This document shows, in pieces, positions 1 through 64,000 of a stretch of DNA of 64,000 nucleotides (position 1 is the stretch's first letter; every line of letters begins with the position of its first letter). The position numbers were made by a program, and so were the translations under genes. The stretch is from Ruania alkalisoli (lineage in GTDB: Bacteria; Actinomycetota; Actinomycetes; Actinomycetales; Beutenbergiaceae): positions 1 to 64,000 of the forward strand of contig NZ_CP063169.1 in the NCBI RefSeq assembly GCF_014960965.1, written 5' to 3'. Under the pieces are notes generated by a model that was given only the letters and a program-made list of their open reading frames with translations, had not been told where the DNA came from and did not search any database.

Positions 1-346
1 GAGTCCGCGTCAGGTCCATCACATCACGGTGCCGCACGTCCCCTGGGCCTACGCCCATCACCACCGGCCCGCTCTCTAGCGGCTCCTCACCACGGCGTGC
101 TCGGCACACGCTCGACCGAGCGGTCATCGCACCACCCCCACCTTCACCCACAACTGTGGACAACCGGTGGCGGGAGGTGCCCATCCACAGTTAGAGTCAC
201 AACTTCCAGCACGACGTTCCTCCGGTCGCAACTCGCACCAGGACGCGGTACGTGCCTGAGCGGAGAGTTTCACACAGACTGTGGATACAGTTGTGGATCA
301 ACGCCGTCGAGAAGTCCGAGAGCAACTGCGTCCCACAGGGGGTCAC
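1..346. promoter_or_regulatory. dnaA upstream region with DnaA boxes
   Basis: No convincing gene is visible in these 346 bases. The stretch carries several sequences close to the DnaA box TTATCCACA or its complement: TGTGGACAA at 155-163, CCATCCACA at 181-189, TGTGGATAC at 280-288 and TGTGGATCA at 292-300. Such clusters in front of dnaA are known for autoregulation and origin function. The rpmH/rnpA side normally found upstream is outside the window. Confidence 0.6.
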
Positions 347-1831
347 GTGTCCGAGTCGCCCGTGGATCCAGCCGACCTCACCAAAGCCTGGGATCGTGCC
401 TTCGAGATTCTCAGCCAACGAGGTGATCTGGCAGGGGCGCAACTGGGTTTCATCCGGCTCACCAGGCCACTCGGTGTCATCGATGAGACCATCCTGCTCG
501 CTGTCCCCAGCGATTTCGCCAAGGACTTCATCGAGACCCGGGCACGGGAGTCGATCATCGCCGCCCTCACCACCGCCCTGGATCGCACTGTCCGGGTGGC
601 GGTGACGGTCGATCCGTCGCTCGAGGACGCCGTCCCGGCCGAGCCTCCCGCCAGCGTGGACCCGGAGCCGAATCTCCGCGAGACACCCCCGCCGCCCAGC
701 CAGATCGCCGATCCGCCGCGCGCTGAGCGCCCGCCGCGATCGGAGACCTATCGCTCCGAGAACCGCCCGGACAACTACGCCACCGGTGTCGACCCCTACG
801 CCCGGCTGAACCCGAACTACACCTTCGACACATTCGTGATCGGTTCGAGCAACCGGTTCGCACATGCGGCCGCGACCGCCGTCGCCGAAGCTCCGGCGAA
901 GGCCTACAACCCGCTCTTCATCTACGGTCAGTCCGGTCTGGGCAAGACGCACCTGCTGCACGCAATCGGCCACTACGCCAAGAGCCTCTATCCCGGCATC
1001 CGGGTGCGGTACGTCAACTCGGAAGAGTTCACCAACGACTTCATCAACTCGATCCGCGATGACAAGGCGGAGGCCTTCCAGAAGCGGTACCGCGAGGTGG
1101 ACGTCCTCCTCATCGACGACATCCAGTTCCTGCAGGGCAAGGAACAGACGATGGAGGAGTTCTTCCACACCTTCAACACCCTGCACAACGACAACAAGCA
1201 GGTGGTCATCACCTCTGACTTACCGCCCAAGCACCTGAACGGGTTCGAGGACCGGATGCGGTCTCGCTTCGAGTGGGGTCTGATCACCGACGTCCAACCG
1301 CCGGACCTGGAGACTCGAATCGCCATCCTTCGCAAGAAGGCCGGGGCGGAGTCGCTGCAGGCGCCCAGTGAAGTGCTCGAGTACATCGCTTCGAAGATCT
1401 CCTCCAACATCCGCGAGCTCGAAGGCGCACTCATCCGCGTCACGGCATTCGCCAACCTCAACCGCCAGACGGTCGACCTGGCTCTGGCGGAAATGGTCCT
1501 CAAGGATCTGATCACCGATACGGACGGAGCCGAGATCACACCCTCGGTGATCATGGCCCAGACCTCGGCGTACTTCGGAGTCACGATCGAAGCCCTGTGC
1601 AGCGCCGATCGCTCCCGGGTGCTGGTCAACGCTCGCCAGATCGCCATGTATCTGTGCCGCGAGCTCACCGAACTCTCCTTGCCGAAGATCGGCCAGGTCT
1701 TCGGCGGACGTGACCACACCACCGTGATGCACGCCAACCGCAAGATCCGCCAGCAGATGGCCGAGCGACGATCTACGTTCAACCAGGTCACCGAGCTCAC
1801 CAACCGCATCAAGCAGCAACAGCGGGCCTGA
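347..1831 (+). CDS. dnaA: Chromosomal replication initiator protein DnaA
   Basis: AAA+ ATPase that binds DnaA boxes and opens oriC; cytoplasmic. From the GTG at 347 the protein is 494 residues, normal for actinobacteria. An N-terminal helicase-interaction domain ([12 protein letters not shown] near the start) is followed by a Pro/Arg-rich linker, Walker [10 protein letters not shown] around residue 194, Walker [10 protein letters not shown], and the C-terminal DNA-binding signature [12 protein letters not shown] chose GTG 347 because a CAGGGGG Shine-Dalgarno lies just upstream and the next in-frame GTG upstream (281) sits inside DnaA-box-like sequence, so 281-346 is more likely leader. The next gene is dnaN, separated by a 516-base origin region. 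Identification is secure; only the start is uncertain. Confidence 0.98.
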
Positions 1832-2347
1832 GCCTGCTCAGCGTTCACGCAGCCCCTCTGACCAGGGACGATGGACGCGTCCATGCACAGATGTGGATGA
1901 ATCTGTGGATGGCCGTGGATAGCCGGGCCCCATCCGTGGACGAATGACATCAATCTCGTGGACGGCGGCTGTGCACGCACGCCCGGTCCACATGCCTCCC
2001 GTCACCCTGTGAGGTGTAGTTCATGCATCCATCCACACCCTCGCGCGGCCGCTGACCTGCAACAACGCCGCTTACCCACATCCTCCACAACACCGATGAC
2101 GAAGATGACACTTATCTCCGGACATCAGGGTGTGAACAACCAACATTGCCCCTCTGGCCACTCCAGGGGCCCCTCAGGTGGATCTCACGACCCAAGAGAT
2201 GACAACCTGTCGCCCGGAGTGCTCCGTGTCGTCTACTGTCGAGACGGGACGCACGACTCTCGATCTGTTGATCGAGGACGTATGACACCGCCAGTCACTA
2301 TGCTCGGGAGCCCCGAGTGCGCATGAACGAGGAATGAGGCCGACATC
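1832..2347. other. oriC: dnaA-dnaN intergenic origin of replication
   Basis: This 516-base gap holds no supported gene. It carries a cluster of DnaA-box-like nonamers in both orientations: TGTGGATGA 1892-1900, TGTGGATGG 1904-1912, CGTGGATAG 1914-1922, CCATCCACA 2029-2037, TTACCCACA 2072-2080 and TCCTCCACA 2081-2089. Position between dnaA and dnaN plus this cluster is the standard actinobacterial oriC arrangement. The part around 2080-2150 is lower in GC than its surroundings and is the best guess for the unwinding side; that is inference. Confidence 0.85.
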
Positions 2348-3472
2348 GTGAAGTTCAGGGTGGAGCGAGACGTCCTGGCGGACGCCGTTACGTGGACAGC
2401 ACGCACCCTGCCGAGCCGTCCGCCGTCCCCAGTACTGGCTGGCGTGCGCCTCGAAGCCGACGGCACCGGCCTCGTCCTGTCCACTTTCGACTACGAGGTG
2501 TCCGCTCGCTCGGCCGTCGTCGCCGACGTCGAGGTGCCAGGCAGCGTCCTGGTCTCCGGCCGCCTCCTCGCCGAGATCTCCAAGGCACTACCGAACAAGC
2601 CGGTCGAGGTCAGCGTCGAAGGTAACCGTGTCAGCGTCGTCTGCGGTTCGTCGCGCTTCACCTTGCTGACCATGCCGGTCGAGGACTACCCGACACTGCC
2701 GGAACTTCCGGATGTCACCGGCAGTATCGCGGGAGATTCTTTCGCTCAGGCCATCTCGCAGGTCACGATGGCAGCTGGTCGGGACGAGACCCTGCCGTTG
2801 CTGACAGGTGTGCGGGTCGAGATCGACGGTGATGCTCTCACCATGCTGGCCACCGACCGTTACCGCCTCGCCATGCGGCAGATCACGTGGTCTCCCGCGG
2901 CACCGTCGGTCTCCCGGGTGGCACTGGTCCGGGCTCGAACGCTCTCCGACGTCGCGCGGAACCTCTCCAACGCCGGGTCCATCGATATCGCCCTCGCCGA
3001 CGGTGGCGACATCATCGGGTTCGAAGCCGGCGGCCGGCGCACCACCTCGCTTCTCGTCGACGGTGAGTACCCACCGGTCCGTCGCCTGTTCCCCGACCAG
3101 ACGACGACGCATACGATCACCAGCACTCATGAGCTGGTCGAGGCTGCCAAGCGCGTCTCGCTGGTTGCCGAGCGCAACACTCCGATCCGGCTCTCCTTCA
3201 GCGAAGGGCAGGTCGTCCTCGATGCGGGACAGGGTGATGATGCCCAGGCCACCGAGGTGCTCGAATCCACCCTGGTCGGTGAGGAGATCTCCACGGCATT
3301 CAACCCGCAGTACCTGTTGGACGGACTGAGCGCGTTGAACACCGACTTCGTGAGGCTCTCCTTCACGCACCCGTCGAAGCCTGCCGTCATGACCGGCCAG
3401 GACGATGCGGACGGCACCGATCACGCCGAGGAGTTCCGTTACCTGCTCATGCCCATCCGGTTCGGAGCCTGA
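2348..3472 (+). CDS. dnaN: DNA polymerase III beta subunit (sliding clamp)
   Basis: Ring-shaped processivity clamp that tethers DNA polymerase III and repair polymerases to DNA. The 374-residue product has the usual length and three-domain clamp pattern, with typical segments such as FTLLTMPVEDYPTLPELP after the first domain, LLTGVRVEI and MLATDRYRLA in the second, and the C-terminal motif YLLMPIRF that closes the clamp fold. It starts at GTG 2348 behind a GAGG-type ribosome site. It follows oriC and precedes gnd by 27 bases, so it may be transcribed with gnd and recF. Nothing in it is unusual. The family and position leave little doubt. Confidence 0.98.
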   Translation: MKFRVERDVLADAVTWTARTLPSRPPSPVLAGVRLEADGTGLVLSTFDYEVSARSAVVADVEVPGSVLVSGRLLAEISKALPNKPVEVSVEGNRVSVVCGSSRFTLLTMPVEDYPTLPELPDVTGSIAGDSFAQAISQVTMAAGRDETLPLLTGVRVEIDGDALTMLATDRYRLAMRQITWSPAAPSVSRVALVRARTLSDVARNLSNAGSIDIALADGGDIIGFEAGGRRTTSLLVDGEYPPVRRLFPDQTTTHTITSTHELVEAAKRVSLVAERNTPIRLSFSEGQVVLDAGQGDDAQATEVLESTLVGEEISTAFNPQYLLDGLSALNTDFVRLSFTHPSKPAVMTGQDDADGTDHAEEFRYLLMPIRFGA

Positions 3473-3499
3473 TCACCACCACGCAAGGAAGGCGCGCGC

Positions 3500-4399
3500 A
3501 TGCACCTCGGACTTGTCGGACTCGGCAAAATGGGCGGCAATATGCGCGACCGCCTGCGTGCTGCCGGTCATCACGTCACCGGATATGACCGCAATCCCGA
3601 GGTCACCGATGTTGCCTCGCTTGAGGACCTGGTCGCTGCGTTCGACGCGGAAGAACGCACGGTCGTCTGGGTGATGGTGCCGGCCGGCGAGATCACTGAA
3701 GCGGTGATCACCGAACTCGCCGGCTTGCTCTCAGCAGGCGACGTGATCATTGACGGTGGAAACTCCAAGTACGTCGATGACCTGCGCCGTGCGGAGCAGT
3801 TGAGCGCTTCCGGTATCCAGTACGTCGACGCCGGCGTCTCCGGCGGGATCTGGGGCAAGGAGAACGGGTACGGCCTCATGGTGGGCGGGGCTGACGATGT
3901 CATCGACTCACTGATGCCGATCTTCGATGACCTCCGCCCCGATGGACCCCGGAATGAGGGTTTCGTCCACGCGGGGCCGGTCGGTGCGGGCCACTACGCC
4001 AAGATGGTCCACAACGGCATCGAGTATGGCGTGATGCAGGCGTATGCCGAAGGTTACGAGATCCTCGCCGCCAAGGACGAGCTGATCACCGATGTCGGTG
4101 CCATCTTTGAGGCATGGCAGCGAGGCACGGTGGTGCGCTCATGGCTGCTGGAACTCCTGGTGAAGGCCCTCAACGAGGATCCGGACCTGGATGACATCCG
4201 TGGATATGTCGCAGACTCTGGTGAAGGGCGCTGGACCGTGGAGGAAGCAATACAGCGGGCGGTGCCTGCACCGGTGATCAGCGCAGCGCTCTTCGCTCGT
4301 TTCGACTCCCGCCAGGAAGACTCCCCGGCGATGAAGGCTGTTGCCGCGTTGCGCAATCAGTTCGGCGGGCACGCCACCAAGCCGTCGGCAGACGGCTGA
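3500..4399 (+). CDS. gnd: 6-phosphogluconate dehydrogenase, decarboxylating (short YqeC-type)
   Basis: Oxidises 6-phosphogluconate to ribulose 5-phosphate and CO2 in the pentose phosphate pathway. At 299 residues it is the short form of the family. The N-terminal Rossmann motif is [11 protein letters not shown]; further on are [19 protein letters not shown] and the catalytic block [12 protein letters not shown] with the conserved Lys and Asn. An AAGGAAGG-like ribosome site precedes ATG 3500. Insertion of gnd between dnaN and recF is a recurrent arrangement in Actinomycetes and helps place the organism. The stop lies 19 bases before recF, so the two are probably cotranscribed. Cofactor preference (NAD or NADP) cannot be read with confidence. 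Confidence 0.93.
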
Positions 4400-4418
4400 T
4401 CGCATCACATCGACAGGC

Positions 4419-5591
4419 ATGTACGTCTCTGACCTCGCCCTCACCGACTTCCGCTCCTACCATGAGGCGCTGCTGTCCCTGGATCCGGGGATCACTGCTT
4501 TCGTCGGTCCCAATGGGCAGGGAAAGACGAACCTCGTCGAGTCGATCGGCTATCTGTCCACGTTCTCCTCGCACCGGGTCGCCTCCGATGCGGCGCTCGT
4601 GCGGCACGGCGCCTCCCGGGCGATCATCCAGGCGAAGGTGGTCAGTGACGAGCGGACCTCGGTGCTCGAACTGGAACTCGTCTCCGGCAAGGCGAACAGG
4701 GCGCGTCTGAATCGTTCCCCGATGCCGCGTGCCCGCGAGCTACAGGGCATGCTCCGAACTGTCGTTTTCGCCCCCGAGGATCTCTCGCTCGTCAAGGGCG
4801 ATCCGGATGGCCGGCGCCGCTTCGTCGATGAGCTGCTCGTGCTGCTCAGCCCCAAGCTCGCCGGTGTCCGTTCCGACTACGAACGGGTCGTTCGGCAGCG
4901 CAACGCCTTGCTCAAGTCGGCTGCGGGTGCACGTCGAGGCGGTGGAAACGCGGATCTGCGCACGCTCGACGTCTGGGACGAGAAGGCTGCAGCCGCAGGC
5001 GCCCAGCTGACCGCCGCCCGGGTCAGGATGCTGCGTGACCTGCGACCACATGTGCAGAGCGCTTACGAACGCGTCAGCTCAGGGCAGAGCCTGGCGGAGA
5101 TCGCTTACCGCGCCACCGTCCAGCAGGCGATGTCCGATCAGGGCAGCGAGTCTGGCGGAGAAGAGGCGCTCACGAACGCGGACCTGGTGGAGGCTCAGCT
5201 GCTGGAGGCGATGTCGCGGCTGCGGCCCAAGGAGATCGAGCGCGGCGTCAGCCTCGTGGGCCCGCACCGTGACGAACTCGAACTGCGCCTCGGTGGACTG
5301 CCGGCGAAGGGATATGCCTCCCACGGGGAGTCGTGGTCGTTGGCGTTGGCGCTGCGCTTGGCGAGCTATGAGCTGCTCAAGGCCGATGACTGGCGGTCCG
5401 ATGGCGAACCCGTGCTCATCCTCGACGATGTCTTCGCCGAGCTCGACAGCCGACGTCGCAACCGGCTGGCTGAGTTGGTCGCCAAGGCCGAGCAGGTGCT
5501 CATCACTGCCGCTGTCGCAGAGGATGTGCCGGAACAGCTCGAGGGTGCCCGGGTCGACGTCATGGGATCGGTGGCCACCCGTGTCCGCTGA
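4419..5591 (+). CDS. recF: DNA replication and repair protein RecF
   Basis: SMC-like ATPase that loads RecA at single-strand gaps. The 390-residue protein starts [14 protein letters not shown], the canonical RecF opening, with Walker A GPNGQGKT at residues 30-37, the [13 protein letters not shown] segment, the GPHRDEL motif and Walker [12 protein letters not shown] near the C terminus. ATG 4419 was chosen because it gives the family start; an upstream in-frame start at 4341 would run into gnd. The last 11 bases overlap the start of the next gene, so translation is probably coupled. Order gnd-recF-DUF721-gyrB is conserved in the group. Confidence 0.97.
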
Positions 5592-6159
5592 CGATGCCCC
5601 CGGCCAGGAGCCGGGGAAAGGGCCCAACGACGGCGTAGCTGAGCCCGATCAGGATGAAGCCGCCCGTAGCGCGCTGGCCAGGGCCCGCGATGCTGCCCGG
5701 GCGAAGGGCCTCCGCACGGCACGCCCTGGGACGGCTACGCCGCGCAAGTTCCGCCGTCATGACGGAGTGGTGTTCGAATCGGCGCCGGGGCATGGCAGTG
5801 GGCGAGACCCAGCACCTCTCGGAAACACCGTCGACGCACTCGCCCGGCAGCTGGGTTGGAGCCGGCCGCTATCCATCGGTGGCGTGATCGGGCGGTGGCG
5901 AGAGGTGGTCGGCGACCAGATTGCCGACCACTGCACACCCGAAACGTTCGACGAGGGAGTCCTGATCGTCCGAGCCGATTCCACGGCATGGGCGACCCAG
6001 ATCCGGTTGCTGATCCCTCAGCTGGATCGACGCCTGGCCGAGGAGGTCGGTGAGGGCGTCGTCACCCGGATCCAGGTGCTTGGTCCCGGGGGGCCGACCT
6101 GGCGCCGCGGACCCCGTGTTGCGCCTGGCGGCCGTGGCCCACGCGACACTTACGGATGA
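5581..6159 (+). CDS. DUF721 / DciA-like protein
   Basis: Small basic protein of the DUF721 family, whose members include DciA, the helicase-associated replication factor of many bacteria lacking DnaC. The first ~75 of 192 residues are charged and low-complexity. The conserved part follows: [20 protein letters not shown], then a segment ending [12 protein letters not shown] and the Gly/Arg-rich tail. GTG 5581 overlaps the recF stop by 11 bases, which fixes the likely start; the frame is open further upstream but that is shadow of recF. Position between recF and gyrB is the standard actinobacterial location and supports a role in replication, inferred rather than shown. Confidence 0.88.
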
Positions 6160-6207
6160 TCTGCCGGAGCGAACGCCAGGCTCGCAGTCGAGTCAGCGAC
6201 ACAGTCC

Positions 6208-6258
6208 TGTGGACAAACGTGTGGATATTCGTCTGTTCGGGCTGGTGAGGGGTAGAAT
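6208..6258 (+). promoter_or_regulatory. gyrB upstream region: two DnaA-box-like sites and a -10 element
   Basis: TGTGGACAA at 6208-6216 and TGTGGATAT at 6220-6228 each differ by one or two bases from the DnaA box complement TGTGGATAA. A good -10 hexamer TAGAAT follows at 6253-6258, with no clear -35. This would give a leader of about 118 bases before the gyrB GTG. Confidence 0.5.
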
Positions 6259-6367
6259 CGCACGGACCGCCTGAGGGTTGTGGGATACGTTCCACCGCGC
6301 GCGGGCCGGCGTCCGCCTGCATCGGCTCCAACCGGAGGCGGTGCGGTGGGCGCACTGATGACGATAG

Positions 6368-8419
<2,052 letters not shown>

Positions 8420-8432
8420 GTAAGGAAACTTC

Positions 8433-11024
8433 GTGACAGACGACATCACCCCTATGCCCGGCGACGCGGCGGAAGTCATCACCGATCGCATCGAGCAGGT
8501 CGACCTGCAGCTGGAAATGCAGCGGTCCTACCTCGACTACGCGATGAGCGTGATCGTCAGTCGTGCACTGCCCGACGTGCGCGACGGTCTCAAGCCGGTG
8601 CACCGGCGCATCCTGTACGCGATGTTCGACGGCGGATACCGCCCGGACTCCTCGTTCTCGAAGTGCTCGCGCGTGGTCGGGGACGTGATGGGGCAGTTCC
8701 ACCCCCACGGCGACAGTGCGATCTATGACGCGATGGTTCGCCTCGTGCAGCCGTGGTCGATGCGTTATCCCCTGGTGGCCGGCCAGGGGAACTTCGGCTC
8801 CCCAGGTAACGACCCTGCAGCGGCGCCGCGGTACACCGAGTGCAAGATGGCACCGCTCGCACTGGAGATGGTGCGTGACATCGACAAGAACACCGTCGAT
8901 TTCGGGGACAACTACGACGGGAAGACGCAGGAGCCCACCGTCCTGCCGTCCCGGATCCCGAACCTGCTGGCCAACGGCAGCTCTGGTATCGCCGTCGGGA
9001 TGGCGACCAATATTCCCCCGCACAACTTGCGTGAGCTCGCCGAGGGCGTCCATTGGCTGCTACAGAACCCTGAGGCGACAGCGGAGGAGCTGCTCGCAGC
9101 TCTCTTACAGCGCATCAAGGGGCCCGACTTCCCGACCGGTGCGCAGGTGCTGGGGCTGCGCGGTATCGAGGACGCATACCGGACCGGGCGGGGTTCGATC
9201 ACGATGCGCGCCGTGGTCGAGGTGGAGGAGCTTCAGGGTCGGACCTGCCTGGTGGTCTCCGAGCTGCCGTACCAGGTGAATCCCGACAACCTCGCGTCGA
9301 AGATCGCCGATCTTGTTCGTGATGGGCGTGTGCAGGGAATCGCCGACATCCGCGACGAGACCTCCGGTCGAGCCGGTCAGCGCTTGGTCATCGTCCTCAA
9401 GCGCGACGCGGTGGCGAAGGTGGTGCTGAACAACCTCTACAAGCACACGCAACTCCAGGACAACTTCGGCGCCAACATGCTCGCCCTCGTTGACGGCGTG
9501 CCGCGGACATTGAGCCTGGACGCGTTCATCCGGCACTGGGTCGCGCACCAGATCGAGGTCATCGTCCGGCGCACCGAGTTCTTGCTCAAGCAGGCCGAGG
9601 ATCGCATCCACATCCTGCGCGGGCTCATCAAGGCCCTCGACGCCCTGGACGAGGTCATCGCGCTGATCCGTCGCTCTCCCACGGTGGAGGAGGCGCGTAC
9701 CGGTCTGCGTGAGCTGCTCGGGATCGACGAGATCCAGGCGAATGCGATCCTGGAGATGCAGCTGCGGCGCCTGGCGGCACTCGAGCGGCAGAAGATCCTT
9801 GACCAGTTCAAGGCCCTTGAGGCGGAGATCGCCGACTATCAGGACATCCTCGGTTCTCCGGCCCGTCAGCGCACGATTGTGGGCGACGAGCTGACTGAGA
9901 TCGTCGCTAAGTTCGGCGACGAGCGTCGCACGACGATCCTTCCGTTCGACGGTGAGATGTCCATGGAGGACCTCATCCCGGAAGAGGATGTGGTCGTCAC
10001 CATCACGCGAGGTGGGTACGCCAAGCGCACCCGCACGGACAACTATCGTGCGCAGCACCGCGGCGGCAAGGGTGTGCGTGGCGCCCAGTTGCGCGGTGAC
10101 GATGTGGTGGACCACTTCTACGTGACCACCACCCACCACTGGCTGCTGTTCTTCACCAACCTCGGCCGGGTCTACCGGGCCAAGGCGTACGAACTGCCCG
10201 AGGGTAGCCGCGACTCCAAGGGCCAGCATGTAGCCAATCTGATGGCGTTCCAGCCTGGCGAGGAAATCGCTCAGGTGCTCGATCTGCGCGACTACGACCA
10301 GGCCGAGTACCTGGTGCTCGCGACCAAGAGCGGTCTGGTGAAGAAGACACGGCTGGGCGAGTACGACTCCTCACGCACGGGTGGTGTGATCGCGATCAAC
10401 CTGCGCGAGAACGGATCCGGGGAGCTGGACGAGGTCGTGGCCGCCCGGTTGGTGAACTCCGACGACGATCTGCTGCTGGTCTCCCGGAAGGGGCAGTCGT
10501 TGCGCTTCAGCGCCACCGATGAGGCGTTGCGACCGACAGGTCGGGCGACCTCCGGCGTCACGGGCATGAAGTTCCGTGAGGACGATTCGCTGCTGTCGAT
10601 GGACGTGGTGCGCGAAGGCTGGGACCTGTTCGTCGTGACCGAGGGTGGCTTCGGCAAGCGCACCCGGGTGGACGAGTACCGGGTGCAGGGTCGCGGTGGT
10701 CTCGGCATCAAGGTGGCCAACCTGGTCGAGGCGCGTGGTGATCTGGTGGGCGCACTGATCACCGGCGAGGACGATCAGGTGCTCGTGATCATGGAGAAGG
10801 GCAAGATCGTCCGCACGGCGGTCTCCGAGGTCAACCTCACCGGACGCACCACTCAGGGCGTGACGTTCGCGAAGCCGGACGCCGGGGACCGCATCATCGC
10901 GATCGCCAGGAACGTGGAAACAGCAGTGGAGGACGAGGTCGAGGCATCGGCCGACAGTACCGAAGGTGCTCCTGATGGCGTACCGTCGGGCGAGTCCCCA
11001 GCTGATGGGCAGGAAGAGAGCTGA
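8433..11024 (+). CDS. gyrA: DNA gyrase subunit A
   Basis: Breakage-reunion subunit of gyrase. The 863-residue product has the winged-helix start [20 protein letters not shown], the quinolone-resistance region [15 protein letters not shown] with Ser and Asp at the E. coli 83 and 87 positions (the sensitive-type residues), and the catalytic Tyr in [10 protein letters not shown]. The C-terminal beta-pinwheel carries a GyrA box written QHRGGKG rather than the usual QRRGGKG. The tail is acidic and Ser-rich. Start is GTG 8433 behind AAGGAAA, 13 bases after gyrB. The stop codon overlaps the next start by one base (TGATG), so the DUF3566 gene belongs to the same operon. Confidence 0.98.
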
Positions 11025-11677
11025 TGAGCGAGCAGACTCCGCGGCCGACCACACCTCCGGTGCGCACCTCCACGAAGACCTTCCAGCCCGGTGAGCGACG
11101 CGCACCGAGCGTGCAGCCGTCGCGCGTGGACATGCCCACCCAGCAGCAACCGGCAACGGTTCCTCCGGCTGGTGGTCAGTCGCAGCCACAGCCGGCTCAG
11201 TCGCAACAGCCCTCGCAGGGCAGGCAGCAGCATGGCGCACGGCAGGGCGACTCCTCGGCAACCCCTGGTCGGGCAGCCGGGGCCGCGAGTGCGAGTGAGT
11301 CGAAAGTCGACAGCGGCCCGCGCCGGGTACGGTTGGCGATCTCCCGCGTGGACCCGTGGTCGGTGATGAAGTTGTCGTTCCTGCTCTCCATCGCGATAGG
11401 GATCGGGATCGTCGTCGCCACTGCGGTGGTGTGGGGTGTACTGAACTCCATGGGCGTGTTCTCCCAGGTTCAGAGCCTGATCGATGAAGTCGGAGCGATG
11501 GCCCAGTTCGGAGGTCTGCTGGAGTACGTCGAGTTCTCCCGGGTGATCTCGGTGGCGACCGTGATCGCGATCGTAGACGTCATCCTGCTGACAGCCCTGG
11601 CCACCCTCGGCGCGTTCATCTACAACTTGGTGGCGGCCATGGTCGGCGGGTTGCACCTGACCCTCACCGACGACTGA
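11024..11677 (+). CDS. DUF3566 membrane protein
   Basis: Actinobacterial membrane protein of unknown function, nearly always found directly after gyrA. Of 217 residues the first ~95 are Pro/Gln/Ser-rich and probably disordered in the cytoplasm. The DUF3566 domain begins around RRVRLAISRVDPWSVMKLSFLLS and contains two hydrophobic segments, one before the GVLNSMGVF region and one in the C-terminal VATVIAIVDVILLTALATL stretch. ATG 11024 overlaps the gyrA stop. Linkage to gyrase is conserved across the phylum, but no mechanism is established, so I give only the family. Confidence 0.9.
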   Translation: MSEQTPRPTTPPVRTSTKTFQPGERRAPSVQPSRVDMPTQQQPATVPPAGGQSQPQPAQSQQPSQGRQQHGARQGDSSATPGRAAGAASASESKVDSGPRRVRLAISRVDPWSVMKLSFLLSIAIGIGIVVATAVVWGVLNSMGVFSQVQSLIDEVGAMAQFGGLLEYVEFSRVISVATVIAIVDVILLTALATLGAFIYNLVAAMVGGLHLTLTDD

Positions 11678-11719
11678 GTCGTTCAGCCGCAGACGTGACG
11701 CGTGCCACGTGGATCTGTT

Positions 11720-11749
11720 TTGGAGCCGGTGCGCGCGCTGAGGTAGTCT
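11720..11749 (+). promoter_or_regulatory. Candidate promoter of tRNA-Ile
   Basis: TTGGAG at 11720-11725 and TAGTCT at 11744-11749 are separated by 18 bases and lie about 35 bases before the tRNA. Visual match only. Confidence 0.4.
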
Positions 11750-11783
11750 CTGGGGGCGCCCATGCGGGGGTTCCCGGGGCAAC

Positions 11784-11857
11784 GGGCCTATAGCTCAGAC
11801 GGTTAGAGCGCTTCCCTGATAAGGAAGAGGTCGCTGGTTCGAGTCCAGCTAGGCCCA
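11784..11857 (+). tRNA. tRNA-Ile (GAT)
   Basis: A 74-base cloverleaf. The acceptor arm GGGCCTA (11784-11790) pairs with TAGGCCC (11850-11856) and the discriminator is A. The D-arm is TAGCTCAGACGGTTAGAGC, the anticodon loop is CTGATAA with anticodon GAT, and the T-arm contains GGTTCGAGTCC. The CCA end is not encoded. It is followed by the DLW-39 gene after 23 bases. Confidence 0.97.
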
Positions 11858-11880
11858 CACCCGCCACGAACGGAGACGAT

Positions 11881-12000
11881 ATGAAGAAGGTGCTCGTCCT
11901 CGTCGTGGTGGCCGTGGGAGGTTTCCTCGCGTGGCGCAAGATCGCCGAGGAGCAGGCCAACCGCGACGTCTGGTCCGAGGTCACCGATCCGCTTCCGTGA
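11881..12000 (+). CDS. DLW-39 family small protein
   Basis: A 39-residue protein starting MKKVLVLVVVAVGG, with one hydrophobic N-terminal segment of about 15 residues, then FLAWRKIAEEQANRDVW and the acidic C-terminal end EVTDPLP. Length, the conserved DLW-like triplet (DVW here) and the location between tRNA-Ile and tRNA-Ala after gyrA match the actinobacterial DLW-39 family, named for its 39-residue length. A GGAGA ribosome site lies 6 bases before ATG 11881. Probably a single-pass membrane peptide; function unknown. It is easy to miss because of its size. Confidence 0.9.
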   Translation: MKKVLVLVVVAVGGFLAWRKIAEEQANRDVWSEVTDPLP

Positions 12001-12022
12001 GCGGCCGGCGACGACCGGGCAG

Positions 12023-12028
12023 TATCCT
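12023..12028 (+). promoter_or_regulatory. Candidate -10 element of tRNA-Ala
   Basis: TATCCT lies 14 bases upstream of the tRNA. No clear -35 is seen, so readthrough from the DLW-39 transcript is possible. Confidence 0.3.
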
Positions 12029-12042
12029 AGATCCACCCTCAC

Positions 12043-12115
12043 GGGGCCGTAGCTCACCAGGTAGAGCGCCGCTTTTGCAAGGCGGAGGTAAGGGGTTCGA
12101 GTCCCCTCGGCTCCA
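12043..12115 (+). tRNA. tRNA-Ala (TGC)
   Basis: A 73-base cloverleaf. Acceptor GGGGCCG (12043-12049) pairs with CGGCTCC (12108-12114) including one G-T wobble, and the discriminator is A. The anticodon loop is TTTGCAA with anticodon TGC, and the T-arm contains GGTTCGAGTCC. The restriction-modification island starts directly after it. Confidence 0.97.
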
Positions 12116-12151
12116 CCCACCAAGGTCCATGTTGTGGCAGGATCCGTGACG

Positions 12152-13201
12152 ATGAGTGAAAACCTGCCCGACCAGGAGACCGAGCGAACTTTTGTCGGCT
12201 GCGTGCGAGAGATGCTAGCTCGACCCGACTTCCTGATTCCGCTCGCTGCCGCAGAACGTCAGTATCGTGATCACTACTACGGTCTCAACTCGGCTGCGCT
12301 TCTGGAAGATCTATTCTTCGATGCGCTCGGCAACTTCGTCCGGCAGACCCGTCCCGACGTTGGTCTGAGGCGACCACCCACTGGCCAGAAGGGCTGGGAC
12401 TACGACTTCAACGGACTCCGCATTTCACACAAGGTGAGCCAGAACATCAGTGCGGTTGCGGCGCTCTGGGACGCAACCAGGCAAGACCTCGCAACGTGGT
12501 CGTTCGATGAGCCGATTACGTATGTGCTAGGTGGCAACACACCACCGACGCAGGTGCGGCTCGTGCTCGGTGACGGTACCGAGATTCGTTGTCGCGCCGC
12601 CGCCAGTCTCACCCCAACCTATCGCCTCGATGGACGGAGCCTGATCGTTGTCAGGTGGCCAAGCTCCGGATCGCAACCATTGCTGCTCAGAGTGGTCGAT
12701 CTTGTGTCAGCTGTCCAAGTGCGTGAGGCGCTGCCGTTTGGGGAACTTTGGGATCTCATCGCCGACCATGTGAGTTCAGGCGGGCCAGCCAACGATATCG
12801 ACGTGCTCGTCACGAACCGTCGGACTTCTCCTTCGGAACGAGCTGCTCTCAACCACGCGCTGGGTAGTGACCCAAGCGTCGACATCTCAGTCCCGATGAG
12901 AAGCGGTGTCTACATCCTCAGCAGAGATACCCTGCAGGATCTGCGCGTTGAGACGAACAACCGTGCTGTCCTGATACCCAAGGATACGGTTGCCGGACTC
13001 CTGACGGAGGCAGTGCTGAGGAGCAACTTCATATCTCTGCCACTTTGGTACTGGGCCTACGCCGAACCCAGGCCCCCAGACATGTACCTTTCACAACGCT
13101 TGGAATATGACGGGCTCTTCAGCGCTCGACGCCAGGATCGGCGGCTGTCGAGGGCCGAATCAACATCAGAGGATTCCGCCGACTGGTCCAGTTCGACGTG
13201 A
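12152..13201 (+). CDS. Candidate type II restriction endonuclease
   Basis: A 349-residue protein I do not recognise by sequence. It is called a candidate restriction enzyme because it stands 46 bases upstream of a C5-cytosine methyltransferase on the same strand and followed by vsr remains. A possible PD-(D/E)XK-like core is visible: a helix with E52-D53, then WDYDF at residues 82-86 and ISHK ending at K94, where the usual acidic residue before Lys would be Ser. The rest is mixed alpha/beta with no membrane segment. ATG 12152 has GGCAGGA 9 bases upstream; GTG 12134 is possible. Codon use includes more AT-ending codons than the origin genes, consistent with transfer. Function is inferred from context. 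Confidence 0.55.
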   Translation: MSENLPDQETERTFVGCVREMLARPDFLIPLAAAERQYRDHYYGLNSAALLEDLFFDALGNFVRQTRPDVGLRRPPTGQKGWDYDFNGLRISHKVSQNISAVAALWDATRQDLATWSFDEPITYVLGGNTPPTQVRLVLGDGTEIRCRAAASLTPTYRLDGRSLIVVRWPSSGSQPLLLRVVDLVSAVQVREALPFGELWDLIADHVSSGGPANDIDVLVTNRRTSPSERAALNHALGSDPSVDISVPMRSGVYILSRDTLQDLRVETNNRAVLIPKDTVAGLLTEAVLRSNFISLPLWYWAYAEPRPPDMYLSQRLEYDGLFSARRQDRRLSRAESTSEDSADWSSST

Positions 13202-13247
13202 CACCACGACGCGGCTGCTTGCGTACAGACGTTCGAGCTGGCAACCT

Positions 13248-14723
13248 ATGACTATGGATCAGACTGTCGGAGACCCGCGAGCTACCTTTCGCTACATCGA
13301 CCTGTTCGCTGGCATCGGGGGCTTCGCAGCGGCGCTCGAGGGCTTCGGCGGTGAGTGTGTGTACTCAGTCGAGATCGACGAGGCTGCGGCCCAGGTCTAT
13401 GAACGCAACTGGGGTCATTCGCCGCTAGGCGACATCACCCGAGACTCGAACGACGTGGTGATGAACGTCCCGGCGCACGACTTGCTTGCCGCCGGATTTC
13501 CATGCCAACCGTTCTCCAAGTCAGGCGCGCAGCGCGGGATGGACGAGGCTCGTGGCACCCTGTTCTGGAACATCATGAAGATCATCCAGGCCCATCACCC
13601 CACGATGGTGCTCCTCGAGAACGTCCGAAACCTCGCTGGTCCACGCCACCGACATGAGTGGGACGTAATCATCGCCAGCCTGCGGGACGAGGGCTACCGC
13701 GTCTCTGAGCAGCCGGCTGTCTTCTCGCCGCATCTCCTTCCTCTCGAGTTGGGCGGGAGGCCGCAGGTTCGCGAGCGGGTCTTCATCTCGGCAACGTTTG
13801 ATCCGGACGGAGTGCTCGACGGCGTCCCGGCACTGCCCCCACTTCCGAACCTCACGCTTCGCGGGCCAGAGGAATGGGATCTGATTGCGGATCTCCCGGT
13901 TGACCTCGACTTCCACGCGGACTCGATCCAGTTGTCCTCGAACGAGGTCGAGTGGATCGACGCCTGGGAGGACTTCGTCGTAACGATGTGGAAGCATATT
14001 CAGCGCGCGACGCCGGAAGGAGCGAGAGCAGCGCTGCCGGGATTCCCCATCTGGGCTGACCACTGGGTGAAGGTTGAGGACCTCGACGGTTGGATAGCGG
14101 GTGGCCCCACCCCCTACCGTCCCGTCGCAGCCTTGCCGTCGACATGGGTTGAGGTACCACGGTGGAAACAGAACTTCCTGAGGAAGAACGCGGCCTTCTA
14201 CACGCGCTTCAAAGCACAACTGGACCTCTGGAAGGTCCGCCACGACATCGAGCGCTTTCCAGCGTCTCGTCGCAAACTTGAGTGGCAAGCACAGGACGCT
14301 GCACGGCTTTGGGACTGTGTCCTGCAGTTCCGGCCGTCCGGCATCCGCGCCAAGCGACTCACGCACCTGCCTGCGCTTGTTGCGATAACTCAGACATCGA
14401 TCATCGGGCCGCTTCGCCGCCGCTTGAGCACACGGGAGGCTGCGCGTCTGCAGGGTCTGCCTGACAACTTCGACTTCGGGACGCAGAGTGACGCTGCGAC
14501 CTATAGGCAGTTGGGGAACGGTGTGAGCGTAGGGGTGGTGTGGAACATACTGCGGGCACACGCGAATCGGGACGCGGCGATCCTCAGGACCACCGATGTG
14601 GGCCGAGTCCTACTACAGGCACTGGTCGACGACGCCCCGAAGAGCCCAGATGACGTCCTCGAATCTGCCGTTGTAGCTGGCCAGCGACGATTCGAGGAGT
14701 CGATGCTGCCTGTCGCAGTATAG
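13248..14723 (+). CDS. DNA (cytosine-5-)-methyltransferase
   Basis: Transfers a methyl group from SAM to C5 of cytosine, protecting DNA from the partner nuclease. Motifs appear in order: I DLFAGIGG (residues 18-25), IV PCQPFS with the catalytic Cys at 86, VI ENV, VIII QVRERVF, IX RLQGLPDNF and X QLGNGVSVGV. The 491-residue length includes a large variable region of about 250 residues between motifs VIII and IX, the target-recognition domain, so the target site cannot be read. ATG 13248 and ATG 13254 are both possible starts; the ribosome site is weak. No broken motif is seen, so the enzyme is probably active. It is the middle gene of the island. Confidence 0.93.
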   Translation: MTMDQTVGDPRATFRYIDLFAGIGGFAAALEGFGGECVYSVEIDEAAAQVYERNWGHSPLGDITRDSNDVVMNVPAHDLLAAGFPCQPFSKSGAQRGMDEARGTLFWNIMKIIQAHHPTMVLLENVRNLAGPRHRHEWDVIIASLRDEGYRVSEQPAVFSPHLLPLELGGRPQVRERVFISATFDPDGVLDGVPALPPLPNLTLRGPEEWDLIADLPVDLDFHADSIQLSSNEVEWIDAWEDFVVTMWKHIQRATPEGARAALPGFPIWADHWVKVEDLDGWIAGGPTPYRPVAALPSTWVEVPRWKQNFLRKNAAFYTRFKAQLDLWKVRHDIERFPASRRKLEWQAQDAARLWDCVLQFRPSGIRAKRLTHLPALVAITQTSIIGPLRRRLSTREAARLQGLPDNFDFGTQSDAATYRQLGNGVSVGVVWNILRAHANRDAAILRTTDVGRVLLQALVDDAPKSPDDVLESAVVAGQRRFEESMLPVAV

Positions 14724-14728
14724 GAATC

Positions 14729-15191
14729 ATGGACGCCATGCTCCCGAAGCCCCAGCAGGTCGCTGAGCATCCTGGACCGTCTTCGCCAGGCGCCTCGCAG
14801 CGAATGAAGGCGGCGAAGCGATGCGATACGGCGGCCTAACTGGCGCTTCGTGCTGAGTTGCACCCGCGCGGAGAAACGTACCGCGTCGCCTATCCCGTGC
14901 CCTCGGCACGTCGTCGAACGATCGACGCTGCCTCTTCACCCGCGCACATGTGGCCGTTTTCGTCGACGGCTGCTTTAGGCACCGGTGCCCTATGCACGGT
15001 ACCGAACCACGTTCGAACAGCGGTTGGTGGAAGGCGAAGTTGAACGCCATTGACTCGAGACCGTGACACGGGCCATCTGCTGAAGGAGCAGGGGGTGGAG
15101 TGTCGTCCGTGTGTGGGAGCACGAAGCGCCAACTGATGTCGCGGACCGTGTAGTCGCTGAGCTTCGGAGCAGGCGACCGTGGCGTACCTAG
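14729..15191 (+). pseudogene. vsr: Degenerate vsr (very short patch repair endonuclease)
   Basis: Translating this stretch across frames rebuilds a full Vsr protein of about 154 residues in the normal order. The first frame gives SQRMKAAKRCDTAA, a TAA stop at 14837-14839 where a Glu codon is expected, then LALRAELHPRG and YRVAYPV. From about 14935 a second frame gives FTRAHVAVFVDGCFRHRCP and NSGWWKAKLNA. From about 15056 a third frame gives RDRDTGHLLKEQG, and from 15111 a fourth gives VWEHEAPTDVADRVVAEL. So there is one nonsense codon and three frameshifts. The active-site block reads DGCFRHRC instead of the family DGCFWHGC, a further sign of decay. Vsr nicks T:G mismatches made by deamination of 5-methylcytosine, and vsr genes commonly sit beside m5C methyltransferases, exactly as here. 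It ends 14 bases before the stop of the convergent LacI gene. Confidence 0.88.
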
Positions 15192-15205
15192 TGTGCCTGA
15201 CTCGT

Positions 15206-16213
15206 TCAGTCCCGGGTCGACCCGCGCTCGACCAGCCGCACCGGACTGACCAGATGCTCGGCCTCGCTGGGCGGGTCGTCGCCCATCCTGGCCTGGAGCA
15301 GCCGGACCGCGTTGTCGACGATCCAGTCGCTGCTGGGATCAACGCTGGTCAACTCGGGATAGATGTGTGCCCCGATCTCCAGGTTGTCGAAACCGACCAC
15401 CTGGACGTCCTCGGGAACCTGGCGCCCCACATCGCGCAGGCCGGCGAGAGCCCCGATGGCGACGTCATCGGTCACGCCGAAGACGCCGTCGATACCAGGA
15501 TCCGCGGCCACAGCCGCGGCGACCGCTCTGCGTGCGTGGGCGATGTCCAGCTGGGTCATGTGAAGAATGAGGCTCTCGTCGGCCTGGATTCCCACCTCGT
15601 CATGGGCCCTCAGCCAGCCGAGTGTGCGTGCGCGGGACATTCCGAGCGCGTCCTGGCCCCGCTGTCCGCCGGCGATCAGCACTCGTCGCGAGCCGCGGTC
15701 GAGCATGTGCCTCACTGCCAGCCGCGCTCCCTCGACATTGCCCATCATCACGTGGTCGAAGCGCGCCGGAACCTCTCGCTCCCCCAGCAGCACGATCGGG
15801 ATCGAGTCGCGGATCCTGTCCAGCTCTGCTTCCCGCAGGCCCACCACACTGAAGATCGCGCCGTCGTACATATGCAGCCGTGCCAGCGAGAGCGCCGAGA
15901 GCTCCCCTTCCGGGCTTGCCGTCGTCTGCTCGATCACCACCTGCCGCCCCAGGTCTGCGATCGCTCGCGCCACCCGGGCTCCCAGCGCCCCGAAGTAGGC
16001 GTGGTCGAACTGCGGGACCAGCAACGCGATGGAGCCGCTGCGTCCGTACCGCAGGTTCCTGGCGGTGAGGTTCACCTGGTAGTCCAGCTCTGCCACTGCC
16101 CGCAGCACCCGCTCCCGGGTCTCGGGACTGACTCGGCGGCGGCCGCTGAGCACATTGGAGACCGTCATCACCGACACCCCGGCAGCCCGGGCGACATCGG
16201 TCATGGTGGTCAT
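15206..16213 (-). CDS. LacI-family transcriptional regulator
   Basis: Sugar-responsive DNA-binding repressor or activator, 335 residues, usual for the family. The N-terminal helix-turn-helix is TMTDVARAAGVSVMTVSNVL with the hinge-proximal segment YQVNLTARNLRYGRSGSIALL; the rest is a periplasmic-binding-protein-like effector domain ending with VDPSSDWIVDNAVRLL. ATG 16213 has a weak ribosome site; the next Met, three codons in, is also possible. It lies 41 bases downstream of a second LacI gene on the same strand, so the two may share a transcript. Most likely it controls one of the nearby rhamnoside cassettes; this rests on position only. Confidence 0.9.
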   Translation of the reverse strand: MTTMTDVARAAGVSVMTVSNVLSGRRRVSPETRERVLRAVAELDYQVNLTARNLRYGRSGSIALLVPQFDHAYFGALGARVARAIADLGRQVVIEQTTASPEGELSALSLARLHMYDGAIFSVVGLREAELDRIRDSIPIVLLGEREVPARFDHVMMGNVEGARLAVRHMLDRGSRRVLIAGGQRGQDALGMSRARTLGWLRAHDEVGIQADESLILHMTQLDIAHARRAVAAAVAADPGIDGVFGVTDDVAIGALAGLRDVGRQVPEDVQVVGFDNLEIGAHIYPELTSVDPSSDWIVDNAVRLLQARMGDDPPSEAEHLVSPVRLVERGSTRD

Positions 16214-16254
16214 GTGTGGTCCGTTCCGTCGCGGCTCCGTGCTCGGGGACGAGC

Positions 16255-17400
16255 CTATTCTGTCGTCGTTCCCCGGTGCGGAGCGGGGGCGGTGGAGCCA
16301 CGCACCCGGAGGTGGACCTGCTCCTCGACCTGGACGGACTCGGTCCGGCCCGCGATCCTCTCCAGCAGGAGGCGAACCGCCTCGGCTCCGATGCGCGTCC
16401 CCGACTGGTCCACGCTGGTCAAGGACACCAGTGGATGACTGGCCATCGTGATGTCGTCATAGCCGACCACGGAGACGTCCGCCGGACCCAGGCCTGCTTC
16501 GGCTACGGCACGCAGGGCGCCCATCGCGAGCGTGTCGTTGCCGGCGAAGATCGCGGTGGGGGGCTCACGTCTGGCCAGGAGCTCCGCCGCGGACGACTGG
16601 GCCTCCAGCTCATCCCCCCCGGTGTACAGGACCTCCGGTTCCAGGCCCCGACGGCGCATCTGCTCGGTGTAGACCGTGTGCCGGATGGCGTGCGGTTCAC
16701 GCCCCGAACGCTGCCAGTCGGTCGGATCGTCCACCAGGATGTGCTCACGGGCATTGTCGATCGTCAGATGAGTGATGCGAGAGTGGCCGAGATCGAACAG
16801 GTGGGCCATCACCTGATCGGTTCCCGACCGGTCCGCCCCTGCCACGGTGTCGTAGTGCGTCGATACGTCGTGGCGGCCGATGATGACCACGGGGATTCGG
16901 TCACTGAGCGCTTCCAGCCACGCCTCACCGACCATCGGGGAGATGGCGATGATCCCGTCGACCTGCCTGTCGGCGAGGCTCTGCAGCGCGTTACCGGTCT
17001 CGTGCGGGGCGGTGACGGGTGCGACCACCAGTTGGTACGGCGTCCCCACGAGAGTCTCCAGTGCCCCACGCACGATCATCGTGAGGAACTCGTTGCTCAC
17101 CTGGGCGATCTCGATCCCGAGCGTGTGCGAAGGCCCGCGCATGGCTCGTGCCGCTACCCGGGGACGGTAGCTGAGCTGAGCGATGGCGGCCTCCACCTTG
17201 CTGCGCATCTGCGGGCTGACCCCGTAGGCGTTGCGGATGACCTTGGAGACGGCGGCGCGGGAGACCCCGGCCGCGTCTGCCACGTCCTGAATGGTTGCGT
17301 TCCGCGGCGCGGCTCCGAGCGAGGTGCTGTCGCCGTGGCCGGGGTGGACCAGTGATGCCGGCCCTTCAGTGGCGTCGTTGCCACGATCTCTGGTGTCCAC
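16255..17400 (-). CDS. LacI-family transcriptional regulator, divergent from rhamnoside cassette 1
   Basis: A 381-residue LacI-type regulator with helix-turn-helix ATIQDVADAAGVSRAAVSKV starting near residue 35, then the ligand domain (HTLGIEIAQVSNEFLTMIV onward, ending QVHLRVRGSTAPAP). The 34 residues before the HTH are not typical; the true start may be further in than the GTG at 17400. It is divergent from the SBP gene at 17534 with 133 bases between, the usual arrangement of a local sugar regulator and its target operon, so it probably senses the transported rhamnoside or rhamnose. No operator could be assigned with confidence. Confidence 0.88.
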   Translation of the reverse strand: MDTRDRGNDATEGPASLVHPGHGDSTSLGAAPRNATIQDVADAAGVSRAAVSKVIRNAYGVSPQMRSKVEAAIAQLSYRPRVAARAMRGPSHTLGIEIAQVSNEFLTMIVRGALETLVGTPYQLVVAPVTAPHETGNALQSLADRQVDGIIAISPMVGEAWLEALSDRIPVVIIGRHDVSTHYDTVAGADRSGTDQVMAHLFDLGHSRITHLTIDNAREHILVDDPTDWQRSGREPHAIRHTVYTEQMRRRGLEPEVLYTGGDELEAQSSAAELLARREPPTAIFAGNDTLAMGALRAVAEAGLGPADVSVVGYDDITMASHPLVSLTSVDQSGTRIGAEAVRLLLERIAGRTESVQVEEQVHLRVRGSTAPAPHRGTTTE

Positions 17401-17433
17401 AGGTCACAGGCTAGTACCAATTGTGTAGATCGG

Positions 17434-17462
17434 TTGACGAACGCGGATCGTGCCACCTATCG
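17434..17462 (+). promoter_or_regulatory. Candidate promoter of rhamnoside cassette 1
   Basis: TTGACG at 17434-17439 and CTATCG at 17457-17462 are separated by 17 bases and lie about 70 bases before the SBP start. The -35 is good, the -10 moderate. Confidence 0.4.
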
Positions 17463-17512
17463 TCGACCCTGAAAGGATTCAGCGACGTGCGCAGAATGAC
17501 CTGCCGCACTGT

Positions 17513-17530
17513 CTTTGCGAGGAGGCAAAG
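17513..17530 (+). promoter_or_regulatory. Hairpin presenting the Shine-Dalgarno in its loop (SBP copy 1)
   Basis: CTTTGC (17513-17518) and GCAAAG (17525-17530) form a perfect 6-bp stem around the loop GAGGAG, which is the ribosome-binding site of the ATG at 17534. The same structure precedes the second SBP copy at 27372-27389. Confidence 0.55.
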
Positions 17531-17533
17531 CAC

Positions 17534-18841
17534 ATGATCCCCAAGACGTCCCGACGGCACTTCGGTGCCGGGGTGGCAGCCGCGGCTGCAGCTGCGCTCG
17601 CACTCTCGGCCTGCTCCGGTGGAGGAGATGATGACGGCAGTGTCGAGATCACCTTCCTGTCCACATCGGATGAGGACAACACCGCGCTCGCCGAAGCGCT
17701 GATCGACGCATTCGAGGCTGAGAACCCCGACATCACGGTCAATCTCGATGGCCGGCCCGGAGGCACCGAGGGCGACAACCTCATCAAGACCCGGCTGGCC
17801 ACGGGCGAGATGGCCGAGGTGTTCAACTACAACTCCGGATCGCTGTTCCAGGCACTCAACCCGGACCAGAATCTGCTCGAACTCAGCGACCGGCCGTGGG
17901 CGGATTCGCTCACGGACGACTTCACCTCGGTGGTCAGCACCGAGAACGGCCTCTATGGCGGCTCCTATGGCAGTTCCTTCGCCGGTGGCATCGTCTACAA
18001 CGGCGCGATCTACGACGAGCTCGGACTCGAGGTCCCGCAGTCGTGGGACGACTTCATGGCCAACAATGAGCAGATCGCCGCAGCCGGGTACGACCCGATC
18101 ATCCAGACCTACGGCGACACCTGGACCAGCCAGCTCTTCGTCCTGGGCGACTACGCCAACGTCCACGCGCAGGATCCGGACTGGGCTGACCAGTACACCG
18201 CGCACGAGCGCTTCTATGCGGATGAGCCGGCCCTCGCCGGCTTCCGGCACCACCAAGAAGCCTATGAGTCCGGCTACTTCAACGAGAACTACCCGTCGGC
18301 CACCTTTGAGGACGGCGGTGCCATGCTCGCCGAAGGCACCGGGGTGCACTATCCGATCCTGACCACGATCCTCAGCTCCATCCGGTTCAACCACCCGGAC
18401 GCAGTGGAGGACATGCGCTTCATGGCCATCCCCGCCGATGACCCGCAGTACACCTCCGCCACGATCTGGCAGCCGGACGGTCTGTACATCCCGAACACCG
18501 TCGAGGGTGCTGAGCGGGATGCTGCCCTGGCATTCGTGGACTTCGTGACGGGTCCGGACGCATGCGAGGTCTTCATCGAGGCCGTCAATCCCACCGGGCC
18601 CTACGTCAACGGTTGCGAGCTTCCGGCGGATGTTCCTCCGCTCGTCCAGGATGTGCAGTCCTACTTTGACGCCGGCAACACGGCACCGGCGCTGGAGTTC
18701 CTCTCCCCCATTAAGGGCCCGAACCTGGAGAACATCACCGTCGAGGTCGGCTCCGGTATTCGTGGAGCTGAGGAAGCCGCGGCGAACTACGACCGCGATG
18801 TCGAGAACCAGGCACGGCAGCTGGGCCTCGAGGGCTGGTGA
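17534..18841 (+). CDS. ABC sugar-binding lipoprotein (rhamnoside cassette 1)
   Basis: Extracellular solute-binding protein, family 1, that captures the sugar for the two permeases behind it. The 435-residue product begins with a signal of the type SRRHF...LALSAC; the lipobox Cys is residue 27 and a GGG spacer follows, so it should be membrane-anchored. The Arg pair before the hydrophobic core could also suit Tat export. The mature part starts VEITFLSTSDEDN. ATG 17534 is fixed by the GAGGAG site in a hairpin loop. The stop overlaps the first permease by 4 bases (GTGA). It is closely similar along its whole length to the protein at 27392-28696. The exact ligand is inferred from the linked rhamnosidase. 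Confidence 0.9.
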   Translation: MIPKTSRRHFGAGVAAAAAAALALSACSGGGDDDGSVEITFLSTSDEDNTALAEALIDAFEAENPDITVNLDGRPGGTEGDNLIKTRLATGEMAEVFNYNSGSLFQALNPDQNLLELSDRPWADSLTDDFTSVVSTENGLYGGSYGSSFAGGIVYNGAIYDELGLEVPQSWDDFMANNEQIAAAGYDPIIQTYGDTWTSQLFVLGDYANVHAQDPDWADQYTAHERFYADEPALAGFRHHQEAYESGYFNENYPSATFEDGGAMLAEGTGVHYPILTTILSSIRFNHPDAVEDMRFMAIPADDPQYTSATIWQPDGLYIPNTVEGAERDAALAFVDFVTGPDACEVFIEAVNPTGPYVNGCELPADVPPLVQDVQSYFDAGNTAPALEFLSPIKGPNLENITVEVGSGIRGAEEAAANYDRDVENQARQLGLEGW

Positions 18842-19755
18842 CCGCTGCAACCACCGAGGTGCGGGCCGGCAGGTCTCGCAAGGCCCGCACCTCGGGCGTC
18901 TCCCGTCACGCGTATCCGCTGTGGTTCTACCTGCCTGCGGCGGTGTTGTTCCTGGTGTTCTTCGCGATCCCGACGTTCGCCTCGTTCTACTTCAGCCTCA
19001 CGCGGTGGACGTTGTTCGACCAGGAGTTCATCGGATTCGAGAACTACGTCCAATTCTTCCGTGAGCCGCAGCTCTATCAGGGCTTCATCAACACCTTGAT
19101 CTACGGGTTCCTCACCTCTGGGCTGAAGGTCGTGATCGGACTGGCGTTGGCGGTACTCCTGACCTCCGCGCTGGTGGGGCGGCACTTCCTGCGGTCGGTG
19201 ATCTTCTTCCCGGTGCTCGTCTCCACAATCGGGGTCGGGATCATGTTCAAGGCGCTGCTCGACCCCTTCGACGGGATGGTGAACGGGGCGTTGGAGACGC
19301 TCGGTATCACCGGCCCGGGATGGTTGACCGATCCGGACCTGGCGCTGTACTCGATCATCGGGATTGATGTGTGGAAGGGCCTGGGCATCGCATGCCTGAT
19401 CTACATCGCCGGTCTCGTGGCGATCCCGACCGAGTACTACGAAGCGGCGCGGGTGGACGGTGCGAGCAAGTGGGCAGCCTTCAAGAGCATCACCTTGCCG
19501 CTGGTCAAGCCAGCGACCGGGACGGTGATCATCTTGTCGCTGATCGGCGGATTGCGTTCCTTCGACCTGATCTGGGCGACCACCGGTGGTGGGCCTGGCT
19601 TCAGTTCGGATGTAATCGGGTCGGTGATCTACAAGCAGTACCAGGCCGGCTTCTACGGTCTGTCGACCGCCGGGAACGTCGTGCTCTTCGTGGTGGTGAC
19701 GGTGATCATGGTGCCGATCTCGCTGATGCTGAACAAGCGGGAGGTCGAGCAGTGA
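18838..19755 (+). CDS. ABC sugar permease, inner-membrane subunit 1 (cassette 1)
   Basis: Membrane subunit of a carbohydrate-uptake ABC transporter (CUT1, MalF-like), 305 residues. Six hydrophobic segments are seen, the first at FYLPAAVLFLVFFAIPTFA. The cytoplasmic EAA loop that contacts the ATPase reads EYYEAARVDGASKWAAFKSI. GTG 18838 overlaps the SBP stop by 4 bases; its own stop overlaps the next permease by 4 bases. No ATPase gene is present in the cassette, so a shared MsiK-type ATPase encoded elsewhere is likely, as is common for actinobacterial CUT1 systems. Almost identical to 28693-29610. Confidence 0.93.
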   Translation: MTAATTEVRAGRSRKARTSGVSRHAYPLWFYLPAAVLFLVFFAIPTFASFYFSLTRWTLFDQEFIGFENYVQFFREPQLYQGFINTLIYGFLTSGLKVVIGLALAVLLTSALVGRHFLRSVIFFPVLVSTIGVGIMFKALLDPFDGMVNGALETLGITGPGWLTDPDLALYSIIGIDVWKGLGIACLIYIAGLVAIPTEYYEAARVDGASKWAAFKSITLPLVKPATGTVIILSLIGGLRSFDLIWATTGGGPGFSSDVIGSVIYKQYQAGFYGLSTAGNVVLFVVVTVIMVPISLMLNKREVEQ

Positions 19756-20585
19756 GGCGTGAACGCACCATGCGGTGGGTGCTGGGCATCGCCGCGATCG
19801 CGGTATCCATCGTGATCTTCATCGTCCCCTTCATCTTCATCGTGCTGCAGGCGATGAAAACTCGTCAGGAAGCCTCCGAACTGGCCTTTTCGTGGCCGAG
19901 GCAGCTGGCATTCGTGGAGAACCTCATCGAGGTGATCACCCAACGCGACTACATCGTGGCCCGGGCGTTCCTGAACTCCACGATCCTGACCGTGGCCAGT
20001 GTGACCCTGCTGGTAGTCATCGCCGCCATGGTCGGCTATGTGATGCAGCGGCGCGCGTCCAAGATCCGCACGGTGGCGAACTTCTTCGTCCTGGCCGGTC
20101 TCATCATCCCCCCGGCAGTGGTCCCGACCGTATGGGTGCTGCAGAGCCTGGGACTCTTCGGAACACTGCCTGGTCTGATCCTGATCGAGATCACCTTCGG
20201 ACTCGCATTCTCGATCCTGTTGTTCCGGGCGTTCGTGAGCACCATCCCCCGGTCGTTGGACGAGGCGGCGATCATCGACGGTGCCAGCCCGTTCCGATTG
20301 TTTTTTGCGGTGATCATGCCGCTCATGAAACCCACAGTGGTCACGGTCATCGTCGTGCAGTCGGTGCAGATCTTCAACGACTTCGCCAACCCCTTGTACT
20401 TCCTCCCGGGGGACGACAACGCCACGGTGCAGCTCACGCTCTACAACTTCCAGAGCCAGAGCAACAACCAATGGAACCTGTTGTTCATGGACATTCTGCT
20501 GATCACGATCCCCCCGTTGGTCATGTACATCTTCTTCAACCGCCAGATCGTCGCCGGCATGACATCCGGCGCCGTCAAGGGCTGA
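19752..20585 (+). CDS. ABC sugar permease, inner-membrane subunit 2 (cassette 1)
   Basis: Second CUT1 membrane subunit (MalG-like), 277 residues, with an N-terminal transmembrane segment (WVLGIAAIAVSIVIFIVPF) and the EAA loop SLDEAAIIDGASPFRLFF. GTG 19752 overlaps the preceding stop (GTGA). The frame is open about 380 bases further upstream, but that part is a shadow of the first permease. The GH78 gene follows after 28 bases, so transport and hydrolysis are one operon. Closely similar to 29607-30440. Confidence 0.93.
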   Translation: MRRERTMRWVLGIAAIAVSIVIFIVPFIFIVLQAMKTRQEASELAFSWPRQLAFVENLIEVITQRDYIVARAFLNSTILTVASVTLLVVIAAMVGYVMQRRASKIRTVANFFVLAGLIIPPAVVPTVWVLQSLGLFGTLPGLILIEITFGLAFSILLFRAFVSTIPRSLDEAAIIDGASPFRLFFAVIMPLMKPTVVTVIVVQSVQIFNDFANPLYFLPGDDNATVQLTLYNFQSQSNNQWNLLFMDILLITIPPLVMYIFFNRQIVAGMTSGAVKG

Positions 20586-20613
20586 CCACGTCGACTATTG
20601 GAGCAATGAACGT

Positions 20614-23415
20614 ATGAGTTCTCGCGTCACCCGGGTGCGGGTGGAACGACGCAATGACGCTGCCTTGGCAGATGTCCCCTCACCTCGGCTGAGCTGGGTG
20701 GTGGAGTCCGACGAACCGTGGCAGCAGGCCGCTGCTGAGGTACGCCTCGATGGTGGCGAGACGGTCCGGCTGGACACCAGTGAGTCGGTCTTCGTGGACT
20801 GGCCGTTCGCGCCGCTGGCCCCGCATTCTCGCCACGAGCTTCAGGCACGCGTCACCTCCACCGACGGCGTCACCACCGACTGGTCCGAGCCGGTTGCGGT
20901 GCGTAGCACGTTCCTGGCCGACGGCGAGTGGCGTGCTTCGTTCATCGGCCTCTCCGAGCCTGAGGGTGAGGCGTGCCCGGGACGGGTGCGCGCGGAGTTC
21001 CAGGTCCGGGGTCAGGTCCGTGCCGCCACGTTGTACGCCACGGCCGGCGGCGGCTATCAGGTCAGCATCAACGGCGCCGACGTCGACGATGCTGTCCTCA
21101 AACCCGGGTGGCGGGACTATCACGAGCGTCTCGTGCATGAGGCCACCGATGTCACGGGCTTGGTGCGCGAGGGATCGAATGCGATCGGGATCCGGTTCGC
21201 CGGTGCGTGGTGGACTGAGAAGTTCGGGTTCCATGGCGCCGCCAAGCGCATCTACGGTGACCAGCCGGTGGTCGCTGCACAGCTCCAGATCGAGTTCACG
21301 GACGGCTCGACCCAGGTGATCGGGACGGACGGGACGTGGCGAGGGGCCGCCGTCGGGGAGCTGACGGCGAGCAGCATCTATCAAGGTGAGGCGATCGATG
21401 GCCGGCGCGCCCTGGCGGGCTGGGATCAGGTGGGCTTTGACGACGCCACCTGGCCGGACGCCGTCGTGCAGGATCTGGGCGTGGTTCCCGAGGCAGACCC
21501 GGCCGAACCGGTGCGGCGCGTGGGTGAGGTCGCCGTGGCCGAGGTGATCCGGACGCCGTCCGGCAAGACGATCCTGGATTTCGGGCAGAACCTGGTGGGT
21601 TGGCTGCGGGTGCGGGTGAGGGGTCCGGAAGGCCACGTGATCACGGTGCGCCATGCCGAGGTGCTCGAGCACGGTGAGCTCGGGGTGCGGCCGCTGCGGC
21701 ATGCCCAGGCCACGGATACCTTCGTCTGCTCCGGTGGGGACGATGTGTTCGAGCCGGAGTTCACCTTCCATGGGTTCCGGTATGCCGAGATCGAGAACTG
21801 GCCGGAGGAGTTCGATCCGGAGGTTGATGCCGCAGCCTTCACCGCCGTGGTGATCAGCAGCGATATGCGGCGCACGGGCTGGTTCGAGTGCTCGGACGAG
21901 CGAGTGAACCGGCTGCACGAGAACGTCGTGTGGGGGATGAAGGGCAACTTCGTCTCGATCCCCACCGACTGCCCGCAGCGGGATGAACGGCTCGGCTGGA
22001 CCGGCGATATCCAGGTGTTCTCGCCGACCGCCACGTCGCTGTTCGACAGTGACGGGTTCCTGACCTCGTGGTTGCGGGATGTGGCGCTCGAGCAGGCCAG
22101 GAGTGGCGGGATCTGCCCGTTCGTGGTGCCGAGTGTGCTGGGGGAGTCGCAGGCCGCGGCTGCGTGGGGCGATGCGGCCACGGTGGTGCCGATGGTGCTC
22201 TTTGAACGCTTCGGTGACCGGGCCGCGTTGGCCGAGCAGTACCCCTCGATGAAGGCATGGGTGGATGTGCTGGCCGGGCTGGCCGGGGAGCGGCTGCTGT
22301 GGGAGGGCGACTTCCAGTTCGGTGACTGGCTCGACCCGGCGGCACCCCCGGACCAGCCGGGCGGTGCGCGCACCGACTCCGACATCGTGGCCAGTGCGCA
22401 CGTGGTCCGTTCGGCTGCCCTGGTGGCGAAGGCTGCGGACCTGCTCGGGTTCCCCGAGGACGCCGCGCACTATCGCGACTATGCCGAGCGGGCCCGGAAG
22501 GCGTGGGTGCGCGAGTACGTCACGGGCGCGGGCCGGATCGTCTCGGACTCCCAGACCGCGTACGCCATGGCGATCTCCTACGGACTGCTCGATGCCGCGA
22601 CCACTCAGGCGATGGGGGACCGGCTGGCCGAGATCGTGCGCCGGGACGGGTACGTGATCGGAACCGGGTTCGTGGGCACGCCGATCATCGCGGATGCGTT
22701 GTGCGCGACCGGTCACGCCGACGCGGCCGGACGGTTGCTGTTGCAGACGGGGGTCCCGTCGTGGCTGTATGCGGTGACCATGGGAGCCACCACGATCTGG
22801 GAGCGGTGGGACTCGATGCTCCCCGACGGGACCATCAACCCCGGAGAGATGACCTCCTTCAATCACTACGCCTTCGGCGCGGTGGCGGATTGGTTGCACC
22901 GGGGGGTGGCAGGACTGGCCCCCGAGGCGCCGGGCTATGCGCGCCTCCGGATCGCGCCGACCCCGATCGAGGGGCTCGAGCACGCCTCGGTGCGGCGTGA
23001 GACGCCGTACGGGTTCGCTGAGTCTGGGTGGGCCGAGGTTCGCGAGGGCAGGCTGCGGGTGCATGCACTGGTCCCGGCCAACACGACGGCGGAGGTCGCC
23101 CTGCCGGGCCAGGATCCGTTCGAGGTGGGGCCGGGTAGGCACGAGTGGGAGGTGGAGGACCCGCGATCCTCGACCTCGGTAGGCTCGATCGGGTGGGACA
23201 CCCCGCTCGGCGCGATCGTCGACGATCGGCGTGCGCATGAGGCACTGCTCGCCGAGGCCGCGGCGATCGATCCGGGCTTCGGAGACCGGTTGCGCCGGGA
23301 TACCGACTGGCGTGACGGGCAGCATCTGGCCGGCACCCTGCACGGGGTCACCGGTGAGGTGCGCAATCAGATTCCGGCGATGTTCGAGCGGGTGAACGCC
23401 GCGCTCGCGGGCTGA
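20614..23415 (+). CDS. Alpha-L-rhamnosidase, GH78 (cassette 1)
   Basis: Releases terminal alpha-L-rhamnose from plant glycosides or oligosaccharides by an inverting mechanism. The 933-residue protein has N-terminal beta-sandwich parts, then the (alpha/alpha)6 barrel with the family signature DCPQRDERLGWTGD; E458 in it is the expected general acid, and E730 in IWERWDS is a candidate base. No signal peptide, so it acts in the cytoplasm on imported rhamnosides. Compared with the copy at 30462-33062 it has an extra C-terminal tail of about 70 residues (from about GSIGWDTPLG) that is not part of the catalytic fold. A strong hairpin terminator follows the stop. Confidence 0.93.
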   Translation: MSSRVTRVRVERRNDAALADVPSPRLSWVVESDEPWQQAAAEVRLDGGETVRLDTSESVFVDWPFAPLAPHSRHELQARVTSTDGVTTDWSEPVAVRSTFLADGEWRASFIGLSEPEGEACPGRVRAEFQVRGQVRAATLYATAGGGYQVSINGADVDDAVLKPGWRDYHERLVHEATDVTGLVREGSNAIGIRFAGAWWTEKFGFHGAAKRIYGDQPVVAAQLQIEFTDGSTQVIGTDGTWRGAAVGELTASSIYQGEAIDGRRALAGWDQVGFDDATWPDAVVQDLGVVPEADPAEPVRRVGEVAVAEVIRTPSGKTILDFGQNLVGWLRVRVRGPEGHVITVRHAEVLEHGELGVRPLRHAQATDTFVCSGGDDVFEPEFTFHGFRYAEIENWPEEFDPEVDAAAFTAVVISSDMRRTGWFECSDERVNRLHENVVWGMKGNFVSIPTDCPQRDERLGWTGDIQVFSPTATSLFDSDGFLTSWLRDVALEQARSGGICPFVVPSVLGESQAAAAWGDAATVVPMVLFERFGDRAALAEQYPSMKAWVDVLAGLAGERLLWEGDFQFGDWLDPAAPPDQPGGARTDSDIVASAHVVRSAALVAKAADLLGFPEDAAHYRDYAERARKAWVREYVTGAGRIVSDSQTAYAMAISYGLLDAATTQAMGDRLAEIVRRDGYVIGTGFVGTPIIADALCATGHADAAGRLLLQTGVPSWLYAVTMGATTIWERWDSMLPDGTINPGEMTSFNHYAFGAVADWLHRGVAGLAPEAPGYARLRIAPTPIEGLEHASVRRETPYGFAESGWAEVREGRLRVHALVPANTTAEVALPGQDPFEVGPGRHEWEVEDPRSSTSVGSIGWDTPLGAIVDDRRAHEALLAEAAAIDPGFGDRLRRDTDWRDGQHLAGTLHGVTGEVRNQIPAMFERVNAALAG

Positions 23416-23423
23416 TCCACGCA

Positions 23424-23463
23424 GACACATCCTCCAGAGCGGACCTGGACTGGAGGGTGTGTC
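23424..23463 (+). terminator. Hairpin terminator of rhamnoside cassette 1
   Basis: GACACATCCTCCAG (23424-23437) pairs with CTGGAGGGTGTGTC (23450-23463) in a 14-bp stem with one G-T wobble and a 12-base loop. There is no T tract, as is usual in high-GC actinobacteria. It separates the GH78 gene from the convergent AraC gene and may serve both. Confidence 0.75.
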
Positions 23464-23508
23464 CCGTGTATTCAAGGGCTTGTTGGGCACCGTCCGGGTC
23501 GCGCGTCA

Positions 23509-24402
23509 CTATGGCCGCAGCTGCGCGGCGGCGTATCGACTTGGCGGCACACCGAATACTGTCCGAAACGCTCGGGAGAAGTAGAGCGGATCTGCGAAGC
23601 CCACGTGCTTCGCGACCTCATTCACGCGCATTCCAGTGGTGCGAAGGAGAAGAGCGGCCTCTTCGATCTGCCGCCGCCGCGTCCATGCCAGCACTGACTG
23701 GCCGGTGTATCGCGCGAACAGGCGCTGCGCCGTTGTTGTGCTGCAGTCGCCTGCCCTCGCGATGTCATCGACGGTCAGTGCCCGATCGAGGTGTACCCGC
23801 ACATACTCCATCATCACCTCGAGAACCGCGGGTACGCCGGCATCCTGAGGGGTGCTGGCATACGCACTCGCCTCGGCCAGCAGAACGCCCAGTGCGCGAA
23901 GTGCTCCGTCACTCAGTGCCCCTTCGAGGAAGCGCTCCACCGCGTAAGAGCCCAAAGTCACGATGTGACGGCCTGACCCATTGAGTCCGCTCAGCAACTG
24001 CGGCTGCTCGGCTTGCTCACCGCGACGCCGCTGCGCATTCAACAGAGGGTCTCCGCGACGCCAGTCCGCGTGCAGCAGCGGGTCACCCGGGCGATGCGCC
24101 ACCTGTTGAGAGACGGGCACGTCATAGCGATGCCAAGGGACGAGATGGATCGTGCCGACCTTGAACGGGGATCGTTCGTCCGCCACGTACTCGACATCGT
24201 GGCGCCAGGGCAGCCGAAGAAGGCACGTCGAATCCAGCTGGAAGCGCTGCCCGCGGCTCGTGATCTGACCCGAGCCGGTCAGCGGCCAGATGAAGGCGAC
24301 ACTGGCCACCTCGGCATGGCGGATCTGCTCCCCCGCCACGAACCGGTACCAGTTCGCTCCTACGATCGCCGGCCCGCCCTCAGGAACGGAATCTCCAGCC
24401 AC
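23509..24402 (-). CDS. AraC-family transcriptional regulator
   Basis: 297-residue regulator with an N-terminal cupin-like ligand domain (residues ~10-110, including WYRFVAGEQIRHAEV) and a C-terminal pair of helix-turn-helices: TVDDIARAGDCSTTTAQRLF and MRVNEVAKHVGFADPLYFSR followed by GVPPSRYAA, the AraC signature. GTG 24402 has AGGGAG 6 bases upstream. It is divergent from the ferredoxin/reductase/P450 operon across 240 bases, so it is the best candidate activator of that operon, probably responding to the P450 substrate. It is convergent with the GH78 gene of cassette 1. Confidence 0.9.
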   Translation of the reverse strand: MAGDSVPEGGPAIVGANWYRFVAGEQIRHAEVASVAFIWPLTGSGQITSRGQRFQLDSTCLLRLPWRHDVEYVADERSPFKVGTIHLVPWHRYDVPVSQQVAHRPGDPLLHADWRRGDPLLNAQRRRGEQAEQPQLLSGLNGSGRHIVTLGSYAVERFLEGALSDGALRALGVLLAEASAYASTPQDAGVPAVLEVMMEYVRVHLDRALTVDDIARAGDCSTTTAQRLFARYTGQSVLAWTRRRQIEEAALLLRTTGMRVNEVAKHVGFADPLYFSRAFRTVFGVPPSRYAAAQLRP

Positions 24403-24642
24403 CGGGTTCTCCCTTCACTGGTCATGCGATGAGGAAGGTACGTATCCATTGTTGAACATCGCATCTATCCCGGAGTGACGCCCCAGCCGCTTGCTCGTAT
24501 TGTCCATATTCTGCCCGATGTTGCCATGGTCACGCCGGCGCCTCCTTCCTACGGTGGAGACAACGTGTTGCTGGCAGGGATCGACTTCATCATTCGCGTC
24601 GGAACCAGCGAGCATTCCCTCAGACAGCCGGAGAGACGACTC
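24403..24642. promoter_or_regulatory. Divergent control region, AraC / P450 operon
   Basis: No gene is supported. AACATCG at 24455-24461 and CGATGTT at 24516-24522 form an inverted pair 54 bases apart, which could be two half-sites for AraC looping, but this is weak. Confidence 0.3.
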
Positions 24643-24834
24643 ATGCACATCAGTGTGGACCGCTCGGCCTGCGTCGGAGCCGGGCAGTGTGCCCTTGTGG
24701 CCGACGAGGTCTTCGATCAGGACGACGATGGAATCGTTGACCTGATCAAGGCTGAGCCCTCGGCCGCCGACCAGCCTGCCGTCCAGCGTGCCGCAGCGCT
24801 CTGCCCGGCTCGTGCGATCTCCATCGAGATGTGA
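24643..24834 (+). CDS. [3Fe-4S] ferredoxin of the P450 system
   Basis: Small acidic electron carrier (63 residues) that passes electrons from the reductase to the P450. The cluster ligands are in CVGAGQC near the N terminus (C-x5-C) and in the CPARAI end, the pattern of actinobacterial P450-linked 3Fe-4S ferredoxins, where the usual fourth Cys position is replaced (Ala here). ATG 24643 is preceded by GGAGAGACG. The frame is open further upstream without family similarity. The reductase gene begins 4 bases after the stop and the P450 overlaps the reductase, so all three are one operon. Confidence 0.93.
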   Translation: MHISVDRSACVGAGQCALVADEVFDQDDDGIVDLIKAEPSAADQPAVQRAAALCPARAISIEM

Positions 24835-24838
24835 CGTC

Positions 24839-26068
24839 ATGCAACTCACCAAGAGTGGAACCGGCACGCCGCACATCGTGATCGTCGGAGCGTCCCTGTC
24901 CGGCCTTACGACAGCAGAAGCTCTCCGCGAGCGTGGAGAAACGGCGCCGATCACCCTCATCGGCGCCGAACAGCACCTGCCCTACAACAGGCCGGCCTTG
25001 TCCAAGCAGGTGCTGCTCGGCACGTGGACCCCTGAACAGACGGCCATCACCGATCGGGCTCGGCTCGACGCGCTTGACGTGCAGTTCCTGCCAGGAGTGC
25101 GCGCCGAGTCGCTCGATCTTGCATCGCGCACCGTCAGCCTTGATGGACGCGACGTCCCTTACAGCACGCTCATCGTGGCGACCGGTGCTCGTCCGCGGAA
25201 GCTGCCTCAGGTGCCAAGCGCGCACACCGTGCGCACACTGGACGACGCCGTCGCCCTCCGGGCAGCCTTCGATCGACAGTCGCGAGTGGTCATCGTGGGA
25301 GCAGGAGTGCTCGGATGTGAGATTGCTGCCGCGGCTCGCTCGCAGGGCCTCGAGGTCACACTGCTCGGACGCGGTGACGCGGTACGTCTTGGCGCAGTCG
25401 GGAACCTGCTGGAGCACCGGGTCGACAGACTTCTCGGTGAGCACGGCGTCGACCTCAGGCTCTCCCGCGAGGTGCTTGGCGCCTATGAGGGATCCGACCA
25501 CACCACGCTGTACCTTGCAGACGGTGAGCTACGCGCCGATCTGGTCGTGGGAGCTATCGGCTGCGAACCTGAGGTGGAGTGGTTGCACGGAAGTGGTCTC
25601 GCTCTCGATGACGGCATCCTCTGTGACCCAACAGGATGCGCGGCACCAGGGGTATTCGCTGTCGGTGACGTAGCACGGTGGATCGATGCGGCCACGGGTG
25701 TGCCCGTCCGGGTCGAACACCAGCTCAGGGGTATCGAACATGCCCGCACCGTTGCTGAGCAGATCGTCACCGGCACATCGAGTCCGGTAGGGCACCCGTT
25801 CTACTGGACGGAACTGTTCGGAACCCGAATTCAGGTGCTCGGCACGTTCCCTGGCGACGTCGAGCTACGGCTCGAGGCCGGGGACATGAACGGAGACCGG
25901 TTCGTGGCGGTCGCCTACGTCGGTGACACAGCGACGGGTGTCGTCGGATGGAACATGGCGCGTGCTTTTCGGACCGCACGTCGGAGGCTGCCGGACCCTC
26001 TCACATGCCCGCCCGCCCAGGACATCACCTCGATACCCGACCTCGTCGGTTCCGGGAAAGGACTGTGA
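24839..26068 (+). CDS. FAD-dependent NAD(P)H-ferredoxin reductase
   Basis: Transfers electrons from NAD(P)H through FAD to the ferredoxin. 409 residues with two dinucleotide-binding folds: FAD site VIVGASLSGLTTAEALRERG at the N terminus and a second site VVIVGAGVLGCEIAAAARSQG, plus the conserved GVFAVGDVARW motif of this flavoprotein family. The C-terminal dimerisation domain runs from about PFYWTELFGTRIQVLG. ATG 24839 lies 4 bases after the ferredoxin stop. Its stop overlaps the P450 start by one base (TGATG). Related to putidaredoxin/rhodocoxin reductases. Confidence 0.93.
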   Translation: MQLTKSGTGTPHIVIVGASLSGLTTAEALRERGETAPITLIGAEQHLPYNRPALSKQVLLGTWTPEQTAITDRARLDALDVQFLPGVRAESLDLASRTVSLDGRDVPYSTLIVATGARPRKLPQVPSAHTVRTLDDAVALRAAFDRQSRVVIVGAGVLGCEIAAAARSQGLEVTLLGRGDAVRLGAVGNLLEHRVDRLLGEHGVDLRLSREVLGAYEGSDHTTLYLADGELRADLVVGAIGCEPEVEWLHGSGLALDDGILCDPTGCAAPGVFAVGDVARWIDAATGVPVRVEHQLRGIEHARTVAEQIVTGTSSPVGHPFYWTELFGTRIQVLGTFPGDVELRLEAGDMNGDRFVAVAYVGDTATGVVGWNMARAFRTARRRLPDPLTCPPAQDITSIPDLVGSGKGL

Positions 26069-27264
26069 TGAGCTCGTCCGCTCGATGCCCCATGCATGAC
26101 GTACGAACGCTACCCGATGACGGCACCCCGTTGCGCCCATCCCGAACGTTGACGGACTGGCGGGACGAGGCTGGCGCCACACCCCTTCGATACGCTGACG
26201 GGCACGATGGCCTGATAGTGACCAGACACGATCTCGCCCAGGCCGTGCTCGCGGACCCGCGATTCAGCCAACAGCCACAGCGCATGCCGCTCGAGACGGG
26301 GTCGAGCGCGGAGCCGCCTGATCTCGCAGCACAGCGATCGATGCGTGAGGCGGGCTTGTTGGGGTTGGATGGAGCCGAGCACGCACGACTGCGGCGGGCA
26401 ATCACCAGCCGGTTCTCGGTGCGTGCGGTACGCGGCATCCGCGACGTTGTAGCCTCCACTGTCAGCGACCAGCTGCAACGGCTACTTGCGGGAGGCTCGC
26501 CCGGCAATGTGACCACTGCATACGCCGAACCCATATCTGCTCGGATGCACTGCCACGTGCTCGGCATACCGAACGAGTTCGCGGACACCTTCAGCACGCT
26601 GTTCGTCGGAGGCGGAACCACTCAGCAGAAGTTCGACTTCATCCGGGAGGTGATCGACGCCAAGCGCACGCACCCCGGTGAGGACGTTCTCAGTGACCTC
26701 GTCCGTGGAGAACTGAGTCAGTCAGAGATCGAAGGGCTGGCATTGGTCCTGATGGCATCTGGCCGCGACTCTGTCGCCTACATGATCACCACCACGACGG
26801 TGGCGTTGCTGACGCACCCGGACCAGCGTGCCGTGCTTCGCACTGACCCTGCGCTGATGACGGGGGCGGTTGAGGAGTTCATGCGCTACGGGGCGATGTT
26901 CCTGACGCTCTTTCCGCGCACCGCACTCGAAGACGTCGAGCTCGACGGCGTACGGATCAGGGCCGGCCAGTCCGTCTCCGTCTCTTCGGTCGGTGCGAAT
27001 CGTGATGAGCGAAAATTCGAGGAACCGCACCGATTCGATGTGAAGCGCGACGCCTTCGGCCACCTCGGATTCGGGCATGGGCGCCACGGATGTGTGGGTC
27101 AGCAGTTGGCGCGCGTGGAGATTGCCGAAGCAATCAGCCAACTCTTTGCCACCGTACCTGATTTGCGTCTCGTTGAGGCGGAACAGATGTCCCCACAGCC
27201 CTTCGCAAATCCTGTGGGTACGTACGAGGCGGGCGACGTGATCGTCGCCTGGGGTGGAGTGTAG
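26068..27264 (+). CDS. Cytochrome P450
   Basis: Heme monooxygenase of bacterial class I type, 398 residues, soluble. The heme-binding loop is FGHGRHGC with the thiolate Cys at 342, the K-helix ExxR is E270-R273, and the I-helix reads ASGRDS at 230-235, where Ser replaces the usual Thr of the acid-alcohol pair used for oxygen activation. With ferredoxin and reductase in the same operon the chain is complete. The substrate is unknown. Location between two rhamnoside uptake cassettes suggests a plant-derived aglycone or methoxy-aromatic, but that is inference. ATG 26068 overlaps the reductase stop. The next cassette begins 127 bases downstream. Confidence 0.92.
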   Translation: MSSSARCPMHDVRTLPDDGTPLRPSRTLTDWRDEAGATPLRYADGHDGLIVTRHDLAQAVLADPRFSQQPQRMPLETGSSAEPPDLAAQRSMREAGLLGLDGAEHARLRRAITSRFSVRAVRGIRDVVASTVSDQLQRLLAGGSPGNVTTAYAEPISARMHCHVLGIPNEFADTFSTLFVGGGTTQQKFDFIREVIDAKRTHPGEDVLSDLVRGELSQSEIEGLALVLMASGRDSVAYMITTTTVALLTHPDQRAVLRTDPALMTGAVEEFMRYGAMFLTLFPRTALEDVELDGVRIRAGQSVSVSSVGANRDERKFEEPHRFDVKRDAFGHLGFGHGRHGCVGQQLARVEIAEAISQLFATVPDLRLVEAEQMSPQPFANPVGTYEAGDVIVAWGGV

Positions 27265-27371
27265 TCGCAGAAGGCGCGACCGCAGAAATATCGACCGGGT
27301 AACCACTGTGGCGCGCCCGGAGGAACGAGAAGAGTCCATCAAGTGGGGCGATAAGCGCGTCCCACATCGTC

Positions 27372-27389
27372 CTTTGCAAGGAGGCAAGG
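27372..27389 (+). promoter_or_regulatory. Hairpin presenting the Shine-Dalgarno in its loop (SBP copy 2)
   Basis: CTTTGC (27372-27377) and GCAAGG (27384-27389) pair, with one wobble, around the loop AAGGAG, the ribosome-binding site of ATG 27392. Counterpart of 17513-17530. Confidence 0.55.
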
Positions 27390-27391
27390 AA

Positions 27392-28696
27392 ATGAACACA
27401 ACTCCCTTTCGACGCAGAACTGGCATGGTCGCGGCTACCGCCGCCGCTGCCCTCGTTCTAGCCGCATGCTCTGGCGGTGGTAGTACTGACGGAACCGTCG
27501 AGATCACGTTTCTCACGAGTGCCGGTGACCTGAGCACCGCCACCGGGGAGGCATTGATCGAGGCTTTCGAGGCCGAGAACCCCGACATTGTGGTCAACCT
27601 GGACACCAAGCCCGACGGCACTGACGGTGACAATCTCGTCAAGACACGCTTGTCTACTGGAGAGATGGCGGACGTCTTCATGTATAACTCTGGATCGTTG
27701 TTCCAAGCGCTGAATCCGGAGCAGAATCTCGTAGAGATGAGCGACTTTGCGTTCGCGGACTCGCTCACGGACGATTTTGTCTCCGTCGTCAGTACGGAGA
27801 ATGGCCTGTATGGCGGTGCATACGGGGCGTCACTGGCGGGAGGGATCGCCTATAACGGTGCGATCTACGATGAACTCGGCCTGGAGGTCCCGGAGTCGTG
27901 GGACGACTTCATGGCGAACAATGAGGAGATCGCTGCGGCGGGCTATGACCCGATCATCCAGACCTATGGGGACACGTGGACCGCTCAACTCTTCGTGCTC
28001 GCTGACTTCGCGAACGTCAACGCCGCGGACCCTGAGTGGGCGCAGGGGTATACGGCGCACGAGAAGTTCTACGCGGAACAGCCTGCGCTGGCTGGCTTCG
28101 TGCACCACCAGGAGGCCTATGAGGCTGGGTATTTCAACGAGAACTATCCCTCGGCCACATACGAGGACGGGGCGCGGATGCTCGCCGAGGGCACGGGTGT
28201 GCACTACCCGATTCTGACCGGCGTGATGGACACCATTCGAGCCAACCATCCGGATGCTGTCAGTGATATTCGATTCATGGCACTGCCTGCCGATGACCCG
28301 GCGAACACCTCGGCCACGATCTGGCAACCGAGCGGCGTCTACATCCCGCAGACCACTGAGGGTGAAGAGCGTGAGGCAGCTCAGGCGTTCGTGGAGTTCG
28401 TGAATAGTACTGAGGCCTGTGAGATCTTCACCGCGCAGGGGGCGCCGACCGGTCCGTATGTGAACGGTTGCGAGCTTCCCGCTGATGTGGATCCGTTGGT
28501 TGCGGATGTGCAGGCGTACTTTGATTCTGGGAGGACCGCTCCAGCGTTGGAGTTCCTCTCCCCGATCAAGGGCCCGAACCTCTCCCAGATCACGGTTGAG
28601 GTGGGCTCCGGTATCCGGGGCGCTGAGGAAGCCGCGGCGAACTATGACCGTGATGTGGAGAACCAGGCTCAGCAGCTAGGCCTCGAGGGCTGGTGA
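27392..28696 (+). CDS. ABC sugar-binding lipoprotein (rhamnoside cassette 2)
   Basis: Paralogue of the SBP at 17534. 434 residues with signal MNTTPFRRRTGMVA...LVLAAC, lipobox Cys at 26, followed by SGGGS. The mature part VEITFLTSAGDLS and long stretches such as YGDTWTAQLFVLADFANV match copy 1 closely, including the C-terminal end ENQAQQLGLEGW. ATG 27392 is fixed by an AAGGAG site in a hairpin loop. Unlike copy 1 there is no LacI gene next to it; the upstream neighbour is the P450 on the same strand, 127 bases away, so readthrough from the P450 operon is possible. Its stop overlaps the permease by 4 bases. Confidence 0.9.
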   Translation: MNTTPFRRRTGMVAATAAAALVLAACSGGGSTDGTVEITFLTSAGDLSTATGEALIEAFEAENPDIVVNLDTKPDGTDGDNLVKTRLSTGEMADVFMYNSGSLFQALNPEQNLVEMSDFAFADSLTDDFVSVVSTENGLYGGAYGASLAGGIAYNGAIYDELGLEVPESWDDFMANNEEIAAAGYDPIIQTYGDTWTAQLFVLADFANVNAADPEWAQGYTAHEKFYAEQPALAGFVHHQEAYEAGYFNENYPSATYEDGARMLAEGTGVHYPILTGVMDTIRANHPDAVSDIRFMALPADDPANTSATIWQPSGVYIPQTTEGEEREAAQAFVEFVNSTEACEIFTAQGAPTGPYVNGCELPADVDPLVADVQAYFDSGRTAPALEFLSPIKGPNLSQITVEVGSGIRGAEEAAANYDRDVENQAQQLGLEGW

Positions 28697-29610
28697 CCGC
28701 TGAGGCCACCGAGGTGCGGGCCGGCAGGGTTCGTCAGGTCCGCACCTTGGGCACTGTTCGCCATGCGTATCCGCTCTGGTTCTACCTGCCCGCGGCGGTG
28801 TTGTTCCTGGTGTTCTTCGCGATCCCGACGTTTGCGTCGTTCTACTTCAGCCTGACCCGCTGGACGTTATTCGATCAGGAGTTCATCGGGTTGGAGAACT
28901 ACGTCCAATTCTTCCGTGAGCCGCAGTTGTATCAGAGCTTCATCAACACGTTGATCTACGGGTTCGTCACCTCGGGGTTGAAGGTGGTCATCGGTCTGGC
29001 GTTGGGAGTGCTGCTCACCTCGGCGCTGGTGGGGCGCAACTATCTGCGGTCAGTGATCTTCTTCCCGGTGCTGGTCTCCACGATCGGTGTGGGGATCATG
29101 TTCAAGGCGCTGCTGGACCCTTTCGATGGTGTGGTCAACGGGGCCTTGGAGACTCTCGGGATCACAGGTCCGGGATGGCTGACGGATCCGAGTCTGGCGT
29201 TGTTGACGATCGCTGGGATCGATGTGTGGAAGGGCCTGGGGATCGCCTGCCTGATCTATATCGCCGGCCTGGTGGCGATCCCGACCGAGTACTACGAGGC
29301 CGCCCGGGTCGATGGGGCGAGTAGGTGGGCAGTGTTCACATCGATCACGTTGCCGCTGGTCAAACCAGCGACCGGCACGGTGCTCATCTTGTCCTTGATC
29401 GGTGGGCTGCGTTCGTTCGACCTGATCTGGGCGACCACCGGTGGCGGGCCGGGGTTCAGCTCGGACGTGATCGGGTCGGTGATCTACAAGCAGTACCAGG
29501 CCGGGTTCTATGGCTTGTCCACCGCCGGCAACGTGGTTCTGTTCCTCGTGGTGACCGCGATCATGGTCCCGATCTCACTGATGCTGAACAAGCGGGAGGT
29601 CGAGCAGTGA
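28693..29610 (+). CDS. ABC sugar permease, inner-membrane subunit 1 (cassette 2)
   Basis: CUT1 membrane subunit of 305 residues, same length as its copy at 18838 and nearly identical in sequence. Differences are concentrated in the first 20 residues and around TDPSLALLTIAGIDVW. Hydrophobic segments and the EAA loop EYYEAARVDGASRWAVFTSI are conserved. GTG 28693 overlaps the SBP stop by 4 bases, and its stop overlaps subunit 2 by 4 bases, reproducing the junctions of cassette 1. The ATPase must come from elsewhere in the genome. Confidence 0.93.
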   Translation: MTAEATEVRAGRVRQVRTLGTVRHAYPLWFYLPAAVLFLVFFAIPTFASFYFSLTRWTLFDQEFIGLENYVQFFREPQLYQSFINTLIYGFVTSGLKVVIGLALGVLLTSALVGRNYLRSVIFFPVLVSTIGVGIMFKALLDPFDGVVNGALETLGITGPGWLTDPSLALLTIAGIDVWKGLGIACLIYIAGLVAIPTEYYEAARVDGASRWAVFTSITLPLVKPATGTVLILSLIGGLRSFDLIWATTGGGPGFSSDVIGSVIYKQYQAGFYGLSTAGNVVLFLVVTAIMVPISLMLNKREVEQ

Positions 29611-30440
29611 AACGCGACCGCACCATGCGCTGGGTGATTGGAATCGCTGCCATCGCCGTCTCGATCGTCGTGTTCATCCTGCCGTTCATCTTCATCCTTC
29701 TTCAGGCCGCGAAGACGCGCCGCGGGGCAGCCGAGCTGTCGTTCAGCTGGCCGACGGAGTGGGTGTTCGTCGACAACCTGATCGAGGTCATCACCCAACG
29801 CGACTTCATCGTTGCTCGCGCCTTCGTGAACTCCGTGGTCTTGACGGTGGCGAGTGTGACGGTGCTGGTGGTGATCGCCGCGATGGTGGGCTTCGTCATG
29901 CAGCGCCGGGCCTCCCCGGTGCGAACGGTGGCGAACTTCTTCGTCCTGGCTGGTCTGATCGTGCCGCCGGCAGTGGTGCCGACGGTGTGGGTGCTGCAGA
30001 CGGTGGGCCTGTTCGGCACGCTGCCGGGGTTGATCTTGATCGAGATCACGTTCGGTCTGGCGTTCTCGATCCTGTTGTTCCGGGCGTTCGTGTCCACGAT
30101 CCCGCGGTCGTTGGATGAGGCGGCGATCATTGATGGAGCGAGCTCATTCCGCTTGTTCTTCTCGGTGATCATCCCATTGATGAGGCCCATCGCGATCACG
30201 GTGATCGTCGTGCAGTCCGTCGCGATCTTCAACGACTTCGCCAACCCGCTGTACTTCCTGCCCGGGGACGACAATGCGACCGTCCAGCTGACGCTCTACA
30301 ACTTCCAGAGTCGCTCGTCGAACCAGTGGAACCTGCTCTTCATGGACATTCTGCTGATCACCATCCCACCGCTGATCATGTACATCTTCTTCAACCGCCA
30401 GATCGTTGCCGGAATGACCTCCGGCGCCGTCAAAGGCTGA
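29607..30440 (+). CDS. ABC sugar permease, inner-membrane subunit 2 (cassette 2)
   Basis: MalG-like subunit, 277 residues, paralogue of 19752-20585. The N-terminal segment WVIGIAAIAVSIVVFILPF is hydrophobic; the EAA loop is SLDEAAIIDGASSFRLFF; the C-terminal end IVAGMTSGAVKG is identical in both copies. GTG 29607 overlaps the preceding stop. The GH78 gene follows after 21 bases. Confidence 0.93.
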   Translation: MKRDRTMRWVIGIAAIAVSIVVFILPFIFILLQAAKTRRGAAELSFSWPTEWVFVDNLIEVITQRDFIVARAFVNSVVLTVASVTVLVVIAAMVGFVMQRRASPVRTVANFFVLAGLIVPPAVVPTVWVLQTVGLFGTLPGLILIEITFGLAFSILLFRAFVSTIPRSLDEAAIIDGASSFRLFFSVIIPLMRPIAITVIVVQSVAIFNDFANPLYFLPGDDNATVQLTLYNFQSRSSNQWNLLFMDILLITIPPLIMYIFFNRQIVAGMTSGAVKG

Positions 30441-30461
30441 CCAGTTCCGGAAGGAATCCTT

Positions 30462-33062
30462 GTGAGTATCCAGATCCGACGTGTCCGTGTTGAACGCCGT
30501 ACCGATGGCGCCCTCGCGGATAGCCCGACCCCGCGTATCAGCTGGGAAGTGACTTCCGACGCCACCGATTGGCACCAGCGCAGCGCAGAATTGCGGCTGG
30601 ACGGCGAGCAGGTAGCAGCGATGACGTCTGCCGACTCGATCTTCGTGGAGTGGCCGTTCGAGCCGCTGGTTCCGCATGCCCGGCACACGCTCGAGGTACG
30701 GGTGACCGGCATTGACGGCGTCACGTCGCCATGGAGCGCGCCTGTGGCCATGCGCAGCGCGTTTCTCGACGACGGCGAGTGGCAGGCCGCATTCGTGGCT
30801 CTCGCCGAGCCAAGAGGCGAAGCGTGCCCGGGACAAGTTCGCACCGACTTCGCGGTGACGGGGTCCCTGCGCTCAGCCACCCTGTACGCCACCGCCTGCG
30901 GTGCCTATCAGGCGAGCATCAACTCCCGCGATGTGGACGACGCCGTACTCAAGCCTGGGTGGACGGTCTACCAGGAACGGCTGGTGCACGAGGCCACCGA
31001 TGTGACGGATCTGGTGCGCGAGGGGACGAACACCATCGGAATCCGCTTCGCTGGCGCCTGGTGGACGGAGGAGTACGGCTTTGACGGGAACACACGCCGT
31101 TTCTATGGAGACCAGCCGCGTGTTGCGGCGCAGCTGCACCTGGTCTTCGAGGACGGGGCGACCCAGGTCATTGGTACCGACGGGAGCTGGCGCGGTGCCG
31201 CCGTCGGGCCGGTCACGGCCAGCTCGATCTACCACGGTGAGCATGTGGATGCCCGGCGCACGCTGCCCGGCTGGGACGCACCCGAGTTTGACGACTCAGG
31301 TTGGCCGGAAGTTGCCGTTGTGCCGGACGTCTCCGTAGTGCCGGAGCCGGACGTAGCCGAACCGGTGCGGCGCACGGGCGAGCTTGTTGTGGCCGAGGTG
31401 ATCACGACGCCGTCGGGCAAGACCGTGCTCGATTTCGGGCAGAACCTCGTCGGACGCCTCCGGGTGCGGGTGAGTGGGCCTGCCGGGCACACCATCACCC
31501 TCCGACATGCGGAGGTCCTCGAACACGACGAGCTGGGCACACGCCCATTGCGTGCTGCCGCGGCCACCGACACGTTCACGTGCTCCGGCGCCGAGGATGT
31601 GTTCGAACCCGAGTTCACTTTCCACGGGTTCCGGTACGCCGAGATCGAGAACTGGCCGGGCGGGCTTGACCCTCGGGATCTGACGGCCATTGTGGTGGGT
31701 AGCGACATGCGCCGCACGGGCTGGTTCGAGTCCTCGCACGAGTTGGTGAACCAGCTGCACGAGAACGTGGTCTGGGGGATGCGGGGCAACTTTCTTTCGC
31801 TGCCCACCGACTGTCCGCAGCGCGACGAACGTCTCGGCTGGACCGGCGACATTCAAGTGTTCTCCCCGACGGCAGCCACCCTGTTCGATTCGGACGGCTT
31901 CCTGACCTCATGGTTGCGGGACGTGGCGATCGAGCAGGCGAGGAGCGGCGGGGTCTGCCCGTTCGTGGTACCCAACGTGCTCGATGAGCCGAAGGCCGCC
32001 GCGGCGTGGGGCGATGCGGCCACGGTGGTGCCGATGGTGCTGTTCGAGCGCTTCGGCGACCTGGCCGCACTCGAGGAGCAGTACCCCTCCATGAAAGCTT
32101 GGGTGGACGTACTGGTCGGCCTTGCCGGAGACCGACTGCTCTGGGAGGGGGACTTCCAGTTCGGCGACTGGCTCGACCCGGCCGCACCGCCCGACCGGGC
32201 TGATGGGGGTCTGACGGACAAGGACATCGTGGCCAGCGCGCACGTGGTTCGCTCGGCCGCGCTGTTGACCGAGGCAGCCACGATCCTCGGTCATGCCGAG
32301 GACGCGGCCCACTATGGCGATTACGCCGAGCGGGCCCGGCAGGCGTGGGTGCGCGAGTACGTCACCGGGTCTGGTCGGATTGCCTCCGACTCCCAGACTG
32401 CCTACGCGATGGCCGTCTCCTACGGCCTCGTCGACTCCGAGACCACCCAGGAGATGGGGGACCGGCTCGCCGAGATCGTCCGCCGGGACGGGTATGTGAT
32501 CGGCACCGGCTTCGTCGGCACACCGATCATCGCCGACGCGCTGTGCTCGACTGGGTACTCGGACGTCGCGGGCCGATTGTTGCTGCAGACCGGAGTGCCG
32601 TCCTGGCTGTACGCCGTCACGATGGGTGCCACCACAATCTGGGAACGATGGGACTCCATGCTCCCGGACGGCACCATCAACCCCGGAGAGATGACCTCCT
32701 TCAACCATTACGCCTTCGGAGCGATCGCGGACTGGCTGCACCGCGGCCTGGCCGGACTCACGTCGACCGGCCCTGGGTACCGGAGAATCAGGATCGCACC
32801 GACTCCGATCGACGGTCTCGAGCACGCCTCGGTACGGCAGGAAACCCCGTACGGACTCGCCGAGTCCGGCTGGGCCGAAACCGGCGAGGGCACCCTGCGA
32901 GTGCACGCCACCATCCCCGCCAATACGACGGCGCAGGTCACCCTCCCCGGGCGTGAGACGTTCGACGTGGGTTCGGGCATACATGAATGGACCGTCGACG
33001 ATCCACGTGGGCGATCGTCAGTGGACCGCCATGACGACCTGTCGGCGGGTGTGGCCGGGTAG
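30462..33062 (+). CDS. Alpha-L-rhamnosidase, GH78 (cassette 2)
   Basis: Second GH78 enzyme, 866 residues, cytoplasmic, no signal peptide. The catalytic signature DCPQRDERLGWTGD is intact with E456 as expected general acid, and the IWERWDSMLPDG segment with the candidate base is present. It aligns with the first copy almost end to end but stops after HEWTVDDPRG plus a short unrelated end, so it lacks the ~70-residue tail of copy 1. GTG 30462 has GGAAGGAA upstream. Divergence from copy 1 is greater than in the permeases, which fits specialisation for different rhamnosides; that is inference. Confidence 0.93.
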   Translation: MSIQIRRVRVERRTDGALADSPTPRISWEVTSDATDWHQRSAELRLDGEQVAAMTSADSIFVEWPFEPLVPHARHTLEVRVTGIDGVTSPWSAPVAMRSAFLDDGEWQAAFVALAEPRGEACPGQVRTDFAVTGSLRSATLYATACGAYQASINSRDVDDAVLKPGWTVYQERLVHEATDVTDLVREGTNTIGIRFAGAWWTEEYGFDGNTRRFYGDQPRVAAQLHLVFEDGATQVIGTDGSWRGAAVGPVTASSIYHGEHVDARRTLPGWDAPEFDDSGWPEVAVVPDVSVVPEPDVAEPVRRTGELVVAEVITTPSGKTVLDFGQNLVGRLRVRVSGPAGHTITLRHAEVLEHDELGTRPLRAAAATDTFTCSGAEDVFEPEFTFHGFRYAEIENWPGGLDPRDLTAIVVGSDMRRTGWFESSHELVNQLHENVVWGMRGNFLSLPTDCPQRDERLGWTGDIQVFSPTAATLFDSDGFLTSWLRDVAIEQARSGGVCPFVVPNVLDEPKAAAAWGDAATVVPMVLFERFGDLAALEEQYPSMKAWVDVLVGLAGDRLLWEGDFQFGDWLDPAAPPDRADGGLTDKDIVASAHVVRSAALLTEAATILGHAEDAAHYGDYAERARQAWVREYVTGSGRIASDSQTAYAMAVSYGLVDSETTQEMGDRLAEIVRRDGYVIGTGFVGTPIIADALCSTGYSDVAGRLLLQTGVPSWLYAVTMGATTIWERWDSMLPDGTINPGEMTSFNHYAFGAIADWLHRGLAGLTSTGPGYRRIRIAPTPIDGLEHASVRQETPYGLAESGWAETGEGTLRVHATIPANTTAQVTLPGRETFDVGSGIHEWTVDDPRGRSSVDRHDDLSAGVAG

Positions 33063-33141
33063 CGGAGATGCTCGGCCAGTGACCTGTCACGCGGGTAGTC
33101 GCGCAGAGCACATGTCAGTGCCCGGTCGTACCGTGCCATCT

Positions 33142-33711
33142 ATGGGACGCATTCTGTATGACACGGCAACGACGCTGAACGGCTGGATCGCCGACGAGAA
33201 CAACTCGCTGAGCTGGTTGTTCGAGGTGGACGGCGGTGATCATCCTGATGAGGGGCTGTTTCCCTCCGGTGCGAGCGTGCTCGTCGAGGGGTCGACGACG
33301 TACGAGTGGTTGCTCGCTCAGGAGGACGTGCTCGCTCACCCGGAGAAGTGGCAGGAGTTCCACGGCGATCGGCCGACGTTCGTCTTCACCAGCCGTGACC
33401 TGCCCGTGCCCGAGGGGGCGGATGTCCGCTTCGTCTCCGGCTCGGTAGCCGAGGTACTGCCGTCGATCCGGGAGGCAGCGGGAGACGGCGATATCTGGGT
33501 GGTCGGCGGTGGTGACCTGGCCGGCCAGTTCCTCGACATCGGTGCGCTCGACGAGATTGCGCTGTCGGTGGCACCGGTGGCGTTGACCGGCGGGGCGCCC
33601 GTGCTGCCCCGGCGGATCGAGTCCGATCGGCTGCGGCTCGTCTCGGCGACGGCGTTCGGCCAGTTCGCGCGCCTCGTGTACAGGGTGGAGAGTGCCTCCT
33701 CGAAGGACTGA
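33142..33711 (+). CDS. RibD C-terminal / dihydrofolate reductase-like protein
   Basis: 189-residue protein with the reductase fold of the RibD C-terminal domain. It opens GRILYDTATTLNGWIAD, a form of the family start, and contains STTYEWLL, the central PTFVFTSRDLP and the nucleotide-binding stretch DIWVVGGGDLAGQFLD. Such stand-alone proteins are common in actinobacteria; most have no assigned substrate and they should not be read as true folate-pathway DHFR. ATG 33142 was chosen because the fold starts there. It is preceded by 79 bases after the GH78 gene and is probably separate. Confidence 0.85.
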   Translation: MGRILYDTATTLNGWIADENNSLSWLFEVDGGDHPDEGLFPSGASVLVEGSTTYEWLLAQEDVLAHPEKWQEFHGDRPTFVFTSRDLPVPEGADVRFVSGSVAEVLPSIREAAGDGDIWVVGGGDLAGQFLDIGALDEIALSVAPVALTGGAPVLPRRIESDRLRLVSATAFGQFARLVYRVESASSKD

Positions 33712-33884
33712 GGCGAGCCCAGCCGCCGATGCTCGCGCTCGGACTCGGCAGGGGTTTCGCGTCGACAGGACAACCTGCACTCTGTGAGTGAGACTGGTCA
33801 TGTCGGGGGTCAGAGCACGCATCGGGCTTCGATCCGTGTCAGCACTCACGAGCTTCAGTACCCACGAGATGCCGGAGGATCACG

Positions 33885-34928
33885 GTGAAGGCGCTGCAGT
33901 ATGTCGAGGTCGGTCGTCCCCCCGAGCTGCGGGAGGTGCCCATCCCGGAACCTGGACCGGGTGAGGTTCGGGTCAAGGTCACTGCTGCCGGTGCGTGTCA
34001 CTCCGATTCGTTCGTGATGGGGCTGTCGGCGGAGCAGTTCGCCCAGTTCGGCTACCCCCTCCCGATGACCCTGGGCCATGAAGGTGTGGGTGTGGTGGAC
34101 AAGCGCGGCGAGGGGGTCGATGCCGTACAGGAGGGTGACGCAGTCGCGATCTACGGCCCGCAGGGCTGCGGCCGGTGCTACGAGTGCGCGCAGGGGAAGG
34201 AGAACTACTGTCCGCGCGCCGCGGAGCTCGGCATCACCCCACCCGGTCTCGGATCCGATGGCTCGATGGCCGAGTATGTGCTGGTCCGCAATCAGCGCCA
34301 CCTCACCCCGCTCGGCGATCTGGACCCCGTGCGCAACGTCGCCCTCACCGATGCCGGCCTCACTCCGTACCACGCCATCAAGACGTCGCTCCCGAAGCTT
34401 GTCCCTGGCACGGTCGCGGTCGTGATCGGGGCAGGCGGCCTGGGTCACGTCGCCATCCAGATCCTGCGGGAGATCACTCCGGCGACGGTGATCGCCCTCG
34501 ACGTGAGCGAGGACAAGCTCGCTCTCGCCCGGGATGTCGGTGCCCACCACGCGTTCGCGTCGGACGAGGAGGCAGCAGGCAAGATCCGTGACGCCGTCGG
34601 CGGGGCGAAGGTGGCAGCCGTCTTCGATTTCGTCGCGATCCAGCCCACGGTGGACTTGGGACTGTCGCTGCTGGGTACCGAGTCCGACCTGGTGCTGGTG
34701 GGGGTCGGTGCCACGAAGGCCGATATCGGGATGCTCGCGCGTCCATATGACTCGACCATCCGCTCCCCCTACTGGGGTAGCCGCTCCGAGCTGATCGAGG
34801 TGCTGGAGCTCGCCCGTGCCGGGCGCGTCTCAGTGGAGGTGGAGACCTTCTCGCTCGACGAGGCACCGGAGGCGTATCGCCGCCTGCACGAGGGCACACT
34901 GCGGGGACGGGCCGTCGTGGTGCCGTGA
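33885..34928 (+). CDS. Zinc-dependent alcohol dehydrogenase (MDR family)
   Basis: 347-residue medium-chain dehydrogenase/reductase. Catalytic zinc ligands appear in GACHSDSF and GHEGVG; the structural zinc site CGRCYECAQGKENYC has all four Cys; the NAD(P)-binding motif is VIGAGGLGHVAIQ. The family oxidises alcohols or reduces aldehydes; the substrate cannot be told. GTG 33885 lies 7 bases after GGAGG. The 173 bases before it contain no gene. The stop lies 4 bases from the stop of the convergent XRE gene, so the 3' ends practically touch. Confidence 0.92.
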   Translation: MKALQYVEVGRPPELREVPIPEPGPGEVRVKVTAAGACHSDSFVMGLSAEQFAQFGYPLPMTLGHEGVGVVDKRGEGVDAVQEGDAVAIYGPQGCGRCYECAQGKENYCPRAAELGITPPGLGSDGSMAEYVLVRNQRHLTPLGDLDPVRNVALTDAGLTPYHAIKTSLPKLVPGTVAVVIGAGGLGHVAIQILREITPATVIALDVSEDKLALARDVGAHHAFASDEEAAGKIRDAVGGAKVAAVFDFVAIQPTVDLGLSLLGTESDLVLVGVGATKADIGMLARPYDSTIRSPYWGSRSELIEVLELARAGRVSVEVETFSLDEAPEAYRRLHEGTLRGRAVVVP

Positions 34929-34932
34929 GGGA

Positions 34933-35121
34933 TCACGGGCTGAACAGATCCTCGATGCGGCATCCGAACACCTCGGCGAGCCGGAAGGCGAGGGGCAGCG
35001 AGGGGTCGAACCGGCCCTTCTCGATCGAGATCACGGTCTGGCGGGAGACGCCGAGCTGCTCGGCCAGGAACTGCTGAGACCAGCCCCTTTCCTGACGGCG
35101 GACCATCAGTGAGTTCTGCAT
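34933..35121 (-). CDS. Small XRE-family helix-turn-helix regulator
   Basis: 62-residue DNA-binding protein made of little more than one Cro/C1-type domain: VRRQERGWSQQFLAEQLGVS contains helices 2 and 3, and SRQTVISIEKGRFDPSL the recognition part, ending GCRIEDLFSP. This size class is typical of regulators encoded together with a small membrane protein. It begins 3 bases after the stop of the membrane protein gene at 35125-35604 and must be cotranscribed. Palindromes at the shared promoter (35620-35671) are probable binding sites for it, giving autoregulation. No toxin-like feature is seen in the partner. Confidence 0.9.
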   Translation of the reverse strand: MQNSLMVRRQERGWSQQFLAEQLGVSRQTVISIEKGRFDPSLPLAFRLAEVFGCRIEDLFSP

Positions 35122-35124
35122 GCC

Positions 35125-35604
35125 TCACCCGGCCCGGCGAGCCAGGACGTACCGGATCGCAACGTCGGCGGCGATGAGCCCTGCGAGAGCCATCAGGGCC
35201 GTGACCGCGGTGACCTCCCAGCCGGTCAGGCTCAATACGGCGGCACCGACACCGATGACCACCACCACGTCATAGAGCGTGTGCTGGGTGGCCTTATCCC
35301 ACCAGATGTTCTCGACCGTCTCCTCCGGACGGTCGACGGCGCCTCGGATCGTGGAGCGGTCGACCACCACGATCCACGCCAGGGCCAAGGCGGGGCCGGT
35401 AAAGCAGAGCAGGCCGATCCCGAGAGCGAGCCGGCGCTGCTCGGCGTCGAAGCCGATGAGACTGAACGCGATCGACAGAATCACGGTGAGCACGATCCCG
35501 AGCGGGGCGGCGTGCCACCAGGCTGCCGGGCGGGTGCGACCCCACTGTGACCGTCCCCAGCGCAGGCGCTCGCGTGCGGCGGTGCCGTCTGCATCGTGTG
35601 TCAT
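35125..35604 (-). CDS. Four-helix membrane protein paired with XRE regulator
   Basis: 159-residue integral membrane protein. Two hydrophobic segments lie at PLGIVLTVILSIAFSLI and LALGIGLLCFTGPALALAWI, then a cytosolic loop with DRPEETVENIWWDKATQ, then two more segments in the C-terminal half. The pattern resembles the DUF2178-type proteins that are cotranscribed with small XRE regulators, but I assign no function. ATG 35604 is chosen because GGAGG lies 6 bases upstream; the frame extends 18 codons further upstream across the promoter elements, which makes the longer form unlikely. Confidence 0.75.
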   Translation of the reverse strand: MTHDADGTAARERLRWGRSQWGRTRPAAWWHAAPLGIVLTVILSIAFSLIGFDAEQRRLALGIGLLCFTGPALALAWIVVVDRSTIRGAVDRPEETVENIWWDKATQHTLYDVVVVIGVGAAVLSLTGWEVTAVTALMALAGLIAADVAIRYVLARRAG

Positions 35605-35619
35605 GAGTTCCTCCGTCCT

Positions 35620-35671
35620 GTTAAGGACACTTAACACGTCCGATCGACGTTGTGTCAAACATGCTTGACAC
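35620..35671 (-). promoter_or_regulatory. Promoter and operator palindromes of the membrane protein / XRE operon
   Basis: Two perfect inverted repeats: GTTAAG-GACA-CTTAAC at 35620-35635 and GTGTCAA-N6-TTGACAC at 35652-35671. On the minus strand the second supplies a TTGACA -35 box, and the first covers the region expected for the -10 (about 17-18 bases further on), so a bound repressor would block RNA polymerase. Confidence 0.55.
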
Positions 35672-35815
35672 TCGCGCCGTGGAATCGCATACCTGCCGGC
35701 CCAGGCTGGGTGCTATCGCTGGTATTCGGCGCACCCGCTCGCTGAGCGTGCGTCGAGTGTGATGAACCCCTGCCGGCCCCTGGCGCCGGGCGGCCCGGCG
35801 TGCCAGCCTGGTGAT

Positions 35816-36100
35816 ATGTGCCGCAACATCCGGACCCTCCACAACTTCGAACCGCACGCCACGTCGGAGGAGGTGCACGCCGCCGCGCTGCAATATGTGC
35901 GCAAGGTGAGTGGGATGAACAAGCCCTCCGCCGCGAACCAGGCCATTTTCGACCAGGCTGTCGCCGACATCGCCCACACCACGGAGCATCTACTCGCGGA
36001 CCTGGTCACCCAAGCCCCGCCGAAGGACCGGGAGGTCGAGGCCGCGAAGGCCAAGGCGCGGGCGGCCAAGCGCTACGGGACACAAGCAGCCAGCGCCTGA
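35816..36100 (+). CDS. DUF2277 domain protein
   Basis: 94-residue protein opening MCRNIRTLHNFEPHATSEEV, the diagnostic start of DUF2277, followed by LQYVRKVSGMNKPS and a long charged helix ending in an Ala/Lys-rich tail. The family is widespread in actinobacteria and proteobacteria; some members are annotated as DNA-binding, but the role is not established. ATG 35816 is chosen from the family start; upstream in-frame ATGs lie in a Pro/Gly-rich stretch with no similarity. It stands alone, 83 bases before an aldo-keto reductase on the same strand. Confidence 0.88.
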   Translation: MCRNIRTLHNFEPHATSEEVHAAALQYVRKVSGMNKPSAANQAIFDQAVADIAHTTEHLLADLVTQAPPKDREVEAAKAKARAAKRYGTQAASA

Positions 36101-36183
36101 AACCTGAACCGCGCGGTCACCGAACCCGTGCGGCACCGTCCACGCCCGGTAGACGTGGAAGCAGTATCTCGAAGAGGAGAATC

Positions 36184-37044
36184 GTGCACGAACGCAAGAT
36201 CGGCAACCGACTCGTCTCCGCCATCGGACTCGGAGCCATGCCCATGTCGATCGAGGGCCGGCCCGAACCCGAGCGCGCCATCGCGACGATCAATGCCGCG
36301 CTCGACGCCGGCATCACCCTGATCGACACCGCCAACTCCTATCACCGCGACGCCGGTGAGGAGGGGCACAACGAGGAGCTCGTCGCCCGTGCCCTGCGTG
36401 CCCGTGGCGTCAGTGACGACGAGGTGCTGGTGGCCACGAAGGGCGGCACCCAGCGCCCAGGCGACGGATCGTGGACCAAGAACGGACGCCCCGAACGGCT
36501 CAAGCAGGCCGCGAAGGACTCGGCCCGGCGGCTCGGCGTGGAGGCGATCGGGCTGTACCAGTTCCACCGCCCCGACCCCGAGGTCCCGTTCGCCGAATCA
36601 ATGGGCGCGATCGCCGAACTCCTCGACGAGGGCGTGATCCAGATGGCCGGCGTCTCCAACACCGACGTCGCCCAGATCAACGAGGCCAACGACGTGCTGG
36701 ACGGACGCCTGGTGAGCGTGCAGAACCAGTTCTCACCACGGTTCCGCTCCAGTCACGACGAACTGGAGCACTGTGCACGGCTCGGCATCGCATTCCTGCC
36801 CTGGAGCCCGCTCGGTGGCATCGCCAAGGCGGCCGAGCTCGGCAGCCAGCACCGTGCATTCGCCGACGTGGCCGGCGAGCTCGGAGTGAGCGTCTACCAG
36901 GTCACGCTCGCATGGGAGCTGGCGCTGGCCGACGTGGTCATCCCGATCCCGGGCGCGTCGCGGCCCGAGAGCATCGTCGATTCCGCTGGGGCGGCCGAGG
37001 TGCGACTCTCCGAGGAGCAGATGGCGCGCCTCTCCGCGAGCTGA
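36184..37044 (+). CDS. Aldo/keto reductase (AKR family)
   Basis: NADPH-dependent (beta/alpha)8 oxidoreductase of 286 residues. The catalytic tetrad is recognisable: Asp and Tyr in LIDTANSYH, Lys in VATKGG and His in YQFHRPD. The C-terminal VIPIPGASRPESI segment is the family cofactor-binding region. GTG 36184 has GAAGAGGAGAA upstream; the frame is open through the DUF2277 gene but that is shadow. The stop is 46 bases from the convergent iolD stop. AKRs occur in many sugar and inositol loci, so a link to inositol use is possible but not shown. Confidence 0.9.
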   Translation: MHERKIGNRLVSAIGLGAMPMSIEGRPEPERAIATINAALDAGITLIDTANSYHRDAGEEGHNEELVARALRARGVSDDEVLVATKGGTQRPGDGSWTKNGRPERLKQAAKDSARRLGVEAIGLYQFHRPDPEVPFAESMGAIAELLDEGVIQMAGVSNTDVAQINEANDVLDGRLVSVQNQFSPRFRSSHDELEHCARLGIAFLPWSPLGGIAKAAELGSQHRAFADVAGELGVSVYQVTLAWELALADVVIPIPGASRPESIVDSAGAAEVRLSEEQMARLSAS

Positions 37045-37090
37045 GGGACCTGGGCGGGGCAGTACGGCAAACGATCCGCTGACGGCGGCC

Positions 37091-39013
37091 CTACAGGTAG
37101 TGCCGCTGCCTCGCCCGGAGCCGGGCGTACTCCTCGTAGGCCCGCTGCGTGCTCTCCAGCCGCGCCACTTCGGCGACCGGCACGTCCCAACCGTTCGTGG
37201 CCGGTGGGTTCGGACCGACCGGGTCGGTCTCGATCACGATCACGGTGGCGTCCGGTGCAGCGGCCGCCTGCTGGTAGGCCTCCCGGAAATCATCGACCGA
37301 GGAGGCGGTGACGGTCCGCACGCCGAAGCTCGCCGCATTCGCGGCCAGGTCCACGCCCACGTACTCACCGGCCAGCTGCCCGGAGTCGTCCCGCATCCGG
37401 TAGGCGGTGCCGAAGCGCTGCGAGCCCACCGACTCCGAGAGCGCCCCGATCGAGGCGAAGCCGTGGTTCTGCAGCACCACCACGATCACCTTCAGCCCCT
37501 CGGCCACGATCGTCGCCAGCTCGGTGGGCATCATCTGGTACGTGCCGTCGCCGACGATCGCGACCACCTGCCGCTCACTCTCGGGGCGGGCGAGCCGCAC
37601 CCCGATCGCTGCCGGGATCTCGTACCCCATGCAGGAGTAGCCGTACTCCACGTGGTACTGGTCCGGGCCTGCCGCACGCCACAGCGCCTGCAGGTCACCG
37701 GGCATCGAACCGGCGGCGTTGATCACCACGTCCTCGGCGCCCATCAGCTCGTTCAGGGCTCCGAACACCTCCACCTGCGCGGGGAGCTGACGCTCAGGTG
37801 AGGCGGCGGGCCGGGTGAGCTCCGCCGTCGTGCGTGCCCATTCCTGGGTGAGCTTGTGCGCCTCAGCGGCGTACTCCTCGCTCACCCGGTGCCCTGACAG
37901 CGCGCCGGTCAGGGCCGTCAGTCCCTCGCGCGCGTCGGCCACGAGCATCTCGGCGCTGTGCTTGGCGGCGTCGAAGCTCGCCACGTTCAGGTTCACGAAG
38001 CGCACGCCCTCGCGCGCGAAGGCAGTGTGGGAGGCCGTCGTGAAGTCCGAGTAGCGCGTGCCCACACCGATCACCACGTCCGCCTCGGCCGCCAACGCAT
38101 TGGCCGCCGCCGACCCCGTGGAACCGACGCCTCCGACGGCGCACGGGTGGTCCGCCGGGATCGCCCCCTTGCCTGCCTGGGTGTCCGCCACCGGGATACC
38201 GGTCGCGTCGGCGAAGTCGATCAACGCCTGGCTGGCCTCGGAGTACTTCACCCCACCGCCGGCCACCAGCAGCGGGCGCTGGGCGGACCGGATCGCGGCC
38301 ACGGCGCGCTCCAGGGCCGCCGGCTCCGGCACCGGCCGCCCCACATGCCAGGTGCGCTCGCGGAACAGTCCGACCGGGAAATCATGCGCCTCGGCCTGCA
38401 CGTCCTGCGGGAGGCACAGCGTGACCGCACCAGTCTCGGCCGGGTCGGTGAGCACGCGCATCGCCTGCGGGAGCGAGGCGATCAGCTGCTCGGGCCGGGT
38501 GATGCGGTCCCAGAAGCGCGAGACCGGCCGGAACGCGTCATTCACGCTCACCTCGGGCGATCCCGGGTCCTCGAGCTGCTGCAGCACCGGATCGGGCCGG
38601 CGGGTGGCGAAGATGTCCGAGGGCAGCAGCAGGACCGGCACCCGGTTGATCGTCGCCAGTGCGGCGCCGGTGACCATATTCGTCGATCCTGGACCGATCG
38701 AGGCCGTGCACGCGTAGGTCTGCAGCCGGCTGCGCGCGCGGGAGAACCCGACGGCGGAGTGCACCATCGCCTGCTCGTTGCGTACCAGGTAATACGGCAA
38801 CGACTCCTCGCCGTCCGCAGGATCCAGGGCGTTCTGCAGCAGCGCCTGACCCACGCCGGCCACATTCCCGTGCCCGAAGATCCCGAAGGCGCCGGGGATC
38901 AACCGCTGACGCACGCCGTCGCGCTCGGTGTACTGCACCGAGAGGAAGCGCACCAGCGCCTGCGCGACGGTGAGTCGCACGGTCGCCTGTGAGTGCTGCG
39001 GGGCCTCGGTCAT
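37091..39013 (-). CDS. iolD: 3D-(3,5/4)-trihydroxycyclohexane-1,2-dione hydrolase
   Basis: Thiamine-diphosphate enzyme that opens the ring of the inositol intermediate to give 5-deoxy-glucuronate. 640 residues, usual for IolD. The TPP-activating Glu lies in YLVRNEQAMVHSA; the pyrophosphate-binding domain has GDGTYQMMPTELAT and closes with VVVLQNH, the GDG...N motif. The sequence starts MTEAPQHSQATVRLTVAQAL from ATG 39013, which has GAAGGAG upstream and overlaps the iolB stop (TGATG). It is the last gene of the iolC-aldolase-iolB-iolD operon. Confidence 0.95.
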   Translation of the reverse strand: MTEAPQHSQATVRLTVAQALVRFLSVQYTERDGVRQRLIPGAFGIFGHGNVAGVGQALLQNALDPADGEESLPYYLVRNEQAMVHSAVGFSRARSRLQTYACTASIGPGSTNMVTGAALATINRVPVLLLPSDIFATRRPDPVLQQLEDPGSPEVSVNDAFRPVSRFWDRITRPEQLIASLPQAMRVLTDPAETGAVTLCLPQDVQAEAHDFPVGLFRERTWHVGRPVPEPAALERAVAAIRSAQRPLLVAGGGVKYSEASQALIDFADATGIPVADTQAGKGAIPADHPCAVGGVGSTGSAAANALAAEADVVIGVGTRYSDFTTASHTAFAREGVRFVNLNVASFDAAKHSAEMLVADAREGLTALTGALSGHRVSEEYAAEAHKLTQEWARTTAELTRPAASPERQLPAQVEVFGALNELMGAEDVVINAAGSMPGDLQALWRAAGPDQYHVEYGYSCMGYEIPAAIGVRLARPESERQVVAIVGDGTYQMMPTELATIVAEGLKVIVVVLQNHGFASIGALSESVGSQRFGTAYRMRDDSGQLAGEYVGVDLAANAASFGVRTVTASSVDDFREAYQQAAAAPDATVIVIETDPVGPNPPATNGWDVPVAEVARLESTQRAYEEYARLRARQRHYL

Positions 39014-39906
39014 CACTGCTCCTTCGCCAGCGGCAGCCGGGCGTCGAACTCCTGGTCGTCCCACGTCTCGCGCACCCAGGTGTAGTGCGGGTCGTCGGTC
39101 ATTTTCCAGGTGCCGTCACGCTCGGGGCCGGCCATCACGTTCAGGTAGTACATGTCGCATCCCGGCGGCACCATGCACGGCCCGTGGTAGCCGTGCGGCA
39201 CCAGCACCGTGTCTCCCGAGCGCACCTCGGCGAGCAGCTCCATCGGTCGCTCGGCGGTGCCGTGCTGACGGTGATAGCCGACGCCGTCACCGGTCTGCGC
39301 ACCCGGGGCGTGGGAGCGGAACCGGAAGTGGTAGATCTCCTCGAGGACCCGCTCGTCATCGGTGTGCACGTCGTGCTTGTGCGGCGGGTAGGAGGACCAG
39401 TTGCCGCCGGGGGTGATCACTTCCACCACCAGCAACCGGTCCGTACGTACGGCGTTGCCGAGGGCGTAGTTGCGCACCTCCCGGGAGGCGATCCCGGAGC
39501 CGCGCAGCTCCAGCCGTACCTCCTCGGTGGAGTGGTAGGAGCTGGTGAGCTGCTCCTCGGCGCGCGCCGTGGCCAGGGCGAGCCGGCCGCCGTCGTGATC
39601 TGCGGTGGCTGTGATCTGCGCGTGAGCGCCACGGCCGAGGTAGGCGTAGTCCGTCAGGGCGCTGAACTCATCCGGTCGCCCGTGCAGGTGGAAGGTCTGC
39701 CCCTCCACAGCGATCTCGAAGCTGCCCGCCAGCGGCAGCGCGATCGCCTCGTCCTCACCGAGACTCACCTCCACCGTGGCGCCGGCGGAGATCTCCAGCA
39801 TCTTCAGCCCGGAGTAGTCCCAGCCGGCCCGTTCCGGGGTGATCTCCAGCCCGAACGGCCCGTTCGGGGCACTGCCCGCGCGTACCAGCAGGTCGGCATC
39901 AGTCAT
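39013..39906 (-). CDS. iolB: 5-deoxy-glucuronate isomerase
   Basis: Isomerises 5-deoxy-D-glucuronate to 5-dehydro-2-deoxy-gluconate (DKG) in myo-inositol catabolism. 297 residues, bicupin fold, with metal-binding His residues in YPPHKHDVH and the conserved YHFRF and MPPGCDMYYLNVM type segments (here VPPGCDMYYLNVMAG). ATG 39906 is preferred over GTG 39912 because GAGGAGG lies 8 bases before it. It overlaps iolD by one base at its end and follows the Cgl0159-like gene by 36 bases on the same strand. Confidence 0.95.
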   Translation of the reverse strand: MTDADLLVRAGSAPNGPFGLEITPERAGWDYSGLKMLEISAGATVEVSLGEDEAIALPLAGSFEIAVEGQTFHLHGRPDEFSALTDYAYLGRGAHAQITATADHDGGRLALATARAEEQLTSSYHSTEEVRLELRGSGIASREVRNYALGNAVRTDRLLVVEVITPGGNWSSYPPHKHDVHTDDERVLEEIYHFRFRSHAPGAQTGDGVGYHRQHGTAERPMELLAEVRSGDTVLVPHGYHGPCMVPPGCDMYYLNVMAGPERDGTWKMTDDPHYTWVRETWDDQEFDARLPLAKEQ

Positions 39907-39942
39907 CGCCACATCCTCCTCGAGTTGTCCACACCAGTGTGC

Positions 39943-40845
39943 TCACAGCAGCCCGACGGCGGCATCCACCGCCGCAGCCACGTCACCGTCCGGCGGGTAC
40001 AGCAGGCTCCGTCCGACCACCAGGCCCATCACGTTCGGGCAGGCGAGTGTGGCCTCCCAGGTGGCGAGTGCGGCGTCGGGATCGTCGGAGACCTCGCCGC
40101 CGAGGATCAGGCTCGGCAGGGTCGTCGCGGCCATCACCCGCTCCGGCTCGGGAACGGCCGGCAGCTTCAGCCAGGTGTGGGCCGACGTGCGGCCCAGGCC
40201 CGCGGCCACGGCGATCGAACGGATCACCGCATCCGGGGAGAGGTCATTGCGCAGCCGGCCGTGCTCGGTGTAACTCCAGAACGGCTCCACCATCGCGGTC
40301 AGTTCGCGTTCGGCCAGGTCGTTGACGGCCTCGGCGCAGGCGGCGATCGTGTGCATGGTGCCGGCATTGTCCGGGGCGATGCGCAGCAGCATCTTCCCGC
40401 CGTCCAGCCCGGCGGCCGCGACCCCGGAGGCGTCATAGCCGGTGAAACGGTCGTCGGCCTCGAACACCGCTCCCGGGAGACCGCCGCGGTTCATCGAGCC
40501 GAACACCAGCTTGCCCTCGAGGGCGCCGAGCAGGGTGAGGTCCTCGATCAGATCGGCGGTGCCGAGAAACCCGTCCACGCCGGGGCGGGCCAGGGCCTCC
40601 AGGCAGCGCCCGAGCAGATCGGTGCGGTCGGCCATGGCCATCGCGTCCGGGCCGGCACCGAGTGAGCCGCGAGCCGGGTGATCGGCCGCGATGATCATCA
40701 GCTGTTCCCCGGCGGCGGGGCGCTGACCCGGGGTGCGGGCCGCGAGCGAGGCGGCGATGCGGCCCGGGTGATGGGCGCGGATCTGCGGTAGATCGGCGAT
40801 GGCAGGCCGCGGGGTGATCGTGGCGCCTGGGCTCCCCCCGCTCAT
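39943..40845 (-). CDS. Cgl0159-type (beta/alpha)8 aldolase-like protein of inositol catabolism
   Basis: 300-residue class I aldolase-like protein of the Cgl0159 type, found in actinobacterial inositol clusters. It probably splits 5-dehydro-2-deoxygluconate 6-phosphate, replacing IolJ; this role is inferred from position. Visible family segments are LMIIAADHPARGSLG, FGSMNRGGLPG, TGYDASGVAAAGLDGGK and the barrel end WLKLPAVPEPERV with a candidate Schiff-base Lys, followed by ILGGEVSDDP. ATG 40845 overlaps the iolC stop by 4 bases (ATGA), so translation is coupled with the kinase that makes its substrate. Confidence 0.85.
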   Translation of the reverse strand: MSGGSPGATITPRPAIADLPQIRAHHPGRIAASLAARTPGQRPAAGEQLMIIAADHPARGSLGAGPDAMAMADRTDLLGRCLEALARPGVDGFLGTADLIEDLTLLGALEGKLVFGSMNRGGLPGAVFEADDRFTGYDASGVAAAGLDGGKMLLRIAPDNAGTMHTIAACAEAVNDLAERELTAMVEPFWSYTEHGRLRNDLSPDAVIRSIAVAAGLGRTSAHTWLKLPAVPEPERVMAATTLPSLILGGEVSDDPDAALATWEATLACPNVMGLVVGRSLLYPPDGDVAAAVDAAVGLL

Positions 40846-41828
40846 CGGCCGGCCTTCGCGTTGACCTCGGTGACCGGGGTCCCCGCCAGTACTGCCTCGA
40901 GTTCGGCGAGCGTGGGCATCGCGGTGGAGCACTCCAGGCGGGAGGCGACGATCGCACCCGCGGCGCTCGCGGCCTCGATCAGCTTCTGCAGCGGCCAGTC
41001 GTTGACCAGTCCATGCACCAGGGCGCCACCGAAGGCGTCGCCGGCGCCCAGTCCGTTCACCACGTCGATCTCGGTCGGAGGGACGACCACCCGCTCGGTG
41101 GCGGTCTTGGCGAGGGTTCCCGCCGGTCCCTGCTTGACGATCGCCAGGCGGACGCCGGCGGCGAGCAGCGCATCGGCGGCCGCCTCCGGCTCGGTCTCAC
41201 CGATAGCCACCTCGCACTCTTCGCGGTTGCCCACGGCCACCGTGGCGTGGGCGAGCGCCTGCTGCATCTGCGCGGTCGCCTCGGCCGGTTCCGGCCAGAA
41301 CATCGGGCGGTAGTCCAGGTCGAGCACCGTGTGGCGACCGCTGCCGTGGCTGCTGCGGTGCGCGAGGGCAGTGTGGTGCGCCTCCCGGCTCGGCGATGTG
41401 CAGAACCCGGTACCGGAGACCCAGAACAGGTCGGCCGCGGCGATCTGCTCCAGCGGCATGTGCTCGGGCCGCAGCTGCAGGTCCGGTGCGCTGGGCCGGC
41501 GGTAGAAGTACAGCGGGAAGTCGTCCGGTGGGAAGATCTCGCAGAACGTGATCGGGGTGGGCAGGTCGGGGTCGGTGACCACGAACTGATCGTCGACCCC
41601 GAGCCGGCGCATCTCGGCACGCACGTAGCGTCCGAACGGATCGTTGCCCACGCCGGTGAGCACTGCCGCCGGGCTCCCCATCCGGGTGGCAGCCACGGCC
41701 ACATTCGTGGGGCTGCCGCCCAGGAACTTCCCGAACGTCTCTACCTGCTCCAGACCAACGCCGGTCTGGAGCGGATAGAGGTCGACGCCGGAGCGCCCCA
41801 TCGTGATGACGTTCACCGCGTGCCTCAT
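40842..41828 (-). CDS. iolC: 5-dehydro-2-deoxygluconokinase
   Basis: PfkB-family sugar kinase that phosphorylates DKG. 328 residues; N-terminal substrate-binding FLGGSPTNVAVAATRMG and the C-terminal PfkB signature NGLGAGDAFGGALVHG with the catalytic Asp. First gene of the iol operon, divergent from the GntR gene with 159 bases between the starts. ATG 41828 has little room for a ribosome site; the GTG four codons later (41816) has a GAGG at proper spacing and may be the true start. An IolR-like box lies in the divergent region. Confidence 0.93.
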   Translation of the reverse strand: MRHAVNVITMGRSGVDLYPLQTGVGLEQVETFGKFLGGSPTNVAVAATRMGSPAAVLTGVGNDPFGRYVRAEMRRLGVDDQFVVTDPDLPTPITFCEIFPPDDFPLYFYRRPSAPDLQLRPEHMPLEQIAAADLFWVSGTGFCTSPSREAHHTALAHRSSHGSGRHTVLDLDYRPMFWPEPAEATAQMQQALAHATVAVGNREECEVAIGETEPEAAADALLAAGVRLAIVKQGPAGTLAKTATERVVVPPTEIDVVNGLGAGDAFGGALVHGLVNDWPLQKLIEAASAAGAIVASRLECSTAMPTLAELEAVLAGTPVTEVNAKAGR

Positions 41829-41891
41829 CCCTTTCGCGCGGACGTGTTCGACCGATCTGGTCCCGATTGTGCCGTACTACGTCCGGTTTCG

Positions 41892-41928
41892 ACAAGCGAT
41901 TGTCCTAACAAATGCATCCATGTGGGAT
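41892..41928. promoter_or_regulatory. IolR-like operator and candidate promoter between iolC and gntR
   Basis: TGTCCTAACA at 41901-41910 fits the consensus KGWCHTRACA that I recall for Corynebacterium glutamicum IolR, at all ten positions. It is embedded in two overlapping inverted repeats, ACAA-GCGA-TTGT (41892-41903) and TTGT-CCTA-ACAA (41900-41911). TTGTCC at 41900-41905 and TGGGAT at 41923-41928 (17-base spacer) could be the promoter of the GntR gene, so the site overlaps its -35. Confidence 0.6.
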
Positions 41929-41987
41929 AGTTTGTATGCTCGTTGATGACAGTGATGGCAATCGTGACCACAGAACCAGGAGAGCGG

Positions 41988-42737
41988 ATGGGTTCCGACG
42001 ATGTGGCGACGGTGCGGGTCGAACTTGACCGGACCAGCTCGACACCCCTGTACCACCAACTCTCCACGGCGATCGAGAAGTCGATCGAGGGTGGTGCACT
42101 TGCGCCGGGGCAGCGGCTGGAGAACGAGATCGCCCTCGCCGAGCGGCTCCGCGTCTCGCGGCCGACCGCTCGCCGAGCCCTGCAGGAACTGGTCGATCTG
42201 GGCATGCTCGTGCGTAAGCGCGGTGTCGGCACCCAGGTGGCACCGGTGCGGGTGCGGCGGCGAGTGGACCTGTCCAGCCTCTACGACGATCTCGAGCGCA
42301 GTGGGCGCAAACCGAGTACATCGGTGCTCGAGTACTCGGTGGCGCCGGGAGGTTCCGACATCACCGAGGCGCTCGACCTGCCCGACGGATCTGACGTCGT
42401 CACCATCCGGCGGTTGCGACAGGCCGACGGTGAGCCGCTCGCTCTGATGACCAACTACATCGCCCTCGAGCTGGCGCCCTCGTACGAGCAGCTCGGTGAG
42501 ATGGGTCTCTACCACGCGTTGCGCGACTCCGGGGTGGAGATCCACATGGCCAACCAGCAGATCGGCGCGCGCACCGCGACCGCAGCCGAGGCCCGGCTGC
42601 TGGAGGACAAGCCGAAGGCCGCCGTGCTCACCATGGAACGCACGGCCTACGACTCCACCGGCCGCGCAATCGAGCACGGACGTCACATCTACCGGGCCAG
42701 CCGGTACAGCTTCTCCACCACGCTGTTCGCTCCCTGA
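41988..42737 (+). CDS. GntR-family regulator (HutC subfamily), probable IolR
   Basis: 249-residue regulator. The N-terminal winged helix starts TPLYHQLSTAIEKSIEGG and has the recognition segment LRVSRPTARRALQELVDLGM; the C-terminal UTRA domain includes SSLYDDLERSGRKPST and YSFSTTLF. HutC-type GntR proteins sense sugar derivatives. Divergence from iolC and an IolR-like box between them make it the likely repressor of inositol catabolism and of itself. ATG 41988 follows AGGAG at 5 bases; three earlier in-frame starts (41943, 41946, 41955) have poorer ribosome sites. Confidence 0.9.
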   Translation: MGSDDVATVRVELDRTSSTPLYHQLSTAIEKSIEGGALAPGQRLENEIALAERLRVSRPTARRALQELVDLGMLVRKRGVGTQVAPVRVRRRVDLSSLYDDLERSGRKPSTSVLEYSVAPGGSDITEALDLPDGSDVVTIRRLRQADGEPLALMTNYIALELAPSYEQLGEMGLYHALRDSGVEIHMANQQIGARTATAAEARLLEDKPKAAVLTMERTAYDSTGRAIEHGRHIYRASRYSFSTTLFAP

Positions 42738-42938
42738 CCGATCCCGTCTGCCGCGCCTGCCTGGACCTGCGGTGACCGAATCGACCGGGATTCGTCGGCC
42801 CGCGGCACCATGCTGCGTGCATCAACGCCACGGTGACGAGTGCGTCACGGGGTGGTCCCGCGCGACGTTGCGCCAACAGGTGAACCACCACCCGGCGTGC
42901 CAGGATCGAGACATGAGCACCCGGCGAGGATCGACCAG

Positions 42939-43859
42939 GTGAGCCTCTCGCCCACCTCAGCACCGCGGACCCCTCCGCGGGATCAGCGCATGCCGATGTG
43001 GCTCTACCCCCTGGTGGGGCTGACATCGGTGGTCGTCGGTCTCTTGCCATGGCTGCGGACCGGCCCTCGGCTGCCGTTGCAGAACCTCTGGGCGAGCGAG
43101 ACCAGCCCGGAGCAGATGCCACTCGCGCTGCTTCCGTTGAACCAGTACCACCTGGTGCAGCTCTTGGGGATGCTCATGACGGCGGGCCTCATCGCCGGCG
43201 TGATCGCGCGCCTTGAACCACGTGACCGGCGTCGTCGATCCACCGGCCTGACCGCGCTCGGCGTTCTGGCGGGGATGCTGGCAGCCGGGATCCAGAGCGG
43301 TCTGGTGCTTGCCGCCGGACTCGAGGAGCGCTCCCTGGCCACCGTCTACCTCGCGGGAGTGCTGACCTGGGCGACACTCAGCGCACTCGGCGCAGTCTTC
43401 GTTCTGGGGCTGATCGGGCGCGGTCGCCGCGGTGCGGCCGCGATCGCCGTCGCATTCGCTGCCGCACCGGTCGCAGCCTGGGCCCGGATGCTGCTCCTCC
43501 CGGAGCCGGCCGCGGCCACACCCGCGGTGATCGACGTGGTCGGGAGCCTGCGGTGGCTGCCCGCCGTACTCGTGGGGGTGGCGCTCGCATGGTGCGGGAT
43601 CCGGCTCAGCGCGAAGATCGCGGCGTGGGTGCTCAGCCTGGTGCTGCTGTGGGTGATGCCCGCCTTGCTCACGACCATCGGCTATGCGGCCGACTATCGA
43701 GCCGATGTTGGTGAGCGGGTAGGAGCCGGACTCGACGTTCTAGCAGCGGCGATGGCTCCCGGGATCGCCGGGCCACCCGTTCTCGTGGCGCTCGCGATCG
43801 GAGCGGCGGGTGCCACCGCCGCCGCCGTCGTCCGCTGGTGGCGCCGCCGCCGTACCTGA
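42939..43859 (+). CDS. Multi-pass membrane protein, unknown
   Basis: 306-residue integral membrane protein that I cannot place in a family. About six to seven hydrophobic segments are visible, for example LYPLVGLTSVVVGLLPW, LLGMLMTAGLIAGVIA, VYLAGVLTWATLSALGAVF and VLVALAIGAAGATAAAVV, and the end is a basic cluster WWRRRRT. GTG 42939 has an AGGA 8 bases away; ATG 42990 is an alternative. The 201 bases upstream hold no gene. It lies 132 bases before an ABC exporter operon with its own promoter-like sequence, so they are probably separate units. Confidence 0.7.
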   Translation: MSLSPTSAPRTPPRDQRMPMWLYPLVGLTSVVVGLLPWLRTGPRLPLQNLWASETSPEQMPLALLPLNQYHLVQLLGMLMTAGLIAGVIARLEPRDRRRRSTGLTALGVLAGMLAAGIQSGLVLAAGLEERSLATVYLAGVLTWATLSALGAVFVLGLIGRGRRGAAAIAVAFAAAPVAAWARMLLLPEPAAATPAVIDVVGSLRWLPAVLVGVALAWCGIRLSAKIAAWVLSLVLLWVMPALLTTIGYAADYRADVGERVGAGLDVLAAAMAPGIAGPPVLVALAIGAAGATAAAVVRWWRRRRT

Positions 43860-43892
43860 GCGACCGAGCCGGTGGAATCCACCTTTGCCATG

Positions 43893-43983
43893 GGAGTCCA
43901 CATCTGACCGTCCACGCCTGGACTCCAACGGCAGACATGGACTCCGATGGGAGATCTCCGTCCTGGACCGCGCGACGTAGAGT
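43893..43983 (+). promoter_or_regulatory. Octamer repeats and leaderless promoter of the ABC exporter
   Basis: GGAGTCCA (43893-43900), TGGACTCC (43919-43926) and TGGACTCC (43938-43945) are three copies of one octamer in both orientations, followed by the palindrome GGAGATCTCC at 43950-43959. A -10 TAGAGT at 43978-43983 ends 8 bases before the GTG at 43992, the spacing of leaderless actinobacterial transcripts. Confidence 0.5.
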
Positions 43984-43991
43984 TGACCCCC

Positions 43992-44930
43992 GTGACCGAG
44001 TCAGTTGTCGAGCCAGTGATCAGCGCGCGTGGCCTGCGCAAGACCTACGGTGATTTCGTCGCCGTCGATGGGATCGACTTCGAGGTGCGCCCGGGCGAGA
44101 GCTTCGGTCTGCTCGGGCCGAACGGCGCCGGGAAGTCCACCACGATGCGGATGATCGGCGGCACCCTCGATCGCACTGGCGGCGACCTCACCGTGCTCGG
44201 CATGGATCCCGGCCCGCAGGGGCCCACCGTGCGTGCGCATCTGGGGGTGATCCCGCAGCAGGACAATCTCGACGAAGAGTTGCGGGTGCGCGAGAACCTC
44301 ATCATGTACGGGCGCTACTTCGGGCTCTCCCGGTCCTTCCTCGCCGCGAAGGCCGACGAGCTGCTCGCCTTCGCGCAGCTGGAGGCGAAGGCCAAGGAGA
44401 AGGTGCAGTCGCTCTCCGGGGGGATGAAGCGGCGCCTGACCATCGCCCGCGGCCTGGTGAACGAACCGAAGATCCTGCTCCTGGACGAGCCGACCACCGG
44501 GCTGGACCCGCAAGCCCGGCACGTGCTCTGGGATCGGTTGTTCCGCTTGAAGGAAGCGGGCACCACGCTGGTGGTGACCACCCACTTCATGGACGAGGCC
44601 GAGCAGCTGTGCGACCGGCTCATCGTGGTCGATCACGGGCGGATCATGGCCGAGGGCAGCCCCCGTGAGCTCATCCGCACCTACTCCACCCGCGAGGTGG
44701 TCGAGCTCCGCTTCGGATCGGCCCGCAACGCCACCGTGGTGGCGGAGCTGGACGGGGTCGGCAGCCGCCTCGAGGTGCTGCCGGACCGGGTGCTCGTCTA
44801 TGCCGATGACGGCGAAGCCTGCCTGGAGGAGGTCGCTCGCCGTGGTCTGGCTCCCGTGACGTCGCTGGTGAGACGCTCCTCGTTGGAGGACGTGTTCCTG
44901 CGCCTGACAGGGCGGTCCCTCATTGACTGA
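43992..44930 (+). CDS. ABC-2 exporter, ATP-binding subunit (DrrA-like)
   Basis: 312-residue ATPase. Walker A GPNGAGKST, Q-loop VIPQQDNLDEEL, signature LSGGMKRRL and Walker B ILLLDEPTTGLDP are all intact; the C-terminal part resembles DrrA-type drug or polyketide exporters. Two ABC-2 permeases follow with overlapping ends, giving a three-gene exporter. GTG 43992 is chosen because similarity starts there and a -10 box lies just upstream, implying a leaderless message. Substrate unknown; efflux of a toxic small molecule or a lipid is possible. Confidence 0.93.
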   Translation: MTESVVEPVISARGLRKTYGDFVAVDGIDFEVRPGESFGLLGPNGAGKSTTMRMIGGTLDRTGGDLTVLGMDPGPQGPTVRAHLGVIPQQDNLDEELRVRENLIMYGRYFGLSRSFLAAKADELLAFAQLEAKAKEKVQSLSGGMKRRLTIARGLVNEPKILLLDEPTTGLDPQARHVLWDRLFRLKEAGTTLVVTTHFMDEAEQLCDRLIVVDHGRIMAEGSPRELIRTYSTREVVELRFGSARNATVVAELDGVGSRLEVLPDRVLVYADDGEACLEEVARRGLAPVTSLVRRSSLEDVFLRLTGRSLID

Positions 44931-45825
44931 CGAGACCGGTTCCGCGCGCGAGCAGACCGTGGTGGGGCACCACCACGACGACCTGGATACGACCACTCTG
45001 GCCTACTCCGGCCAGGCACCCAGTCATGCGGTGATGGCGCAGCGGGCACACCGGTTCGGCACGTGGTACCACGCCGAGGCTGTGCTGCGCTCGATGCGGG
45101 CCTTCATCGTGCCCGGGCTACTGAACGCCGTCGGGCAGCCGTTGCTGTACATCATCGCGATGGGCCTGGGCCTGGGCGCCCTGGTGGGCAACGGAGTCGG
45201 CACGGTCGACGGCGTGGACTACCTGACGTTCGTGACTCCGGCATTGCTGGTCTCCACCGTGGTGATGTCGGTCTCCGGTGAGATGACGTATCCGGTGATG
45301 GCCGGATTCAAGTGGATGCGCACCTACTACGGCCCCGCCGCCACCGGGCTGCGACCCGCGCAGATCGCCGCCGGCCACCTGCTCGCCGTGGTGATCCGGT
45401 TCGTGGTGCAGTGCACGATCTTCTGGGTGATCGCCGTCGCGTTCGGAGCGACGAGCCTGGGCTGGTCGGTGCTGATGGTGCCGATCGGGGTGCTCGCGGC
45501 CACGGCGTTCGGTGCGCCCCTGCAGGCGTACGCCGCGAGCCTGGAGGGTGAAGGCTTCCAGTTCTCCTTCGTGCAGCGGTTCATCGTGATGCCGATGTTT
45601 CTGTTCTCCGGGACCTTCTTCCCGCTCTCGGTGATGCCGGTCTACCTGCAGTGGATCGGCTGGCTCTCGCCGGTCTGGCACGGCACGCAGCTGGCCCGGC
45701 TTGCCTCCTACGGCGCGTCCGGACCCGGGTGGCTCATCGCCGTGCATGTACTGGTGCTGGTCGCGGCGACGCTGGCCGGCGTGATGTGGGCTCGGCGCGT
45801 CTACACCCGGAGGTTGACCTCATGA
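44923..45825 (+). CDS. ABC-2 type permease (first)
   Basis: 300-residue membrane subunit with a ~55-residue charged N-terminal cytosolic part and about six hydrophobic segments (for example LLYIIAMGLGLGALVGN and VHVLVLVAATLAGVMW). The block PMFLFSGTFFPLSVMP is the typical ABC-2 membrane core. The likely start is TTG 44923, which overlaps the ATPase stop by 8 bases; ATG/GTG alternatives begin inside the charged part. It ends with an ATGA overlap with the second permease. The two permeases share the same block but are clearly diverged, so a heterodimer is likely. Confidence 0.88.
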   Translation: MTDETGSAREQTVVGHHHDDLDTTTLAYSGQAPSHAVMAQRAHRFGTWYHAEAVLRSMRAFIVPGLLNAVGQPLLYIIAMGLGLGALVGNGVGTVDGVDYLTFVTPALLVSTVVMSVSGEMTYPVMAGFKWMRTYYGPAATGLRPAQIAAGHLLAVVIRFVVQCTIFWVIAVAFGATSLGWSVLMVPIGVLAATAFGAPLQAYAASLEGEGFQFSFVQRFIVMPMFLFSGTFFPLSVMPVYLQWIGWLSPVWHGTQLARLASYGASGPGWLIAVHVLVLVAATLAGVMWARRVYTRRLTS

Positions 45826-46634
45826 GTGTGCACGAACAGCAGCGACCGGTGCTCGCCGAGCCCGGCGCCCGCAGCAGCGTGATCTCGGTGCTCGAACGCG
45901 GCTTCTCGGTGATCCGCAACCAGAACTGGATGATCCTCGTCTCCGGGTTCTTCGAGCCGGTGTTCTACCTGCTCGCGATGGGTGTGGGCATGGGGATGCT
46001 GGTCGGCGAGGTCTCCGGGCCGGGCGGCCGTGGGATCACCTACGCGGCCTTCATCGCACCGGCGTTGCTGGCGACGTCGGCCATGAACGGCGCCTTCTAC
46101 GACTCGACGTGGAACGTCTTCTTCAAGCTCCGCTTCGCCAAGCTGTACGAGGCGATGCTGCAGACCTCCCTCTCGCCCTGGAACGTGGCGCTCGGGGAGA
46201 TCCTGATGGCGCTGTTCCGCGGCTTCCTGTATGCCCTGGGATTCCTGGGGGTGCTGGCCGTCATGGGGCTGGTGACCTCGTGGTGGGCGCTCGCGATGGT
46301 GCCGGTGGCCGTACTCATCGCGTTCGGCTTCGCTGCGCTGGGGATGGGCGTCACCAGCTTCCTCACCCGGTTCCAGCAGATGGATCTGCTGAACTTCGTG
46401 ATGCTGCCGATGTTCCTGTTCTCCGCCACGCTCTACCCGATCACCGTCTACCCCGAGGCGGTGCAGTGGCTGGTGATGGTGTTGCCGTTGTGGCACGCGG
46501 TGGAGCTGATGCGTCAGCTCTCGGTGGGCTACCTGACGTGGGCAACGCTGGTGCACGTGGGCTACTTCGTGGCCATGACCGCCGCCGGCCTGTGGTTGAC
46601 GACGACGAGGTTGCGGGCACTGTTCCTGCGGTGA
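45822..46634 (+). CDS. ABC-2 type permease (second)
   Basis: 270-residue membrane subunit, six hydrophobic segments, with PMFLFSATLYPITVYP in the same position as the first permease and a short basic end TRLRALFLR. ATG 45822 overlaps the previous stop by 4 bases (ATGA), so translation is coupled. The 48 bases to the convergent sortase gene show no clear terminator. Confidence 0.9.
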   Translation: MSVHEQQRPVLAEPGARSSVISVLERGFSVIRNQNWMILVSGFFEPVFYLLAMGVGMGMLVGEVSGPGGRGITYAAFIAPALLATSAMNGAFYDSTWNVFFKLRFAKLYEAMLQTSLSPWNVALGEILMALFRGFLYALGFLGVLAVMGLVTSWWALAMVPVAVLIAFGFAALGMGVTSFLTRFQQMDLLNFVMLPMFLFSATLYPITVYPEAVQWLVMVLPLWHAVELMRQLSVGYLTWATLVHVGYFVAMTAAGLWLTTTRLRALFLR

Positions 46635-46682
46635 GTCATGGTCCGGTTGGACAGGTCGAGCCAGTCGGGCCCGTCGGTGCGC

Positions 46683-47393
46683 TCAGGCGTCGAGCCGGCC
46701 GTAGGCGATGAAGTTGTCCTCCAGGATCCCGGTGTCGGTGTTGAGCCCGTCGCAGGTGATCAGCCGGATCTCCGCCTCGTCGGTGTTTCCGTACACCTCC
46801 AGGGTGGGGAAGCCCTCCCGGCTCTTGTCGAAGAGTTCGGTGCGGTAGATCGTGAACGTCGCCACGGAGCCGTCCTCGCGCATGACCTCGATGCTGTCGC
46901 CGATCTCGACCTGAGGCAGGTCGGCGAAGATCCCGGGCCCGCCCTCGATGCCGTTGCGGTGACCGAGAATCACCGAGGGTCCGATCTCGCCCGGCGTGGG
47001 GGAGTGCACGTACCAGCCGGGCGGGGAGCCCAGGTTGTACGGCGGCACCTCGATCAACCCGTTCTCCTGAAGTCCGAGATCCATCAGCTCGGCCTCGACG
47101 CCGATCACGGGTACGGAGACGACGGTCGGCTCCGAGGCGGGCAGCGAGACCGGCTCCGGCTCCTCGGCCGGGGTGGGGTCCTCGGTCGGGGCGGGCGAGG
47201 GAGACTCGCTGGTAGGGGCCGGGGCCGGTTCCGCCGTCGGCGTTGCCTCGGAGGGAACCTCCTCGACCTGAGGGGAGTCGGATGCGCTGGGCGCAGCCAC
47301 GCCGTCGTCCGGCCCGGCGCAGGCGGTGAGGGCGAGAGCGACGGCCGCCGCGCAGACCGTGAGGCCTGCGCGGCGACCGCGGAGTGAACTCAT
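46683..47393 (-). CDS. Class F sortase, lipoprotein-like
   Basis: Transpeptidase-fold protein of the actinobacterial class F sortases, 236 residues. The N terminus is a signal with a lipobox (ALTAC, Cys 25), then a Pro/Glu/Ser/Thr-rich linker of about 60 residues, then the sortase domain from around VVSVPVIGVEAEL. Catalytic His145 in VILGHRNG and Cys214 in LITCDG are present, and R233 near the C terminus may complete the triad. Lipid anchoring would hold it on the outer face of the membrane. It follows the CHRD protein gene on the same strand after 18 bases. Class F substrates are poorly known. Confidence 0.85.
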   Translation of the reverse strand: MSSLRGRRAGLTVCAAAVALALTACAGPDDGVAAPSASDSPQVEEVPSEATPTAEPAPAPTSESPSPAPTEDPTPAEEPEPVSLPASEPTVVSVPVIGVEAELMDLGLQENGLIEVPPYNLGSPPGWYVHSPTPGEIGPSVILGHRNGIEGGPGIFADLPQVEIGDSIEVMREDGSVATFTIYRTELFDKSREGFPTLEVYGNTDEAEIRLITCDGLNTDTGILEDNFIAYGRLDA

Positions 47394-47411
47394 CGGTGGG
47401 TGCTCAGTCGA

Positions 47412-48182
47412 TCAGGCGTTGTCCGAACGACGACGCAGCATCCAGGCCCCACCGGCGGCCAGGGCCACGGCGCCGGCACCGGCTGCGATCATCGCGCCGG
47501 TGTTGTCGGCCGGCTGGACCGGCGAGCCGGTGTCCGCACCGCCGTCAGGCATCGCGTCCATCTGGGAGACGCTCACCGCTCCGCATGCCGCGGGCAGGGT
47601 GGCAGCCAGGGGCAGCTCCTCGTTCAGCGGGCTCATCTTCTCGGCGGCCTCCTCGCTCAGGAGCTCCGGGTTGACACCGTGGATGACCACGACGGCGGTT
47701 CCGTCCGCCAGTGCGGCAGCGGTGTCATCGTTGACTTCGAAGGTGCGCTCATAGGTGTAGGACTCCCCGCCGGGGAAGCGCTCGATCGCGAGAGCCGAGT
47801 CCGCACTCGTGTCACCCTCGGTGGTCAACGAGGTGCTGACCTGACCGTAGGAAGGAATGCCTTCCGGTGTGCTCACGGCACCGTCGCCGTCTTCGTCGGC
47901 GCTGGCATCGGGGCAGACTCCCTGGCCACCGATGTGGATGTGCTGGGCGTGCGGGAACGGGCCGTCGCCGAACGTGGCGGCCGCACCTGAGATGTTGATG
48001 GTGACGGTCGCTTCGCTCCCGTCGAGCTCGATCATGGCATCACCGCTGGTGCCGCTGCCGTTGAGCTCATCGAGTGTGGCCTGACCGGACCAGGGTTGGT
48101 GGTCAGCGAGGGCAGGTCCGGCGGTCATTGCCAGGGCGCTGATCGCGACGGCCGGAACCGCCAGTAGCGTCTTCTTTCGCAT
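47412..48182 (-). CDS. Secreted CHRD-domain protein with C-terminal membrane anchor
   Basis: 256-residue exported protein. Signal peptide MRKKTLLAVPAVAISALAM with predicted cleavage after ALA near residue 26. The CHRD-like beta domain has the conserved His cluster HAQHIHIGG, which may bind metal. The C-terminal end TGSPVQPADNTG, a hydrophobic stretch of about 20 residues and RRRSDNA forms a cell-surface anchor, but without an LPXTG motif. A sortase gene lies directly downstream. ATG 48182 has AAGGAGAT upstream; the open frame runs further upstream without a signal. Function of CHRD proteins is not established. Confidence 0.82.
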   Translation of the reverse strand: MRKKTLLAVPAVAISALAMTAGPALADHQPWSGQATLDELNGSGTSGDAMIELDGSEATVTINISGAAATFGDGPFPHAQHIHIGGQGVCPDASADEDGDGAVSTPEGIPSYGQVSTSLTTEGDTSADSALAIERFPGGESYTYERTFEVNDDTAAALADGTAVVVIHGVNPELLSEEAAEKMSPLNEELPLAATLPAACGAVSVSQMDAMPDGGADTGSPVQPADNTGAMIAAGAGAVALAAGGAWMLRRRSDNA

Positions 48183-48328
48183 CGTGCATCTCCTTCGTGG
48201 ATCGTCAACGTGCACCCTGTGTTCGGAGTGTGCGCAGATCCGGATTGGTCGAGTGCCGATCCGGTTTTCCGCAGTCCGGTCAGAGCGTGTTGACGCCCGC
48301 ACCTGGAGGGTGCAGATGCCGCGAGATC

Positions 48329-48997
48329 TCAGGCCTCGGGCAGTTCGAGCTGGCGCAGTCGCGAGTACGCACCCCGCATGTGATCGGCTACGGCTGCGCG
48401 CGCCGCTTCCGGGTCGCCGGAGGCGAGGATGTCCCGCAACTCCTTGTGCTCGGGGTAGCCGACCGTGGGGAAATCGGGGAAGTTGATGTTGCGGGTGATC
48501 AGGAAGAAGGCCACCTGGCTGCGCAGTGAGGTCCACACCCGGTGCAGCCGGGCGTGATCGGCGGCGTCGTAGATGACGTCGTGGAAGGCGAGGTCCAGCG
48601 CCACGGCCTCCTCGGGCTGCACCGATCCGGACGTGTCCTTCATCTGCTCCAGCACCCGGTCCAGCTCGGCGAGGTGATCGGGAGTGAGGCGGGTGGCGGC
48701 GCGCTCACCGGCGAGCGTCTCGACGGCGGTGCGCAGCGTGTGCACCTCCTCGACATCGCGTTGGGTCAGGATCGAGACGAAGGCACCGCGGTGCCGTTTG
48801 ATCTCCACCTGGCCCTCGGCCTCCAGGAGCGCGAGCGCTTCGCGGACGGGCCCTCGGCTCACGTCCAGCGACTCGGCGATCTCCGCCTCTCGTAGCCGCG
48901 AGCCGGGCGGCAGCTCGCCGTTGGCCATCTTCTCGCGCAGGATGCGCACGACGTGCTCGCTCAGCGAGGTACGCGGTCCGATCGTGCCCAGCGTCAT
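48329..48997 (-). CDS. GntR-family regulator (FadR/FCD type)
   Basis: 222-residue regulator. N-terminal winged helix SLSEHVVRILREKMANGEL with recognition segment LDVSRGPVREALALLEAEGQ; C-terminal all-helical FCD domain, including LDLAFHDVIYDAADHARL and PEHKELRDILASGD with metal-binding His residues. FCD-type proteins usually sense sugar acids or carboxylates. It is divergent from the GH39 operon, 213 bases apart, so it is the likely repressor of xyloside or uronate use. ATG 48997 has GGGAAGGA upstream; longer versions run into the promoter region. Confidence 0.9.
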   Translation of the reverse strand: MTLGTIGPRTSLSEHVVRILREKMANGELPPGSRLREAEIAESLDVSRGPVREALALLEAEGQVEIKRHRGAFVSILTQRDVEEVHTLRTAVETLAGERAATRLTPDHLAELDRVLEQMKDTSGSVQPEEAVALDLAFHDVIYDAADHARLHRVWTSLRSQVAFFLITRNINFPDFPTVGYPEHKELRDILASGDPEAARAAVADHMRGAYSRLRQLELPEA

Positions 48998-49088
48998 CGC
49001 ATGTCCTTCCCTCGCCGATCCAGCCGGGGCAGTTGCCTGCCATGCACATGATGGCGGCTCATCGCTCCCCATGCCCGCCATTCTCGCA

Positions 49089-49117
49089 TGCAGAAAATAT
49101 AGCGTTGACAATCTGCA
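49089..49117 (+). promoter_or_regulatory. Candidate operator and -35 of the GH39 operon
   Basis: TGCAGA (49089-49094) and TCTGCA (49112-49117) form a perfect 6-bp inverted repeat with a 17-base spacer that contains a consensus -35 TTGACA at 49105-49110. A -10 such as TACCGT lies about 18 bases on. Binding by the divergent FadR-type regulator would cover the -35. Confidence 0.45.
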
Positions 49118-49210
49118 ATTACCAGGGCTACCGTCGGACTACGTCGTCACCGAGGACGACGGCCCTCCGCGACGAGGGCACGCTGCCGACGCAGGAGAGG
49201 CACCCGCCAC

Positions 49211-50986
49211 GTGAGCACCCGAACCGACGAGACTGCTCCCCCCGAGGCCACCGGTCCCCGCCCGGATCACAACCCCGGGATCGGCCACGACGTCTCGCCC
49301 TACCCGAAGGCCGCGCCGAGCGACCCGACGGCCCCCCACGTCCGCTCCGCCGAGGTGGAGGTGGACGCCGCCTCGGACGCGGGCCCGCTCACCCGGATGT
49401 GGGAGAGCATCGGCTACGACGAGATCAACTGGACCTACACCCCGACCGGCCGCACGCTGCTGAACACGTTCGGTGAGATGACCGAGCGCGGCTTCCACGT
49501 GCGCCCTCACTACGTCTTCTGCTCCGGTAGCGGTTTCGGCATCCCGCACTGGGGCAACGGGAACGTGTACCACGAGCGCAGCGACGGGTCTGTGACGTAC
49601 GACTTCACCATCGTCGACCAGACTTACGACGCGATCGTCGAGGCCGGGCACCACGTGCTCGTCGAACTGGCCTTCACGCCGCGCGATCTCCTGCCCGAAC
49701 AGGCCGAGGAGCTCACCGTCACCCCCAGCCCCACCGTCTACAGCGCCTACGAGGCCGGCCAGTGGTCCTACCCCCCGCGTGACTACGAGCGCTGGGGCGA
49801 CCTGGTGGCGGCCCACGCCCGGCACTGCCTCGAGCGCTACGGCGCCGAGGAGGTCAGCACGTGGCTGTGGGAGTTGTGGAACGAGCCGGACATCTTCTAC
49901 TGGCGTGGCACCCCGCAGGAGTTCTACGACCTGTACTCCGTCACTGCCCGCGCGGTCCGGTCGGTGCTCCCCGAGGCCAAGGTGGGTGGGCCCACCGTCA
50001 CCGGCGCCGGTGTGGAGTTCATGCGCGGCTTCCTCCAGCACACCCGGGATCAGGGTGACCCGCTGGACTTCGTCTCCTTCCACACCAAGGGTTCGGCGTT
50101 CACCCCGTGGCGCGCCTACGGCCCGACCGGCGCCCCTGCTGCCGAGCAGCAGAGCCCCTCGGCGAACAAGATGATCTTCGAGGTCCAGCGCCTGCTGCAG
50201 GTGATCGCCGAGTTCCCCGAGTATCACGACCTGCCCGCGATCGTGGACGAGTGCGATGCCGGTGTACCCGCGCACTTCTCCGCCTATGACAACGGCAACT
50301 TCGCCTTCCAGAACACCGAGTACTTCCCCGTGTTCCAGGTGAAGCTGATGAAGAAGCTGCTCGACCTGAACGCCCTCGAACCGGTCCAGGTGGAGCAGGC
50401 CACCTCGTGGAGCTTCTACTTCGAGGGTGAGCGCTACTTCGAGGGGACCCGCGCCTTCCTCACGGCCGGCGGTGTGGAGAAGCCGCTCCTGAACGCCTAC
50501 CGGATGCTCAGCCACCTCGGTCAGCGGCGCCTGGCCGCATCCTCGAGCGCCGCCGTCGACGTGGCCCAGATCGACCACGCGACCGGGGCGAGCATGCCCG
50601 AGGAGGTGGACGTGCTGGCCTCCCGCGGTGAGGACGGCACCGTGGCGATCCTGGTGTGGCGCCACACCGACGACCAGTACCGCACCGACGACGCCGAGAC
50701 CGAGGTGAGCCTCGCCGTCACCGGCCTGGAGGGTTCCTACACGCTGCGCCACTTCCGGATCGACGCCGACCGCTCCAACTCCCACACCCGCTGGGCCGAG
50801 CAGGGCAGCCCGCAGGTTCCTACCGAGGATCAGCTCGCTGCCATCAAGGCACGTCAGGGCCTGGAGGAACTCACCTCTCCCACGCAGATCACGACGGCGG
50901 AGGGCGCCTTCCGTACGACTGTCGCCCTGCCGTTGCCGTCGGTGTCGTTGCTGGTGCTCGATCCTGCCGGGGGCACCAGTGAGTGA
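49211..50986 (+). CDS. GH39 glycosidase (probable beta-xylosidase)
   Basis: Retaining glycosidase of family GH39, 591 residues, whose members mostly release xylose from xylo-oligosaccharides. The (beta/alpha)8 barrel carries the acid/base E225 in LWNEPD and the nucleophile E347 in IVDECDA; a beta-sandwich C-terminal domain follows. The first ~50 residues are low-complexity, with no signal peptide, so it works on imported oligosaccharides. GTG 49211 has CAGGAGAGG upstream. An aldo-keto reductase gene overlaps its end by 8 bases, followed by ABC transport genes, making a xyloside utilisation operon. Alpha-L-iduronidase also belongs to GH39, but context favours xylosidase. Confidence 0.88.
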   Translation: MSTRTDETAPPEATGPRPDHNPGIGHDVSPYPKAAPSDPTAPHVRSAEVEVDAASDAGPLTRMWESIGYDEINWTYTPTGRTLLNTFGEMTERGFHVRPHYVFCSGSGFGIPHWGNGNVYHERSDGSVTYDFTIVDQTYDAIVEAGHHVLVELAFTPRDLLPEQAEELTVTPSPTVYSAYEAGQWSYPPRDYERWGDLVAAHARHCLERYGAEEVSTWLWELWNEPDIFYWRGTPQEFYDLYSVTARAVRSVLPEAKVGGPTVTGAGVEFMRGFLQHTRDQGDPLDFVSFHTKGSAFTPWRAYGPTGAPAAEQQSPSANKMIFEVQRLLQVIAEFPEYHDLPAIVDECDAGVPAHFSAYDNGNFAFQNTEYFPVFQVKLMKKLLDLNALEPVQVEQATSWSFYFEGERYFEGTRAFLTAGGVEKPLLNAYRMLSHLGQRRLAASSSAAVDVAQIDHATGASMPEEVDVLASRGEDGTVAILVWRHTDDQYRTDDAETEVSLAVTGLEGSYTLRHFRIDADRSNSHTRWAEQGSPQVPTEDQLAAIKARQGLEELTSPTQITTAEGAFRTTVALPLPSVSLLVLDPAGGTSE

Positions 50987-51827
50987 GCAGATCTTCGCCC
51001 GCCGGGTGCCACTCGCCGGTGGGACCTCGATCCCGCAGTTCGGCCTCGGGGTGTTCCAGGTGGAATCCGGGGGCACCCAGCAGGTGGTGGAGCAGGCGCT
51101 GGAGATCGGCTACCGGCACATCGACACCGCCGCGGCGTATGTGAACGAGGAGGGCGTGGGTGCGGCGATCCAGGCCACCGGCATCCCCCGGGAGGAGGTG
51201 TTCGTCACCTCGAAGCTGCGCAACGGCGACCAAGGGTATGAGTCGGCGCTGACGGCCTATGCCGACACGTGCAGGCGCCTGGGGCTGGACCGGCTGGACC
51301 TGTACCTCATCCACTGGCCGAACCCGGCAGCCGGCCTGTGGCAGGACAGTTGGCGAGCGCTGGCGCACCTGGCAGCGGAGGGTGAGGTGGCCGCCGTCGG
51401 GGTCTCGAACTTCATGACGGAGCACCTGACGGAGCTGGCGGACCTCTCAGAGCGCACCCCCGCCGTCAACCAGATCGAACTGCACCCGACCTATCAGCAA
51501 CGGGAGCTGGCCGACTTCTGCCGGTCCCGCGGGATCGCGGTGGAGGCATACTCCCCGCTCGGGCAGGCGGGCGATCTGGACCACCCGGAGGTGACGGCCC
51601 TGGCGCAGCGGCTGGGCGTCACTGCCGCCCAGGTGATCCTGCGCTGGCACCTGGACCGCGGGCACGTCGTGATCCCCAAGACGGTCAACCCCGAGCGGAT
51701 GCGCACCAACGCCGACCTGGATCACGTGGCGTTGACCGACGAGGACCTGGCGGTCATCGATGGGCTCGACGCCGGCCAGCGCATCGGCAACGACCCCTAC
51801 ACCTTCGCCAAGTCCCAGATCCGCTGA
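50979..51827 (+). CDS. Aldo/keto reductase of the xyloside operon
   Basis: 282-residue NADPH-dependent reductase of the 2,5-diketo-D-gluconate reductase group (AKR5-like). The tetrad is Asp and Tyr in HIDTAAAYVNE, Lys in VTSKLRN and His in LIHWPNP; SPLGQAG and VIPKTVNPERM are family signatures. GTG 50979 overlaps the GH39 stop by 8 bases. It could reduce or interconvert the released sugar, but the substrate is unknown. It shares only the family fold with the reductase at 36184. The permease gene follows after 25 bases. Confidence 0.9.
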   Translation: MSEQIFARRVPLAGGTSIPQFGLGVFQVESGGTQQVVEQALEIGYRHIDTAAAYVNEEGVGAAIQATGIPREEVFVTSKLRNGDQGYESALTAYADTCRRLGLDRLDLYLIHWPNPAAGLWQDSWRALAHLAAEGEVAAVGVSNFMTEHLTELADLSERTPAVNQIELHPTYQQRELADFCRSRGIAVEAYSPLGQAGDLDHPEVTALAQRLGVTAAQVILRWHLDRGHVVIPKTVNPERMRTNADLDHVALTDEDLAVIDGLDAGQRIGNDPYTFAKSQIR

Positions 51828-51852
51828 CCCACCGACACGTTCGGAGAACTCG

Positions 51853-52830
51853 ATGGCGAGTCCCACTCTGATCGCCGAGACGGCCACCCGGTCCGGCTCG
51901 GCGGCTGCCAAGGCAGCGAAACGCCCGGGGCAACGATCCCGGGAGCGTCGCCGCAACCTCTGGATCTACGTCTTCCTGCTGCCCACCTTCGTGCTCTACG
52001 GCCTGTACACCCTCTACCCGATGGTGGCGAGCTACTGGTACTCGCTGGTGGAGTGGAACGGCTTCTCCAGCCAGCAGACGTTCGTCGGCCTGGACAACTA
52101 CGAGGCGGTCTTCGCCGACCCGCTGTTCTGGTCCTCGGTGCGGGTCACGCTGCTGTTCATGCTGATCGTGGCGCCGCTGCGGGTGTTCGGTGCCTTCGCC
52201 CTGGCGATCCTGCTGAACTCCCCGAAGCTGCCGTTGCGGTCGTTCTTCCGTACCGCCTACTTCCTGCCGGTGGTGACCACCACGGCCATCGTCGGTGTGG
52301 TGATGCGGTTCATCTTCGACCCGGCCAGCGGCCCGACGGCGGCGCTCGCGACCATCTTCGGGCTCGGGCCGATCGACCTGCTCGGTTCGTCTGAGACCGC
52401 GTTGATCACCGCCGGGGTGATCTACGTGTGGAAGTTCTTCGGCATCACGCTGATCTACTGGCTGGCGGCGCTGCAGACCATCCCGGCGGACCTGTACGAA
52501 GCGGCAAGGATCGACGGGGCCGGTCCGATGCGGCTGTTCCGCTACATCACCCTGCCGATGCTGATTCCCTTCCTGCTGATCATCTCGGTACTCACGATCG
52601 AGGACTGCTTCCACGCCTTCGACCTGATGCAGACGATGACCGCGGGTGGGCCGTTCTTCAGCACCGAGATCATCGAGATCTACATCTACCGGTGGGCCTT
52701 CGCGGCTTCGATCCCGCAGCTCGGATTCGCCTCTGCGGCCGCCGTGCTGTTCGGCGTGATCGTGCTGCTGGTGGTCATCCTGCAGGTGTGGGCGACGGTG
52801 GTCTCCCGACGGATGCGAGCTCGCTCATGA
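51853..52830 (+). CDS. ABC sugar permease, MalF-like (xyloside operon)
   Basis: CUT1 membrane subunit, 325 residues, with a basic N-terminal tail (RPGQRSRERRRN) and six hydrophobic segments, the first at LWIYVFLLPTFVLYGLY. The EAA loop is DLYEAARIDGAGPMRLFRYI. It belongs to a different CUT1 subgroup from the rhamnoside permeases. ATG 51853 has a GGAGAA site. Its end overlaps the second permease by 4 bases (ATGA). Confidence 0.93.
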   Translation: MASPTLIAETATRSGSAAAKAAKRPGQRSRERRRNLWIYVFLLPTFVLYGLYTLYPMVASYWYSLVEWNGFSSQQTFVGLDNYEAVFADPLFWSSVRVTLLFMLIVAPLRVFGAFALAILLNSPKLPLRSFFRTAYFLPVVTTTAIVGVVMRFIFDPASGPTAALATIFGLGPIDLLGSSETALITAGVIYVWKFFGITLIYWLAALQTIPADLYEAARIDGAGPMRLFRYITLPMLIPFLLIISVLTIEDCFHAFDLMQTMTAGGPFFSTEIIEIYIYRWAFAASIPQLGFASAAAVLFGVIVLLVVILQVWATVVSRRMRARS

Positions 52831-53699
52831 GTGTGACGATGACGGCGACCACACCTCGGACCACGCGCCGGCTAGGCCGCCGGTTCTGGTGGTGGGTGCT
52901 GACGGCTCTGCTGCTCGCACTGGCCTTCGTGTGGGTCTTCCCCTTCATCTGGATGGTCTCGGCGTCGCTGAAGACCTCCGGTGAGATCTTCGGTGGTGGG
53001 CTGGGACTGATCCCGGAGACCTTGCAATGGGAGAACTACTCCCGTGCCTGGATCGACGGGCGATTCAACATCTACCTCCTGAACACGGTGATCGTGACCG
53101 TGGCGACCACGGCGATCGTGGTGGTGCGGTGCGCCCTCGCCGGCTATGTGCTCGGGCGGTACCGCTTCCCGGGCTCGCGGCTGGTGATCGCGATCCTGGT
53201 GGCCACGTTGTTCGTGCCGACCGGTTACACGATCATCCCGGTGGTCAAGCTCTCGATGGAGCTGGGCCTGCTGGACAGTCTCGCCGGGATGATCCTGGCA
53301 CTCGCCGGAGCGGCGAACGTGGCGTCGATCCTCATCTACGCGGGCTACTTCCGCGGGATGCCGGCCGAGCTCGAGGAGGCCTCGATCGTCGACGGCGCAG
53401 GTTTCGTGCGCACGTTCACGCAGATCATGCTGCCGTTGTCGATGCCGGTGACGGCGACCGTCGGCATCCTGACGTTCCTGTTCACCTGGAACGCCTTCTT
53501 CCTGCCGTTGGTGTTCTCCTTCTCCAACCCGGCGCTGCGCACGGTCAGCGTCGGCATGCAGGCCTTCGTCGGGGAGAACTCCACCGACTGGCCCGGAATG
53601 GCCGCGGCGGGTGTGATCTCGCTGCTGCCGATCGTCGCGCTGTTCGTGTTCATGCAGCGCTACTTCGTCGAGGGAATCGCCGGGGCGGTGAAGTCCTGA
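52827..53699 (+). CDS. ABC sugar permease, MalG-like (xyloside operon)
   Basis: Second CUT1 membrane subunit, 290 residues. N-terminal transmembrane segment WWVLTALLLALAFVWVFPF, EAA loop ELEEASIVDGAGFVRTFTQI and the C-terminal end RYFVEGIAGAVKS typical of MalG-like proteins. ATG 52827 overlaps the previous gene. The binding-protein gene follows after 66 bases; the order permease-permease-SBP differs from the SBP-first order of the rhamnoside cassettes. The frame is open ~400 bases upstream, but that is shadow. Confidence 0.93.
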   Translation: MSVTMTATTPRTTRRLGRRFWWWVLTALLLALAFVWVFPFIWMVSASLKTSGEIFGGGLGLIPETLQWENYSRAWIDGRFNIYLLNTVIVTVATTAIVVVRCALAGYVLGRYRFPGSRLVIAILVATLFVPTGYTIIPVVKLSMELGLLDSLAGMILALAGAANVASILIYAGYFRGMPAELEEASIVDGAGFVRTFTQIMLPLSMPVTATVGILTFLFTWNAFFLPLVFSFSNPALRTVSVGMQAFVGENSTDWPGMAAAGVISLLPIVALFVFMQRYFVEGIAGAVKS

Positions 53700-53765
53700 C
53701 CTGACTCTCGCACCACTCGTTCTCTCGTTCGACCCCGTTTGTCCGATCTCGATGAGGAGATTCAC

Positions 53766-55220
53766 ATGACTCGCAACGCACTCAGCCGCCGTCAACTGAT
53801 GGGCGGCGCTGGACTCACCGGAATGGCCGGTCTGCTCGCCGCGTGCAGTGGGGAGAGCCCGCCGCCCGATCCTGCCGGGGGTGGTGGCACCGGCGGCGGT
53901 GGCGGCAGCGGCGAAGGGCTGCAGTGGTGGGACCACTTCGGTGGCCTGCAGGACCTGCACGCCGAATGGGCAACCACCGAGGGTGACCAGATCGGTGTCC
54001 CGATCGAGTACTCCTACAACGAACCCAGCCAGACCACCGAGGCCTTGCAGGTGGCGAATCAGACGAACTCGCTGCCGGACGTGTTCTCGAACGTGCTCGG
54101 CCTGCCGCTGCCGGCGTTGGTCGAGGCGGGATGGCTGAGTCCGATCACCCTCTCCGACGAAGCGCTGGCCCGCCTGCCGGAGGGGACGTTCACAGAAGGA
54201 ATCACCATGATGAACGGGGAGATCTATGGTCTTCCCGCTCTCTCGGACCGGCAGTACTGGGCCTGTACCTGGTACAACTCCGAGATCGCCGAGGAGGTCG
54301 GCTTCGAGCCGCCGTCCAGCTATGACGAGATGCGGGCGGCGCTGCAGGCGATCGCCGATCACGGTGAGTACGCCCCGATGACCCTGGCCCTCGGAGCGGC
54401 TGGTCGTATCCGCGACCAGGTGGACGGCCTCGCCCAGGGCGGTGGCTTCCCGGGCTGGCAGGGTCTGCGCTACGACACCGGCGAGTACGAGTACCAGCAC
54501 GACACCTACATCAACGCGATCGAGCTGCTGAAGGAGATCTCCGACAACGGCTGGCTGCTGCCGGGGACGAACTCCTTCCAGATCCCCGATGCTCGTGGTC
54601 GCTGGGCAGCCGGGCAGATCGGGTTCTTCATCGACGGCCCGTGGTCCCCAGGTGGCGTGCGCTCGCTGAACGCCGAGCACCTGCCCAGGATGGCGGTGGC
54701 CGGGATGCTGACCCCGGGCGGTGAGGAGCTCATCATCACCCGTGGTGCACCGGCACCGACGTGGTTCGTCGCCGGGTCCAGCGCCAACCCTGAGGCCGCC
54801 AGTCAGCTGGTGGAGACCTTCACGCGTGATGACTACCAGCGGGCGCTGGCCGAGGCGATGGACCAGCCGCCGCTGAACCTTGATGTGGTGGCCGATGCCG
54901 ACGTGATCGACCCCTACGCGTGGCTGATCGAGGACTTCAAGGAGCGGGTGTTCCGGGCTCCTGAGGCTGAGGTGCGCAACGTCGCTGCTACTGAGGCGCT
55001 GGCACGGACCACCCCGATCGCACCGCACCTGGGCGACATCATCCAGGGCTACCTCGGCGGTGACATCAGCGATCTGCAGGGCGAGCTGGTCAAGCTCAGC
55101 GACGCGTTCAACTCCGACCTCGACTCGGCGATCGAGTCTGCGGCGGCTGAGGGCTTCGAGGTTTCACGCGAGGACTGGGCGTTCCCCGACTGGGAACGCG
55201 GCACCGACTACACCTACTGA
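53766..55220 (+). CDS. ABC sugar-binding lipoprotein (xyloside operon)
   Basis: Extracellular solute-binding protein, family 1, 484 residues. The signal starts LSRRQLMGGAGLTG, compatible with Tat export, and ends in the lipobox LLAAC with Cys 27. A Gly/Pro-rich linker (PPPDPAGGGG onward) tethers the binding domain, which begins LQWWDHFGGLQDL. ATG 53766 has GAGGAGA at good spacing. It follows the two permeases and precedes an SDR gene by 28 bases, all on one strand. Ligand probably a xylo-oligosaccharide, inferred from the GH39 gene. Confidence 0.92.
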   Translation: MTRNALSRRQLMGGAGLTGMAGLLAACSGESPPPDPAGGGGTGGGGGSGEGLQWWDHFGGLQDLHAEWATTEGDQIGVPIEYSYNEPSQTTEALQVANQTNSLPDVFSNVLGLPLPALVEAGWLSPITLSDEALARLPEGTFTEGITMMNGEIYGLPALSDRQYWACTWYNSEIAEEVGFEPPSSYDEMRAALQAIADHGEYAPMTLALGAAGRIRDQVDGLAQGGGFPGWQGLRYDTGEYEYQHDTYINAIELLKEISDNGWLLPGTNSFQIPDARGRWAAGQIGFFIDGPWSPGGVRSLNAEHLPRMAVAGMLTPGGEELIITRGAPAPTWFVAGSSANPEAASQLVETFTRDDYQRALAEAMDQPPLNLDVVADADVIDPYAWLIEDFKERVFRAPEAEVRNVAATEALARTTPIAPHLGDIIQGYLGGDISDLQGELVKLSDAFNSDLDSAIESAAAEGFEVSREDWAFPDWERGTDYTY

Positions 55221-55248
55221 CGCTTCGAGCGAGAGAAGGACGACAAGC

Positions 55249-56013
55249 ATGGACACGTTCCCTAGCGAACGCACGGCGATCGTCACCGGGGCCGGATCGC
55301 CCCGGGGCATCGGGCGGGCGGTGGCACGCCGACTGGCCAAGGATGGCTGGGCGCTCGGCCTGCTCGATATCGACGGCGCCGCCGTCCGGGGCCTGGCCGA
55401 GGAGATCGTCGCGGCCGGTGGCAGGGCTGCAGGAGCCGGGGTGGACGTGTCCGACCGCGACGCCGTGCGCGCCGCGGTGGCCGAGGTGACGGACGCGCTG
55501 CCGCCGGTGCTGGCGCTCGCGAACATCGCGGGCGTCAGCTCCCCGGTGCCCTACCTGGACCTCGACGACGCGGAGTGGGAGCGGGTGCTGCGCACGAACC
55601 TGTTCGGGGTGCATTACCTGACGGCGGCCGTCGCCCCTGCCATGGTGGCGGCCGGGGGTGGTCGGATCGTGTCCATCTCCTCCGTCTCGGCCCAGCGCGG
55701 TGGTGGCACCTACTCCAAGACCCCGTACTCGGTGGCCAAGGCCGGCGTGATCGGTCTGACCCGGTCGCTGGCGCGCGAGCTTGGGCCGCATGGGATCACC
55801 GCGAACGCGATCGCTCCGGGGCCCATCGACACCGACATCATGGGCGGCACCCTCTCCGAGGAACGCAAGGCCGAGCTCGTGGGTGACCTGGTGGTGAACC
55901 GGGTGGGAACGGTGGAGGACATCGCGGCCTCCGTGGCCTTCCTGGTGGGGGAGGAGTCTGGCTATATCACCGGGCAGACGTTGAATGTGGACGGTGGGTT
56001 GTATATGCACTGA
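55249..56013 (+). CDS. SDR-family oxidoreductase
   Basis: Classical short-chain dehydrogenase/reductase, 254 residues. Cofactor motif TGAGSPRGIGRA near the N terminus, NIAG, active-site Ser in ISSVSAQRGG, the YxxxK motif YSVAK, and the C-terminal ITGQTLNVDGGLYMH end. NAD(P)-dependent oxidation or reduction of a sugar or alcohol; last gene of the xyloside operon, so xylose or a derived sugar is a reasonable but unproven substrate. ATG 55249 has GAGAAGGA upstream. Convergent with the YczE-like gene, with a long palindrome near the boundary. Confidence 0.92.
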   Translation: MDTFPSERTAIVTGAGSPRGIGRAVARRLAKDGWALGLLDIDGAAVRGLAEEIVAAGGRAAGAGVDVSDRDAVRAAVAEVTDALPPVLALANIAGVSSPVPYLDLDDAEWERVLRTNLFGVHYLTAAVAPAMVAAGGGRIVSISSVSAQRGGGTYSKTPYSVAKAGVIGLTRSLARELGPHGITANAIAPGPIDTDIMGGTLSEERKAELVGDLVVNRVGTVEDIAASVAFLVGEESGYITGQTLNVDGGLYMH

Positions 56014-56117
56014 GCCGGCTACATCGGCTCGTAGGAGATGGCTCTCGGAGCTCGCGCATCGTGCACCTGGTCCCGCGTACCCAGGTCCTCACGCACCCGG
56101 CACGAGCCCACCCCGGG

Positions 56118-56885
56118 TCAGCCGCGCCACTTCGAATCCCTTTTCCGCCAGGGAACCACCGTTCTGGCATCCGTAGGTTGGTTCGGTGGCGGAAAGGGGA
56201 TTCGGCGTGTCCGGGTCGGGGGCTCGGTGCGTGTCGTCGGGACATGGGTGTCTCGTTGGGGCAGTGTCACGATGAATCGGGGAAGCAGCGCCTGGGTGAG
56301 TGGTCCGATGGTGAGGGCGAACAGCACGGTGCCCACGCCGAGGCGCCCACCGAGGAGAACTCCGACGAGGACGACCGTGAGTTCCAGTGCGGTGCGGACC
56401 AGTCGTATCGAGAGCCCGGTCCGCCGGTGCAGGCCGGTCATCAGCCCGTCCCGTGGCCCACGCCCGAGCTGGGCGCCGACGTACAGGGCTGTAGCCAGGG
56501 CGCATAGCAGGATGCCTCCCAGCATCAGCCCCACCCGCGCTACCAGGACATCGGGCCGATCAAGGAGGGCGAGCGTGACATCGGCGGAGATACCGACGAC
56601 GATTGCGTTGGCCACCGTGCCCAGGCCGGGCTTCTCCTTCAGTGGCAGCCAGAGCAGCAGTACCAGCAGACTCACTGCGATCACTGCTTGACCGAGCGTC
56701 AGCGGCACGTGCCGGATCAGCCCGGAGTGCAGTACGTCCCACGGTGTCGCTCCCAGATCGCCGCGCAGAATCACGGCGGTGCTGATGCCGTATAGCCACA
56801 GGCCCAGGAAAGGCTGTGGCAGCCGCCGGGGCAAACGGCCGGCGCGCAGTTGCGCAATCGGTCCGAGGTCGGCGAGCTGACTCAT
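56118..56885 (-). CDS. YczE/YitT-like integral membrane protein
   Basis: 255-residue membrane protein with about five hydrophobic segments. The N-terminal part FLGLWLYGISTAVILRGDLGATPWDVLHSGL is characteristic of YczE-like proteins, and LGRGPRDGLMTGLHRRTGLS is the second family block. Function unknown; YczE-type proteins are often found near regulators or non-ribosomal peptide genes. ATG 56885 is chosen from the family start. The last ~30 residues (from about RTRRIPFPPPN) are Pro/Arg-rich and are encoded by a 70-base palindrome (56134-56203), so the original C terminus may have been shorter. Confidence 0.85.
   Translation of the reverse strand: MSQLADLGPIAQLRAGRLPRRLPQPFLGLWLYGISTAVILRGDLGATPWDVLHSGLIRHVPLTLGQAVIAVSLLVLLLWLPLKEKPGLGTVANAIVVGISADVTLALLDRPDVLVARVGLMLGGILLCALATALYVGAQLGRGPRDGLMTGLHRRTGLSIRLVRTALELTVVLVGVLLGGRLGVGTVLFALTIGPLTQALLPRFIVTLPQRDTHVPTTRTEPPTRTRRIPFPPPNQPTDARTVVPWRKRDSKWRG
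56134..56203. repeat. 70-base imperfect palindrome at the SDR/YczE boundary
   Basis: GAATCCCTTTTCCGCCA (56134-56150) pairs with TGGCGGAAAGGGGATTC (56187-56203): 17 bp with one wobble. Inside, GAACCACC (56153-56160) pairs with GGTTGGTTC (56176-56184) with one mismatch. The stem contains an A-run on one side. It could be a bidirectional terminator for the convergent genes or a small palindromic repeat inserted into the end of the YczE frame. Confidence 0.7.
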
Positions 56886-57006
56886 ACCGGCCACTGTGGA
56901 CCAGAGTGGCTCAGGAGTACATGGGCCCCACGAGGCAGTCGGCAGAGCGTTGCCAGAACGGCAAGATCTCCTGGTGCAGGTGGTTGGTCGTGCCAGGGTG
57001 GTGGGT

Positions 57007-57504
57007 ATGACCCCCATGAACCGGGCAGGCCGGCGAGATCATCCGCCTCCGCGGACCGGTCCGAGTGAGAAGGAGGTGCTTGTCGGGTTCTTGGACTACC
57101 TGCGCGGATCCGTCGCCGCCAAGGTCGACGGCGTACCCGAGCCGGAGGTCAGGGAACCTGGGGTGCCATCGGGCACCAACCTTCTCGGCCTGATCCACCA
57201 CCTGACGCATGTGGAACGCGCACTGTTCCTCGGAGTGCAGGTGCGCAGCTGGCCCGCGACCTTCCGTGCACCCCGATCCTCCAGCGTCGCCGGCGTCGTC
57301 TCCGCCTACTACGACGCCGTCGACCAGTCGAACGCGGTCATCGACGCCTGTGAGGACCTGGCCGGATCGGATTGGCGGCCCGAGGCGAAAGATGCCTGTC
57401 CGTCGCTGCGGTGGGCGTTGACGCACATGGTCGAAGAGACCGGTCGCCATGCCGGTCACGCAGATGTCCTGCGCGAGCAGATCGACGGACGTACCGGTCG
57501 TTGA
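57007..57504 (+). CDS. DinB-like DUF664 protein
   Basis: 165-residue protein of the DinB four-helix superfamily, DUF664 group. Metal-binding His residues are expected at LIHHLTHVERALF, in a middle helix, and in THMVEETGRHAGHADVLREQIDG, the classical C-terminal block. Many actinobacterial relatives are mycothiol- or bacillithiol-dependent transferases, but a substrate is not readable. ATG 57007 is used because the family similarity begins shortly after it; ATG 57016 is also possible. It is divergent from the YczE gene and has a hairpin terminator after its stop. Confidence 0.85.
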   Translation: MTPMNRAGRRDHPPPRTGPSEKEVLVGFLDYLRGSVAAKVDGVPEPEVREPGVPSGTNLLGLIHHLTHVERALFLGVQVRSWPATFRAPRSSSVAGVVSAYYDAVDQSNAVIDACEDLAGSDWRPEAKDACPSLRWALTHMVEETGRHAGHADVLREQIDGRTGR

Positions 57505-57511
57505 TGAGCGT

Positions 57512-57527
57512 GCGGACTTGAGTCCGC
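57512..57527 (+). terminator. Hairpin terminator after the DUF664 gene
   Basis: GCGGACT (57512-57518) and AGTCCGC (57521-57527) form a perfect tight hairpin 8 bases after the stop codon. No T tract. Confidence 0.5.
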
Positions 57528-57579
57528 GCTGAAGCGCACCCCGTGTGGTGGTGGCGTAGCGAACTCCCTCAACTCGCAC

Positions 57580-57610
57580 TTGACCTCAACCAAAGGTGAG
57601 GTTTCAGACT
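57580..57610 (+). promoter_or_regulatory. SoxR-box promoter of the quinone oxidoreductase gene
   Basis: CCTCAACCAAAGGTGAGG at 57584-57601 resembles the SoxR box (CCTCAA...TTGAGG). It starts within a -35 TTGACC (57580-57585) and lies before a weak -10 CAGACT (57605-57610); the 19-base spacer is the long spacing typical of promoters activated by SoxR and other MerR-type proteins. Confidence 0.6.
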
Positions 57611-57666
57611 GATCATCGAACGGGTGGCGGCTGCCGCCCGTCGTGATCAGTCGAGAGGTGGAGCGC

Positions 57667-58635
57667 GTGCGTGCAGTGCGAGTGTCCGAGTACGGCGGGC
57701 CGGAGGTTCTGGTGCCGGTGGAGTTGCCCGACCCGGTGGCCGCCGCTGGTGAGGTCGTGCTGCGAGCCGAGGCGATCGACACCATCTACCTCGAGACGCA
57801 GATTCGCGGTGGCTGGGGCGAGATGTTCGGCATTGAGCTGCCGTATGTGCCAGGCGGTGCGGCCGCGGGGACTGTGGTCTCCGTCGGTCCGGGCGTCGAT
57901 CCGTCCTGGCGCGGCCGGCTGGTGCTGGCGCGGCTGGGCACCCAGGGTGCGTACGCCGAACTCGTCCGCACCAGCATCGACCAGTTGGTGCCTGTCCCCG
58001 ATGGCCTCGGTCTGCGGGAGGCAGCCGCTCTGGCGCACGACGGCGTCACTGGCATAGGAATTCTGGAGGCCATGGCTATCAAGCCGAGTGAGCGAGTGCT
58101 CATCCTCGGAGCTGCGGGCGGGATGGGAACGCTACTCGTTCAGCTCGCGCATGCGGCGGGTGCGCAGGTGGTCGGAGCTGCCCGGGGTGCGCAGAAACTG
58201 GGCCTGGTCAAGCGACTGGGCGCGGACGCAGTGATCGACTACTCCGAGGCCGGGTGGGTCGAGAACGTGCAGGCGGCCTTCGGTGGTCTGCCCGTTGACG
58301 TACTGCTCGACGGCGTCGGCGGTGCACTTGGTACTGAGGCGTTCGCGCTGGTTGCTCATGGTGGCCGCGTCTCTGCCCACGGAGCAGCGAGTGGTGGGTT
58401 CGCCGAGCTCGACGAGGCGGATGTGAGCGCGCGGGGAATCCTGGTGCGAGGGATCGAAGACGTACAGTTCGAGACGTCGCAGGCGCAGCGGTTGGCAACC
58501 GAGGCGCTCGCCCAGACCGCTGCCGGGAGTGTCCGCCCGGCGATTGCCCGGGAGTTCGCGCTCTCGGATGCGGCCGAGGCGCACCGTGCGATCGAAGCTC
58601 GTTCCATTCCAGGGAAGGCCATCCTGATTCCCTGA
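57667..58635 (+). CDS. NADPH:quinone oxidoreductase-like MDR protein
   Basis: 322-residue medium-chain reductase without zinc ligands, of the quinone oxidoreductase group. It opens MRAVRVSEYGGPEVLVPVEL, has the NADP-binding motif LILGAAGGMGTLLVQLAH, and YSEAG and VSAHGAASGGF further on. It would reduce quinones or enones by two electrons and limit redox cycling. GTG 57667 has GAGAGGTG upstream. A SoxR-like box at the promoter suggests induction by redox-active compounds, and a soxR gene lies 4 kb away. The methyltransferase gene follows after 22 bases and may be cotranscribed. Confidence 0.9.
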   Translation: MRAVRVSEYGGPEVLVPVELPDPVAAAGEVVLRAEAIDTIYLETQIRGGWGEMFGIELPYVPGGAAAGTVVSVGPGVDPSWRGRLVLARLGTQGAYAELVRTSIDQLVPVPDGLGLREAAALAHDGVTGIGILEAMAIKPSERVLILGAAGGMGTLLVQLAHAAGAQVVGAARGAQKLGLVKRLGADAVIDYSEAGWVENVQAAFGGLPVDVLLDGVGGALGTEAFALVAHGGRVSAHGAASGGFAELDEADVSARGILVRGIEDVQFETSQAQRLATEALAQTAAGSVRPAIAREFALSDAAEAHRAIEARSIPGKAILIP

Positions 58636-58657
58636 TCAGTCCACCAAGGGGGCGCAA

Positions 58658-59398
58658 ATGACCAACAGTGCGATGGGAACATCATTCGGCGCGGCGACCA
58701 CTGCCTACGAGGCAGGTCGTCCCTCCTATCCAGCGGCCGCCGTCGACTGGATGCTCGCCGGTGCCCAGCGCGAGGTGAGCGACATCGTCGACGTGGGTGC
58801 GGGCACCGGCAAGCTCACCGCGGCGTTGGTGGGCGACGGCCGCAGCGTCACCGCCATCGACCCGGACGAGGCGATGCTCACCACCCTGGCGGGTAACCTG
58901 CCGGAGGTGAGCACCGCCGTCGGGACGGCCGAGAGCCTGCCGATGGCGGAGGCGAGCCAGGACGCCGTGGTGCTCGGGCAAGCCTGGCACTGGGTGGAGC
59001 CGGCCACAGCATCGGCAGAGATCGCGCGCGTGCTGCGGCCGGGTGGCGTGCTCGGGCTGATTTGGAACATCCGCGACGAACGCACCGACTGGGTGGCCCG
59101 GATGAGCCGCATCATCCACCTCAGCGCTGCCGAGCAACTTATCTCCGGTACGGGGCCGCAGATCGCTGCGCCGTTCGGCGAGGTGGAGCAAGAGCGGATC
59201 GAGTGGACCCGCACCATGGACCGCGCCACGATCGAGGCGATGGTCGCCTCGCGCAGCTACTACATCACCGCAAGTGACGACGATCGGCGGCGGATCGACG
59301 ACGGCCTGGCCACGCTCCTTGACGAGCTGGGCCTGACCGCCGCTGATGCCACCATCGACTTCCCCTACGTCACGGTGGCCTACCGCGCCACCTGCTGA
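58658..59398 (+). CDS. Class I SAM-dependent methyltransferase
   Basis: 246-residue methyltransferase of the type 11 group. SAM motif I is IVDVGAGTGKLT, acidic motif II ends VTAIDPDEAML, and the post-motif block ARVLRPGGVLGLIW is typical. FGAATTAYEAGRPSYP at the N terminus is also a family mark. Substrate unknown. ATG 58658 lies behind AAGGGGG, 22 bases after the oxidoreductase. Its last 19 bases overlap the 3' end of the convergent MFS gene. Confidence 0.9.
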   Translation: MTNSAMGTSFGAATTAYEAGRPSYPAAAVDWMLAGAQREVSDIVDVGAGTGKLTAALVGDGRSVTAIDPDEAMLTTLAGNLPEVSTAVGTAESLPMAEASQDAVVLGQAWHWVEPATASAEIARVLRPGGVLGLIWNIRDERTDWVARMSRIIHLSAAEQLISGTGPQIAAPFGEVEQERIEWTRTMDRATIEAMVASRSYYITASDDDRRRIDDGLATLLDELGLTAADATIDFPYVTVAYRATC

Positions 59399-60645
59399 TT
59401 CTCACCGGGCTGACTCGGTTGCTCGTCGGGCGTCTGCGCAACCACCGGTCGGAGATCGCGCGGTCGTGCGGTGAAGAGCGCCACTACGGTCAGCGCCGCC
59501 CAGAGCGCTGCAATCACTGCGGCCGCACCCTGCAGGCTCCACGCCTCGGTCAGCGCCGCGGCCCCCATGATGCCGATCCCTGGTGCGAGGCTGAGCAGCG
59601 CGTTCTGCGTGCCCATGACGCGCCCACGCAGAGCGTCCGGGATGTGTTCGAGCGAGAGCACCCCCACCAGTCCACCGAAGAGACCGCTGGCCAGCCCCAC
59701 CACGAATGCGCCGATGAGGATCAGCGGTGTGGAGTGCAGCGTCGTGATGACGATGAACCCGAGCGTCGCACCGATCATCCCGGTCCGCAGCCACGCAGCG
59801 CGGGCACCGCCCGGCTTTGCGAGGACTGCGTAGATGCCGCTGCCGATCAGGAGCCCCACCGCGAGTGCGCTGAGCACGAACCCGAGCAGCGCCGTCTCAT
59901 TCACTGCCGTGAAGTGCACGGGAAGAACCAGACCCTGAAAGCTCGCCAGCACCACGCCGCTGACCACACTGATGGCCGTGAGCAGGATCAGGATCCGGCT
60001 GCGCACCAGCGTCGACAACCCTTCGCGGAACTGATGGACGGCACCACGTGGCGCGGATGAATCGGTGGCGGCGGAGATGGCGCCGAGGCGCTTCGGGATG
60101 GTGAAGGTGATGAGCGCGGCGACCAAGGACGTGCCTGCCGTCACCCACAGCACGCTCGACCCCTCCAGCAGCGCCACCAGCGTGCCTGCGATGGCCGGGC
60201 CCACCACGAGCACCGCGGCGCCGATCGACTCCCGGATCCCGAGCAGCCGTTCCTTCGTGAGCCCGCTCTCGGCCACGATCGCCGGCAGCAGGGCCTCACG
60301 AGCGGTTTGGCCGGGGATATCGCCGAGCGAGCCGATCACGCCGAAGAGGACGAAGATGCCGACGGTGAGATCGGTGAACAGGTCGATGAACGGCAGCGCG
60401 GCTACGGAGGCGGCCGAGACCAGGTCGGTCACCACGGAGGAGGTGCGCCGGTTGATCCGGTCGATCACCACGCCCATGAAGATCCCTGCCAGGAAGGCCG
60501 GGACCGCTGTGGCCGCGGCCACGGTGCCCGCACCCAGCACACTGCCGGTGCTCTGCAGCACCACGAGCGGGATAGCGATCGCGGCGATCGAGTTCCCGAG
60601 CAGGGAGAAGACGTAGGACGCGAAGTAGGTGAGGGAGTAGCGCAT
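59380..60645 (-). CDS. MFS transporter (efflux type)
   Basis: 421-residue major facilitator with 12 hydrophobic segments, similar to the macrolide efflux/tetracycline-type MFS group. The first segment is FASYVFSLLGNSIAAIAIPLV; the loop GVVIDRINRR after helix 2 is the MFS motif A variant, and GLVGVLSLEHIPDALRGRVMG is the second-half counterpart. It lies 46 bases downstream of a MerR gene on the same strand, so the regulator and pump are likely one operon. The 3' end overlaps the methyltransferase gene by 19 bases. Confidence 0.9.
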   Translation of the reverse strand: MRYSLTYFASYVFSLLGNSIAAIAIPLVVLQSTGSVLGAGTVAAATAVPAFLAGIFMGVVIDRINRRTSSVVTDLVSAASVAALPFIDLFTDLTVGIFVLFGVIGSLGDIPGQTAREALLPAIVAESGLTKERLLGIRESIGAAVLVVGPAIAGTLVALLEGSSVLWVTAGTSLVAALITFTIPKRLGAISAATDSSAPRGAVHQFREGLSTLVRSRILILLTAISVVSGVVLASFQGLVLPVHFTAVNETALLGFVLSALAVGLLIGSGIYAVLAKPGGARAAWLRTGMIGATLGFIVITTLHSTPLILIGAFVVGLASGLFGGLVGVLSLEHIPDALRGRVMGTQNALLSLAPGIGIMGAAALTEAWSLQGAAAVIAALWAALTVVALFTARPRDLRPVVAQTPDEQPSQPGENQQVAR

Positions 60646-60691
60646 GCCCTCATCTGAAACTATGACGTTACGACAAGGTCAAGGCCCGTGG

Positions 60692-61411
60692 TTAAAGCTC
60701 GTGGTCGAGGCGCGCGAGGACGTCGAGCTGTGGCTCGGTGAACGCCTGCGCCCGGTACTGCTCGAGCAGGTCGTTGACCCGGGCGTTCTGCAGGTCAGGC
60801 ATCGGTGCGGCGGCGAGCAGAGTTCGCAGCTCGTTCGCGATCCGATCGCGCTCTGCCTCCGGTGTGGACTCGGTGACCGCCAGCAATCCGCCGATCGCTG
60901 CGGACAGGAGGTTCCGCAGTCGCGGGTCGGTTCCCATGGCCTCGGCGTGTGCGCGCACCTGCGCATGGGTGGCTGGATCGCCGGCGCTCATCAACAGAGT
61001 GAGGTCGGCCTCCAGGCGTCTCGCTGCCGCGTCGGTGAGAAAGTTGCGCGCCAGCTCGTCCAGCTCCCCGTAGTTCGCCGGCGCTTCGGGTAGCGGCGAC
61101 GTCCGGGCCGCGCGGACGATCTCGAGCTGGCGGGTGAGCGTGGCGATCTGATCGCGCAGCGCCTCCTCCAGACCGGCGAGCTCGTCCTCGATGCCGCTGC
61201 CGGGCAGGTCGAGGAGCCCGCGGATGCGATCGAGCCCTAGCCCGAGTCCGACGAGGTGACGGATGCGAAGGAGGCGCGTTGCGTCCAGTACCGAGTACTC
61301 GCGGTAGCCATTGATCCGCCGCTCCGGCTCCGGCAGCAGCCCGATCTGGTGATAGTGCCGCACGGTGCGTGAGGTCACGCCCGCGAGCTCGGCCAGCTCT
61401 CCGATCCGCAT
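60692..61411 (-). CDS. MerR-family transcriptional regulator
   Basis: 239-residue regulator. The N-terminal winged helix reads RIGELAELAGVTSRTVRHYH then LLPEPERRINGYREYS, both diagnostic; a coiled-coil follows and a C-terminal domain of about 130 residues resembles the TipAS-like or drug-binding part of MerR proteins linked to efflux. ATG 61411 has CCAGGAGG upstream; longer frames have no similarity. It probably controls the MFS gene directly after it. Confidence 0.88.
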   Translation of the reverse strand: MRIGELAELAGVTSRTVRHYHQIGLLPEPERRINGYREYSVLDATRLLRIRHLVGLGLGLDRIRGLLDLPGSGIEDELAGLEEALRDQIATLTRQLEIVRAARTSPLPEAPANYGELDELARNFLTDAAARRLEADLTLLMSAGDPATHAQVRAHAEAMGTDPRLRNLLSAAIGGLLAVTESTPEAERDRIANELRTLLAAAPMPDLQNARVNDLLEQYRAQAFTEPQLDVLARLDHEL

Positions 61412-61535
61412 CCGCACCTCCTGGTGGCAGCCTATGCGGCGGTCGTGACCCCCTGATACCCCCGTGCTCGCCGTTTCACCACCTTCTGCTCGCGGTTCTG
61501 CCACCGTGCAGCGAGCCCCTCACGGCGGCTGACAC

Positions 61536-61931
61536 TCAGCGAACGGCGATGGCATCGATCTCGACGAGCAGGTCCGGATGGCCGAGAGCACTGACCTGCG
61601 AGAGAACCCCAGGAGGGCTCACCGATGCTGCGGCGAACGCGCGGTCGAGTACCTCGCCTGCGCCGGCCTGGAACGCTGCGACGTCCGTGACGTGTGTGTT
61701 GAGCTGGACGACGTCGCTCAACGTCATGCCGGCGGCTTCGAGAACCCGGTGGACGTTGGCGAGAGTGAGTTCAACCTGCGCGCGCAAGTCGCCCGGGTGC
61801 TGCGGTTCGCCGTCGTCGGACATCGCCGTCTGACCGGACACGAACAGCCACGATGAAGGTGCGGTGACCAGCACGCCCTGATCGTCGGCGAAGTGCCAGT
61901 TGAAGGGGTTGATGCTCGTCTTGTCAGCCAT
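61536..61931 (-). CDS. RidA family protein
   Basis: 131-residue member of the RidA/YjgF family, which hydrolyses reactive enamine/imine intermediates. Visible blocks are LFVSGQTAMSDDGE, LANVHRVLEAAGMTLSDVVQLNTHVTD and the C-terminal LLVEIDAIAV. The catalytic Arg of the classical RidA subgroup (usually in an IR-x-A-P-like segment) is not obvious, so it may belong to an Rid2-7 subgroup without deaminase activity. ATG 61931 has GGGAG upstream. It is divergent from soxR across 60 bases that contain a SoxR-box-like palindrome, so it is a probable SoxR target. Confidence 0.9.
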   Translation of the reverse strand: MADKTSINPFNWHFADDQGVLVTAPSSWLFVSGQTAMSDDGEPQHPGDLRAQVELTLANVHRVLEAAGMTLSDVVQLNTHVTDVAAFQAGAGEVLDRAFAAASVSPPGVLSQVSALGHPDLLVEIDAIAVR

Positions 61932-61978
61932 GTGCGTCTCCCATCTGTCCGAGCGCCCTGCCAGGACGAGGTCGACGC

Positions 61979-62000
61979 TAGAATCTCAACCATGGTTGAG
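61979..62000. promoter_or_regulatory. SoxR-box-like palindrome over the soxR start, with -10 element
   Basis: CTCAACCATGGTTGAG at 61985-62000 is a perfect 16-bp palindrome centred on the soxR ATG. A -10 TAGAAT at 61979-61984 adjoins it, so soxR would be leaderless. The sequence matches the SoxR box arms (CTCAA/TTGAG). It lies 54 bases from the divergent RidA start and can serve both genes. Confidence 0.7.
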
Positions 62001-62453
62001 GTCAATTCGCGCTCGACGCTGACGCCCGGCGAGGTTGCCGCTCGTGCCGGGGTGGCCGTGTCGGCGCTGCACTTCTACGAGCGCGAAGGCCTGATCAGCA
62101 GCACCCGGACAGCCGGGAATCAGCGCCGGTACCGCCGCGACGTGCTCCGCCGGCTCGCTTTCGTGCGGGTAGCGCAGCGCGTGGGCATCCCGCTGGCCCG
62201 CGTGCGCGATGAACTGTCCCGCCTCCCCGACGAGCGCACTCCGAGCCGACGAGACTGGCAGCGGCTCTCCGCGGCATGGCGCGACGAACTCGAGGAACGG
62301 ATCCGCCGGCTCGAACAACTTCGGGACGACTTCACCAGCTGCATCGGTTGTGGCTGCCTCTCCCTGCGGCAGTGCGCGCTCGCCAACCCGGGGGACGCGT
62401 TGGGCGGGCACGGGCCGGGCCCGCGTCTGCTCGAGGAGAACTCGCGCAGCTGA
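61992..62453 (+). CDS. soxR: Redox-sensitive transcriptional activator SoxR
   Basis: MerR-type regulator of 153 residues that senses redox-active compounds through a [2Fe-2S] cluster. HTH LTPGEVAARAGVAVSALHFYEREGL at the N terminus, a dimerisation helix, and the cluster ligands C117, C120, C122 and C128 in CIGCGCLSLRQC, the exact CX2CXCX5C pattern. ATG 61992 sits inside a palindrome that is the probable autoregulatory site. Divergent from ridA. In actinobacteria SoxR controls small regulons of oxidoreductases and RidA-like proteins rather than soxS, and both kinds of gene are found nearby with matching boxes. Confidence 0.95.
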   Translation: MVEVNSRSTLTPGEVAARAGVAVSALHFYEREGLISSTRTAGNQRRYRRDVLRRLAFVRVAQRVGIPLARVRDELSRLPDERTPSRRDWQRLSAAWRDELEERIRRLEQLRDDFTSCIGCGCLSLRQCALANPGDALGGHGPGPRLLEENSRS

Positions 62454-62503
62454 TCCCGCGGCCTGACCATGCTCGGCCCGCCGTTCTGCTGCGCGAACCC
62501 TGA

Positions 62504-63478
62504 CTACGCCGGGGGCGTGCCCTTGGGTGCGGGGCCGAGGTCGCTGAGTAGGTCGCCCATGCGCTTGTACGCACGGTTGCGGTAGGCGATCAGTTCGGCC
62601 TTGGTCTCCTCGTCGAAGTCGCCGGTCAGGCCCTTGCCGTTCTTCGCCCCATGCCGTCCGGCCGCCACGGCGTCGGAGATCAACGACGGCGTCCCGAGCC
62701 TTTCGCCGTACGCCTCGCCCAGGGTGGTGTAGCCATTGGCGTAGACGTCCAGGCCGGCCTGGTCGGCGATGGCGAACGGGCCGAAGAAGCCCAGCCGGTA
62801 GCCGAACGTGGTGCGCACGATCGTGTCGACGTCCTCGACGGTGGCCACGCCCTCCTCGACGACGGCGGTCGCCTCCTTCAGGAGGGCGTACTGGAGGCGG
62901 TTCAGCACCATGCCCGGGGTGTCGGCCACCTGGGCGCCCTCGCGGCCGATGCGCACGAGGAGAGCCTTGATGGCGTCGACGACCTGCGCCGTCGTGGCCT
63001 CCCCGGCGACCAGCTCGACGCCTGGGATGAAGGGCGCGGGGTTGGAGAAGTGCACGGTGAGGAAGCGCTCGGGGCCCTGCACGGCGGGGACGAGCACGTG
63101 CACGGGGATGGTGGAGGTGTTGGTGCCGATGATCGCGTCGGGGCGGGCGGCGGCGCTGATGCGGGCGAGGACGTCGTGCTTGACGTCGGCGCGCTCGAAG
63201 ACGGCTTCCTCGATGAGGTCGACGTCCGCCACGGCCTCCTCGAGGGAGTCGGCGGCGGTGAGGTTGGTGCGGATCCGGTCGGTGCTGCCCGGCTCGTAGA
63301 GGCCGTCGGCCTCGAACTCGGCGGCCTCGCGCAGGAGCCGTTCCAGGCCGGCTTGGGTGGCCTCGGGGGTGGTGTCCACGATCGTGGTGCGGATCCCGGC
63401 GTTGGCGAAGATCTGCGCGATCCCGCCGCCCATGTAGCCGGCGCCGACCACGGTGACGGTCTCGATGGTCCTGCTCAT
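62504..63478 (-). CDS. 3-hydroxyacyl-CoA dehydrogenase (NAD-binding)
   Basis: 324-residue protein with an N-terminal NAD domain VTVVGAGYMGGGIAQIFANAG and C-terminal 3HCDH domain. The block VHFSNPAPFIPGVELV contains the conserved active-site His region and PGMVLNRLQYALLKEA the following helix with the Asn. It oxidises 3-hydroxyacyl-CoA or, in related forms, hydroxy acids such as L-gulonate; because the next gene is a sugar isomerase, the sugar-acid role (L-gulonate 3-dehydrogenase-like) is also possible. Its start is 10 bases downstream of the isomerase stop on the same strand, so they form an operon. Confidence 0.87.
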   Translation of the reverse strand: MSRTIETVTVVGAGYMGGGIAQIFANAGIRTTIVDTTPEATQAGLERLLREAAEFEADGLYEPGSTDRIRTNLTAADSLEEAVADVDLIEEAVFERADVKHDVLARISAAARPDAIIGTNTSTIPVHVLVPAVQGPERFLTVHFSNPAPFIPGVELVAGEATTAQVVDAIKALLVRIGREGAQVADTPGMVLNRLQYALLKEATAVVEEGVATVEDVDTIVRTTFGYRLGFFGPFAIADQAGLDVYANGYTTLGEAYGERLGTPSLISDAVAAGRHGAKNGKGLTGDFDEETKAELIAYRNRAYKRMGDLLSDLGPAPKGTPPA

Positions 63479-63488
63479 ACTTAGCTCC

Positions 63489-64000
63489 TCAGCGGGTGGG
63501 CTGGTCGGGTCGGTTCAGGGCCGAACCCAGCACTTGACGGATGTAATCACGATTCTCGGCGCACACGCCGATGGAGTCACTGCCGTAGTGCTCGGTGCAG
63601 AACGGGCCGCGGTAGCCGAGTTCAATCGCGCGGCGGATGACCGCGCGGTAGTTGATCACGCCGTACTTCAGCGGTACCGGGGCGGAGGAGTAGGAACCGG
63701 TGGCCGGGTCCTCGTCGCGGGTGTAGCTCTTGATGTGCCAGAAGTTGCAGTACGGCAGCACCGTCTCGAACAGGTCGATCATGCCGGGTGAGCTGGGGAT
63801 CGGGCGGTGCAGGCGCACCAGGTTGCCGATGTCCGGGTTGAGGCCGACGGCGTCGTGGCCGACGTCTTTGACGAACTGCACCGCATCCTCGGGGGTGCCG
63901 ACGTAGGTGTCCTCGTACATCTCCAGGCTGACCTGAACGCCGTTGGCGGCGGCATGGTCGCCGAGCTCGCGAATCCGCTCGATGGCGAGGGGGCGCAGTT
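63489..64000 (-). CDS. Sugar phosphate isomerase/epimerase, 5'-truncated by the window edge
   Basis: At least 170 residues of a TIM-barrel protein of the AP-endonuclease-2-like sugar isomerase family (IolE/IolI/xylose-isomerase-like). Open to the window edge without a start; the readable part begins LRPLAIERIRELGDHA and includes VSLEMYEDTYVGTPEDAV, VGLNPDIGNLVRLHRPI, WHIKSYTRD and the C-terminal FCTEHYGSDSIGVCAEN. Metal ligands are expected at the Glu of SLEM, the Asp of NPDIG, the His of FWHIKS and the Glu of CTEHYG. Cotranscribed with the dehydrogenase downstream. The substrate is unknown; an inositol or uronate role is possible. Confidence 0.82.
   Translation of the reverse strand, partial: LRPLAIERIRELGDHAAANGVQVSLEMYEDTYVGTPEDAVQFVKDVGHDAVGLNPDIGNLVRLHRPIPSSPGMIDLFETVLPYCNFWHIKSYTRDEDPATGSYSSAPVPLKYGVINYRAVIRRAIELGYRGPFCTEHYGSDSIGVCAENRDYIRQVLGSALNRPDQPTR

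Follow-up and report, generated by a model that had tools for sequence, protein, structure and literature searches.

The stretch at 14729-15191 (+) of the window is almost certainly a vsr pseudogene. It makes up V in a minimal Type II R-M-V cassette and lies beside a methyltransferase gene (M) that is intact. The genome of Ruania alkalisoli consists of one contig of 4.45 Mb and was scored 100% complete; its first 64 kb make up the window. The remnant begins 5 bp after the methyltransferase gene and keeps its full length from ATG to TAG, broken inside. Vsr proteins nick DNA beside the T of T:G mismatches that arise by deamination of 5-methylcytosine, and the intact ancestor of this gene would have done so at mismatches from deaminated 5-methylcytosine made by the neighbouring M. 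Gene loss of this kind, with an R-M-V cassette losing its V, is ordinary, and the case here is a clear one. What our analysis adds is modest: a clear anatomy, a sister genome in which the site is almost empty, and the finding that vsr has been damaged repeatedly at loci of this methyltransferase family. Since the Pfam Vsr model misses the remnant, routine annotation probably leaves an empty gap in its place. A literature search returned no title that describes an intact methyltransferase accompanied by a vsr pseudogene.

Similarity of the region to Vsr proteins

The earlier note had read a complete Vsr order across frames in this stretch and had proposed a similarity search against Vsr proteins as a check. 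As tblastn queries we used 23 Vsr proteins out of actinobacterial loci L001-L030, picked by Pfam Vsr; seven of the 30 loci contributed no query, having been missed by the motif filter. Matches to 14729-15191 at E <= 1.6e-5 were obtained with 21 of the 23 queries (best linked E 1.9e-18), and the remaining ones were weak (L007, E 0.037; L004, E 0.051). An HMM of 142 positions, made from the same 23 proteins, scored the stretch alone at 31.8, 52.8 and 27.4 bits in three frames, compared with a top score of 5.9 bits in 1000 dinucleotide shuffles. In a search of the whole window the three blocks scored 23.2, 43.9 and 19.0 bits, and no further Vsr HMM match above 8 bits was found anywhere in it. The order across frames is thereby borne out. 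By tblastn and HMM, the Vsr motifs follow each other on the plus strand in three blocks, each in its own frame, at about 14768-14917, 14929-15060 and 15084-15176; these span HMM positions 4-52, 55-98 and 106-137, which means that the similarity extends across the whole protein.

The first block shares its frame with the ATG at 14729 and the last one with the TAG at 15189-15191, so both ends of the old vsr survive, and the gene is of full length and broken inside. The Pfam Vsr model (PF03852) sees the middle block only and weakly (E 0.041, 14.2 bits, below the cut-off of 27), hence no Pfam Vsr match was obtained in the whole genome. A score below the cut-off is expected for a gene split over frames, and we file the remnant as a pseudogene and not as a working member of the family.

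Lesions and extent of decay

The remnant does not form a single open reading frame. It contains an in-frame TAA at 14837-14839 (+), at a position where at least 90% of 37 uninterrupted Vsr proteins have Glu, and this nonsense codon was already reported correctly in the earlier note. Three frame changes accompany it, all on the plus strand. The first is placed at 14917-14935 by the edges of the tblastn and HMM blocks. The second lies at about 15045-15056: the HMM block ends at 15060, and RDRDT (15056-15070), which was set by eye on conserved R-D columns and has no HMM match of its own, is read in another frame from 15056. The third, at about 15084-15096, overlaps a run of G, and the last block starts at 15084 or 15093. 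The note had named three frameshifts as well; their number and the sites of the first (near 14934) and second (15052-15056) stand, but the third is not at 15110, since GWSVVR, from 15093 on, already reads in the final frame.

The active-site block (DGCFWHxC...HG) is present with its W replaced by R, while no other column of the block with at least 90% conservation is changed. The W-to-R change falls in a column that is W in at least 90% of the 37 proteins and is real; a G-to-R change in the same block, likewise ascribed to decay at first sight, is natural variation, FWHRC being read also by the Vsr proteins of L011 and L016. A further conserved column is changed from R to T. Altogether 22 of the 26 covered conserved columns are kept and four are broken, one of which (N to I) adjoins a frame change and may stem from the alignment. 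When each of the 37 uninterrupted proteins was left out in turn, between zero and four of 28-30 columns were broken (none or one in 28 of 37, four in 3 of 37). The identity of the remnant to other Vsr proteins is slightly below the expectation based on the methyltransferase, with a mean residual of -0.07 and 3 of 21 uninterrupted proteins lower still, and this divergence is only a weak signal of decay.

From the vsr start codon a product of only 36 codons can be read. With the nonsense codon, the three frame changes and the lost conserved Trp, a working Vsr protein is not expected. The gene is inactivated by its lesions yet little eroded, and its loss is probably recent. As a separate observation, the remnant holds a perfect 14-nt inverted repeat (14841-14854 and 15118-15131) that could be due to chance or be a trace of template switching. 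It was set aside as a cause of the lesions (about 0.06 such pairs expected by chance in 3.3 kb, a rough estimate).

The neighbouring genes and the layout of the cassette

Three genes of the same direction form a cassette of about 3.1 kb between a tRNA-Ala and a lacI-type gene. The left border is the tRNA-Ala (tgc) at 12043-12117 (+), identified with ARAGORN; here the sister genome matches as far as 12119. On the right, the match resumes at 15213, within a gene for a LacI-type regulator at 15206-16213 (-) with the Pfam domains LacI and Peripla_BP_3. The first gene of the cassette encodes a restriction endonuclease candidate (R) of 355 aa at 12134-13201 (+), with GTG 12134 as start and ATG 12152 as a possible one. 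It is followed by the gene for the cytosine-C5 DNA methyltransferase (M) at 13254-14723 (+), starting with ATG 13254 or possibly at 13248. Nothing other than R, M and the vsr remnant is present between the two borders, and the whole reads as a minimal Type II R-M-V cassette with V broken.

The earlier statement that the adjacent m5C methyltransferase looks intact holds. M matches PF00145 with E 9.5e-70 over positions 1-322 of the 324 of the profile, and the motifs DLFAG, PCQ, ENV, QVRER and GNGV were all found. Its best PADLOC model is DruM (E 6.8e-190); this label comes from methyltransferase similarity alone, and no companion Druantia gene was found inside the cassette from tRNA-Ala to lacI. 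Among plasmids, 4185 records match M, every best place being below 60% identity, and two of them cover at least 80% of M.

R gave no sequence match in Pfam, NCBIfam, PADLOC or PDB. Its homologs adjoin the same methyltransferase family at 5 of 76 loci, and in a class-wide search of 394 genomes they occurred in three genomes besides its own. A methyltransferase match is present in seven of eight stretches with an R homolog, among which L187 has the sequence of L064 and L188 a partial, weaker match; L189 has none. In viral contigs no relative of R could be confirmed, and plasmids yielded none. The blocks conserved among the R homologs are present in R itself. An AF2 model of R (6 sequences, mean pLDDT 80) was aligned structurally with 3ndh, which we take to be ThaI (CGCG), at Z 14.4 over 162 residues with 15% identity, and with NaeI (1ev7) at Z 9.9 over 140 residues with 8% identity. 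SwaI followed at Z 8.4, and SfiI and EcoRV at Z 6-7, a level that the unrelated Rep15 also reached. Foldseek returned nothing at E <= 0.001 and listed 3ndh first (E 0.07). Because EcoRV and Rep15 appear together at Z 6-7 and Foldseek gave no match at that threshold, the case for a nuclease fold rests on the top rows, by which the modelled R resembles the PD-(D/E)XK fold of Type II restriction endonucleases. Residues E58, D89 and S98-H99-K100 are invariant in six R homologs, and as a putative active site they were placed by eye. R may belong to an endonuclease family not yet described, which has invariant residues near KGxDY and SHKV.

vsr at related methyltransferase loci

For a comparison with related loci, also called for in the earlier note, 79 loci were surveyed: 75 methyltransferase loci and four from genomes of the same family (L032, L142, L143 and L144). 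L144 is identical with L065, which leaves 78 distinct loci. The Vsr HMM matched at 44 of these; at the other 34 no Vsr match was found within the stretch examined, a number inflated by short contigs. An uninterrupted vsr proved to be common, with the match in one frame at 40 of the 44 loci, as judged by the frame alone. The layout of the window, with vsr at most 1 kb downstream and on the methyltransferase strand, recurs in 13 of the 44, and 11 of these 13 copies are uninterrupted. The remnant thus lies at a place where relatives carry vsr.

Damage to vsr was seen at four of the 44 other Vsr-bearing loci of the methyltransferase family. The copy of Cellulomonas cellasea (L055) has a stop and a frame change, that of Xylanimicrobium pachnodae (L067) has lost its front, and that of Arsenicicoccus cauae (L092), located 1.6 kb away, has stops and a frame change. 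In Aeromicrobium stalagmiti (L066) vsr is open at 6262-6645 (-) with a changed DGCFWHxC block, and its Vsr, as far as the sequence can tell, is likely inactive without a broken frame. The methyltransferase frame is open at all four loci. In Nocardioides ungokensis (L098) an uninterrupted copy at 8422-8826 is accompanied by a second Vsr match at 10918-11315 (-), which is split over two frames.

The nearest uninterrupted Vsr (PF03852) copies are those of Sanguibacter hominis (L033) and Pseudactinotalea terrae (L065), both over the Pfam cut-off. They share the motif order with the remnant and are similar in length. In L033, as in the window, vsr directly follows the methyltransferase gene, and its Vsr and methyltransferase are 57% and 67% identical, respectively, to those of the window. 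Unlike these two copies, the one in the window carries the stop and the three frame changes and has lost the Trp, and one protein is impossible. In E. coli, vsr follows the dcm methyltransferase gene, as stated in a portion of PMC12907096. Compared with dcm-vsr, the methyltransferase of the window is not solitary, being paired with a restriction endonuclease candidate, and its vsr is broken. The same portion of that article mentions strains that have cytosine methyltransferase genes and no vsr-like gene (PMC12907096); the window likewise has a methylation gene without a working vsr, but here the remnant is still visible.

Alternative explanations

We regard it as very improbable that vsr is intact in the organism and that the breaks are errors of sequencing or assembly. 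Such errors would fit the G run that one frame change overlaps, as well as the good conservation of the remaining vsr sequence. Yet four separate lesions fall within 463 bp, while the neighbouring frames of 1.07 kb and 1.47 kb and that of the lacI-type gene are open, and conserved columns are affected by substitutions too (W to R, R to T), in a complete genome assembled as a single contig. There is next to no chance that the breaks are real and bypassed by recoding, with a Vsr protein still being made: nothing was found in favour of it, a single short gene would require three shifts and a stop readthrough, the active-site block has lost its Trp as well, and the Vsr match is one uninterrupted frame in the great majority of related loci (the 40 of 44 given above).

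It is just as hard to believe that the region codes for a gene on the minus strand, or for nothing, and resembles Vsr by chance. Minus-strand open frames of 131 and 150 aa do exist (14727-15122 and 14890-15342), but the 131-aa frame has no Pfam match, and the similarity to Vsr is far above that of the shuffles, at the very place where related loci carry vsr. A vsr pseudogene accounts for the region, and dispensability may be the cause of the loss. R and M stay open and conserved, a pattern to be expected were restriction and self-protection still under selection and Vsr not needed.

Methylation and mismatch repair in the genome

The genome encodes one PF00145 methyltransferase, which is M, and it encodes NucS, whose activity includes T:G mismatches. 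A search for MutS_V gave no match in the genome, and two partial DUF559 matches were obtained. An active M would be the genome's sole PF00145 source of m5C, with no dedicated Vsr to serve it. The earlier note had supposed that the host carries methylation without its matched T:G repair. Part of this can be kept, as vsr is decayed beside an intact M and the genome has no other Pfam Vsr match; the host need not be without T:G repair, however, given that NucS is encoded. Methylation of the host DNA is suggested by the intact M, and 5-methylcytosine, if any, would be left to general repair such as NucS. One could go further and propose that Vsr is expendable in the R-M-V cassettes of actinobacteria that rely on NucS and not on MutS/MutL, that NucS deals with T:G mismatches well enough for vsr to be lost repeatedly and independently after transfer while R and M persist, and that the window has caught one such loss midway; we consider this generalization rather unlikely.

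In Neisseria gonorrhoeae, inactivation of vsr leads to a mutator phenotype according to a part of PMC6116569. A footprint of C-to-T changes was sought in about 192 kb aligned three ways (own genome G000, sister G300, outgroup G301) with changes polarised, in 69 motif-position tests on palindromes of 4, 5 and 6 bases with at least four changes each. No excess of C-to-T changes in the own lineage was found at palindromes, the smallest one-sided p being 0.07, uncorrected, with limited power (4436 own-lineage changes), and the test gave no clue to the recognition site of M. The missing footprint may mean that the loss is too recent, the sample too small, the site something other than a simple palindrome, M silent, or that NucS provides cover, and the data do not tell which. 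Among the 4-base palindromes AGCT had the highest C-to-T rate, at 53 of 408 sites in one lineage and 70 of 426 in the other. We rejected it as a methylation site, as it is high in both lineages and other contexts (TACG) come near it when counted per C; the frequency of C-to-T at AGCT may be a codon effect.

The consequences for a genome of keeping an m5C methyltransferase and losing Vsr are an old question, for which the window offers a natural setting in a NucS lineage. A test of methylation without Vsr could make use of the single PF00145 gene, the lack of another Pfam Vsr and a close sister without the cassette.

Insertion site and sister genome

The sister genome (G300) has 99% identity in GyrA and 91-95% in the flanking DNA. 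In a comparison with 17 genomes of named organisms, the closest GyrA was that of Pseudactinotalea terrae, at 82%. In it only about 100 bp separate the tRNA-Ala from the lacI-type gene, compared with 3.1 kb here, and neither blastn nor tblastx gave a match to the cassette at this site. On the simplest reading, the cassette was inserted in the lineage of the window; the alternative is that it was lost from G300 and not gained here. Within the genus, M occurs in two of eight genomes, the own one included, the second copy being 60% identical and located elsewhere in its genome, and Pfam Vsr matches were found in none of the eight.

A tRNA-Ile and a tRNA-Ala are present downstream of gyrA in all seven congener stretches. 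Three other congeners have different open frames at the spot after tRNA-Ala, and the right border was not located in the stretches from the last three. The length of this spot near gyrA (12118-15213 in the window) differs across L134, L135, L136 and L137, with about 0.1, 1.4, 0.6 and 3.4 kb, as in a small variable insertion spot. Further downstream, the surroundings of 16231-19756 and of 27427-29610 match the same part of G300 (94% and 78%), which makes these two gene clusters of the window related to each other. A solute-binding protein is encoded in the first, after which comes an alpha-L-rhamnosidase gene at 20614-23415.
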